Shown: in pieces, positions 1 through 39,438 of the stretch
Numbering within the stretch: the stretch's first letter is position 1
Layout of the letters: each line of letters starts with the position of its first letter
Source: Mycobacterium sp.
GTDB lineage: Bacteria > Actinomycetota > Actinomycetes > Mycobacteriales > Mycobacteriaceae
Reading direction: 5' to 3'
DNA length: 39,438 nucleotides
Assembly: GCA_011620645.1 (NCBI GenBank)
Contig: WOYS01000042.1
Coordinates: 12,487 to 51,924 of the forward strand
Notes under the pieces: model-generated
Databases searched by the model: none
What the model was told of the DNA's origin: nothing
What the model saw: the letters and a program-made list of their open reading frames with translations, nothing else
Translations under genes and position numbers: made by a program

Positions 1-80
<80 letters not shown>

Positions 81-102
81 GGCCCCGACCCGAAGCCGTG
101 CC

Positions 103-157
103 TGGGGATAACGCGTGCTTGGGGATAACGTCTGTCCGCGTGCGGGAATTGTCGGTG
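103..157 (+). promoter_or_regulatory. Duplicated TGGGGATAACG and TTGTCGGTG box upstream of DUF559-like gene
   Basis: TGGGGATAACG occurs at 103-113 and again at 120-130. TTGTCGGTG lies at 149-157, with 20 nt between it and the ATG at 178. The same nonamer lies exactly 20 nt before the ATG of the second DUF559-like gene (14395-14403, ATG 14424), although the sequence around it differs. Conserved position and sequence in front of two diverged paralogues points to a functional DNA or RNA element. Its role is unknown; translation control, a nuclease recognition site or an element core are all possible. Confidence 0.5.
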
Positions 158-177
158 AGCCCGCCGATGCTGGCGGC

Positions 178-1107
178 ATGAACGAACGATTTCCGGGCGC
201 GTTTCCCGGCCGGCACCCCAGCCCGTTCCTCGGTAGCGAGGCGGTACGGGCCGGCCTGCTCACCGCTCACGAACTCGAGACGAAGTATCGCGCCGTGTAC
301 CGGAATGTGTACCTGGCCAGGGACGTCGCCCTGACACCGCTGTTGCGGGCACGCGCGGCATGGCTGTTCGCAGGTCCCGATGCGGTGCTGAGCGGGATAT
401 CGGCCGCAGCGGTCTACGGCACCAAATGGCTGGACGTCAACGCGCCTGCCGAAGTGGTGCGGGCCAATCGCCACGCACCGCCCGGGTTGCGAGTGCACTC
501 GTATGCCCTTGCGCCAGAACATATTCACGAGTATGACCGGATGCGGCTCACGACCGTGGCGCGGACGGCGTTCGACCTTGGCCGATTGTTGCCGCGCGCC
601 GCAGCAGTGCCGATCCTGGATGCGTTGATGAACAGGACCGAACTCGACCCGGAGGCGGTGTGGTCATTGGTCGAGGCGAATCCGGGGATTCGCGGTGTGG
701 CCTGCCTGCGGATAGCGCTGGCAGAGGCCGATGGCGGCGCCGAATCGCCGTTCGAGACGCAAACTCGACTCGTGCTGCGCAGCACGGGCGTACCAGGATT
801 GGAAACTCAGATCCCGTTCTATGACGAGTGGGGTTTGGTGTGCACCCGAGTGCCGATGGGCTGGCGTCGTTGGCAGGTGGCCGTCGAATGCGACGAGGAG
901 CGGGATTCGCCGGATTATCGAACGTGGGTGCACTCGCACACGGCCGAACTCGAAGCGCGCGGCTGGGTAGTGGTGTGGGTGACCCAATCGATGCTGTCCA
1001 CTCCGAACTACGTACTGGGGTGGGTGCGGCAGAAGGTGCGGGCCGCTCAACGCAGGCACGGAAGCGACCCATTCCAGCAGTCGCAACTTATTAACGCTAC
1101 TCACTAA
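178..1107 (+). CDS. DUF559-like (Vsr/PD-(D/E)xK fold) protein, copy 1, active site eroded
   Basis: 309-residue protein of a family that is multicopy in mycobacteria, often labelled hypothetical or 'cullin, subunit of E3 ubiquitin ligase'. I see no support for the cullin label. The N-terminal half carries the LLTAHEL...YRAVYRNVYLA and TTVARTAFDLGR blocks, resembling the winged-helix part of AbiEi-type antitoxins. The C-terminal ~110 residues match a DUF559/Vsr-like nuclease fold: GGAESPFET, a central strand and a final GWVVVWVTQ strand. The expected Asp of the V-D-M-G-W motif is Pro here (VPMGW), and the Y-DG-x-HH motif has become ECDEERD, so catalysis is probably lost. ATG 178 is preferred over GTG 115 because homology to copy 2 begins after it and the TTGTCGGTG box then has the same spacing. 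It stands alone, with AT-richer DNA downstream. Confidence 0.75.
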   Translation: MNERFPGAFPGRHPSPFLGSEAVRAGLLTAHELETKYRAVYRNVYLARDVALTPLLRARAAWLFAGPDAVLSGISAAAVYGTKWLDVNAPAEVVRANRHAPPGLRVHSYALAPEHIHEYDRMRLTTVARTAFDLGRLLPRAAAVPILDALMNRTELDPEAVWSLVEANPGIRGVACLRIALAEADGGAESPFETQTRLVLRSTGVPGLETQIPFYDEWGLVCTRVPMGWRRWQVAVECDEERDSPDYRTWVHSHTAELEARGWVVVWVTQSMLSTPNYVLGWVRQKVRAAQRRHGSDPFQQSQLINATH

Positions 1108-1229
1108 GCCAGGTCGATGCCGGTGCCGTGCCGAGCTAACAAAATTTCGGGTCGATGAACCTATAAAATCGGCTGTGCGCTGCGCAAACGCGCGTAAACA
1201 CTGTGATACAACCGACGCCCATTAGTGTG

Positions 1230-1257
1230 TGATAGACCACATGAGATGCGCTATATT
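1230..1257 (+). promoter_or_regulatory. Candidate promoter for small membrane peptide gene
   Basis: TATATT at 1252-1257 fits a mycobacterial SigA -10, with a weak -35-like TGATAG 16 nt upstream at 1230-1235. It lies in the AT-richer stretch 1108-1286 that separates the DUF559-like gene from the short ORF. Apart from this promoter and the ORF start I see nothing else in that stretch. The assignment is inferred from motif and position only. Confidence 0.35.
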
Positions 1258-1286
1258 GTGATGGTAATCATATGAAAGGGCTCGAA

Positions 1287-1436
1287 ATGAGCGGCATACT
1301 TTTAGGCGTTCTGCTGGTGTTGCTCGGGGCCGGTTCGATCGCCGCCGTCGTGGCTGCAGCGATCCTCGGCTACGGCACGATCGCCTTGGCGATCGGCATC
1401 ATCTCCAGCGCGGCCTTCGCCGCGAGGACGGTCTGA
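1287..1436 (+). CDS. Small hydrophobic membrane peptide (49 aa)
   Basis: The frame runs from ATG 1287 to TGA 1434-1436 and gives a 49-residue Ala/Gly/Ile-rich peptide with two hydrophobic stretches (about residues 3-15 and 17-46) joined by a Gly-Ser turn. Its only charged residue is an Arg three residues from the end. A GAAAGGG ribosome-binding sequence at 1274-1280 lies 6 nt before this ATG, which decides against the in-frame ATG at 1272. I do not recognise the family. It could be a small membrane regulator, a hydrophobic toxin-like peptide or a channel-like peptide. It converges on recD, with only 25 nt between the two stops. Confidence 0.5.
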   Translation: MSGILLGVLLVLLGAGSIAAVVAAAILGYGTIALAIGIISSAAFAARTV

Positions 1437-1448
1437 CCGGCCGGTCTC

Positions 1449-1490
1449 CAGGGCTGGCGGCCTAGCTTTTCAGGCGGCGCCCCAGCCCTG
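1449..1490. terminator. Inverted repeat between converging genes
   Basis: CAGGGCTGG (1449-1457) pairs perfectly with CCAGCCCTG (1482-1490) around a 24-nt loop that contains the recD stop codon (1462-1464, minus strand). There is no T-run, which is common for mycobacterial terminators. Its place between a plus-strand gene ending at 1436 and a minus-strand gene ending at 1462 suggests bidirectional termination. Confidence 0.4.
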
Positions 1491-3075
1491 TTGCGCGCAC
1501 GGCCTGTCGGTCGATCGCCGCGTGCACTTGGGCCTCCAAGCCCACCACTCGGACGCGGCTCTTCGCGCGCGTGACCGCAGTGTAGAACAGCTCCCGCGTC
1601 AGCAACCGGGAATCCTCCGGCGGTAACAGCACGGTCACCTCGGCGGCCTGACTGCCCTGCGATTTGTGGATCGTCATCGCGTGCACCGTCTCCACCTCGG
1701 CCAGTCGGCCCGGCGTGAACGACAAACCCCCGACCGCCACCCGCAACCCGTCCGGTGAGTTCACCGTCACCCCGGTGTCGCCGTTGTACAGCTTGAGCCC
1801 ATAGTCGTTGGCGGTCACCAGGATCGGCCGTCCGGCATACCACGTCGACCACAGTGGCTCGCCGGTCGCCTCGGTCAGCCACCGCTCCACCTGACGGTTC
1901 CAGTGCGCCACCCCGAAGGGTCCCCGCCGATGCGCACACAGCAGCCGGTGCTCCTCCAACGTCCGCAACGCCGTTGCCGCGTCGCCGAGCACACACGCCT
2001 CACGCAGCCGAAGTGCGTGCGGCAGCAGCACATCCCGCAGCGACTGCGCCGAAGGCAGCCACTCGATGTGCTCCCCGCCTGCCCGCAGCACCTCCAGCGC
2101 GGCATCGGCATCACCGGCGCGCACCGCGGCCGCCAACTCGCCGATCGCCGGACCGAACCGGTGCGATGTCGTCAGTGACGCCACCCTGGCCGCGCCCAGT
2201 CCCTCGACCAGATCGGCGAGCACCGCGCCGGCCTCCACCGACGCCAGCTGATCGGGGTCGCCGACCAGCAGCAGCCGGGTCTCCGGGCGCACAGCCTCCA
2301 GTAGCCGGGCCATCATGGTCAGCGACACCATCGATGTCTCGTCGACGACGATGACATCGTGGGGCAGCCGGTTACCGCGATGGTGCCGGAACCGCGAAGA
2401 CGTGTCGGGACGCGACCCGAGCAGCCGGTGCAGCGTGGTGGCCTGCAGCCCGGTCAGCCGCGAGCGGTCCTGCGGCCCCAGCTGGTCGACCTGCAGTTGT
2501 ACCGCCTCCTGCAGCCGTGCCGCGGCCTTGCCGGTCGGCGCGGCCAGCGCGATCCGCGGCGGGGGACTACCCGTCAGTGCCGCCTGCTCGGCCAGCAGGG
2601 CCAGCAACCGCGCGACCGTCGTCGTCTTACCGGTACCGGGACCGCCGGTCAGTACGGTGAGCCCCTGCGACAGCGCCACATGGGCCGCCGCGCGCTGTTC
2701 GGCGTAGTCATCGCCGAACAGCCGCAACACATCCGGCGCCTGTCCGGGCGGCCGCGTCCCGACCAGTGCCAGCACATCGGCGCACACCTGCTGTTCCTCC
2801 AGCCAGTACCGGTCCAGATACAGCAGATCGCCGAACAGTCGAAGCACCGGAGGCGTCGCGGCCAGTGGACTCGCCGCCACCGCGGCCAGCCACTCGTCGG
2901 CCACCAGGTCCACCGACGGCGCCACCGCCCGCAGGTCCACGCACACCGACCCGCCGCGCAGCGCCCGCACCACCAGGCGCACGGCGAGGGTGACGTCCTC
3001 GCAGGTCTCCCCGGCCAGGGCCGTCAAGCGTTGTGCCACCTGGATATCGGCGGGTTCGAAGTCGAGGTCAAGCAT
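1462..3075 (-). CDS. recD: RecBCD helicase-nuclease, alpha subunit RecD
   Basis: 537-residue SF1B 5'-3' DNA helicase subunit of exodeoxyribonuclease V. Visible motifs are Walker A GGPGTGKTTT (~144-153), APTGKAAARL (~179-188), Walker B IVVDETSMV (~242-250), VGDPDQLASV (~271-280), the 2B/motif V block TIHKSQGSQ (~468-476) and motif VI YTAVTRAKSRV (~498-508). All catalytic residues look intact. Length is close to the M. tuberculosis protein as I recall it. The ATG at 3075 overlaps the recB stop by 8 nt, so translation is probably coupled. In mycobacteria RecBCD is known to act mainly in single-strand annealing, with AdnAB doing most end resection for homologous recombination. Confidence 0.95.
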   Translation of the reverse strand: MLDLDFEPADIQVAQRLTALAGETCEDVTLAVRLVVRALRGGSVCVDLRAVAPSVDLVADEWLAAVAASPLAATPPVLRLFGDLLYLDRYWLEEQQVCADVLALVGTRPPGQAPDVLRLFGDDYAEQRAAAHVALSQGLTVLTGGPGTGKTTTVARLLALLAEQAALTGSPPPRIALAAPTGKAAARLQEAVQLQVDQLGPQDRSRLTGLQATTLHRLLGSRPDTSSRFRHHRGNRLPHDVIVVDETSMVSLTMMARLLEAVRPETRLLLVGDPDQLASVEAGAVLADLVEGLGAARVASLTTSHRFGPAIGELAAAVRAGDADAALEVLRAGGEHIEWLPSAQSLRDVLLPHALRLREACVLGDAATALRTLEEHRLLCAHRRGPFGVAHWNRQVERWLTEATGEPLWSTWYAGRPILVTANDYGLKLYNGDTGVTVNSPDGLRVAVGGLSFTPGRLAEVETVHAMTIHKSQGSQAAEVTVLLPPEDSRLLTRELFYTAVTRAKSRVRVVGLEAQVHAAIDRQAVRATGLGRRLKS

Positions 3076-6000
3076 CGAGTAGCCCTGACACGGCGATCAC
3101 CAGTGCCGCCGGTGGCTCCCAGCTGAACACCCCGGCCGGGTGTCCGTCCTGCACCGGGGTGAGGGCCCCGCACATCCCGCGCACGAACAGATACATCACG
3201 CCGCCGAGATGGCGTGCCGGGTCATAGGCGGGCAGCCGCCACGACAGATAGCGGTGCAGCACCACGCTGTACAGCAGCGCCTGCAGGGGATAGTCCGAGT
3301 GCAGCATCGCCTCGACCATGCGTTCGCGGCCGTAATCGGCGGCGGTCAGCGGGGCATCGGCGACACCGAGCCAGTTGGTCTTGTAGTCCGCGATGACAAA
3401 TCGTTCGCCGATGCGCAGCACCACATCCACCGACCCGGACAGATAGCCGCGCAGCGGTTGACGTCCCAACGCTCCGGCCGAAAGCCGATGCGCGTAGGAC
3501 GCCATCGGATCGTCGGCGCTCAGATGCTCGGCCAGCAGCGCACCGACATCGGACAGCCGGGCGAACGCGCCGGCCGAGGTGTCACCGCCGGCCAGCGGGA
3601 ACTCGAAGTCCAGCTCCCGCAACCGGTCCGGCAACCCGATCCGCCGCAACGTGACACCGGGCGCCAACGGTCCCAGATCGGTGTCGTGCATCGGGACCAA
3701 CGCCGCCGCCAACTCGTCGGCGCCCACCGTGACCGGCCAGCGCGCCGCATGCCTCCGCACGTGTTCGGCCAACTCGGCGGCCAGGTCGTCGGCGAACGGG
3801 TCAGCGGTCTCCAGCACCGCGTGCACCAGCGACCCGAATGTCGCGCCGGTCGGCAGGTCGGCCATCGGTGAGGGCACGGTATCCCCGGAAGCCGGTGCCA
3901 CCAGCGGGATATCGGGCACCTCGTCGTCGAGTTCGGCCACCTCCGGTTCGCTGGACACCGGTGTTTCCTCGGCGGCCCGCAACAGCCCGGAGTACGACGT
4001 GCGCCGCCAGGAGGTGTCGATCCCGCGGTGGAAGTGGCGTACGGCCAACTGGGTGGGCGCCGCGTCGGCCGCGGGTGGGATCAGCGGCTCGATCAGCGAT
4101 TCCTCCAGCACCGGCCCGCCGGCCTCCTCCCATGCCCGCAGTCGCGTCAGTGCATCGATGTCGGAGACCTTGCCGGGGACGCACACCGCGGGCACCTGCG
4201 CCTCGCCGGGGGCGCGGCCCCGCATCAGCCGCGACAGCCCGCCGTTGGGTTCGTCCCAGGAGGGCGCCCACCACGCCACCACTTGGGAGCAGGCCCGCGT
4301 CATCGCCACATAGGTCAACCGGCTGTCATTGGCGGCGGCTTCGGCCTTACCGGTCCGCAGCACCTCCGGATCGGGTTCGCCCACCTGCAGGCAACGCGCC
4401 CCGCCGTCGTGATAGAGCACCGGGTTCGGGTCGGGCGAATAGCGGTTGAAGGCGAACGGCAGATAGACGATCGGGTACTGCAGGCCCTTGGACACCCACA
4501 CCGTCATGATCTGCACCGCCGCGGCGTCACTGTCCAGGCGGCGGTTGCGCTCGGCGGACCCGGCGTCCTCGGTTGCCTGGGTGCGCAGCCAGTCGCGCAG
4601 TGCGGGCAGGCCGAAACCCTCACGGTGCGCGGCGTCCTGCAGTAGCTGCGTGACATGCGCCAGGTCGGTCATCAACCGTTCCCCGCCCTGCCAGGACAGC
4701 ACCTGCTTACCCATCCCGGCCAGGTGCGCGGCCTCCAGCACCGCCGCGACTCCGCGTTCCCTGGCGTGCCCGGCCCAGCTGCGCAGATCCTCGGCCACCC
4801 GGTCGGTCAGCGAGTCACCGCCGGCGGCAAGGGTTTCCGCGGTCTCCCGGAAGAACACGGTCGACGCCGCCGCCCGTACCAGGCCGGGGCGGTGCGGCTG
4901 CTCGAAGGCCTCCAGCAGGCACAGCCAGTCCTGCGCGGCGGTGGAGGCGAACACATTCGAATCCCCGGTGTACACCGCGGGGATGCCGGCCTCGGCCAGC
5001 GCGCTGTCGCAGGCCCGGGCATCCTTGTGGGTCTCGACGATGACGGCGATGTGGCGGGCCTCCAACGGCCGGCCGTCGAACGTGGCGCCACTGGCCAGCA
5101 GGGCACCGATATCGGCGGCCAGGTCGGCGCCGATGTGCCCGCGCAGCTTGTCGATGCCGATGGTGCGGGTGCCCTTGCCGCCGCGGGTCACCACCCGCAG
5201 CCGGAACGGATCGTTGTGCGGGGCGCCGGCTAACCGGTGCCCCTGGTGGTGCGCGGTCACCTCGTGCACGACGATGCCGGGTCCGCCGAGTTGGGCGCCA
5301 CCGAGCACCACCTGCAGCCGGTCCACCAGCGCGGCATCGCTGCGCCAGTTGATGCCGAGGGTCTGCTTGTCCCCGGCGGTCTGCGCCGCTCGCAGGTAGG
5401 TGTCGATATCGCCGCCGCGGAACGCGTAGATCGCCTGCTTGGGGTCGCCGATCAGGATCAGCGTGGACCGACCGACGAAGGCCCGCTCGATCACCTGCCA
5501 CTGCACCGGGTCGGTGTCCTGGAATTCGTCGACCATCACCACCGGCCAGCGTTGCGGCATCCGCACCCGCGCCGCCGAATCGGGATCGTGCAGGGCGTCG
5601 GCCAGCCGGGTCAGCAGATCGTCATAGCCCAGGATGCCGCGACGGCGCTTGCGAATCTCCAACTCGGCCAGCACATCCCGGGCAAAGCTCAGGCATGCCG
5701 CGGTGTAGGTGCCCGGATCTGCCTCCAGCGGGCGCAGCTCGGTCGCCGGGTTGCGTACCACCTGGGCTGCCAGCTTCTGGGCGTCCCGGTAGGTCAGCGG
5801 GGGCGCGCCGCCGTCATTGCCGAAACGTGCGAGGTACAGGTCGTCGACGATCTCGGATACCAGTTCGTCGAGGCTCTCCACCAGGGTGACGCCGCTGTCG
5901 CTGTCACCGGCCACGCCAAGGGATTGCAGCACGATATGGCAGAACTGGTGCGTGGTCGCGATGGTGGCGGCATCGAAGCCGGCCAACGCGTCGCGCAGCC

Positions 6001-6316
6001 GCTGGTGTCTGATCTCGCGGTCGGCGGCGATCAGGTGTCGCAGCAGATCGGTGTCCGCCGTCGAGGGGTCTGCGAACGCGGCCAGCGCGCCGACGATCTG
6101 ACCGCGGACCCGTTCCCGCAGTTCCTGACTGGCCGCCCGGCCGAAGGTGATGAGCAGCATCTCGTCGAGCGTGGCTCTGCCCTCGGCGACCATTCGCGTC
6201 ACCAGGCCGGCGAGCGCGAACGTCTTGCCGGTGCCGGCGCTGGCCTCCAGCACGGTGGTCGAATTCGGCGCGGGCAGCGGTCCGGTCAGGTCGAAGGTGC
6301 GCACGTCCTCACTCAT
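3068..6316 (-). CDS. recB: RecBCD helicase-nuclease, beta subunit RecB
   Basis: 1082-residue UvrD-like 3'-5' helicase with a C-terminal nuclease domain. Motifs are Walker A EASAGTGKT (~24-32), Walker B MVDEFQDTD (~261-269), ILIGDPKQAIYAFRGG (~287-302), INWRSD, VWVSKGLQYPIVYLP and YVAMTRA. The nuclease domain keeps FGSLVHAVLE (metal-binding His), GSVDVVL (Asp ~964) and IADYKTN (Asp ~977, Lys ~979), so both motor and nuclease should be active. It starts inside the recC 3' end (8-nt overlap, ATGAGTGA) and ends inside the recD start. It is the middle gene of a recC-recB-recD operon. Confidence 0.95.
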   Translation of the reverse strand: MSEDVRTFDLTGPLPAPNSTTVLEASAGTGKTFALAGLVTRMVAEGRATLDEMLLITFGRAASQELRERVRGQIVGALAAFADPSTADTDLLRHLIAADREIRHQRLRDALAGFDAATIATTHQFCHIVLQSLGVAGDSDSGVTLVESLDELVSEIVDDLYLARFGNDGGAPPLTYRDAQKLAAQVVRNPATELRPLEADPGTYTAACLSFARDVLAELEIRKRRRGILGYDDLLTRLADALHDPDSAARVRMPQRWPVVMVDEFQDTDPVQWQVIERAFVGRSTLILIGDPKQAIYAFRGGDIDTYLRAAQTAGDKQTLGINWRSDAALVDRLQVVLGGAQLGGPGIVVHEVTAHHQGHRLAGAPHNDPFRLRVVTRGGKGTRTIGIDKLRGHIGADLAADIGALLASGATFDGRPLEARHIAVIVETHKDARACDSALAEAGIPAVYTGDSNVFASTAAQDWLCLLEAFEQPHRPGLVRAAASTVFFRETAETLAAGGDSLTDRVAEDLRSWAGHARERGVAAVLEAAHLAGMGKQVLSWQGGERLMTDLAHVTQLLQDAAHREGFGLPALRDWLRTQATEDAGSAERNRRLDSDAAAVQIMTVWVSKGLQYPIVYLPFAFNRYSPDPNPVLYHDGGARCLQVGEPDPEVLRTGKAEAAANDSRLTYVAMTRACSQVVAWWAPSWDEPNGGLSRLMRGRAPGEAQVPAVCVPGKVSDIDALTRLRAWEEAGGPVLEESLIEPLIPPAADAAPTQLAVRHFHRGIDTSWRRTSYSGLLRAAEETPVSSEPEVAELDDEVPDIPLVAPASGDTVPSPMADLPTGATFGSLVHAVLETADPFADDLAAELAEHVRRHAARWPVTVGADELAAALVPMHDTDLGPLAPGVTLRRIGLPDRLRELDFEFPLAGGDTSAGAFARLSDVGALLAEHLSADDPMASYAHRLSAGALGRQPLRGYLSGSVDVVLRIGERFVIADYKTNWLGVADAPLTAADYGRERMVEAMLHSDYPLQALLYSVVLHRYLSWRLPAYDPARHLGGVMYLFVRGMCGALTPVQDGHPAGVFSWEPPAALVIAVSGLLDA

Positions 6317-9300
6317 GGTGGGCCCCCTCGGCGTGCAGCAGCGGCAGCCACAGTCGTCGCGCGTAGTCGTCCAGGCCGATCAGCGCACCCAGGTCGGGAT
6401 CGCGACCCCAGACCCGTGCGATGGCCGGGTCATCGCGCTCGTTGCGCCAGCGGTAGGACGCCGCCTGCGCCGGGTCGTCGCCGGCGAGCCGCGCGCTGGC
6501 CCAGGCGTAGGAGGTCTTGATCGGCAGCGGTAGTGGGTGGCGTCTGCCGTCGTCGTACATCGTCACCAGGTCGCGCAGCAGGGCGGCGGCATCGTCGGGG
6601 CCGTCGAGCCCCTGCACCCGGGGCGTCGTGCCGCGCGGTGGCCGGCCGATGCACACCGCCGACCACCGCTGACCGCGTTGGGCGGTCAACGCCAGCAACG
6701 GAATCCACGATGTCAGCAGGTGCTGACCGCCGAGCTTCGAGTAGGTGACCGTGACCAGGCGGTCGGCGAAAACCGAGTTGACCGTCCCGGTCAGCCGGCG
6801 TCCCGCACCGAGGTCGATGTCCACGTCGAACGCCTGGCCGTCGGATCGGCGGTAGGCCAGCGCCGCGGCGGCCAGCAGCGCGGCCTGATCGCGCAGCTGC
6901 GCGCAGCGCCGCCAGCCGAGCTTGCCCGGCGGGAGGGTGCCGCGGCGCCACTCGGCCTGCTGGGCGGCCTGCGGGGTCATCCCGCGCATGATGTCGCCGA
7001 GCATCCGGTCGCCGACGGTCCATTCCTGCAGGGCATCGACCTCCACGGGCATCACATCGGACACCCCGTCGACATCCCAGGGCAGGGTGTAGTCCAGTGC
7101 CCGGAAGAAGCCCTTCACCGGGTTCTTGAAGAAGGCGATCAGGTCGGCCAAGGAGACGTCGCCGGCCGGTGGGTGGGGCAGCGGCCCGGAGATGAACGAC
7201 GGCCGCGGGGCGCGTCGGCCGGCCATGGCCTTGGCCGTGTCGAGCACGGTGGGGTCGAAGGTGAACGGCGAGTTCGGGATGAGCTTGCCCGGCCGGACGT
7301 TCTGAATGTCGAAGGGCTGCAAGGGGTGCCGGGTGACGATGTTGCCGACCGGCCCGCCGGCGGTGGCGCGCAGGGTGTCGAGCAGTTCGGCGATCGGAAC
7401 CGCCGGGGGCCGCGGTTGGCCGGTGTATTCGTTGGCGCCGGTGTAGGTGATCACCAGCGTCTGGGTGGCCGAACCGATGGCGTCGAGCAGCAACTGGCGG
7501 TCCTCGGAACGGATATCGCGTTCGCCGGTCATCGGGTCGCGGGCCAGCACATCGTCGCCGTCGGCCGCGCCGATCCGGGGGAACACCCCGTCGTCGAGAC
7601 CGACCAGGCAGACCGCCCGGTGCGGCACGGATCGCATGGGCACCATCGTGCACACCGTCAGCGTGCCGGTTCGGAAGTTGGCGCGGGTGGGGCGTCCGGC
7701 CAGGTGACGGTCGAGTAGGGCGCGAATATCGCTCAGCCGCAACAATGTATCGCCGTCGGCCGTGGCGAGGATATCGGCGAACTCGCGCTGCACCTGGGCG
7801 GCGGGCCAGTCCTCGTCGTCGAACGCCAATCCCTCGATACCGTCGGCCAGCGCCCGCAGCCAGTCGGCCAGGGTTCGGGTGCCGCTCAATGCGCGGACGG
7901 TGTCGGTCAGCTTCTGCACGAAGTCGGCGAACCGCCCGGCCAGTTCGACTCGGTTGCTGCTGACGTCATCCAGCGGCAGCGTGGTCCCGAGCCAGGCGCG
8001 TGAATCATCGGACATGGCGACCCCGGCCAGCACGCGGTCGATGCCGAATCGCCAGGTGTTGTGCAGGAATTCGACACCGTAGGGCGCGCGGTGCGGTTGG
8101 TCGAATCCCCAGCGGATGTTCGCCTCGCGCACCCACCCGGTGACCGCATCGAGGTCGTCATCGGTGAAGGAGAAGCGGGCCCGCACCGGTGCGGCCGACG
8201 CCATGTTGAGCACCTCGCTCGCACCGGCCCGTCCGCCGGCAAGTGCCAGCAGTTGGGCGGCCACCGACAGCAGCGGATTCGTCTGCACCAGAGCACGATC
8301 GGCCAGCCGCACCCGCAGCCGGTGCGCGGGATGGGCGTTGCGCACCACCTCACCGAGCCCGAACCCGGCGGTGATCAGAGGTGCGTAGGTTTCGATGTCG
8401 GGGCACATCACCAGGATGTCGCGTGGTTCCAGGGTGGGGTCATCGGCGAGCAACCCCAGCAGGACTTCGCGCAGCACGTCGATCTGGCGGGCCGGTCCGT
8501 GGCAGGCGTGTACCTGGACCGAGCGGTCCGTCCGGCGGTAGGTGCGCCCTTCGGGCCGCACGGTGTCGGCGGCGATATCGGATTGCAGCCAGCCCAGCAG
8601 GGTGTCGGGATAGCTTGCGGTGCAGAGATATTCGTCGGTGTCGGGTGGGGGCAGTGCGCGCTGCAGGTCGCGCAGGTCGCGGCCGAGGGTGCCCAGCAGT
8701 GGGTGCCCGACATCCCGGTGGCCGGTGTCGGCACGGCGGGGTATGGCGCCGTGCCGGCCGGCCAGCGCGCGCCACAGCGCGTCACTGGGATGCGGCAGCC
8801 ACACATGCACGTCGTGGTGGGTGGCCAGGGCGCCCAGCAGTTCGATCTCGGTGGAGGGTAGTCGGGTGTGGCCGAACAGTGAGATCCGCTCGGGCAGGTC
8901 ACTGGGGGAGTCGCGGAGCCGGGCGAGGGTGTCGGCGTGCCGGACGTGCGGGGGAGGAGCGTCGATGCGCTGGATCAGCTTGTCCCACAACGGGCGTTGC
9001 CAGGCGAGGTCGGCGGGCAGGCCGTCCCAGTCGGTGAGCAGCCGCGGTCGTTGCCGCGCATAGGAGGCGAACAGACCGGCCAGCCGGCGGGCAACGGCGT
9101 AGCGGCGGCCCTGGCGGAGTTCGCGTTCCTCGCCCGCGGTGAAGTGCCCGAGGTGGGTGGCCAGCGTCGTGCACCACGGCTCGTCGAGGCTTTCGTCGAT
9201 GACCGCCAGCAGTGGCCAGACCATGGCATCGGCCGCCCACGGATCGGTGGTCGTAGTGTCGGTCAGTTCGGCGATCAACGAGCGCGGGTTGCGGAACTGC

Positions 9301-9479
9301 ACGCCCGCACAGACGCCCAATTGGTTGGACAATCGCTGACTGAGCCAGCGTTCCACGCCTTTGGCGGGCACCAGCACCAGTTCGGTGGCGAACGGGTCGG
9401 CCAGCGGCTGGGCCAACAGTGCGCCGATACCGGCGGCGAGCTGATCCGTCCGCTCCGCGCGGTGCAGGTGCAGGGCCAT
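6309..9479 (-). CDS. recC: RecBCD subunit gamma RecC
   Basis: 1056-residue RecC, the scaffold and Chi-recognition-type subunit built from inactivated helicase and nuclease folds. It begins MALHLHRAERTDQLAAGIGA and has the usual N-terminal PAKGVERWLSQRLS block (~57-70) and LLVMCPDIETYAPLI-type block near the middle. No Walker A is visible, as expected for RecC. It is the first gene of the operon; 78 nt separate its ATG from the stop of the upstream DUF2235 gene, so it may have its own promoter or be read from that gene. The long open frames on the other strand are GC-bias shadows. Confidence 0.95.
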   Translation of the reverse strand: MALHLHRAERTDQLAAGIGALLAQPLADPFATELVLVPAKGVERWLSQRLSNQLGVCAGVQFRNPRSLIAELTDTTTTDPWAADAMVWPLLAVIDESLDEPWCTTLATHLGHFTAGEERELRQGRRYAVARRLAGLFASYARQRPRLLTDWDGLPADLAWQRPLWDKLIQRIDAPPPHVRHADTLARLRDSPSDLPERISLFGHTRLPSTEIELLGALATHHDVHVWLPHPSDALWRALAGRHGAIPRRADTGHRDVGHPLLGTLGRDLRDLQRALPPPDTDEYLCTASYPDTLLGWLQSDIAADTVRPEGRTYRRTDRSVQVHACHGPARQIDVLREVLLGLLADDPTLEPRDILVMCPDIETYAPLITAGFGLGEVVRNAHPAHRLRVRLADRALVQTNPLLSVAAQLLALAGGRAGASEVLNMASAAPVRARFSFTDDDLDAVTGWVREANIRWGFDQPHRAPYGVEFLHNTWRFGIDRVLAGVAMSDDSRAWLGTTLPLDDVSSNRVELAGRFADFVQKLTDTVRALSGTRTLADWLRALADGIEGLAFDDEDWPAAQVQREFADILATADGDTLLRLSDIRALLDRHLAGRPTRANFRTGTLTVCTMVPMRSVPHRAVCLVGLDDGVFPRIGAADGDDVLARDPMTGERDIRSEDRQLLLDAIGSATQTLVITYTGANEYTGQPRPPAVPIAELLDTLRATAGGPVGNIVTRHPLQPFDIQNVRPGKLIPNSPFTFDPTVLDTAKAMAGRRAPRPSFISGPLPHPPAGDVSLADLIAFFKNPVKGFFRALDYTLPWDVDGVSDVMPVEVDALQEWTVGDRMLGDIMRGMTPQAAQQAEWRRGTLPPGKLGWRRCAQLRDQAALLAAAALAYRRSDGQAFDVDIDLGAGRRLTGTVNSVFADRLVTVTYSKLGGQHLLTSWIPLLALTAQRGQRWSAVCIGRPPRGTTPRVQGLDGPDDAAALLRDLVTMYDDGRRHPLPLPIKTSYAWASARLAGDDPAQAASYRWRNERDDPAIARVWGRDPDLGALIGLDDYARRLWLPLLHAEGAHHE

Positions 9480-9523
9480 CGTGGCCAGCGTAGTGCGCGG
9501 GTAGGGCCGTGGACCGCTGCGCG

Positions 9524-9561
9524 CGGTTCAGCCGGTGACTATCGGTTCAGCCGGTGACTAT
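9524..9561. repeat. 19-bp perfect tandem duplication over a stop codon
   Basis: Two identical 19-bp copies (9524-9542 and 9543-9561) abut exactly. On the minus strand each contains TAG, and the first TAG read (9560-9558) ends the DUF2235 gene, so the duplication includes the stop codon and the first bases after it. It belongs to a group of similar gene-end duplications in this window. Confidence 0.9.
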
Positions 9562-10430
9562 GAGGCGGCGGCGAGTGCTCGCGGCGGCAGCGGGGGAACC
9601 GGCGTGGTCGTCATCAACCGTTCGCCACGGTCCAGCCAATCCTGATCCGCCCACTCGACCTGGGCGGGCAACCGGCGCCAATAGCGCGGATGTGTCCGCA
9701 CATGCATCTGGACGCTGGCATGCACGACGGCATCGCCGGGCACCCGGCGCAGCCCCAGATTCAGCGCCAACCTCTCCGGCTCCACCTGCGCGGACGGTGT
9801 CCTGTCCACCCGCAGCCCGGCCTGCTCGGCGCCGTCGAGCATCCAGTCCAGCGTCAGCGGGCCGCCGACGATATCGCGGTGCGACCCGCGGAACCAGACC
9901 TCGTCCACGCCCTCGACGCGCTGCAGATTCGGGGCACCGCCGATGGCCACCGCATGCCGACCCGCGACGACGTCGACCGGCCCGGCGGTGCCGCGGATAC
10001 GGGTGGAATCCCACAGCCCCAGAAACCGCACCCGCAGGGCGATGTCGTCGTGCTCGGCCAGATCAGCGGCCACCTCGGTGACATGCCGCCACTCCTGCGC
10101 GGTGCGCGCGGTACGCGGCAGCGCGTAGGTGGCCAGCATGTAGCTGCGCAGCTCACCGTCGAGCACCCCGATGGTGCCGAGCAGCCGGGTCAGCGCCTGC
10201 GCGCAGGCCGCACCGCTACCGGCACCGAACACGTAGACATCGTCGCCGGGCTGCCAGCTGTCGACCAGATGCATATAGGCCGAGGCGACGGACGTGCGGG
10301 CGTCCTCGGGGCGGTTGTTGGTGTACCGACGCCAACCGATCTGATCGGGCTGGTCTACAAGCCGAAAGAGGGCCGTGGCATTGCTTTCACCAGAGTGGTC
10401 GAAACACAGCACGATGTTTGTCACGGCCAC
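9558..10430 (-). CDS. DUF2235-family alpha/beta-hydrolase-like protein, nucleophile motif altered
   Basis: 290 residues, GTG start at 10430. It opens with the DUF2235 pattern NIVLCFDHSGESN...ALFRLVD and keeps AYMHLVDSWQPGDDVYVFG and EVWFRGSHRDIVGG (His ~184, Asp ~186), the late acidic/His block of the family. The usual elbow is F-G-F-S-R-G-A. Here it reads FGAGSGA (residues ~68-74), which puts Gly where the nucleophilic Ser should be. DUF2235 proteins include type VI secretion phospholipases. This one has no visible secretion signal and may be catalytically dead or act as a sensor or scaffold. It lies where M. tuberculosis has echA3 beside recC. Its 3' end is tandemly duplicated. Confidence 0.75.
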   Translation of the reverse strand: MAVTNIVLCFDHSGESNATALFRLVDQPDQIGWRRYTNNRPEDARTSVASAYMHLVDSWQPGDDVYVFGAGSGAACAQALTRLLGTIGVLDGELRSYMLATYALPRTARTAQEWRHVTEVAADLAEHDDIALRVRFLGLWDSTRIRGTAGPVDVVAGRHAVAIGGAPNLQRVEGVDEVWFRGSHRDIVGGPLTLDWMLDGAEQAGLRVDRTPSAQVEPERLALNLGLRRVPGDAVVHASVQMHVRTHPRYWRRLPAQVEWADQDWLDRGERLMTTTPVPPLPPRALAAAS

Positions 10431-10585
10431 CCCCGGTGATGCACTTCAATCAAGATCTAGCGACTAAGTTTGCCAACATGGCCTGGTGCTATCAAGGCCC
10501 AATCCCGCTGATACCGCATCGGAATTCAACGAAATTTATCGTCAGAAGGCTATCTCGCCACGGAATCGGCTGTCTGTCCGCCAAG

Positions 10586-10599
10586 TGACGTACACGTCA
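10586..10599. promoter_or_regulatory. Operator-like inverted repeat TGACGT-N2-ACGTCA
   Basis: TGACGTACACGTCA has perfect 6-bp arms with a 2-bp spacer. It lies in the 191-bp gap between the DUF2510 gene stop (10622) and the DUF2235 gene start (10430), about 156 nt before the latter. The symmetry fits a dimeric regulator's half-sites. The minus strand also reads TTGACG here (-35-like) but without a convincing -10. No other feature is visible in this gap. Confidence 0.3.
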
Positions 10600-10621
10600 A
10601 GTGTGTGCAGGCAACGTCAGC

Positions 10622-11647
10622 TCAGGCGAGCTCGATGATCGCGCCCGCGCTGCCCAGATCCCCGTGCACCTGCAGGGACTCGGGCGCGGTCCCCGGTGGC
10701 ACGTCGTAGGCGAACGCCACCGTCACCGGCTGGCCCGGGTACAGCACCGCCGAGATGCCGCCGAGATAGAACGTGCTCTCGGTCTCGGCGCTGTAGGTCT
10801 GCCCACCGGCGGTGAGTACCTGCTGGTCGGCAAGGAACGTTGCGGGCAGTTCACCGTTGTTGAGCAGGGTCAGTCGCACCACGACGAATTGGCCGGAGGC
10901 CGACGTGGTCAGCAGGTCGTTGTCGGCGGCCGACACCGTCGGGGTGATCTCGACGCCGTTGCTCGTGATCGTGACGTCGCCGTCGAGGGCCTGCACGCCG
11001 GCGCCGGTCGTCCCGCCGCCGGTGCTCTCGGGCGGGTCGGCGGAATCCGTTGTCGGGCCCGTCCCAGCAGTCTCAGCGGTCCCAGCGGTCTCGCCGGCCC
11101 CGGTGGCCTCAGTCGTGCCGGTGCCTGGGTCGGCGAAGGCGAACGCCCACACCAACACGCCGACCAGGACGACCAGCAGAGCCGCCGCGCCGGCGAGATA
11201 CCACTTGAGCGGGCGCGCGGGAGTGTCGGGCGTCGTGGGCGCAGCGGCCGACGCGACAGCGACGGGCTCGGGCGGTGCCGCGAGCATCGGGATGACGAGG
11301 GTGGGCTGCTCGGGCACCGGGATGACGACGGCCGGCTGGTCGGAGGGCTCCGGGTCCTCGACGGCGGTCTCCTCGACGGCAGACCCCTCGGCCACGGGCT
11401 CCTCGATCAAGGTCTCCTCAACGGGGATTACCGGCTCGGCCTTCCCGGCGTCGTCCCAGGAGGGCATTTTCATGTCCTCGGGCCACGGCGGCAGCTCCAC
11501 GGGCCAGGCCGCGGTCTCCTCGGCGCCCGTGGCAGCGTCGCCGGTGTCGGTGCGCTCGGTGGTCCACGCCGCACCATCCCAATGGCGTTGACCACCGGAT
11601 CCGTCGGGATCCGGGTACCAGCCGGCCGTGGTCGGCGGTGTCGTCAT
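10622..11647 (-). CDS. DUF2510 membrane protein with extracytoplasmic DUF4352-like domain
   Basis: 341 residues. The N-terminus holds a DUF2510 motif (AGWYPDPDGSGGQRHWDG, ~8-25), followed by an acidic Pro/Glu/Val-rich cytoplasmic stretch. One transmembrane helix (about YLAGAAALLVVLVGVLVWAF) is followed by a Thr/Gly/Ser-rich linker. The C-terminal ~120-residue beta-rich domain (VQALDGDVTITSNGVEIT... to the end) resembles DUF4352 or MPT63-type immunoglobulin-like folds. ATG 11647 is chosen because GGAGG precedes it by ~8 nt and DUF2510 begins right after; the open frame extends upstream without homology. The topology suggests a surface-exposed anchored binding domain. Function is unknown. Confidence 0.8.
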   Translation of the reverse strand: MTTPPTTAGWYPDPDGSGGQRHWDGAAWTTERTDTGDAATGAEETAAWPVELPPWPEDMKMPSWDDAGKAEPVIPVEETLIEEPVAEGSAVEETAVEDPEPSDQPAVVIPVPEQPTLVIPMLAAPPEPVAVASAAAPTTPDTPARPLKWYLAGAAALLVVLVGVLVWAFAFADPGTGTTEATGAGETAGTAETAGTGPTTDSADPPESTGGGTTGAGVQALDGDVTITSNGVEITPTVSAADNDLLTTSASGQFVVVRLTLLNNGELPATFLADQQVLTAGGQTYSAETESTFYLGGISAVLYPGQPVTVAFAYDVPPGTAPESLQVHGDLGSAGAIIELA

Positions 11648-11748
11648 GCGGGGTTTCCTCCCTAGCGCGCGCCACCGGGGCGCTGTGACCTCGCAGAATA
11701 GTCCAGGCGGAGGTTTGCCGCGAGAGTATTGCCGACCCAGTGGGGCTG

Positions 11749-12468
11749 TCAGCCGCCCATCAGCATCCGCCACTGATCCAGATTGCTGGCGCGGTAGACG
11801 TAATTGGAACGCTTCACATCCGAGAGCGGGGCACTCGGTTCCGTCGAGTACCAGTGGCCTGGGAACACCGTCGGATCGCCCGGCAATGTGGACAGCGCCT
11901 GCAGGCTGCGGAACATGTCGTCGGCGTTGCCACCCGGGAAATCGGTGCGCCCGCAGCCCTCCAGGAACAGCGTGTCCCCGGCGACCAGGCGACCGTCGAG
12001 CAGGAAGCACTGACTGCCCGGCGTATGCCCGGGCGTGTGCAGCAGTTCGATGTCGATATCGCCGACACTGACCGTGTCGCCGTGCTGATGCGCGGTCAGA
12101 TCACTCATCGCGATCCCGGTGACCTGCGAAACCCATTGAGCTTCAAGGGCATTGACGTGTACCGGCACGCTGACGCGCTCCAGCAGCTCGGCCACCCCGG
12201 CCAGGGTGAACCCCATCATGGTGCCGCCGACGTGGTCGGGGTGGTGGTGGCTGACCAGTACGCCGGACAGCCGCATGCCATCGGCTTCCAGGGCGTCGAC
12301 CAGCTCGCCGGCCGCGTACGCCGGATCGACCATCACCGCGTCGCCGGTTTCCCGGTCGCCGATCAGATAGGCGAAGTTGCGCATTTGCTGGGCGATCATG
12401 TCGTCGGCCGCGAAATCGCGACCCGCGAGCAGCTGGCGGAAGTACAGGCGGTTGTCATCGCGAGACAT
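11749..12468 (-). CDS. MBL-fold metallo-hydrolase (glyoxalase II-like, Rv0634c type)
   Basis: 239 residues with the metal site SHHHPDHVGG (~73-82), HTPGHTPGSQ, GDTLFLEGCGRTDFPGG and PGHWYST, all ligands present. M. tuberculosis has the equivalent gene at the same place, annotated as a possible glyoxalase II. The GCGRTDF block is also seen in ETHE1-type persulfide dioxygenases, so thioester hydrolysis and persulfide oxidation are both possible. A TAGAGT -10-like hexamer on the minus strand (12480-12475) stands 6 nt before the ATG, the geometry of a leaderless mycobacterial gene. It is divergent from nsrR. Confidence 0.85.
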   Translation of the reverse strand: MSRDDNRLYFRQLLAGRDFAADDMIAQQMRNFAYLIGDRETGDAVMVDPAYAAGELVDALEADGMRLSGVLVSHHHPDHVGGTMMGFTLAGVAELLERVSVPVHVNALEAQWVSQVTGIAMSDLTAHQHGDTVSVGDIDIELLHTPGHTPGSQCFLLDGRLVAGDTLFLEGCGRTDFPGGNADDMFRSLQALSTLPGDPTVFPGHWYSTEPSAPLSDVKRSNYVYRASNLDQWRMLMGG

Positions 12469-12596
12469 GGCGACACTCTATGGGTACGCGTCGTACCGGC
12501 CATAACCGCAGGTCTAAAAACCGCATGTCATCGCGTGTTCAAGGGCACACGGGCTAAATCTGGTATTTCTGATGCAGGATTACTAGCGTCGCGGGC
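12469..12596. promoter_or_regulatory. Divergent promoter region with candidate NsrR site
   Basis: The plus strand has TAGCGT at 12584-12589, 7 nt before the nsrR ATG, with a weak -35-like TGGTAT at 12561-12566 and 17 nt between them; this predicts a leaderless transcript. Positions 12558-12580 hold an imperfect inverted repeat (ATCTGGTAT...ATGCAGGAT) that would sit between and over these elements, as expected for repression by NsrR of its own operon. The minus strand has TAGAGT (12480-12475) for the MBL gene. The inverted repeat is imperfect, so the operator call is tentative. Confidence 0.4.
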
Positions 12597-13055
12597 ATGC
12601 AACTCGCCCGGTTCACCGATCTGGGGCTGCGCACCATGATGCTGCTGGCCGCAGGCGACGCGGCCGATCGTCGCATCACCACCCGGACCATCGCCGTCGG
12701 CGCCGAAGCCTCCGAGCATCACATCGCCAAGGCCGTCGCGCGCCTGGTGGAGCTCGGCATGGTGAACGCCCGCCGCGGAAGGGTGGGCGGGTTGTCGCTC
12801 ACCGAGGCCGGCCGCACGGTGTCGGTGGGCTGGCTGGTCCGGCGTCTGGAAGGCGACGCCGAGGTCATCGACTGCGCCGGTGGCGCCAGCCCGTGCCCGC
12901 TGATCGCCGGCTGCCGATTGCGCCGCGTGCTCGCCGACGCCAAAGAGGCGTTCTATCGCGAGCTCGACAACCACACCCTCGAAGACTTGACCGGTGGCGG
13001 CGTGCTGCCGGTCGTGACACTCCCAGTGAAAAGACCAGAAAGGGTCACGTCATGA
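12597..13055 (+). CDS. nsrR: Rrf2-family Fe-S repressor, NsrR-like
   Basis: 152 residues with an N-terminal winged helix (MQLARFTDLGLRTMMLLA...) and a cluster-binding region with Cys93, Cys100 and Cys106. Asp8 matches the fourth ligand known from Streptomyces coelicolor NsrR. NsrR proteins carry a [4Fe-4S] cluster that nitric oxide destroys, releasing target promoters. The stop overlaps the next start as ATGA (13052-13055), and the next gene is hmp, the classic NsrR target. The spacing between the first two Cys (six residues) is one longer than I recall for the Streptomyces protein. Confidence 0.9.
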   Translation: MQLARFTDLGLRTMMLLAAGDAADRRITTRTIAVGAEASEHHIAKAVARLVELGMVNARRGRVGGLSLTEAGRTVSVGWLVRRLEGDAEVIDCAGGASPCPLIAGCRLRRVLADAKEAFYRELDNHTLEDLTGGGVLPVVTLPVKRPERVTS

Positions 13056-14191
13056 CACCCATCGCCCCCGCACAGCACCTCGAGCCCGCGCACGCCGACA
13101 TGATCACGGCCACGCTGCCATTGGTCGGGGCCAATATCGATGTGATCGCCCGGACCTTCTATCGGCGACTCTTCGACGCGCACCCGTCGCTGCTGCGCAA
13201 CCTGTTCAACCGGGGCAATCAGGCCCAGGGCGCCCAGCAGCGCGCACTGGCCGCGTCCATCGCGACCTTCGCGACCCACCTGGTGAATCCCGACCTGCCG
13301 CACCCGGCCGAGCTGCTGTCGCGGATCGGGCACAAGCACGCGTCGCTGGGCGTCACCGCCGATCAGTACCCGATCGTGCACGAGCATCTGTTCGCCGCGA
13401 TCGTCGAGGTGCTGGGCGCCGATACCGTGACTGCCGAGGTCGCCGAGGCCTGGGACCGCGTCTACTGGATCATGGCCCAGACGCTGATCGACATGGAGCG
13501 TGCGCTCTACGCCGAGGCCGGGGTCGCCGACGGTGACGTCTACCGGCGCGCGCAGGTGATCTCCCGGGTGGATGACCCGTCCGGGGCCATCCTGGTGACC
13601 GTCGGCGGGTTGGGCAGCGAATCCGCACCCGGACAGTATGTTTCGGTCGGCGTGACGCTGCCCGACGGCGCCCGCCAGCTGCGTCAGTACAGCCTGGTCA
13701 ATGCGTCCGGCAGTGGTGAGCTGACATTCGCGGTGAAGCCGGCCGGTGAGGTGTCGGACTGGATCCGGGACAACCTGCGGGTCGGCGATCTGCTCGATGT
13801 CACGCTCCCGTTCGGCGATCTGCCCGCCCCGCAGCCGGGTGCCCCGCTGGTGCTCATCTCGGCGGGCATCGGCATCACCCCGATGATCGGGATTCTGGAG
13901 TCGCTGTCGGCCGATGCACAGGTGCAGGTGCTGCACGCCGATCGCAGCGAGCAGGCCCACCCGCTTCGGGAACGTCAGCGCGAACTCGTCGAGAAGCTGC
14001 CGAACGCGTCGCTGCAGGTCTGGTACGAGGACCCGTTGTCACTCGACGATGTGGCCCTGCCCGCCGACGCCGAGGTCTATCTGTGCGGCAATGACGGCTT
14101 TGTGCGCGCGGTGCGCGAGCAGTTGGTCAGCCGCGGCGTGACCCGCGTGCACTGCGAGCTGTTCAGCCCGAACGACTGGCTGCTGTCCTGA
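13052..14191 (+). CDS. hmp: Flavohaemoprotein, nitric oxide dioxygenase
   Basis: 379 residues. The globin domain (~1-145) carries the B10 Tyr in FYRRLF (~37), Gln at E7 in GAQQRALA (~62-63) and the proximal His in GHKHASLG (~96). The FAD domain carries RQYSLVNA (~211-218), the NAD domain carries AGIGITPM (~271-278), and it ends CELFSPNDW. It oxidises NO to nitrate with O2 and NAD(P)H. ATG 13052 overlaps the nsrR stop, giving coupled translation; the open frame upstream of it is nsrR read in another frame. The stop codon (14189-14191) lies inside the first of four tandem repeats. Confidence 0.95.
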   Translation: MTPIAPAQHLEPAHADMITATLPLVGANIDVIARTFYRRLFDAHPSLLRNLFNRGNQAQGAQQRALAASIATFATHLVNPDLPHPAELLSRIGHKHASLGVTADQYPIVHEHLFAAIVEVLGADTVTAEVAEAWDRVYWIMAQTLIDMERALYAEAGVADGDVYRRAQVISRVDDPSGAILVTVGGLGSESAPGQYVSVGVTLPDGARQLRQYSLVNASGSGELTFAVKPAGEVSDWIRDNLRVGDLLDVTLPFGDLPAPQPGAPLVLISAGIGITPMIGILESLSADAQVQVLHADRSEQAHPLRERQRELVEKLPNASLQVWYEDPLSLDDVALPADAEVYLCGNDGFVRAVREQLVSRGVTRVHCELFSPNDWLLS

Positions 14192-14261
14192 GGTGCGTGG
14201 CTGCTGTCCTGAGGTGCGTGGCTCAGTCCTGAGGTGCGTGGCTCAGTCCTGAGGTGCGTGG
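14180..14261. repeat. Four tandem copies of a 20/21-bp unit at the hmp stop codon
   Basis: Copies at 14180-14200, 14201-14221, 14222-14241 and 14242-14261 share TCCTGAGGTGCGTGG. The first two are 21 nt and the last two 20 nt, differing only at the left end. The TGA in copy 1 is the hmp stop. GAGGTGCGTGG is also the left end of the 128-bp repeat that follows, so these are extra copies of that repeat's terminus. Confidence 0.9.
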
Positions 14262-14378
14262 CTTCAGTTTCGCGGCGGAGTCTGTTCGGAAACTGAAGCC
14301 AGGTACGTCGCAAGCGCGGATTCCGTCCCAGGTTTCAGTGTCCAAGCGAGTAGGCCGGCGAGACTGAAGCCTGGGATG
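14251..14378 (+). repeat. Left 128-bp hairpin repeat flanking DUF559-like gene
   Basis: It starts GAGGTGCGTGG and holds two hairpins. TGGCTTCAGTTTC (14259-14271) pairs perfectly with GAAACTGAAGCCA (14289-14301). CCCAGGTTTCAGT (14327-14339) pairs with ACTGAAGCCTGGG (14363-14375) with one G-T. The motif GAAACTGAAGCCAGGTACG at 14289-14307 recurs diverged at 14360-14378, 71 nt later. A homologous unit in the same orientation lies on the other side of the gene (15273-15401) with the same 71-nt spacing. Confidence 0.85.
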
Positions 14379-14394
14379 CCCGGAATCCGGCAGC

Positions 14395-14403
14395 TTGTCG
14401 GTG
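14395..14403 (+). promoter_or_regulatory. TTGTCGGTG box, 20 nt before the start of DUF559-like copy 2
   Basis: Identical nonamer and identical distance to the ATG as at 149-157 for copy 1. It lies between the left hairpin repeat and the gene. Confidence 0.5.
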
Positions 14404-14423
14404 GGCGCTGCCACCATCTCGCC

Positions 14424-15266
14424 ATGGGGGTCGTGATCGGCAGTGAGGCGTTGGCGGCGGGCAAGGTGACGCGCCATGAGCTACGGACTCGCTATCGACG
14501 GATGTTCCCTGACGTTTACGGGCCGTTCGATCCCACAATTCGCGACCGTGCCCGGGGCGCGTGGCTGTGGTCGGGCCGCCGGGGGGTCATCACCGGGGTC
14601 GCGGCGTCGGCACTGCACTGGGCGAAATGGGTCGACGACGATGTGCCGATCGAGATGCTGTGGCGAAACACGCATCCTCCGGCGGGGATCGTCGCCCGTA
14701 ATGAGAGGTTCGCCGCCGACGAGGTCATGACGATCTCGGGTGTGCCGGTGGCCACCCACGTCCGCACCATCTTCGATCTGGGGCGACACCTGGAGGACGA
14801 CCAGGCGGTCGCACGGATCGACGCGCTGCTCTGGCGCGGGCAGGTGTCGGTCGAGGACGTCGGCCCCCTCGTACTGCGGTATCCGGCGGCCCCGGGTATC
14901 CGTAAGTTGAAAGCCGCGCTGACACGCGCCGACGGCGGGGCGGAGTCGCCGCGGGAGACCCGGCTTCGCTTGGCGTTGAGGGAGGCGGGTCTGGCGCCGA
15001 CGGGGACCCAGATCCCGGTGTACGACGCCCAAGGACGCATGGTCGCGAAGGTCGACATGGGTTGGGAAGACCTCAAGATCGCCGTGCAATACGACGGGCG
15101 TCACCACCAGACCGATCGGATGACGTACGTCCGCGACCAGAAGGTCAATCGGGCGCTCGCCGCACTGGGCTGGATCGTCATCCGGGCGATCACCGAGGAT
15201 TCCGACGCGGACGTCATCGGTCGCGTCGCAGCCGCTTTATTCAGTCGCGGTTGGCGGGTGGCGTGA
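14424..15266 (+). CDS. DUF559-like (Vsr/PD-(D/E)xK fold) protein, copy 2
   Basis: 280 residues, homologous over its whole length to the gene at 178-1107. The N-terminal part (GSEALAAGKVTRHELRTRYRRMFPDVYGP, then THVRTIFDLGR) resembles AbiEi-like winged-helix regions. The C-terminal ~110 residues look nuclease-like: GGAESPRETRLRL, VDMGW (Asp present), VQYDGRHHQTD (Gln where many relatives have Glu), then VNRALAALGWIVIRA. Asp, Gln and the His pair could still form a metal site. ATG 14424 is chosen because similarity to copy 1 starts there and the TTGTCGGTG spacing matches. The gene is enclosed by paired hairpin repeats and lies between hmp and the tRNA genes. Function is unknown; nuclease-driven mobility is my inference. 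Confidence 0.8.
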   Translation: MGVVIGSEALAAGKVTRHELRTRYRRMFPDVYGPFDPTIRDRARGAWLWSGRRGVITGVAASALHWAKWVDDDVPIEMLWRNTHPPAGIVARNERFAADEVMTISGVPVATHVRTIFDLGRHLEDDQAVARIDALLWRGQVSVEDVGPLVLRYPAAPGIRKLKAALTRADGGAESPRETRLRLALREAGLAPTGTQIPVYDAQGRMVAKVDMGWEDLKIAVQYDGRHHQTDRMTYVRDQKVNRALAALGWIVIRAITEDSDADVIGRVAAALFSRGWRVA

Positions 15267-15272
15267 GCGGCG

Positions 15273-15401
15273 AGGTGTACGTGACCTCAGTCTGGCGGGC
15301 CCCTCGGCCGCGAAACTGAAGCCAGGTACGCCCCGACCGTGGGAACCGTCCATCGTTTCAATATCGGGCCTAGAGCGCTCGCGAAGCTGAAGCCAGGGAC
15401 G
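15273..15401 (+). repeat. Right 129-bp hairpin repeat flanking DUF559-like gene
   Basis: It begins GAGGTGTACGTG 6 nt after the gene's stop. GAAACTGAAGCCAGGTACG at 15312-15330 is identical to 14289-14307, and the diverged GAAGCTGAAGCCAGGGACG is at 15383-15401, again 71 nt on. The 52 nt between the two motifs are the same length as on the left side, and I count somewhat more than half of the positions identical. GTACGTGACCTCAGT (15278-15292) is a diverged inverted copy of the first motif, so a hairpin can form. Confidence 0.8.
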
Positions 15402-15455
15402 TCCGGGCTGGGGGAGAAGGGTCGACCCTCCAAAAGGCCACAAAGACCAGCCGTT

Positions 15456-15485
15456 TTGGTAGCAGGAACAGCGAGAATGTACCCT
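15456..15485 (+). promoter_or_regulatory. Candidate promoter for tRNA-Thr/tRNA-Met/rpmG/hadABC
   Basis: TTGGTA (15456-15461) and TACCCT (15480-15485, preceded by TG) are separated by 18 nt, about 33 nt before the tRNA-Thr 5' end. It is the only SigA-like pair I see in 15402-15517 and fits a stable-RNA promoter serving the genes behind it. Confidence 0.4.
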
Positions 15486-15517
15486 CTTTAAGGCCCTGCG
15501 ACCGCAAGCAGTGCAGT

Positions 15518-15590
15518 GCCCCCTTAGCTCAGTCGGTAGAGCGTTTCCATGGTAAGGAAAAGGTCAACGGTTCGATTCCGTTAGGGGGCT
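15518..15590 (+). tRNA. thrT: tRNA-Thr(GGT)
   Basis: The 73-nt cloverleaf has acceptor GCCCCCT/AGGGGGC, D arm with AGTCGGTAGA, anticodon loop ATGGTAA (anticodon GGT) closed by TTTCC/GGAAA, and the TTCGATT T-loop. CCA is not encoded. It starts the same tRNA pair that precedes rpmG in M. tuberculosis. Confidence 0.97.
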
Positions 15591-15626
15591 CGGTAGACGC
15601 CCGGCACTTGCGCGCGCGTCGATCGG

Positions 15627-15700
15627 GGCGGTGTAGCTCAGCTGGTTAGAGCGCACGACTCATAATCGTGAGGTCGGGGGATCGAGTCCCCCCACCGCTA
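15627..15700 (+). tRNA. metT: tRNA-Met(CAT), elongator type
   Basis: The 74-nt cloverleaf has acceptor GGCGGTG/CACCGCT (G-T at the first pair), anticodon loop CTCATAA (anticodon CAT) closed by ACGA/TCGT pairs, and T arm GGGGG-ATCGAGT-CCCCC. The paired first position argues for the elongator rather than the initiator tRNA. Confidence 0.95.
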
Positions 15701-15727
15701 CAGGCAGAACAACGAGAGGCAAGAGAC

Positions 15728-15895
15728 GTGGCGTCGAGTACCGACGTACGGCCGAAGATCACTTTGGCGTGCGAGGTGTGCAAGCACCGTAACTACATCA
15801 CCAAGAAGAACCGGCGGAACGATCCCGATCGTCTGGAGATCAAGAAGTTCTGCCCGAACTGCGGCACGCACCAGCCCCACAAAGAGTCGCGTTAA
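15728..15895 (+). CDS. rpmG: Ribosomal protein bL33, zinc-binding form
   Basis: 55 residues, GTG start with a purine-rich GAGAGGCAAGAGAC in front. It keeps both zinc knuckle pairs, CEVC and CPNC, so it is the C+ form that holds zinc, rather than the zinc-free paralogue made under zinc starvation. It sits 27 nt after tRNA-Met and 9 nt before hadA, so it is probably co-transcribed with both. Confidence 0.96.
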
Positions 15896-15904
15896 CTCTT
15901 AGTC

Positions 15905-16381
15905 GTGGCTGTGTCGGAGAACATCGTCGGGATGCATTACCGCTTTCCCGACGCCTACGAAGTCGGCCGCGAGAAGATTCGCGAGCACGCTGTCGCCGTC
16001 AAGAACGATGATGCCTTCTTTTTCGATGAGGCTGTCGCCGCCGAGCTCGGGCATGACTCGCTGCCGGCGCCGCTGACATTCATCTCGATTTTCGGCTATC
16101 GGGCGCAGACGGCGTTCTTCGCCGAGGCTAACATCGGACTCCACGACGCCCAGATCGTCCAGGTGGACCAGGAGCTGAAGTTCGCCCAGCCGATCTTGGC
16201 GGGCGACACGCTGTATTGCGACGTGTACGTGCAGTCGCTGAGGCAGGCGCACGGCACCGACATCATCGTCACCAAAAACGTCATCACGAACGCCAGCGGT
16301 GACGTCGTTCAGGAGGCCTACACGACCCTCGCCGGGCGTGCAGGTGACGGAGAAGAGGGATTTACTGATGGCTCTGCGTGA
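15905..16381 (+). CDS. hadA: (3R)-hydroxyacyl-ACP dehydratase subunit HadA
   Basis: 158 residues, the same length as the M. tuberculosis protein and clearly homologous (IVGMHYR, YEVGREKIREHAVAV, AAELGHDSL, LAGRAGDGEEGF). It is the non-catalytic, substrate-binding hot-dog subunit that pairs with HadB for dehydration in FAS-II mycolate elongation. The start is GTG. The 3' end overlaps hadB by 14 nt. In M. tuberculosis this subunit is targeted by thiacetazone and isoxyl. Confidence 0.97.
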   Translation: MAVSENIVGMHYRFPDAYEVGREKIREHAVAVKNDDAFFFDEAVAAELGHDSLPAPLTFISIFGYRAQTAFFAEANIGLHDAQIVQVDQELKFAQPILAGDTLYCDVYVQSLRQAHGTDIIVTKNVITNASGDVVQEAYTTLAGRAGDGEEGFTDGSA

Positions 16382-16796
16382 TTTCAGCTCGGTCAGTGTC
16401 GGAGACACCCTTCCCGAGAAGGTGATCCCGCTGACGCGCCAGGATCTGGTCAACTACGCCGGCGTTTCCGGCGACCTGAACCCGATCCACTGGGACGACG
16501 AGATCGCCAAGCAGGTCGGCCTCGACACCGCCATCGCGCACGGCATGCTGACCATGGGCCTCGGTGGCGGCTACGTCACCTCCTGGGTCGGCGACCCGGC
16601 CGCGGTCACCGAGTACAACGTCCGCTTCACCGCCGTGGTGCCCGTTCCCAATGACGGTGTCGGAGCCGAGATCGTGTTCAATGGCCGCGTGAAATCCATT
16701 GAGGCCGAGACCAAGTCGGTGACCATCGCGATCTCGGCGACCACCGGTGGGAAGAAGATCTTCGGCCGCGCCATCGCGACCGCGAAGCTGGCCTGA
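16368..16796 (+). CDS. hadB: (3R)-hydroxyacyl-ACP dehydratase catalytic subunit HadB
   Basis: 142 residues with the hydratase-2 motif YAGVSGDLNPIHWDD, which provides the catalytic Asp36 and His41. It is shared by the HadAB and HadBC dimers that dehydrate beta-hydroxyacyl-AcpM during FAS-II elongation. The ATG at 16368 lies within hadA and is preceded by GAAGAGGGA. One base separates its stop from hadC. Confidence 0.97.
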   Translation: MALRDFSSVSVGDTLPEKVIPLTRQDLVNYAGVSGDLNPIHWDDEIAKQVGLDTAIAHGMLTMGLGGGYVTSWVGDPAAVTEYNVRFTAVVPVPNDGVGAEIVFNGRVKSIEAETKSVTIAISATTGGKKIFGRAIATAKLA

Positions 16797-16797
16797 G

Positions 16798-17307
16798 ATG
16801 GCGTTGAAGGCAGACATCCTCGGGCTGGTCTACAAATACCCCGAGGTGTTCGTGGTCGGCCGCGAGCAGGTCAAGCAGTTCGCGCTCGCGGTCAAGTCAC
16901 CCGATCCGGCTTCGCTGCACGAGGAGGCTGCCGCCGAGCTGGGCCACGACACGCTGGTCGCCGGCCCGACGTTCCCTTCGATCCTCGCGCTGCTGGTGCA
17001 GCAGGACTTCTTCCGCAATGTCGATCTCGGCATGGAGACCATGCAGATCATCCAGGTCGACCAGCGGTTCGTGTACCACCGGCCGATCAAGGTGGGCGAC
17101 CGGCTGCACGCCGAACTCGAGGTCAAGTCCGTCGAGAACCGCTTCAACGCCGACATCGTGGTGACCCGCAATGTTCTCTACGACGATGACGGCCGGATCA
17201 TCATGGAGGCGTTCACCACGCTGATGGGCCACGAGGGCGACAACTCGGTGTCGGTGCGCTACGACCGGGAGACCGGACAGGTGCTGCGGGCGGCATCAGG
17301 GGATTAG
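16798..17307 (+). CDS. hadC: (3R)-hydroxyacyl-ACP dehydratase subunit HadC
   Basis: 169 residues, a paralogue of HadA (ILGLVYKYPEVFVVGREQVKQFALAV, AAELGHDTLVAG, IIQVDQRF). With HadB it forms the dimer thought to act on longer meromycolate chains. ATG 16798 follows the hadB TGA by one base. The last ~20 residues are polar. Confidence 0.96.
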   Translation: MALKADILGLVYKYPEVFVVGREQVKQFALAVKSPDPASLHEEAAAELGHDTLVAGPTFPSILALLVQQDFFRNVDLGMETMQIIQVDQRFVYHRPIKVGDRLHAELEVKSVENRFNADIVVTRNVLYDDDGRIIMEAFTTLMGHEGDNSVSVRYDRETGQVLRAASGD

Positions 17308-17334
17308 TAACTCGGATGTGGGCCGATGTACACT
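17304..17334 (+). promoter_or_regulatory. Candidate promoter for tRNA-Trp/secE/nusG
   Basis: An extended -10 TGTACACT (hexamer 17329-17334) follows a weak TTAGTA at 17304-17309 at 19-nt spacing. It begins inside the hadC stop region and precedes the tRNA by about 90 nt. The rest of 17335-17426 shows nothing further I can call. Confidence 0.35.
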
Positions 17335-17426
17335 CGGTCCTCGGGGTTTTCCCACTACAGCGCGCTGTCCGTCGGTTCGGAAATCGGCCGATCGGAGAGC
17401 GCGCAGTTATGTGAAGCCTCGCACGA

Positions 17427-17499
<73 letters not shown>

Positions 17500-17567
17500 C
17501 TCAACTGAATACTCGACAGGTGTGGACACTGGAAGGTGACCACACGTAACCAGACGAAAGGCATGCG

Positions 17568-18850
<1,283 letters not shown>

Positions 18851-18902
18851 TTTTCGGGCCCGGATATCGGCTGGGCCCATCGAGAGAAGGAACACCACAC
18901 GC

Positions 18903-19331
18903 ATGGCCCCGAAGAAGAAGGTCACCGGGCTGATCAAGCTCCAGATCCAGGCCGGGCAGGCCAACCCTGCCCCGCCCGTGGGTCCGGCGCTCGGCCAGCA
19001 CGGCGTCAACATCATGGAATTCTGCAAGACGTACAACGCGGCGACGGAGTCGCAGCGCGGCAACGTCATCCCCGTGGAGATCACCGTCTACGAGGATCGC
19101 AGCTTCACATTCGCGCTGAAGACCCCGCCCGCCGCCAAGCTGCTGCTCAAGGCCGCAGGCGTGGCCAAGGGTTCGGGCACCCCGCACACCACCAAGGTCG
19201 CCACGGTGACCTGGGATCAGGTGCGCGAGATCGCCGAGACCAAGAAGGAAGACCTCAACGCCAACGACATCGACGCTGCCGCCAAGATCATCGCCGGCAC
19301 CGCCCGGTCGATGGGCATCACGGTCAAATAG
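18903..19331 (+). CDS. rplK: Ribosomal protein uL11
   Basis: 142 residues with the N-terminal [31 protein letters not shown] signature and a C-terminal rRNA-binding domain ending ARSMGITVK. It forms the GTPase-associated centre with 23S rRNA and is needed for the stringent response. The 52-nt nusG-rplK gap holds a small GGGCCC-GGGCCC hairpin and AGAGAAGGA before the ATG. The stop codon is included in a 17-bp tandem duplication. Confidence 0.97.
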
Positions 19332-19357
19332 TTCGTCCAAAGCAGTAGTTCGTCCAA
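19329..19357. repeat. 17-bp tandem duplication at the rplK stop codon
   Basis: TAGTTCGTCCAA at 19329-19340 recurs at 19346-19357, with AGCAG/GCAA between and after. The first TAG is the rplK stop, so the stop plus the next bases are duplicated. It belongs to the recurring gene-end duplication pattern. Confidence 0.85.
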
Positions 19358-19363
19358 GCAATC

Positions 19364-19396
19364 TGTGGGAGAGCCCGCTTCGGCTCGCCAACCACA
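19364..19396 (+). promoter_or_regulatory. Stem-loop in rplK-rplA spacer, possible L1-binding site
   Basis: TGTGG (19364-19368) pairs with CCACA (19392-19396), and GAGCC (19371-19375) pairs with GGCTC (19382-19386) around CGCTTC. This leaves an asymmetric internal loop (GA on one side, GCCAA on the other). An asymmetric loop between short helices resembles known L1-binding sites on rRNA and mRNA, so autogenous control of rplA is plausible. It is inferred from shape only. Confidence 0.4.
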
Positions 19397-19417
19397 TCCT
19401 CTGAACTGGAGATTTCA

Positions 19418-20134
19418 ATGAGCAAGAACAGCAAGGCATACCGCGAAGCCGCCGAGAAGGTGGACCGCGACAATCTGTACACCCCTCTTGAGGCCGCGCG
19501 GCTGGCCAAGGAGACCTCGTCGAAGAAGCAGGACGCGACCGTCGAGGTGGCGATCCGGTTGGGTGTCGACCCCCGCAAGGCGGACCAGATGGTGCGTGGC
19601 ACCGTCAACCTGCCGCACGGCACCGGTAAGACCGCCCGTGTCGCGGTGTTCGCCGTGGGTGAGAAGGCCGAGCAGGCTGTCGCAGCCGGCGCCGATATCG
19701 TCGGCAGCGATGACCTGATCGAGAAGATCCAGGGCGGTTTCCTGGACTTCGACGCCGCGATCGCCACACCCGATCAGATGGCCAAGGTCGGCCGCATCGC
19801 CCGTGTGCTCGGCCCGCGTGGCCTGATGCCGAACCCGAAGACCGGCACCGTGACCGCTGATGTCGCCAAGGCCGTCAACGAGATCAAGGGCGGCAAGATC
19901 AACTTCCGCGTCGACAAGCAGTCCAACCTGCACTTCGTGATCGGCAAGGCGTCCTTCGACGTGAAGGCGCTGACCGAGAACTACGGTGCCGCGCTCGACG
20001 AGGTGCTGCGCGCCAAGCCGTCGTCCTCGAAGGGCCGCTACCTGAAGAAGGTCACCGTCTCCACGACGACGGGCCCCGGTATCCCGGTGGATCCGGCGAT
20101 CACCCGGAATTTCACGGAGGAGGCCCAGGCCTGA
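19418..20134 (+). CDS. rplA: Ribosomal protein uL1
   Basis: 238 residues with the family signature in [17 protein letters not shown] (~128-144). It binds the L1 stalk of 23S rRNA and often represses its own mRNA. ATG 19418 has ACTGGAG upstream. It is the last gene of the core block and is followed by a strong terminator. The conserved order ends here; mmaA genes, which follow in M. tuberculosis, are absent. Confidence 0.97.
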
Positions 20135-20165
20135 CGGCCTGATCCACCTGAGCAACGGTTCACCC

Positions 20166-20200
20166 GGTCGCCGACCTCTCTAATCGAGAGGTCGGCGACC
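20166..20200 (+). terminator. Rho-independent-like terminator after rplA
   Basis: GGTCGCCGACCTCTC (20166-20180) and GAGAGGTCGGCGACC (20186-20200) form a perfect 15-bp stem with a TAATC loop. No proper T-run follows (GTGTCGTTTGTG), as is usual for mycobacterial hairpin terminators. It lies 32 nt after the rplA stop. Confidence 0.85.
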
Positions 20201-20760
20201 GTGTCGTTTGTGCAGGACCGTACTTCAGGATCGTGACGGTTTGAAACCCGTCCGAGTGGTTCGCTCTGTGGATCAACGAGCGAGTCAGGCGTGGGCATGC
20301 TGCTGAGCGTGCGAAGCCGCGGCATTGGTGCGAAGATGTGTTGCAGATTCAAATACATGTGCTGCGACGGATTGGTAACCGTTCTGCTGGCCGAGTGCGC
20401 CTTGGAGGAGTTTACCATGAGGGTGAGGCGCTACAGCCAAGTTTTGTTTCAGCTAGTGCCGTAGCAAACAGGCGCTATCGACCATATCGAATAATTTTTG
20501 CCCATTTGGCCGGACATCGATAGATTGGACCCCGAACGTCAATTGCTGGATATCCACCGTTCACAAGCTGTTCTGAATCGTGAGTAGATTGACAAAAGGT
20601 CACTTCGATGAGTGCCTGCAATCCGAACAGACAACAATGGTGGGCGTCAGACTGGCAAATGTCGATAAATGGCATTCCCGAGTTGCAGAAGTACGATGCA
20701 GCTGTTAACTGTGCCTGGGGCGCAAACGTGAAGGCTATAGGCTAAAAAGGGAGCGCATCC
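20201..20760. other. 560-bp AT-richer gap without a confident gene
   Basis: Composition is visibly AT-richer than the flanking genes. A 15-codon frame (ATG 20417 to TAG 20462-20464) has an excellent GGAGGAG ribosome-binding site 6 nt upstream and could be a leader peptide. A perfect -35 hexamer TTGACA at 20589-20594 lacks a good -10. AAAAAGGGAG before 20761 is the ribosome-binding site of the next gene. Other frames here are short and lack family similarity I can recognise. It marks the border between the conserved core and the glycan locus. Confidence 0.6.
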
Positions 20761-21600
20761 GTGGCCAAGCTTGTGGGTATCTGGGACGGTGTACCGCACG
20801 ACCTCGACCGGCCGAAGGTGTCCGTGGTCATCCCGGCGATGAACGAAGAGAAGAACCTGCCCCACGTGGCGGTGCGGATGCCGACCGACATCGACGAGAT
20901 CGTCTTCGTTGACGGCAATTCGGTCGACAACACGGTGGCGGTCGCGCGACAGCTGTGGCCGGAAGCCAAGTTGATCACCCAGACCCGCAAGGGCAAGGGC
21001 AATGCACTGGCGTGTGGCTTCGAAGCCGCCACCGGAGACATCATCGTGATGATCGACGCCGACGGCAGCACGGATCCGTTGGAGATTCCGCAGTTCGTCA
21101 CCGCACTGACCGCTGGTGCGGATTTCGCGAAGGGTTCGCGATTTATCCAAGGCGGCGGAAGTGCCGACATCACCAAGTTTCGCAGGCTCGGCAACCGGGG
21201 CCTGAATGCGATCGTCAACGTGCTCTTCGCGACTCGCTACACGGATCTGTGCTATGGCTACAACGCCTTCTCACGGAAGTGCTTGGCCGCCATGCGGCTA
21301 CCCGACACCGCCCACACGGAGCCTCAGTGGGGCGACGGGTTCGAGATCGAGACCCTGATCAACGTGCGGGTGGCCGCAAGCGATCTCAGGATCGCCGAAG
21401 TATGCAGCTACGAGGCGAGTCGGATACACGGCGAGAGCAATCTGAACGCGGTGCGTGACGGCATCCGGGTGCTCCGCACGATTCGCCGAGAGTTCATGTT
21501 CGCACGACGGGCCAAGGTGCGTAATGGTGCGCGGACGGGTCGGCGTCTCGCCTTCGTGAAGTCGGGAGCGTTGGATCTGGGCGCCGAGCAAGCGTCGTAG
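20761..21600 (+). CDS. GT2-family glycosyltransferase (polyprenyl-phosphate sugar type)
   Basis: 279 residues, GTG start with AAAAAGGGAG upstream. It is a single GT-A domain: VSVVIPAMNEEKNLP (~20-34), IVFVDGNSVDNT, KGKGNALACGFEAATGDIIVMIDADGSTDP with the DAD metal motif (~99-101), KGSRF, and GDGFEIETLINVR. It most resembles dolichol-phosphate-mannose-synthase-like enzymes that load a lipid carrier, although no C-terminal membrane helix is visible. It is the first gene of an operon, 6 nt before the flippase gene. Donor and acceptor cannot be read from sequence. Confidence 0.88.
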   Translation: MAKLVGIWDGVPHDLDRPKVSVVIPAMNEEKNLPHVAVRMPTDIDEIVFVDGNSVDNTVAVARQLWPEAKLITQTRKGKGNALACGFEAATGDIIVMIDADGSTDPLEIPQFVTALTAGADFAKGSRFIQGGGSADITKFRRLGNRGLNAIVNVLFATRYTDLCYGYNAFSRKCLAAMRLPDTAHTEPQWGDGFEIETLINVRVAASDLRIAEVCSYEASRIHGESNLNAVRDGIRVLRTIRREFMFARRAKVRNGARTGRRLAFVKSGALDLGAEQAS

Positions 21601-21606
21601 GGCAAC

Positions 21607-22899
21607 GTGTCGGCGGTCAGTCAACCGGAGCCGTTAACACGTTTCGGCGCAACGAGATTGAATCGTGACGCCGTCTTCATGGGTGTGTCTGCGATCGGAA
21701 ACGCCATCCTCGGCATCGCCTTCTGGGCGGTGGCGGCAAAGGCTTTCTCGCCACATGATCTTGGTGTGATGACGGCGGTCCTGGCCGTCATCATGTCAAC
21801 GGGTGTGGTGGCGGCTACGGGTATCGGTGATTCCTACACAGCCTTGCTGCCGGCAGTGGGTGACCATCGACCGCAGTTCTACCGTCGTGGGCAGCGCTTG
21901 TTTCTGGTGCTTGCCGCAATAGGAGCCACAGCAGCCGGCCTCGGTACGGTCACATTGCTCAGCGAGGTCTACGGATCGATAGCCGTCGGAGCGCTCGTGG
22001 CCATCGGCACGATTGTCTGGGCGGCAACGACACTACAGAACTCGACGTTGGTCGCGCTCGGCCGCGCAAGTTGGCTGCCCGCAGCGAATCTTGCCTTGAG
22101 TGCAGGCAAACTGGCATTGTTGCCGCTGCTGGCAGTGATGATCTCCTGGCATCCTCTGGAGTTGTCGGTTGTGGCAACGGCTGTCGTCGTGGTCGCTGTG
22201 CTCGGCTCGCGGATTACCCGGATTGTCGATTCAGGAGAACAGCTGCCCGCGTCGACAATCCCGGGTGGACTGTCGGTGCGGCGGTTCTACAGCTTTGTCG
22301 GGCAGACGACATTGTCATCGGCATTGACGATGGGCCTTTTCCTCGTTTCGCCGTTCCTGGTGACTGTGTGGTCGACACCGAGCGAGGGTGCGCTGTTCGC
22401 GCTGTCGTTGTCGGTGGTGCAGGCCCTCGATCTGCTCGGGGCCGCGCTGAGCACTTCCCTTGTCGTGCACGCGTCCAGCCATCCCGATCAGGCCGCGGCC
22501 ATGGCACGCTCGGTCCTGATCAAGGCGGTGCTGCTCTCAGTTGTCGGGGCGGCCTTGCTGATTGCCGTTGCCCCCGTTGCGTTGCGGCTGCTGAACCCAC
22601 TGTACGGCGAGATGGGAGCCGCCTCGGTGATAGCTACGCTGGCCGTCGGAACCATCTGCCGGCTGGTCTACCAGGTGTGGTCCGCTCTGCAGCGGGCACG
22701 TCGAAAGATGGTGGCACCATTGGCGCTGACGGTAGTTTCGGCAGCGGTGCTGCTGTTGTCGATGCCGACGTTGTGTGCCGCACACGGCGCCGTGGGAGGC
22801 GCGCAGGCGTTGTTGCTGGCACAATTGGCGATGATCGTGGGGATCGGCATCCATTTCTTGGCCAGTCGGAATCGAATCGGCGCCGTAGGCGCTGGGTGA
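21607..22899 (+). CDS. Wzx-like polysaccharide/lipid-linked glycan flippase
   Basis: 430 residues, GTG start, almost entirely hydrophobic with about 12 predicted membrane segments. The first is GVSAIGNAILGIAFWAVAAKAFSP, and its AAKAFSPHDLGVMTA block is the N-terminal signature of MOP-superfamily polysaccharide exporters. I infer that it flips a lipid-linked oligosaccharide made by the neighbouring glycosyltransferases across the inner membrane. It lies 6 nt after the first GT2 and 17 nt before the next. The hydrophobic family is diverse, so the substrate is open. Confidence 0.85.
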   Translation: MSAVSQPEPLTRFGATRLNRDAVFMGVSAIGNAILGIAFWAVAAKAFSPHDLGVMTAVLAVIMSTGVVAATGIGDSYTALLPAVGDHRPQFYRRGQRLFLVLAAIGATAAGLGTVTLLSEVYGSIAVGALVAIGTIVWAATTLQNSTLVALGRASWLPAANLALSAGKLALLPLLAVMISWHPLELSVVATAVVVVAVLGSRITRIVDSGEQLPASTIPGGLSVRRFYSFVGQTTLSSALTMGLFLVSPFLVTVWSTPSEGALFALSLSVVQALDLLGAALSTSLVVHASSHPDQAAAMARSVLIKAVLLSVVGAALLIAVAPVALRLLNPLYGEMGAASVIATLAVGTICRLVYQVWSALQRARRKMVAPLALTVVSAAVLLLSMPTLCAAHGAVGGAQALLLAQLAMIVGIGIHFLASRNRIGAVGAG

Positions 22900-22916
22900 A
22901 TGGCAGGAGTAGCCGG

Positions 22917-24581
22917 ATGGTGAGTGTGCTCTATCCCATCACGAGGGTGGGGGACGATGCCGTCGAATGGTCGGATGCCACCTGGATCGGTGCGGCGTCA
23001 CAGGAGGATCTGACCGAACGGATCGTGCTGGACGAGGCTGAAAAGTACGCCAATGCGCGCATTCTGGTGTGGTCCGGTGATCAACCGCGCGGGTTCGTGC
23101 AGGTCCCGGTTCGCGAGGGCGTTGTCGATCACATCGCGCTTGCCGACAAGGTGGCGGCGCTACCCGATGTGACTGCACGGCCGTCGGTGGTCAATCTGCC
23201 ACCGGTCACCGTGGTGGTCTGCACACGGGACCGTCCCGACCAGCTAAGGGACATGATGAACAGCCTTGCCCAACTTGACTATCCGAACTTCGAGCTGCTT
23301 GTTGTCGACAACAATCCGGCCAGCGGCCTCACCGCGCCGGTGGTCGAGGAGTTCGACGCGGTGCCGGCCAGGCTGGCGACCGCAGTCGGCAAGGGTTTGT
23401 CGATTGCACGAAATGTCGCGCTACGTGCGGCCCAACATGACATCGTCGCGTTCACCGATGACGATGTGATCGTCGAGAAGTCCTGGCTGAAGAATCTGGT
23501 CTACGGGTTCGCCCGCGACGCCGGCGTCGTCTGTGTATGTGGGATGGTGCCCAGCGCCGAGGTCCGCACGCCGGCCCAGTCCTATTTCGATCGGAGGGTG
23601 GACTGGGCCCAGACCTGCGAGCCGGCTCTCTTCGATCTGGCCAACCCGCCAGAGGGGGAACCCCTCTTCCCATTCCGGGTCGCCTTCTACGGAACCGGCG
23701 CCAACTTCGCAATCCGTCGTGATGTCGCCATCGCGCTCGGCGGGTTCGACGAGGGCATGGGTGCCGGGTCGCCGACCGCCGGCGGCGAGGACATTGACAT
23801 GTTCTCCCGGGTGCTGCTGGCCGGGCACGTGCTGGCACGCGAACCCTCGGCAGTGGTGTGGCATTGCCACCGGCGGACCACCGAAGACCTTGAACACCAG
23901 ATCTATACCTATGGCCTGGGGTTGGGCGCGTGGTTCACGAAGCTCGCGCTCCAGCCGCGCACCGCGATCATGGCCGCGCGGCGGGTGGGTCCCGGGCTGC
24001 GGCACCTGCGGTCGGTGACGGTGGTGGAACCGGATCACACGGCGGCCCCGGAACCCGCGCTGGACGGTCTGCATCGCACGGAGCTCAGGGGTGTGCTCAC
24101 CGGGCCGTGGGCGCTGGTCAAGGCCCGGTTCAGCGGGCGCTCTGCGGCGCCGCTGAAACTGGCGTCCAACTCCCTGACCCGGGCGTTCGCCTTCCGCAGT
24201 GGTCAGAACTGGGGAGACCCGGGCAACAGCATTGCTTCCGGACGTCTTGCTGCCGCGGGTGGAGTCCTAGCCCTGTGCGGGCTTCTCGGCTCCATCGGTG
24301 TGCTGCCCAGTGTGCTGCGTGCCCTGCTGGTGGGCGCGCTGGTGTTGGCGGCACCCGGCTGCCTGATCCTGTCCTGGTATGTCGACCGGATACCGCCGGC
24401 AGCCACCACATCGCTGGTTCCGGCGCTGAGCCTCGCGATCACCATGTTGACCATCACCATTCCGCTGATGGCGGGATTCTACGAACCGCGGGTCTTCTTG
24501 TTGGTGCTGGCGACGGCATGCGTGGTCGGATCCCTTTTGCGCTGCGGTGGCCTGGCCCGCCGGGCGGAGGCACCGTCATGA
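22917..24581 (+). CDS. Membrane-anchored GT2-family glycosyltransferase
   Basis: 554 residues. A ~95-residue N-terminal extension of unknown role precedes a GT-A domain (VTVVVCTRDRPDQL ~97-110, VVDNNP, DDD at ~181-183 in FTDDDVIVEKSWL, then FYGTGANFAIRRDV and GGEDIDMFSRVL). The C-terminus has about four membrane helices in two pairs (GVLALCGLLGSIGVLP, ALLVGALVLAAPGCLILSW, LVPALSLAITMLTITIPLMAG, VFLLVLATACVVG). ATG 22917 is chosen because similarity starts near it and it follows the flippase stop; the open frame extends far upstream inside the flippase gene without meaning. Its stop overlaps the next ATG (ATGA, 24578-24581). Confidence 0.85.
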   Translation: MVSVLYPITRVGDDAVEWSDATWIGAASQEDLTERIVLDEAEKYANARILVWSGDQPRGFVQVPVREGVVDHIALADKVAALPDVTARPSVVNLPPVTVVVCTRDRPDQLRDMMNSLAQLDYPNFELLVVDNNPASGLTAPVVEEFDAVPARLATAVGKGLSIARNVALRAAQHDIVAFTDDDVIVEKSWLKNLVYGFARDAGVVCVCGMVPSAEVRTPAQSYFDRRVDWAQTCEPALFDLANPPEGEPLFPFRVAFYGTGANFAIRRDVAIALGGFDEGMGAGSPTAGGEDIDMFSRVLLAGHVLAREPSAVVWHCHRRTTEDLEHQIYTYGLGLGAWFTKLALQPRTAIMAARRVGPGLRHLRSVTVVEPDHTAAPEPALDGLHRTELRGVLTGPWALVKARFSGRSAAPLKLASNSLTRAFAFRSGQNWGDPGNSIASGRLAAAGGVLALCGLLGSIGVLPSVLRALLVGALVLAAPGCLILSWYVDRIPPAATTSLVPALSLAITMLTITIPLMAGFYEPRVFLLVLATACVVGSLLRCGGLARRAEAPS

Positions 24582-26335
24582 CGCTGGCCCTGGACCGTTC
24601 CCCGGCCGCCGAGTCCGATCAGAGCACGACGATGCCGGCCCCTACCCGCCGGACCTGGTTGCCGTGGGCGATCATGGCCCTGACACTGGTGTTGTTCATC
24701 TCCAGTGTCGGATCCATCAGGGGTGCGGCCTCGGTGAAATCACAGTGGGGCCTGATCGGAACTGCGTCACCGCTCTGGATTCTGTCCTTCCTCTGTGCGG
24801 CACTGGCATTCGCGGTATCAGTGCGGCACGGCAACGTCAAGGCGGTCTGGGCGGCGACCGTGGTCATCGGCATCACCAACCACCTGCCCCGCGCCATCGC
24901 CAACGACGTCCCGATGTATGCCTGGACGTACAAGCATGTCGGCCTGGCCGACTACATCCACCAGACGCACAGCCTGGCCCGCGGTGTCGATATCTATCAG
25001 GGCTGGCCGTCGTCGTTTGCGCTGTCAGCCTGGTTCTCGGAGCTGACCGGCGTGCCCGTCATGGACTACGCGGCGTGGTTCATCCCCGGGTTCCACATCC
25101 TGTTCGGGTTCATGGTGTACGGCGCCGCCCGGGTATGGGATCTGTCGAGCCTGGTCGCTGCCGCAGCGACTTTCATGGCCGTCAGCCTCAACTGGGTTCA
25201 GCAGGACTACTTCTCGCCGCAGGCCACCGTGATGCTGATGCTGCCGGGCATCTTCATCGTCCTGGGGCTATCCCGTAATCGTCCGATGGGCTCCATGCTG
25301 TTGGTGATACTTTTTGCCACCGCAGCGATCACCCATCAGCTGACCCCGTTCTGGTTGTTCGGTGCCATCGGCCTGCTGACCATCACCCGCAAGTTCCATC
25401 CGTGGTGGTTGGTCATCCCGCTGGGAGCCATCCTGGTCTGCCAGTTGATCTACAACTGGGATGAGGTCAGCCGCTATCAGTTGTTCTCCAGCGACATCCT
25501 GGACAACGCCAAGAGCAACATCACCCGCTACGGCGTCGAACCGGTGCTGGGTCAGCGGATCGTCAGCTACGGCAACAAGGCGCTGGCCGGCGGACTCTGG
25601 CTGTCAACGGGTCTGGTGATCCTGTACCGCATGTGGAAGCGCCAGCCGTTCTGGGCGGCGGCTGTGCTCGCGTTGTCGCCGATGCTGCTGCTCGGCGGCC
25701 AGAGCTACGGCGGCGAGGCGATTTTCCGGGTCTACCTTTACAGCGTGGTCGGGTGCTGCTTCGTGCTGGCGCCGGTGGTGGTGGCACTGCTGCAGGCCGG
25801 CGTGCGCACCTACATCGCGAGCACCGGTGTGATCCTGTTCGGGGTCACCGCCGCACTCAACAGCGAGACCGCGGCCTGGTACGCATACATCATGCCGAAG
25901 GCTCAGGTCGAGGAGTCGATGCAGGTAATGAGGCAGGCGGAGCTGCCGGCCTATCTGACGTCGGCGGCCCCCACCTGGCCGGAGCGAACATCTTGGCGCT
26001 ACGTCGATTACGCGACGTTCAGCCCGGACTATGACGTGCCCATGGTCACCGTTCCCAACCTGGCCCGGCGCACCTTCGACAACGACGAGGACTACCGGGT
26101 GTTCCTGGAGGCATTGAGCACCCGAACCGACGCCTCGACCTATCTGATCATCACCGATCAAACCCAGTTCTACACCTGGTATTTCGGCATCCTGCCGTGG
26201 GAGGCACTGCCCAACCTGAAGCAGTACCTGCGCCGCGACACCGAACGCTGGGAACCCTTCTACGAGGGGGAGGGCGTCAGCGTGTTCGTGCACAGGGTCC
26301 GTCCGGCACCGATGCCGATGGACCCACCGGGCTGA
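24578..26335 (+). CDS. Polytopic membrane protein, GT-C-like
   Basis: 585 residues with about 11 hydrophobic segments and a soluble C-terminal ~150 residues. Early loops contain several acidic residues (NHLPRAIANDVPMYAWTYKHVGLADYI). A large-loop pattern of this kind is seen in GT-C polyprenyl-phosphate-sugar-dependent glycosyltransferases, and the operon context supports that reading, but I see no decisive motif and the family is not certain. A polymerase/ligase (Wzy/WaaL-like) role is an alternative. Start ATG 24578 overlaps the previous stop by 4 nt. Tandem repeats follow its stop. Confidence 0.75.
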   Translation: MTLALDRSPAAESDQSTTMPAPTRRTWLPWAIMALTLVLFISSVGSIRGAASVKSQWGLIGTASPLWILSFLCAALAFAVSVRHGNVKAVWAATVVIGITNHLPRAIANDVPMYAWTYKHVGLADYIHQTHSLARGVDIYQGWPSSFALSAWFSELTGVPVMDYAAWFIPGFHILFGFMVYGAARVWDLSSLVAAAATFMAVSLNWVQQDYFSPQATVMLMLPGIFIVLGLSRNRPMGSMLLVILFATAAITHQLTPFWLFGAIGLLTITRKFHPWWLVIPLGAILVCQLIYNWDEVSRYQLFSSDILDNAKSNITRYGVEPVLGQRIVSYGNKALAGGLWLSTGLVILYRMWKRQPFWAAAVLALSPMLLLGGQSYGGEAIFRVYLYSVVGCCFVLAPVVVALLQAGVRTYIASTGVILFGVTAALNSETAAWYAYIMPKAQVEESMQVMRQAELPAYLTSAAPTWPERTSWRYVDYATFSPDYDVPMVTVPNLARRTFDNDEDYRVFLEALSTRTDASTYLIITDQTQFYTWYFGILPWEALPNLKQYLRRDTERWEPFYEGEGVSVFVHRVRPAPMPMDPPG

Positions 26336-26347
26336 TCTCGTCAGGAA

Positions 26348-26408
26348 GCAATACAGGGTCAGACGCAATACAGGGTCAGGACGCAATACAGGGTCAGACG
26401 CATACAGG
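26348..26408. repeat. Three and a half tandem copies of a 17/18-bp unit
   Basis: GCAATACAGGGTCA occurs at 26348-26361, 26365-26378 and 26383-26396, with a partial GCATACAGG at 26400-26408. Periods are 17, 18 and 17 nt. They lie between the stop of the membrane protein gene (26333-26335) and the ribosome-binding site of the acyltransferase gene (AAGGAGG, 26410-26416). Confidence 0.9.
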
Positions 26409-26425
26409 TAAGGAGGGGCACCGCA

Positions 26426-27652
26426 ATGGCAGAAGTCATGCGGCGCAGAGTGCACCGGCGTGACCGTGACTGGGCCCATGTCAGCGTCGAACTGATCTTC
26501 GGCCCGCTGGACATGCCGTCGACGGACGCCTTGCGCCAGGCCGTCACCATGCTGACCGACAAGCATCCGCATTGCCGGCTCGCCTGGCGGATGGATGCCG
26601 ATCGGCGCTGTTGGCGCAATGACCGGTCCTCGGAATCGATCGTGGTGGAGCGGGAGTGGCCGCAGGGGCAGGACGTCAGCGCACAGCTGAGGGTCATCGC
26701 CGATGATCCGGATCTCGAAGCCCCACTGACCCTCATCCGCTACCCGAACCATGTCGGGCTCAAGATCTCGCACGGCCTCGGTGACGCGAATATCTTCCTT
26801 GCGGCGTTCTGCGGGCCGATCTGCTCGGCGATGCTGGGCACGGCGCTGGACTGGCCCATCGAACCCGCGCCGCGGCTGCCCTTGCTGCGGGCCGTCCTGG
26901 GCACGTTCGGCGCAAAGCCTGCGGCGCTGAAAGCCGCGTTCGCCGACAGGCCCACTCCCACAGCCGATGTGGATACCGGCGCGCTACGCCCCTGGCAGCC
27001 TTCGCAGTGCACAACGGGTCGGCACCTCAGCCCCGAAGAGATCGCACAGATCTACCGGTGGCGTGACCAATTCGCCCCGGGAACAAGCACATACGCACTA
27101 CAGATCGCCCTGGTGTTGCGCGGGTTACGTGGGGTCGGGCTCGAGGTGTGCAGCGAGGTGCGGATGGTGTCGGACCTGCGCCGCTACCTGGGTTGGCATC
27201 CGATTGACGGCAACTTCACCGCCGGGGTGCCGATGCGTATCGAGGCCGGGATGGAGGCGGCGGAGATCTCGGCGCGCATCCGAGCCACCAACGCCTCGGG
27301 CCGGCCGCTGGCCGGATACACCCTGGGCGCCCTGAACCGGTCACGTAGCGTGCAGACGGCGACCTCGGCTCGTGACGGAGCCCTGCCGCGAATAGCGTTT
27401 TCCAGTCTGGGGATGCTCCCGATCGTCGAGGGGCTGCCGATCCTGCCCGGGCAGCAGCGCGAGTTCACCGGCAGTGTGAGCCTGGATGGTCCGCAAGGCA
27501 TCAGCGTCCTGACAGCCCAGACGTCGCAGTCCATGCACATCACCGCGACCTTCCACGACAACGTGATCGACCCAGCGTTAATGGACGCCGCGCTGGACAT
27601 CATCGCGTCCGACCCAGTGGGGCTGCTGTCGGGGGCTGCATGCGAAGTCTGA
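26426..27652 (+). CDS. PapA/condensation-type acyltransferase
   Basis: 408 residues. The HxxxD catalytic motif of CoA-dependent acyltransferases and condensation domains is present as SHGLGD (His116, Asp120). The later DFGWG-type structural motif is not evident, and SLDGPQGISVLTAQTSQSMHITATFHD occupies the equivalent end region. In mycobacteria such enzymes (PapA, Pks-associated) esterify trehalose, glycolipids or diols, so here it probably acylates the glycan. ATG 26426 follows a near-perfect AAGGAGG by 9 nt. It is in line with the upstream GT operon. Confidence 0.8.
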   Translation: MAEVMRRRVHRRDRDWAHVSVELIFGPLDMPSTDALRQAVTMLTDKHPHCRLAWRMDADRRCWRNDRSSESIVVEREWPQGQDVSAQLRVIADDPDLEAPLTLIRYPNHVGLKISHGLGDANIFLAAFCGPICSAMLGTALDWPIEPAPRLPLLRAVLGTFGAKPAALKAAFADRPTPTADVDTGALRPWQPSQCTTGRHLSPEEIAQIYRWRDQFAPGTSTYALQIALVLRGLRGVGLEVCSEVRMVSDLRRYLGWHPIDGNFTAGVPMRIEAGMEAAEISARIRATNASGRPLAGYTLGALNRSRSVQTATSARDGALPRIAFSSLGMLPIVEGLPILPGQQREFTGSVSLDGPQGISVLTAQTSQSMHITATFHDNVIDPALMDAALDIIASDPVGLLSGAACEV

Positions 27653-27752
27653 GAAGGCGCTACCGGGCGGTCTGGGGGTCCTTGAATCTCTGTCGGTGCG
27701 AATGGGTCTGGATGACGAGTGAACCAGCGCTGTCACGTCTGCGCCCACCGAC

Positions 27753-28778
27753 ATGCTGACCGCGTCGGTGGTGATCCCGGCATTTACGTTCGACCGCTGG
27801 GACAACATCGTCTGGGCGGTCGATGCCGTGCAGGGCCAGACCAGACCGCCGGTGGAGTTGATCCTGTCCATCGACCGCAACCCCGATCTGTTCGCTGCCT
27901 GCAACCGCCGCTGGGGTGCCGAGGATCTCCGGGTTCCGGTGCGTGTCATCGAGAATCAAAGCTCCTGGGTACCCACCGTCGAGACGGAGGCCAACTCCGA
28001 CGGGGTGGCACGTGGTTACGGCGGAGGCAGCGCCCGCAATGAGGGTGCCGCGCTGGCGCAGGGCGACGTCATCGTCACCTTCGATGACGATGCCTGGCCC
28101 GAGCCGGACTGCCTGGAGCACCTGCTTGCGCCCTATGACGATCCCGATGTCGTCGCGGTCGGCGGTCGGCCGGTACCGCAGTACCAGACCGGGCGTCCAC
28201 GGTGGTTTCCCGACACGTTCGATTGGATCTTCGGCTGCGCCTATCACGGCCTGCCCGTCGAGTTGGCGCCCACGCCACGGCTGATCGGCGCCAACATGTC
28301 GGTCCGGGCCACTGCTTTTCGTGAGCTCGGCGGTTTCCGGGCCGTCGATTTCGACGATCTGGACATCTGCACGCGGCTGGCCCACGAGTTCCCGGACGCT
28401 GCGCTCATGTATGAGCCCAGGGCGGTTGCGCATCATTACGTGCCGGCCAAACGTGTTGGCTGGCGCTACTTCTGGACCCGCAGTTTTCTGGTCAACCGGG
28501 ACAAGGTGGCGGCCTTCGCATCGATGGGGGATGCGGCCAGTCTCTCGCCCGAGTTCCGGTTCGTGCTGCGTTCGGTGTTGCATCACCTCAAGGCGGCGGG
28601 TCGCGGCCTGGCAGCCGGTCGCATCGATGAGTCGCTGCAATTGGGTGCCGCGCTGATCGGTATCGCCCTGGCGGGTCTGGGCAATCTGGTCGGGCAGGTG
28701 CGCTACCGGCCGCTCCCGCAGAATGCCCGTCCCCGCATCCATGTCAGACGGCCAGCGCGTCGAATTCGCGGAAGGTGA
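27753..28778 (+). CDS. GT2-family glycosyltransferase
   Basis: 341 residues. The GT-A domain begins ASVVIPAFTFDRWDNIVWAVDAVQGQT, has the metal motif VTFDDDAWPEPDCLEHLLAPY (DDD ~111-113), and continues with LIGANMSVRATAFRELGGFR and DFDDLDICTRL (probable ED-like acceptor motif). The C-terminus has one hydrophobic stretch (about GAALIGIALAGLGNLVG) and a basic tail. It begins 100 nt after the acyltransferase gene; that gap shows no feature I can call. Its last 35 bp overlap the convergent SDR gene. Confidence 0.87.
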   Translation: MLTASVVIPAFTFDRWDNIVWAVDAVQGQTRPPVELILSIDRNPDLFAACNRRWGAEDLRVPVRVIENQSSWVPTVETEANSDGVARGYGGGSARNEGAALAQGDVIVTFDDDAWPEPDCLEHLLAPYDDPDVVAVGGRPVPQYQTGRPRWFPDTFDWIFGCAYHGLPVELAPTPRLIGANMSVRATAFRELGGFRAVDFDDLDICTRLAHEFPDAALMYEPRAVAHHYVPAKRVGWRYFWTRSFLVNRDKVAAFASMGDAASLSPEFRFVLRSVLHHLKAAGRGLAAGRIDESLQLGAALIGIALAGLGNLVGQVRYRPLPQNARPRIHVRRPARRIRGR

Positions 28779-29595
28779 TGTGATGGGTGTTCAACGCCTC
28801 CTGACCGGGCAGTGTCGACGCGCCCTCGACCAGGCCGAGCAGTGAATCGGACCGGAACGGCAAGGGGACGTTGGCGCTTTCGGCCAGCTTGAGCGGCGCG
28901 ATCACCGCGCCGGCGGGCACGTAGACGGTGCGCCGCGATGTCCGGCGCGGTGAGAGCCCGGTGAGGATGTCGATCAGGCTGTGCCGCGCAGGGTGGGCGA
29001 AGCCGAGTACCTGCCCGCGCAGGTCGCCGTATCCGTCGAGCACCCGGCCGATACCCGGTGCGATGTCGTCCTCGTGGACCAGAAACAGGTTGGCGTTGCG
29101 GAATCGCGGCCACAGCGGAAGGGCGGCAACCTTTTTCAGGGTTCCCGCCATGCCGCCGGGTGAATCGCCGTAGACCAGACCGGGTCGCACGACCACACCG
29201 CCGGCGTCGAGAACGGTGCGTTCGGCGGCCAGCTTCATCAGTCCGTACGCTTGCCGGGTGCCGAAAAACGCCGACATCGAGGACACGAACACAATTCGGG
29301 AAACACCGGCCGCGGAGGCCGATTCGAGCAGCATCCGGGTTCCGGCGACGTTCTGTCGCCACAGGTCGTCGGTGTCCTTGCCGGCGAGCACCCAGGCGGC
29401 GTGGATCAGGGCTTCGATACCGTCGAAGGCCGACGGGTCGAGGGGTTGGCCGAGTTCGAACTTCTGCCAGCCCAGGTGATTGCCCTCGGGCGCTCGCCGG
29501 GTCAGGGCGGTGAGTGTGTCGCCGCGTGCGGTGAGGTGCTCGGCGATCAGGCGACCCAGGTAGCCGGTGGCACCGGTGACGGCGATCGAGGTCAT
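28744..29595 (-). CDS. NAD-dependent epimerase/dehydratase (extended SDR)
   Basis: 283 residues with the N-terminal Rossmann motif VTGATGYLGRL (~6-16), HAAW, VSSMS and YGLMK (Tyr117, Lys121) as the catalytic pair. Sugar-nucleotide epimerases or dehydratases and 3-beta-hydroxysteroid-type dehydrogenases share this layout, and the context favours a sugar or lipid-linked substrate. ATG 29595 is preferred over the in-frame TTG at 29625 because the Rossmann fold starts directly after it and GAGGG lies 6 nt upstream. A 14-codon frame created by the upstream repeat ends in an ATGA overlap with this start. Confidence 0.85.
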   Translation of the reverse strand: MTSIAVTGATGYLGRLIAEHLTARGDTLTALTRRAPEGNHLGWQKFELGQPLDPSAFDGIEALIHAAWVLAGKDTDDLWRQNVAGTRMLLESASAAGVSRIVFVSSMSAFFGTRQAYGLMKLAAERTVLDAGGVVVRPGLVYGDSPGGMAGTLKKVAALPLWPRFRNANLFLVHEDDIAPGIGRVLDGYGDLRGQVLGFAHPARHSLIDILTGLSPRRTSRRTVYVPAGAVIAPLKLAESANVPLPFRSDSLLGLVEGASTLPGQEALNTHHITFREFDALAV

Positions 29596-29677
29596 GCGGT
29601 TCCCTCGCAGGCTCGGATTCCGCAAGCGTCGCTCACGCGGTTCCCTCGCAGGCTCGGATTCCGCAAGCGTCGCTCAC
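29596..29677. repeat. 41-bp perfect tandem duplication of a whole intergenic spacer
   Basis: Copies 29596-29636 and 29637-29677 are identical. Read on the minus strand, each has TGAGCGACG at one end and GAGGGAACCGC at the other. The unit therefore contains both the stop codon of the GMC oxidoreductase gene and the ribosome-binding site of the SDR gene. Confidence 0.95.
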
Positions 29678-31269
29678 GCCGCATCCCGCATGGCCGCGGT
29701 GGCGATGCGGTGGGCGTTCGCCATGATCGTCAGGGTGAAGGTGGTGGCCGGGACCGTCGGGAAGATCGAGGCGTCGACCAGGTGCACATTGCGCATCGAC
29801 CCGATGCGGCCGTCGAGGTCGCTGCTGAATGCTCCGGTGGGGTTGGCCGCCATCGGGAATGACCCGCCGAAGTGGTAGCTCTTGGCGGCGGCGGATAGTT
29901 TGGTCTGGCCGGGGACGGGGTGCAGGTCCAGCACCCGGCCGACCTGGCGCAGCTTGCGGATGACCTGTTTGAGCATGCCCGGCGTCCGCGGATTGTCCTG
30001 CGTGGTGACGCGGATGCTCGGCAGGCTATGGGCATCCTCGGCCGCGCCGATGTGCAGCTCGGGTGACGGTGACGCCCAGGACGGCAGGTATCCCAGTCCG
30101 ACGGTCAGACGACGCAGCCCGGCGTCGGTGATTCGTTTCTGCACACCGCGGGACAGGATCTGCGGCAGCGAGGCCCGCATGATGTCGTTGTACGGGTAGC
30201 AGTGCACCAATGCTGCATCCATACCGTCGTGGTCGAACGTGACGAACAGGTTGAACTGGTTGAGGGTGAACTCGCCGTCCTGAGACAGCTCCGGGGTCGG
30301 GAACGCCGACAGGAAGGGCATCATGAACTGCACGGACTCGGCGAGCAGGATCCGTTTGCCGGTCAGTCCGAGCGAGTTCGCCGCGATCCGGGTGGTGCCG
30401 ATCGCCCCGGCGGCGAGAAACACCTTGTCGGCTTCAGCGGTGTACGCCTCACCGGTGTCGGCGGCCGTCGCATGCACCCTCGTCCGGCCCAACGACGTCT
30501 CCTCGACCCGATGGACGCGCATTCCGGGCCGGTAGTCGATACGACCGGCGCGTTGCAGCTGGTCGAATGTCTGGGACGCCGAGTAGACGTACTCGTAGGG
30601 GCAACCTGTCATGCACAGTCCGCAGCGCATGCAGTTGGACCCCTGCAGCGCCAGCCGCGCGTGCCCAACTGTGACACCGTACTTGCGGGCCGCCAGGCGG
30701 TGCTTCTCGTAGCGGCTCAGTACGGTGGCCGTGCGATCGGACACCTTCGGCAGGTGGTCCGGGGTGCCCATCAACGGGAAAATCTCTTCGAGATCATCGG
30801 ATTCACCCGAGTACGGCACCTGACGCAGGATGGACCGGTAGTGCGGCTCCAGGTCGTCGCGGGATATCGGCCAGGTCCGGAAGGTCCCGGTCGAGTAGGG
30901 CATCATCTGCGCGCCCCAGGTGTTGGAGAAGCCGCCGTAAGCACCGGACACCACGAGGCTGTTGGCGTCACCGTCGGCGTCGATTCCGTCGAGCTGCCCG
31001 AAGTTCTGGAACGGGAAGTTGGACCCGTAGATCTGCTTGGTGGGGATCTGCCCGGCCTTGCTCGGCGCGGGCAGCGCCGACACGAGTTGCAGGTCCCGGC
31101 GCTGCCATTGGTCGGGGGTAGCGGTAGCCAGCGCCGACCGCGCGGCCACCCGCTCGGGCTCAAGTGCGCCACCGAGGTCCAGCACGGTGATCTTCGCTTC
31201 GCGAACATCTTTGTAAGCCAATGCAACTGCGGCGGCCGAAGGTCCGGAGCCCACGATGATGATTTCCAC
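29674..31269 (-). CDS. GMC-family oxidoreductase with a C-x2-C-x2-C-x3-C motif
   Basis: 531 residues from GTG 31269 (GGGAG 5-7 nt upstream); the open frame extends to 31389 but the FAD motif EIIIVGSGPSAAAVALAY starts right after this GTG. C-terminal GMC blocks are present: SYHFGGSFPM and NVHLVDASIFPTVPATTFTLTIMANAHRIA. In the middle is NCMRCGLCMTGCPYEY with Cys213, 216, 219 and 223, spaced as in [4Fe-4S] ferredoxins. Many GMC proteins oxidise alcohols or sugars; an Fe-S cluster would let electrons leave to a partner instead of O2. It lies between an EEP-family gene and an SDR gene on the same strand, probably one operon. Confidence 0.85.
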   Translation of the reverse strand: MEIIIVGSGPSAAAVALAYKDVREAKITVLDLGGALEPERVAARSALATATPDQWQRRDLQLVSALPAPSKAGQIPTKQIYGSNFPFQNFGQLDGIDADGDANSLVVSGAYGGFSNTWGAQMMPYSTGTFRTWPISRDDLEPHYRSILRQVPYSGESDDLEEIFPLMGTPDHLPKVSDRTATVLSRYEKHRLAARKYGVTVGHARLALQGSNCMRCGLCMTGCPYEYVYSASQTFDQLQRAGRIDYRPGMRVHRVEETSLGRTRVHATAADTGEAYTAEADKVFLAAGAIGTTRIAANSLGLTGKRILLAESVQFMMPFLSAFPTPELSQDGEFTLNQFNLFVTFDHDGMDAALVHCYPYNDIMRASLPQILSRGVQKRITDAGLRRLTVGLGYLPSWASPSPELHIGAAEDAHSLPSIRVTTQDNPRTPGMLKQVIRKLRQVGRVLDLHPVPGQTKLSAAAKSYHFGGSFPMAANPTGAFSSDLDGRIGSMRNVHLVDASIFPTVPATTFTLTIMANAHRIATAAMRDAA

Positions 31270-31385
31270 AGAGCTCCCGCTGACGTCGATCAGTAAGCGA
31301 CGAGCCTCACTGTATCGCCGTCGAGGGCAAGGCGCAGGGCAGGTGGTGTCGGCTCCACCCGGAAAGACCGGACATTGCACGCCAT

Positions 31386-32345
31386 TCACTTCCGAATGTG
31401 CACATCAACCACCAGCCCACGGTGATCGGAACCCGGCAGGGTGATCACCTCCAAGGAGGTGGCCGTGCAGCCATGTGTGAGCACGTGGTCGATGGCGACC
31501 AGCGGCGGAACATGCTCGATATTGCCCGGATAGGTGTTGACGATGCCCGTGCCGGTCTGCTCGGCGGCATCCCGGTAGCCGCCCGTGAGCAGTCGCCGAA
31601 ACGGGACCATATCGGTAGTGCTGTTGAAGTCGCCGGCCACCACGACACAGCGCGATCCCGGTACGGCCGCGGTCTCTTGGAGAATTGCGGGCAAGTCGGC
31701 CAACGCGCGGCGCCACGGGTCCAGCGGGTCCGGATATGGGCCGGGCGGGTGCACGGAGAACACTGTCTGATCTCCCTCGGCACCGGGCACCCGGATACGC
31801 GCCACCGTGGTCGAATTCAGTTGCCCGGGTATCGATCTTGACTCTGTGATGGGGAATCTGCTCCACACGCCGGTGCCCGAAGCGCCGGGCCGAGGATCGA
31901 TGATCCGGTACGGAAACGCCTCATCGAGTCCGGCGGCACCGAACAGTCGCACCGCATCCGGGGTCAATTCCTGGACAGAGAGCACATCGGCCCGCGCGAT
32001 CGCCAGCTCGACGAACGGCTGCGGGTCAACCAGCCCCAGAAAGATGTTGGCGGACATGACGCGGAAGCCGACACCGTCACCCTCAGGCTCACGATCAGCG
32101 ACGAACAGCGGTGCCTGGGTCAGTGCCAGCGCACCGGTGAGTGTCAGCGCAACGGCGGCCGGAATCCATCGTCGCGCGACCAGAAAGATCAGCACCGCCG
32201 CCGGTGCCCCGAGCATCAAGTAGGGGGCCAGCGCGGCAAGCACCAAGGCGGGGTGATTGCCGATGGGGAGGTAGCGCGCTACCAGACCGACGCCGGCTGC
32301 CACCGCGGCCAGTAAGCCAAGCGACGTTGCCGGCAATCGGAACAT
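31386..32345 (-). CDS. Membrane endonuclease/exonuclease/phosphatase (EEP) family protein
   Basis: 319 residues. Three N-terminal membrane helices (about 5-85: LGLLAAVAAGVGLVAR, LVLAALAPYLMLGAPAAVLIF, WIPAAVALTLTGALALT) precede an EEP catalytic domain with VMSAN, VQELTP (Glu), GDFNST (Asp-Asn), AIDHVL (Asp-His) and GSDHRGL (Asp-His). The domain most likely lies outside the membrane, so its substrate would be an exported phosphodiester or phospholipid-like compound rather than chromosomal DNA. It is the first gene of the minus-strand group EEP-GMC-SDR, 116 nt before the GMC start. Confidence 0.85.
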   Translation of the reverse strand: MFRLPATSLGLLAAVAAGVGLVARYLPIGNHPALVLAALAPYLMLGAPAAVLIFLVARRWIPAAVALTLTGALALTQAPLFVADREPEGDGVGFRVMSANIFLGLVDPQPFVELAIARADVLSVQELTPDAVRLFGAAGLDEAFPYRIIDPRPGASGTGVWSRFPITESRSIPGQLNSTTVARIRVPGAEGDQTVFSVHPPGPYPDPLDPWRRALADLPAILQETAAVPGSRCVVVAGDFNSTTDMVPFRRLLTGGYRDAAEQTGTGIVNTYPGNIEHVPPLVAIDHVLTHGCTATSLEVITLPGSDHRGLVVDVHIRK

Positions 32346-32464
32346 GGCCCATCCGTCATCGTGGGGTACCTGAACTCCAACGAGTCAACGACGGCGACTC
32401 TATCGGGTGGTGATTTCTGCTGTCTCGGCGAGAAACATCGACCGAATGTGCATAGCGTAGTGCC
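32346..32464. promoter_or_regulatory. Divergent promoter region between EEP and GT4 genes
   Basis: This 119-bp gap must carry both start regions. On the plus strand TAGCGT (32453-32458) stands 6 nt before the GTG at 32465 with no Shine-Dalgarno, the leaderless pattern also seen at nsrR. No clear -35 or operator is visible. Confidence 0.35.
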
Positions 32465-33637
32465 GTGGCGTTGAAGGTACTGGTGGTCGACCAGGCGCGC
32501 GGGGTGTGGGGTGCCCAGCGTTACTTGTTGCGCCTGGCACCGTTGCTACGCAAACAAGATATCGAGCTCACCCTTGCCTGCCCGGCTGAACTGGGCCTGT
32601 ACGACGCCTGGGGTGCCACCGGGCTGACGGCCCATGACGTCAGTTTGCCCATCCTGCGCAGCATCCGGAACGACGGACAGCCACAGTTGGGCGACATTGC
32701 CCGCGAGTCGTACAAGGGAGTGCGCGCGGCAGGTCAGATCGCCAAGCTGGCGCTCAAGATCCGGGCCGACGCCATCTGGGCCAACGCGCACTGGATGCAC
32801 GTCGAATCCGTCCTGGCCGGACGGCTGACGCACAAGCCGGTGGCCATCCATCTGCATGAGGAGGCGGTGCCGGGCCTGGGGCAGCGGATCCGGACCACGG
32901 CGGTTCGGTTGGCGAACCGAACGGTGTCGGTGAGCGAGGCGGTCGCGGACGGTGTTCCTGGCAATGTACGGGACCGCATCGAGGTCATCGTCAACGGCGT
33001 GGACACCGAGGAGATGTCTCCGGCGTCCCCAGACTCCACCGCTGCGCTGCGCGCCGAGCTGGGCGTCACCGCGGATGACGTCATGGTGTTGGCCGCCACC
33101 CGGCTCGATCCGTCCAAACGCATCGAGGACCTGATCGAGACGTTACGCATCGCATCGGAGCCCCGGATCCATCTCGTCATCGCGGGGGAGACCAGTGGCT
33201 TCCCGGAGTACGCCCACGCCGTACAGGAGTGCGCGCGGTCAACCAGTGTAGGGCGCATCACGTTCTGCGGGTTGCGGGCTGACATGCCACAGCTGTTCCG
33301 GGCCGCCGATATCGTGCTGCACGCCAGCATCGTCGAAGGTATGCCGCTGGGCCTGATCGAGGCGCAGTCCTGCGGAACACCGGTCGTCGCCTACCGGGTT
33401 GCGGGTGTCCCCGAGGCAGTTGTGGACGGGGTCACCGGCATGTTGGTCGCCCCGCAGGACACGGCCGCTCTGGCCGCGGCGTTGACCACACTGACCGCCG
33501 ACCCGGCGCTGCGGGCGCGCATGGGATCAGCCGGCCGGGAACATGTGCTGGCACATCATCGGATCGAGGACCAGGCCCGTCGCAACGGCGCCCTACTCTA
33601 TGACATGTGTCGTGTCCCAAAGAGATCGAGTGGATGA
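32465..33637 (+). CDS. GT4-family (GT-B fold) glycosyltransferase
   Basis: 390 residues, GTG start. The N-terminal Rossmann domain opens LKVLVVDQARGVWGAQRYLLRLAPLL. The C-terminal donor-binding domain shows VLAATRLDPSKRIEDLIE, ITFCGLRADMPQLFRAADIVLHASIVEGMPLGLIEAQSCGTPVVA (EX7E-type motif) and DGVTGMLVAPQD. It is a retaining, probably cytosolic, nucleotide-sugar-dependent transferase. Its stop overlaps the next start (ATGA, 33634-33637). Confidence 0.9.
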   Translation: MALKVLVVDQARGVWGAQRYLLRLAPLLRKQDIELTLACPAELGLYDAWGATGLTAHDVSLPILRSIRNDGQPQLGDIARESYKGVRAAGQIAKLALKIRADAIWANAHWMHVESVLAGRLTHKPVAIHLHEEAVPGLGQRIRTTAVRLANRTVSVSEAVADGVPGNVRDRIEVIVNGVDTEEMSPASPDSTAALRAELGVTADDVMVLAATRLDPSKRIEDLIETLRIASEPRIHLVIAGETSGFPEYAHAVQECARSTSVGRITFCGLRADMPQLFRAADIVLHASIVEGMPLGLIEAQSCGTPVVAYRVAGVPEAVVDGVTGMLVAPQDTAALAAALTTLTADPALRARMGSAGREHVLAHHRIEDQARRNGALLYDMCRVPKRSSG

Positions 33638-34386
33638 CTTTTCGTTTTCGCGTGGGCGTGGCGCTGCTGTGTGCGGCGCTGCTGGTGGCAGGCTGCGGCT
33701 CCCACTTGAAGGTCGCGGCCACCGAACTGGGCGGCCCGGGTACCTTGGGATTGTCCGCCGAGGGCGAGCAGGTAAAAGGTGTGGTGGTCTACTTCCACGG
33801 CGCAGACCAGAGCGCCCACGTGCTCCAGGACTCCGAAAAGCACGCCGAATTCTTCGATTCCATGCTGCGCGCGGGCTATGCCGTGGTGGCCGCCGATGCC
33901 GGCGGGAACGCCTACGGGAACCCGCAGTCACGCGATGACTATCGTCGGTTGATCAGTGCCGCCACGCAGCATTACGGCACCACCGACCTCTTCTATGTCA
34001 GCGAATCTATGGGCACGCTAGCGGCGTTGGCCTTGCTCTCTGAGGACACCCAGCATCAGGTCAAGGGCTTCGTCGGCATCACACCGCTGATGGCGCTGCC
34101 GCCGGAAGCACGTGCAGTGACCTTCATCCAGGGTCCCTGGGCCGGCGCCGTGCCGGACGCCGCGGACCCGGTGACGTGGCCGCCGGAAGCGTTCGCGGGA
34201 CGCGATTTTCGGCTCTACCGCGCACAGGAAGACAACACCATCCCGGACAACGCCGGTGCCCGCGCGTTCGCCGATCAGTTCGGTGAGGTGGCCCAGATCG
34301 AGGTGATCGACTGCCCGGGCGGGCATGTGGCGCCGGAGTGCTACCGCGGCGACGAGGTCGCCAACTGGATGGCCGAACGCAACTGA
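33634..34386 (+). CDS. Alpha/beta-hydrolase-like lipoprotein
   Basis: 250 residues. A signal peptide with lipobox LLVAGC gives Cys21 as the lipidated residue. The body is an alpha/beta hydrolase: GVVVYFHGADQ (oxyanion region), AVVAADAGGNAYG, YVSESMGTLAAL with Ser125 in S-x-S-M-G (first Gly of the usual elbow replaced), a likely acid in QEDNTIPDNAG and the His in CPGGHVAP. It probably acts on the cell surface as an esterase removing or moving acyl groups on the glycan. ATG 33634 overlaps the GT4 stop and fits the signal peptide; an upstream in-frame ATG (33607) would add a Lys/Glu-containing lead. Confidence 0.85.
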   Translation: MTFRFRVGVALLCAALLVAGCGSHLKVAATELGGPGTLGLSAEGEQVKGVVVYFHGADQSAHVLQDSEKHAEFFDSMLRAGYAVVAADAGGNAYGNPQSRDDYRRLISAATQHYGTTDLFYVSESMGTLAALALLSEDTQHQVKGFVGITPLMALPPEARAVTFIQGPWAGAVPDAADPVTWPPEAFAGRDFRLYRAQEDNTIPDNAGARAFADQFGEVAQIEVIDCPGGHVAPECYRGDEVANWMAERN

Positions 34387-34388
34387 AG

Positions 34389-34441
34389 GCTGAGATTGCG
34401 CACAGTAGTGCTGAGATTGAGTGCTGAGATTGCGCACAGTA
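34389..34441. repeat. Tandem repeats after the lipoprotein gene
   Basis: GCTGAGATTGCGCACAGTA occurs at 34389-34407 and 34423-34441, with a truncated GCTGAGATTGA at 34410-34420 between them. They start 2 nt after the TGA of the lipoprotein gene, in line with the other gene-end repeats of this window. Confidence 0.9.
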
Positions 34442-34460
34442 TTGCCCTGATGGCCGGCGG

Positions 34461-34466
34461 TATAGT
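34461..34466 (+). promoter_or_regulatory. Candidate -10 (TATAGT) for the GH16 gene
   Basis: TATAGT lies 29 nt before the GTG start. No good -35 is found at 16-18 nt; the tandem repeats end just upstream, so they may have changed the promoter. A strong GGGAGGGGG ribosome-binding site follows at about 34483-34491. Confidence 0.35.
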
Positions 34467-34495
34467 CGACCTACCGACGGCAGGGAGGGGGCAGT

Positions 34496-35338
34496 GTGAC
34501 ACGGCTCGCTCGGAGCGGTCGGTTGCGGGCCGGTGCCGCTGTGGTCGCGGTCATGGCGGTGGTGGCGGCGGGCACGACGTCGATGATCGAAAATGCCGGT
34601 AGTTCAGCCGCTTTTGCGCACACGCCCGAGGTTTTCGCACCCAGCCCGCAGGGTAGGTTGCCGTTCCCGCAAGCCCCGGGCAACGGTGTGTGCCCCCGCA
34701 CCGCGGCCGATGTGCACGGCTGGGGTGCCCCGTCGCGGGAGTGGGGTTTCGATTCGCCCGCCGAGTTGGACCGTTGGTGGCTCTACGACGGGACCGGTCA
34801 TGCCGGTAACGGCGTCCGCACCCCGAAGGCAATTTCGGTGGCCGACGGCACGGTCGCCATTGCCGGCGACGACTGGGGTAACACCGGCGGCATGGCTCCG
34901 AAGGGCCCCGGCCAGGTGCACGGCCGGTGGGAAGTCTGCGCTCGATCGTCTCCGGTGACCGACACCTACCATGCGGTGCTTCTGCTCTGGCCGGACGCCG
35001 AAAACTGGCCCGTCGGTGGCGAAATCGACTTCATGGAGATCATCGACCCGGCACGCAACTGCGTCGAGGTCAACTTTCACTACGGTCCCGACGACACGTT
35101 CCAGACCGGCGTCGTCGGTATCGACGCCACCCGCTGGCACGCCTGGGCGGTCGAATGGACTCCGGACCGCATCGCGGTGTTCGTCGATGGCAACCAGTGG
35201 TGGGAGACTCGCGATACAGCGCACTTCCCGCCCGGGCCGATGCATCTGGCCATGCAGCTCGACGACTTCGGTGGGGACACCACCGGCGGCGGTCAGCTGG
35301 TGGTCGGCTGGGCGCGCGAGTACCGTTTCAACGGTTGA
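34496..35338 (+). CDS. Secreted GH16-family glycoside hydrolase
   Basis: 280 residues. A basic N-terminus (TRLARSGRLR) and hydrophobic stretch (AGAAVVAVMAVVAAG) form a Sec-type signal. The jelly-roll domain carries GGEIDFME, the E-x-D-x-x-E catalytic motif of GH16 (Glu176, Asp178, Glu181), followed by WHAWAVEWTPDRIAVFVDG, a conserved strand pair of the family. GH16 enzymes hydrolyse or transglycosylate beta-1,3/1,4-linked glucans and galactans. In this locus it would trim or remodel an exported glycan. GTG start with GGGAGGGGG upstream. Confidence 0.88.
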   Translation: MTRLARSGRLRAGAAVVAVMAVVAAGTTSMIENAGSSAAFAHTPEVFAPSPQGRLPFPQAPGNGVCPRTAADVHGWGAPSREWGFDSPAELDRWWLYDGTGHAGNGVRTPKAISVADGTVAIAGDDWGNTGGMAPKGPGQVHGRWEVCARSSPVTDTYHAVLLLWPDAENWPVGGEIDFMEIIDPARNCVEVNFHYGPDDTFQTGVVGIDATRWHAWAVEWTPDRIAVFVDGNQWWETRDTAHFPPGPMHLAMQLDDFGGDTTGGGQLVVGWAREYRFNG

Positions 35339-35438
35339 TCGGCCCCGTGAATGCGGCCCTTCGGCCGTCGATCTCGGTGGGCGCATCGGCTGCACCGGGG
35401 CTAGGATCGGCGGTGAACAGGCTCACGTTGGGGGTGTG

Positions 35439-36827
35439 ATGAGCAGTACCGCGCTGCATGCGCCTGAGATCAAACTGCCGCCGGGGTCCCGGCTGCCGCG
35501 GGCACTGCAGATGGCCGCCTACCTGACGATGGCCCGGCCCCTGATGCAGCGATACTCCGATCGGTTCGGCACCGTCTTCTCCATGCACATCCCGGGTTTC
35601 GGTCCTGCTGTCGTCATCAGCGATCCCGGCCTGGCGAAACAGTTCTTCCAGTACCCGGCCGACGCGGTCCACGCGGTCGAGCCGAATCTCAGTGCCGTCA
35701 TCGGACCCGGGTCGACTTTTGGTCTGCAGGAAGACGAGCATAAGCGCCGTCGCAAGCTGCTGGTGCCACCGTTTCGCGGGCATCGGATGCGGGTGTACGA
35801 CAGCCTGCTGGAGGAGGAAACGCTGGCCGCGACCGCGAATTGGGTGGACGGCGAAGAGTTTCCGGTTATGCCGACGATGATGACGATCGGTCTGAATACC
35901 ATCCTGCGGGCGGTGTTCGGTGCCCGCGGCGATGAGTTGGACGCGCTGCGGCCGCTGGTACCCCACACTGTCGATGCGGCATCCCGGCTGGCGATGGTGC
36001 CCTGGCTGCACCGTGATTTCGGCCGGTTCAGCCCGTGGCGGCGTTACCTGGCCAAACGCGAAGCGATGTACGCGGTGCTCGATCAGGTGATTCAGCGCGC
36101 ACTGGACGATCCCGAGCTACCCGAACGCCAGGACGTGTTGGCCCTGCTGTTGCAGACGGTCGACGAGGACGGTGTCGCGATGGATCGTCGCGTCATCGCC
36201 GAGGAACTGCTGACCCTGGTGGGCGCCGGGCATGAGACGACGGCGACCACCGTCTCATGGGCGATCGAACGACTTCGCCGCCATCCCGAGGTGCTGGCCC
36301 GACTGGTCGCCGAGGTCGATGCAGGGCAGACGGCCTATCTGGACGCCACCGTTCAGGAGGTACTGCGAGTACGCCCGCCCATCGACGCCGTGGCGCGGCG
36401 GGTGGTGGCGCCGTCGATCACATTGGGACCGTGGGTGATTCCGCGGGACTACACCGTCGTGGTCGGGATCGGCCTGAGCCACCTCAACGATGCCTCCTTC
36501 GAGGACGCCGCCACGTTCGATCCGGGTCGATTCCTGGCCAATGCCCCCAACCCCTACGCGTGGGTTCCGTTCGGTGGCGGGGTCCGCCGGTGCCCGGGCG
36601 CGGCGTTTGCTCACATGGAAGTCGGTGTCATCCTCCGTACGTTGCTGCGCGAATTCGAGTTGGTGCCCACCGGTGCGCCTGCCGAGCGCTGGAAGAGCCG
36701 CGGTGTCGCCTTCGCGCCGGCCGGTGGCGGGCTGGTCAGCGTGCGACGGCGGCCCGGCCTGCAATCCCGCGAAGCGGGGGTTTCAGCCGCGGCGCGATCC
36801 GATCCAGAACTGCCGAGAGAACTCTGA
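35439..36827 (+). CDS. Cytochrome P450
   Basis: 462 residues, all P450 landmarks intact: I-helix AGAGHETTATT-type GAGHETTATT (~262-271), K-helix ExxR in EVLR (Glu307, Arg310), the PERF-like DPGRF, and the haem loop FGGGVRRCPGAAF with Cys385. Layout resembles the mycobacterial CYP135/CYP138 group. It likely hydroxylates a lipid or terpenoid, possibly the acyl part or carrier of the locus product. ATG 35439 has GGGGG upstream. Its stop shares CTGA with the probable start of the next gene. Confidence 0.92.
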   Translation: MSSTALHAPEIKLPPGSRLPRALQMAAYLTMARPLMQRYSDRFGTVFSMHIPGFGPAVVISDPGLAKQFFQYPADAVHAVEPNLSAVIGPGSTFGLQEDEHKRRRKLLVPPFRGHRMRVYDSLLEEETLAATANWVDGEEFPVMPTMMTIGLNTILRAVFGARGDELDALRPLVPHTVDAASRLAMVPWLHRDFGRFSPWRRYLAKREAMYAVLDQVIQRALDDPELPERQDVLALLLQTVDEDGVAMDRRVIAEELLTLVGAGHETTATTVSWAIERLRRHPEVLARLVAEVDAGQTAYLDATVQEVLRVRPPIDAVARRVVAPSITLGPWVIPRDYTVVVGIGLSHLNDASFEDAATFDPGRFLANAPNPYAWVPFGGGVRRCPGAAFAHMEVGVILRTLLREFELVPTGAPAERWKSRGVAFAPAGGGLVSVRRRPGLQSREAGVSAAARSDPELPREL

Positions 36828-37987
36828 GCGCGCCTCAGTGGTGGCTGCTGGCAGTTGTGCTCGTGGGGACACTGACCGCGTGCGCGCCAGAAGCACACCC
36901 GGCGCCGCTGCCGGCCACCCCGCCGATGGGATGGAGCAGCTGGAACAAATTCGGTTGTGCCATAGATGAATTGACGGTCCGCGAGAACGCCGATGCGCTG
37001 GTCGCCACGGGCATGGCCCGAGCCGGATACGAGTATGTCAATGTCGATGACTGCTGGATGGCTCCCGATCGGGACGCGGCGGGACGCCTGCAGGCCGATC
37101 CGTCCCGGTTCCCCAGCGGCATCGAGGCCCTTGCTGACTATGTGCATGCCCGAGGCCTGAAGTTCGGGTTGTACCAGTCGGCGGGCAGGCTTACCTGCCA
37201 GAAACTGCCCGGCAGCCTCGACCACGAGGTGAGCGATGCGCAGACGTTCGCCGACTGGGGTGTGGACCTGCTCAAGTACGACAACTGCAGCAATGAGGAC
37301 CGGCCCGCGCAGGAACGCTACGGCGCGATGGCGCAGGCGTTGGCCGGCACCGGGCGGCAGATCGCGCTCGTCATCTGCGATTGGGGTGACAGCCGGCCCT
37401 GGACGTGGGCCAGGGGTGTGGGCGCGGCGGCGTGGCGTACCTACGGCGATATCGCCGACACCTGGGACAGCATGCTGGCCATCATCGACCATCAGGTCGG
37501 GTTGGAGTCGTTCTCCGGTCCGGGCGGGTGGAATGACCCCGATTCTCTGCAGGTGGGCAATGGCGGCATGACCGACGAGCAGTACCGCGCGCAGCTGAGC
37601 ATGTGGGCGGTGCTCAATGCGCCGCTGATCGCCGGGAACGATCTGCGCGCCATGGACACCGCCACCCGGGACCTGCTGACCAATCCCGCGGTGCTGGAGG
37701 TGAACCAGGACTGGGGCGGGCAGCAAGGCCGGCGCGTGTTGTCCGACGGCCCGCGGGAGGTGTGGGTCAAACCGATGTCGACCGGCGACGCCGCGGTGGT
37801 GCTGCTCAACCGTGGCGAAGCGGCACAGGAAATATCGATCACGCCAACGGAGTTGGGCCTTCCCGACGCCACGATCTACGCCATGCGGGACCTGTGGACC
37901 GGCAGCCTTGAGTTCGGGACGACGGTGACGGCGCAGGTTCCCGGCCGGGCCGCGGCGCTAGTGCTGGTTGCCCCGCCGGGTACCTGA
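36824..37987 (+). CDS. GH27-family alpha-galactosidase-like lipoprotein, probable CTG start
   Basis: About 387 residues. A hydrophobic lead with lipobox GTLTAC (Cys20) precedes a GH27 catalytic domain: TPPMGWSSWNKFGC, YVNVDDCW, LLKYDNC with the nucleophile Asp153, and GGWNDPDSL with the acid/base Asp238. A small C-terminal beta domain ends the protein. No ATG, GTG or TTG lies close before the signal sequence; CTG 36824 overlaps the P450 stop as CTGA, the same geometry as the three ATGA overlaps here. The lead lacks Lys/Arg when started there, so a frameshift or another non-standard start remains possible. The enzyme would release alpha-linked galactose or a similar sugar at the surface. Confidence 0.8.
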   Translation: MSAPQWWLLAVVLVGTLTACAPEAHPAPLPATPPMGWSSWNKFGCAIDELTVRENADALVATGMARAGYEYVNVDDCWMAPDRDAAGRLQADPSRFPSGIEALADYVHARGLKFGLYQSAGRLTCQKLPGSLDHEVSDAQTFADWGVDLLKYDNCSNEDRPAQERYGAMAQALAGTGRQIALVICDWGDSRPWTWARGVGAAAWRTYGDIADTWDSMLAIIDHQVGLESFSGPGGWNDPDSLQVGNGGMTDEQYRAQLSMWAVLNAPLIAGNDLRAMDTATRDLLTNPAVLEVNQDWGGQQGRRVLSDGPREVWVKPMSTGDAAVVLLNRGEAAQEISITPTELGLPDATIYAMRDLWTGSLEFGTTVTAQVPGRAAALVLVAPPGT

Positions 37988-38112
37988 TCCGATTGCGCCC
38001 GATGCCCGACGGGCAGCTGCGTGGCATTCCCGAGTGGCCCGCTGAGCGACGTAACCCTACAATCACATTGCGAAAGGCCTCCGGTGCGAGTTTTGCCGAC
38101 GTGGGGATGCGT

Positions 38113-38532
38113 ATGAGTAACCAGTCCGATCGGTGGATCGCTACCGCGCGTCTACTGCGCTGCACCGGATTCGGAACAACCGGCCGCGCGGTTGACGCGC
38201 TGGTCGACCAGGATTTGTCGGCATATCTCGATCGCGTGTTGAGTACCGATCCCGATGCGGATCCCGGTGCGATGGCGACGCCGATGCCGCCGTTGGTCAG
38301 CGTGCCTGCCTATCCCGGAGCCGGCGCACCGCGGGCAGCGCAGGACGCCTGGAATAAGTTGGTCGACGATCAGATGCTGGAGCTGAGCAGGTGGTGGCTT
38401 CATCGCATGGTCGCGGTACACGAACCGATCCACGAAAAACTCACGCTGGTGTGGCACAACCATTTTGCCACCTCCGCAACGAAGGTACGGTACGCGAACT
38501 ATATCAGGACTCCAGACATAGCGACGGAATAG
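38113..38532 (+). pseudogene. DUF1800 protein, 5' fragment cut off at a transposon end
   Basis: It begins at ATG 38113 (ATG 38107 is an alternative) with SDRWIATARLLRCTGFG, the usual DUF1800 N-terminus, and keeps HEKLTLVWHNHFATSATKVRY. Intact relatives continue for several hundred residues after this block; here the similarity stops near 38505 and the frame ends in TAG at 38530-38532. The transposase gene begins on the other strand at once. DUF1800 genes are usually paired with DUF1501 genes, which would lie beyond the insertion. Confidence 0.75.
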
Positions 38533-38540
38533 TTGCAGGG

Positions 38541-39438
38541 TCATCGGTGGGATTTGATGCTGTAGCGCAGGGTCAGGTCGGTGCCGGGGTAGACGGTGTG
38601 GGTGTCGTTGAGGGCTTGGCAGAGTTCGTCGATGGCGGCGGTGTGCCGTGGTGCGGGCAGCGGGTCGAGGCGGATGTGCAGGGTGTTGGTGGCGTGGTTG
38701 GGGATGATGTCGCCGGATCCGGCCAGGGCGGTGCGGATCAGGGTGTGGGCTTCGTCGTCGGCGCGGGTGTAGCCGGTGGCGGTGAGGATCGCACGGGCAA
38801 GGTACTGCGCGGTGTTGAACGCGGCGATGCGGATGGCGTGGTGGATCAGTTTGGTTTCGGTGTCCAGCACCTGCTGGCCGGGGTGGACCTGCGCGAGCGG
38901 CAGCCGGGCAGGGAGCTCCTGGTGCGCGGTCAGTGCTGCGTCGAGTTCGGTGTCGGCGGTGTGCACGCCGGTGTTGATGGTGTTGATCATGGTGTTGGTG
39001 ACCATGATGGTGTGCCCAGGCGGTGGTAGCGATACCCGCAACAGTTCACGGTCGCGGGTGTTTTCGGCGGAATACAGTGCCCGGCGGGCCTTTTCGACCC
39101 GGGCGTAGGCGAGCTTCTTGGCCGGGTTGGGCACCATCCGGTCCGGGTCGTCCTGGTCGGTGCGGTAGCTGTCATGGGAGTCGAGATCGAAATGCATGCG
39201 GGCGTAGCGGTAGTGGTTCTCTTGGCGCCAGCGTGACCCCATCCGGTAGCGGATCTCGGCAGGTGGCAGATCACGGCGGGTGGTCAGGATGTGCATCTGG
39301 CGGGTTGCGGCGGTGTCGTGCAGGCTGACCTGCCGCATCGCAAACACCTCGCCCTTGCGGGGCCCGTCGGCGATGTCGAGGGTGACCTCGGTGTCGGCCA
39401 GTGCCCAGGTGTGGGTGCGGCCGCGCTCGTCGGTGTGG
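38541..39438 (-). CDS. Putative DDE-type transposase, C-terminal part (runs off the window)
   Basis: The frame is open from the window edge to TGA at 38541-38543, giving at least 298 residues; the true start lies outside. ILTTRRDLPPAEIRYRMGSRWRQENHYRYARMHFDLDSHDSY fits the last catalytic block of DDE transposases (R-W-x-x-E, Glu as third acid) followed by a helical C-terminal tail. I cannot assign an IS family. The gene ends a few bases from where the DUF1800 frame breaks, which places an IS end at about 38505-38540. No terminal repeat can be defined because the other end is not in the window. Confidence 0.6.
   Translation of the reverse strand, partial: HTDERGRTHTWALADTEVTLDIADGPRKGEVFAMRQVSLHDTAATRQMHILTTRRDLPPAEIRYRMGSRWRQENHYRYARMHFDLDSHDSYRTDQDDPDRMVPNPAKKLAYARVEKARRALYSAENTRDRELLRVSLPPPGHTIMVTNTMINTINTGVHTADTELDAALTAHQELPARLPLAQVHPGQQVLDTETKLIHHAIRIAAFNTAQYLARAILTATGYTRADDEAHTLIRTALAGSGDIIPNHATNTLHIRLDPLPAPRHTAAIDELCQALNDTHTVYPGTDLTLRYSIKSHR

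Follow-up and report, generated by a model that had tools for sequence, protein, structure and literature searches.

Short repeats maintained by a dedicated enzyme are best known from REPINs and their RAYT genes. Whether a comparable partnership exists in mycobacteria is the question raised by a nuclease-like gene that lies between paired palindromic repeats in the window, the stretch of 39,438 nt analysed here (G000:C52:12487-51924, G000 being the genome of origin). From its sequence, the locus had been considered to resemble a REP/RAYT-like or homing-type element. It lies downstream of a flavohaemoglobin-type gene, whose product displays globin, FAD and NAD domains (hmp, after the short name in the original prediction), and is followed by tRNA-Thr and tRNA-Met.

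The element and its genomic site

Two repeat units of ~130 bp bracketed the gene and displayed 71% identity over 95 nt in a repeat search (14289-14383 and 15312-15406). Both were placed as predicted, within one base. Sequence and repeat search recovered the identical 19-mer GAAACTGAAGCCAGGTACG at positions 14289 and 15312 and the diverged second copies starting at 14360 and 15383, 71 nt further on both sides; the predicted left hairpin with its 13-bp perfect core was also found (arms 14251-14271 and 14289-14309, 86% over 21 nt). The right unit required slight correction, its GAGGTG starting at 15272 instead of 15273 and thus five instead of six nt after the stop codon (15264-15266). Folding had been announced for both units but held for one: the left unit, folded as DNA, surpassed 200 out of 200 shuffles (z -4.97), while the right unit as a whole was equalled by 148 out of 200 (z +0.62), so that its hairpins look decayed. 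The left unit contained four arms ~36 nt apart in alternating orientation, forming two hairpins, the second of which sits between the first and the start codon; in the right unit three of four arms were recognised at two mismatches. Individual features are given in Table 1. A better inverted match than that of the two outer arms was obtained between the outer-left and inner-right arms (89%). The start codon at 14424 was preferred over that at 14376 because homologues align from the former. No Rfam match was obtained for 14150-15520 at E<=1.

Table 1. Features of the element and its borders (window coordinates).
Feature	Position	Strand	Remarks
Tandem copies of 20-21 nt	14177..14269		Last codons of flavohaemoglobin-type gene joined to left border of element (families D2-D4)
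Outer left arm with border	14244..14274	+	Pair I1; inverted copy, 81% complementary
Left unit, hairpin 1 (outer and second arm, 17-nt loop)	14251..14309		z -6.03 (14251-14310)
Left unit, hairpin 2 (arms CCCAGGTTTCAGT / ACTGAAGCCTGGG)	14327..14375		z -3.31 (14325-14383)
AbiEi-like + Vsr/EDxHD-like nuclease gene (putative), 280 aa	14424..15266	+	Homologues, Pfam, modelled fold
Right unit, hairpin 1, first arm decayed	15272..15335		z -2.10 (15273-15335); second arm contains the identical 19-mer
Right unit, hairpin 2, decayed	15340..15406		z +0.61, not exceeding shuffles
Outer right arm	15380..15410	-	Pair I1

The repeat family of the window was nearly single-copy in its own genome. A whole-unit DNA search of this genome returned only the two units of the window, and most weak matches to the short-arm pattern at three mismatches are attributable to chance, since 35 were found against 28 with the reversed pattern. 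A single solo unit (L037) was recognised by its 71-nt spacing, between a ribosomal-protein gene, presumably rplO, and the next gene. Solo units were also encountered in relatives: arms RACTGAARCCAGGTA (at most one mismatch) occurred in eight of the ten genomes searched (reversed pattern, 0-1), and 24 out of 30 such loci were devoid of a nuclease gene within ~1.5 kb, some of the 30 being neighbouring arms of one unit and single-arm matches being possibly due to chance. Many of these nuclease-free loci kept the same 36/72-nt spacing.

Junctions of hmp and tRNA-Thr without the element exist as well, accounting for seven of the 30 tRNA-Thr junctions examined; in another seven, a gloB-type gene directly preceded tRNA-Thr. 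None of these 14 junctions displayed a nuclease gene or a recognised arm within 400 nt (nine chance arms in 30 loci in the control stretch), and six of the seven hmp junctions carried a different short inverted repeat there, as judged by eye. The element was present at the tRNA-Thr site in G034, and upstream of tRNA-Thr in L133-L137 and L139; in G120 the site was occupied by a diverged gene, and the 400 nt preceding tRNA-Thr contained no recognised arm. This distribution is compatible both with an insertion in one lineage and with losses elsewhere.

The nuclease and its palindromic flanks

Among 62 sequences, Pfam (E<=0.01) recognised MTES_1575 in 51, DUF559 in 25, AbiEi_1 in ten and PvuRts1I-like_N in two, and no transposase family. 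NCBIfam displayed nothing near its cut-offs, and Foldseek alone gave no match at E<=0.001. Solved structures searched by sequence yielded no more than two response-regulator chains (E 0.14-0.15), which are not convincing relatives. According to the modelled structure, the protein resembles an AbiEi antitoxin-like part fused to a nuclease domain: an AbiEi fold was present in the prediction, and the predicted catalytic fold of the C-terminal domain was Vsr-like and close to that of homing endonuclease I-Bth0305I, an assignment resting on VIA realignment of the modelled protein, with folds beyond those compared also possible. Judged by conservation alone, E178, D211 and H228 were invariant in the 62 sequences and D224 was conserved in at least 90%.

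Relatives at E<=1e-30 were found in each of 36 genus relatives (two to 12 per genome); the own genome contained four others and one weak match. No match was obtained in phages, and six plasmid records were all under 35% identity. A second, diverged relative within the window (178-1104), in which no Pfam family scored, displayed PMGW and CDE in place of the DMGW and YDG of the family and is for that reason probably inactive as a nuclease.

Three relatives of the own genome (on C109, C45 and C98) were seen by eye to lie inside palindrome pairs, each pair of a different sequence, and the palindromes at C45 and C98 were also recognised by hairpin scoring. Flanks were therefore compared generally, the 300 nt on the upstream side being aligned locally with the 300 nt on the downstream side and the best match scored (threshold 18). 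From 174 loci, 173 genes could be placed (L190 lacking a stop); collapsing at 90% DNA identity left 155, of which 151 were accompanied by sufficient flank. In 78 of these 151 mycobacterial relatives the flanks matched each other, usually as hairpins, versus 13 of 452 cross-locus pairs and one of 149 distal pairs (500-800 nt away). Where orientation made a difference, the match was stronger as direct repeat in 44 cases and as inverted repeat in 32. Self-complementary hairpins (score >=10) occurred upstream of 88 and downstream of 37 of the 151 genes; the corresponding numbers were 12 and 12 for 150 distal stretches and six and five for 151 shuffles. No hairpin scored on either side of 52 genes. 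Outside the genus, where a single locus was taken per genome from 25 genomes of other families instead of all matches, 12 out of 25 loci passed the same comparison versus none of 24 distal controls. A loop motif like CTACTCGCACTTT recurred across hairpin families with different arms, for instance upstream in L157, L144 and L185.

Dispersed hairpins and their cognate genes

The best-studied hairpin, that of the CGCCGAAAYTG family, is 63 bp long and composed of two 22-nt arms and a 19-nt loop. Its arm CGCCGAAAYTGYATTCCAGCAG (at most three mismatches), a pattern derived, like the other arm patterns, from flanks already seen, was found in 53 of 118 genomes at 0 to 109 copies per genome, the reversed pattern reaching 0 or 1. 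Many plus and minus arms were exactly 41 nt apart, which yields the 63-bp hairpin. When one site per genome was picked by a single arm, 20 of the 30 sites displayed a partner arm with at least 16 out of 22 pairs. Stems displayed 21 compensatory double changes versus 9.2 +- 2.4 in shuffles (0/500 as high), falling to 0-5 when slid; this count was made on 21 sites with at least 14 pairs, a selection by pairing that favours paired cells. With extragenic inverted arms, a variable spacer and compensatory changes, the family has the traits by which REPINs are defined.

In the genome of M. austroafricanum DSM 44191 (G061), 15 solo hairpins were examined, with arms conserved at 99% and 98% and loops at 72%. 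According to a simple coding score, 11 of them lay 1-11 nt from a stop codon, one entered a still-open frame and three were further off or beside no stop; eight were located between convergent, six between tandem and one between divergent genes. Target-site duplications beyond chance were absent from these 15. Hairpin-free orthologous sites could be aligned for four of ten solo sites, in relatives of only ~68-79% identity, so that the junctions are unreadable to the base. Hairpins of this family end in CGCC...GGCG or similar and have no GTAG at the end, GAGTAG being found inside the loop.

In two genomes, transposase genes were observed inside hairpin loops, flanked by an arm at each end (L282:593-1975, L419:1122-2318 and L420:1251-2324). 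Those of L282 and L419 displayed HTH_38 and rve domains and are presumably IS30-type; L420 looked alike by eye. Such elements may target these hairpins. Moreover, the same hairpin was found at the first bases of two contigs of the own genome (G000:C6:57 and G000:C109:57), which suggests that assemblies break at these repeats and that copy numbers from drafts may be too low.

As in RAYT/REPtron loci, the gene is bracketed by the same repeats that are dispersed in the genome, dispersal in the window's own family and genome amounting to the one solo unit. In G061, a relative of 307 aa, encoded at L281:673-1596, lies between two hairpins whose outer arms equal the family consensus and whose inner arms diverged. 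At L281:1560-1596, the nuclease frame enters the right hairpin and its TAG stop lies in the loop motif GAGTAG. A search of 118 genomes with the G061 protein returned 16 with a match at E<=1e-95 (G061 included). The anticipated tie between repeats and DUF559-like genes was apparent, at least five arms being found in 15 of these 16 genomes versus five of the 102 others (Fisher 6.5e-14, with kinship ignored, a cut-off chosen after seeing the data and a query from one of the 16). The rank correlation over all 118 genomes was modest (rho 0.36, p 6e-5, kinship likewise ignored). Within 250 nt and at most five mismatches, a left arm accompanied the gene in 13 of the 16 loci, often at -95/-96, and a right arm in 12; in the 14 next-best loci each was found once, at the same locus. 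Exceptions were G068, with a cognate match but two arms, and five genomes with arms and no match under the cut-off. Among the latter, G020 displayed a decayed gene piece beside an arm (L418), and the bracketed gene of G034 narrowly missed the cut-off, both accounted for afterwards; G106, G126 and G138 contained many arms and no close cognate was found.

A second arm type was present in 21 of the 118 genomes and adjoined a nuclease gene in at least eight, as seen by eye; a third occurred in eight, at a nuclease gene in G000, G034 and G120. Nuclease lineages tend to have one hairpin type apiece. For the 88 loci having a hairpin upstream, hairpin similarity correlated with protein identity (Mantel rho 0.30; maximum of 999 permutations 0.14). 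The median hairpin similarity was 0.58 where proteins were more than 70% identical and close to that of shuffles where their identity was under ~55%, and 14 of 15 same-genome pairs displayed unlike hairpins. A correlation of this kind would also follow from shared descent alone, and common descent explains part of each gene-hairpin association. Bracketing alone is no proof of a bond, as two whole solo hairpins of G061 (L280), ~1.4 kb apart, bracket an unrelated stretch.

A proposed REPIN-like partnership and its alternatives

There is good support for a unit of gene and hairpins; that the latter are moved by the nuclease is our inference. The impression of a small selfish partnership comes from related genes often having their own hairpin version and from the scattering of some hairpins through the genome. 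On this reading, to which we give a probability of roughly 0.6, the enzyme of a REPIN-like system would be an AbiEi-nuclease fusion, and the locus one of its ageing members with few copies. We judge the chances slightly better than even for a broader proposal, namely that the REPIN life style was invented a second time, independently, by a chromosomal family of AbiEi-EDxHD fusions found throughout the order, each of which would co-evolve with its own palindrome and disperse it as a miniature element.

Two copies of the hairpin bracket the gene, and some genomes additionally contain many solos, often right behind stop codons. In the proposed mechanism, the AbiEi-like N-terminal part would read the arms of 20-22 nt and probably also repress its own promoter, since the distance from the end of the upstream hairpin to the start codon is often ~30-45 nt. 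The Vsr/I-Bth0305I-like domain at the C-terminus would cut or nick the hairpin as a duplex dimer site, an extruded cruciform or single-stranded DNA, and repair or strand transfer would copy it to a new place. By analogy, arm reading would correspond to the binding of inverted repeats at their own promoter by AbiEi/Rv2827c proteins, described in the available text of PMC7319586, and cutting to a target of ~60 bp, as I-Bth0305I appears to dimerise on one of nearly 60 bp (PMC3943268, in the part at hand), comparable to the 63-bp hairpin length.

The same AbiEi precedent, and the similar distance at which the upstream hairpin often stands from the start codon, favour the main rival, according to which the protein represses itself at the upstream hairpin, the other hairpins are bidirectional terminators and the nuclease plays no part in spread. 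The G061 solos near stop codons and between convergent genes agree with it, but no T-run followed the solo hairpins inspected by eye, and it leaves unexplained why copy number is clade-related, why unrelated sites share nearly identical arms around variable loops and why orthologous sites without the hairpin exist; we consider it unlikely. Homing would have unoccupied intergenic alleles cut and gene and hairpins copied by recombination, the hairpins being co-converted borders and the solos remnants after gene loss. The predicted resemblance to I-Bth0305I with its apparently dimeric target, the decayed gene piece of G020 and the filled and unfilled sites between hmp and tRNA-Thr speak in its favour; however, homing to one target gives no dispersal, and the 15 solos examined are compact 63-bp units at unrelated sites; we consider this reading rather improbable. 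Least credible, with very little probability, is the view of the hairpins as miniature elements that belong to another transposase, with the nuclease genes as passengers. Arms without a close cognate in G106, G126 and G138 would suit it, but hairpin type follows nuclease clade, and the transposases of L282, L419 and L420 look like later insertions owing to their position inside the loops. All three were ranked below the REPIN-like reading.

Likeness to REPIN/RAYT systems such as that of Pseudomonas fluorescens SBW25, as presented in the accessible text of PMC3116915 and PMC3733652, concerns dispersed extragenic inverted short arms with conserved ends, variable spacer and compensatory changes, a dedicated gene with the same repeats in its flanks, and the coexistence of several such gene-repeat pairs. 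A further parallel is the arrival of insertion sequences in the repeats, ISPpu9 on the REP side (PMC8450116, as far as its available text goes) and the transposases in hairpin loops here. In contrast, RAYTs are HUH tyrosine (Y1) transposases, whereas the present enzyme is predicted to be an AbiEi-Vsr-type fusion, and the GTAG tag of the REP GTAG class is absent from the hairpin foot in the CGCCGAAAYTG family. Since the enzyme class differs and the family examined has no GTAG foot, the system would work like REPIN/RAYT without being a member. Its hosts are mycobacteria and other families of the same order; the word start 'mycobacter' is absent from the available text of PMC3116915 and PMC3733652. 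Unlike I-Bth0305I/Vsr, the window gene is free-standing, with ordinary genes on both sides and no surrounding intron or intein as far as the neighbours show, and its protein is apparently fused to an AbiEi-type part and tied to a dispersed hairpin family. Unlike AbiE type IV toxin-antitoxin systems, the putative nuclease domain lies in the same chain as the AbiEi-type part, and at the window locus no AbiEii nucleotidyltransferase toxin gene adjoins the gene, its neighbours being the globin/FAD/NAD-domain gene and tRNA-Thr. Among the titles and abstract openings listed by a literature search, with subscription journals largely outside its scope, none gave an account of DUF559/AbiEi genes with cognate palindromes.

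Of the original prediction, the general designation as a REP/RAYT-like or homing-type element is thus borne out by solo units, linkage to DUF559-like genes and element-free junctions. Its RAYT side applies to the organisation, which is REPIN-like, and not to the enzyme, which resembles AbiEi plus Vsr/I-Bth0305I; mobility, already conditional there, stays conditional here.

If true, the life style of short repeats kept by an enzyme would have arisen more than once, here on an unrelated nuclease. A role would be given to a family of uncharacterised genes, and natural nuclease-target pairs would be at hand for testing the co-evolution of DNA recognition. Such a system could also account for a portion of the intergenic hairpins of mycobacteria.
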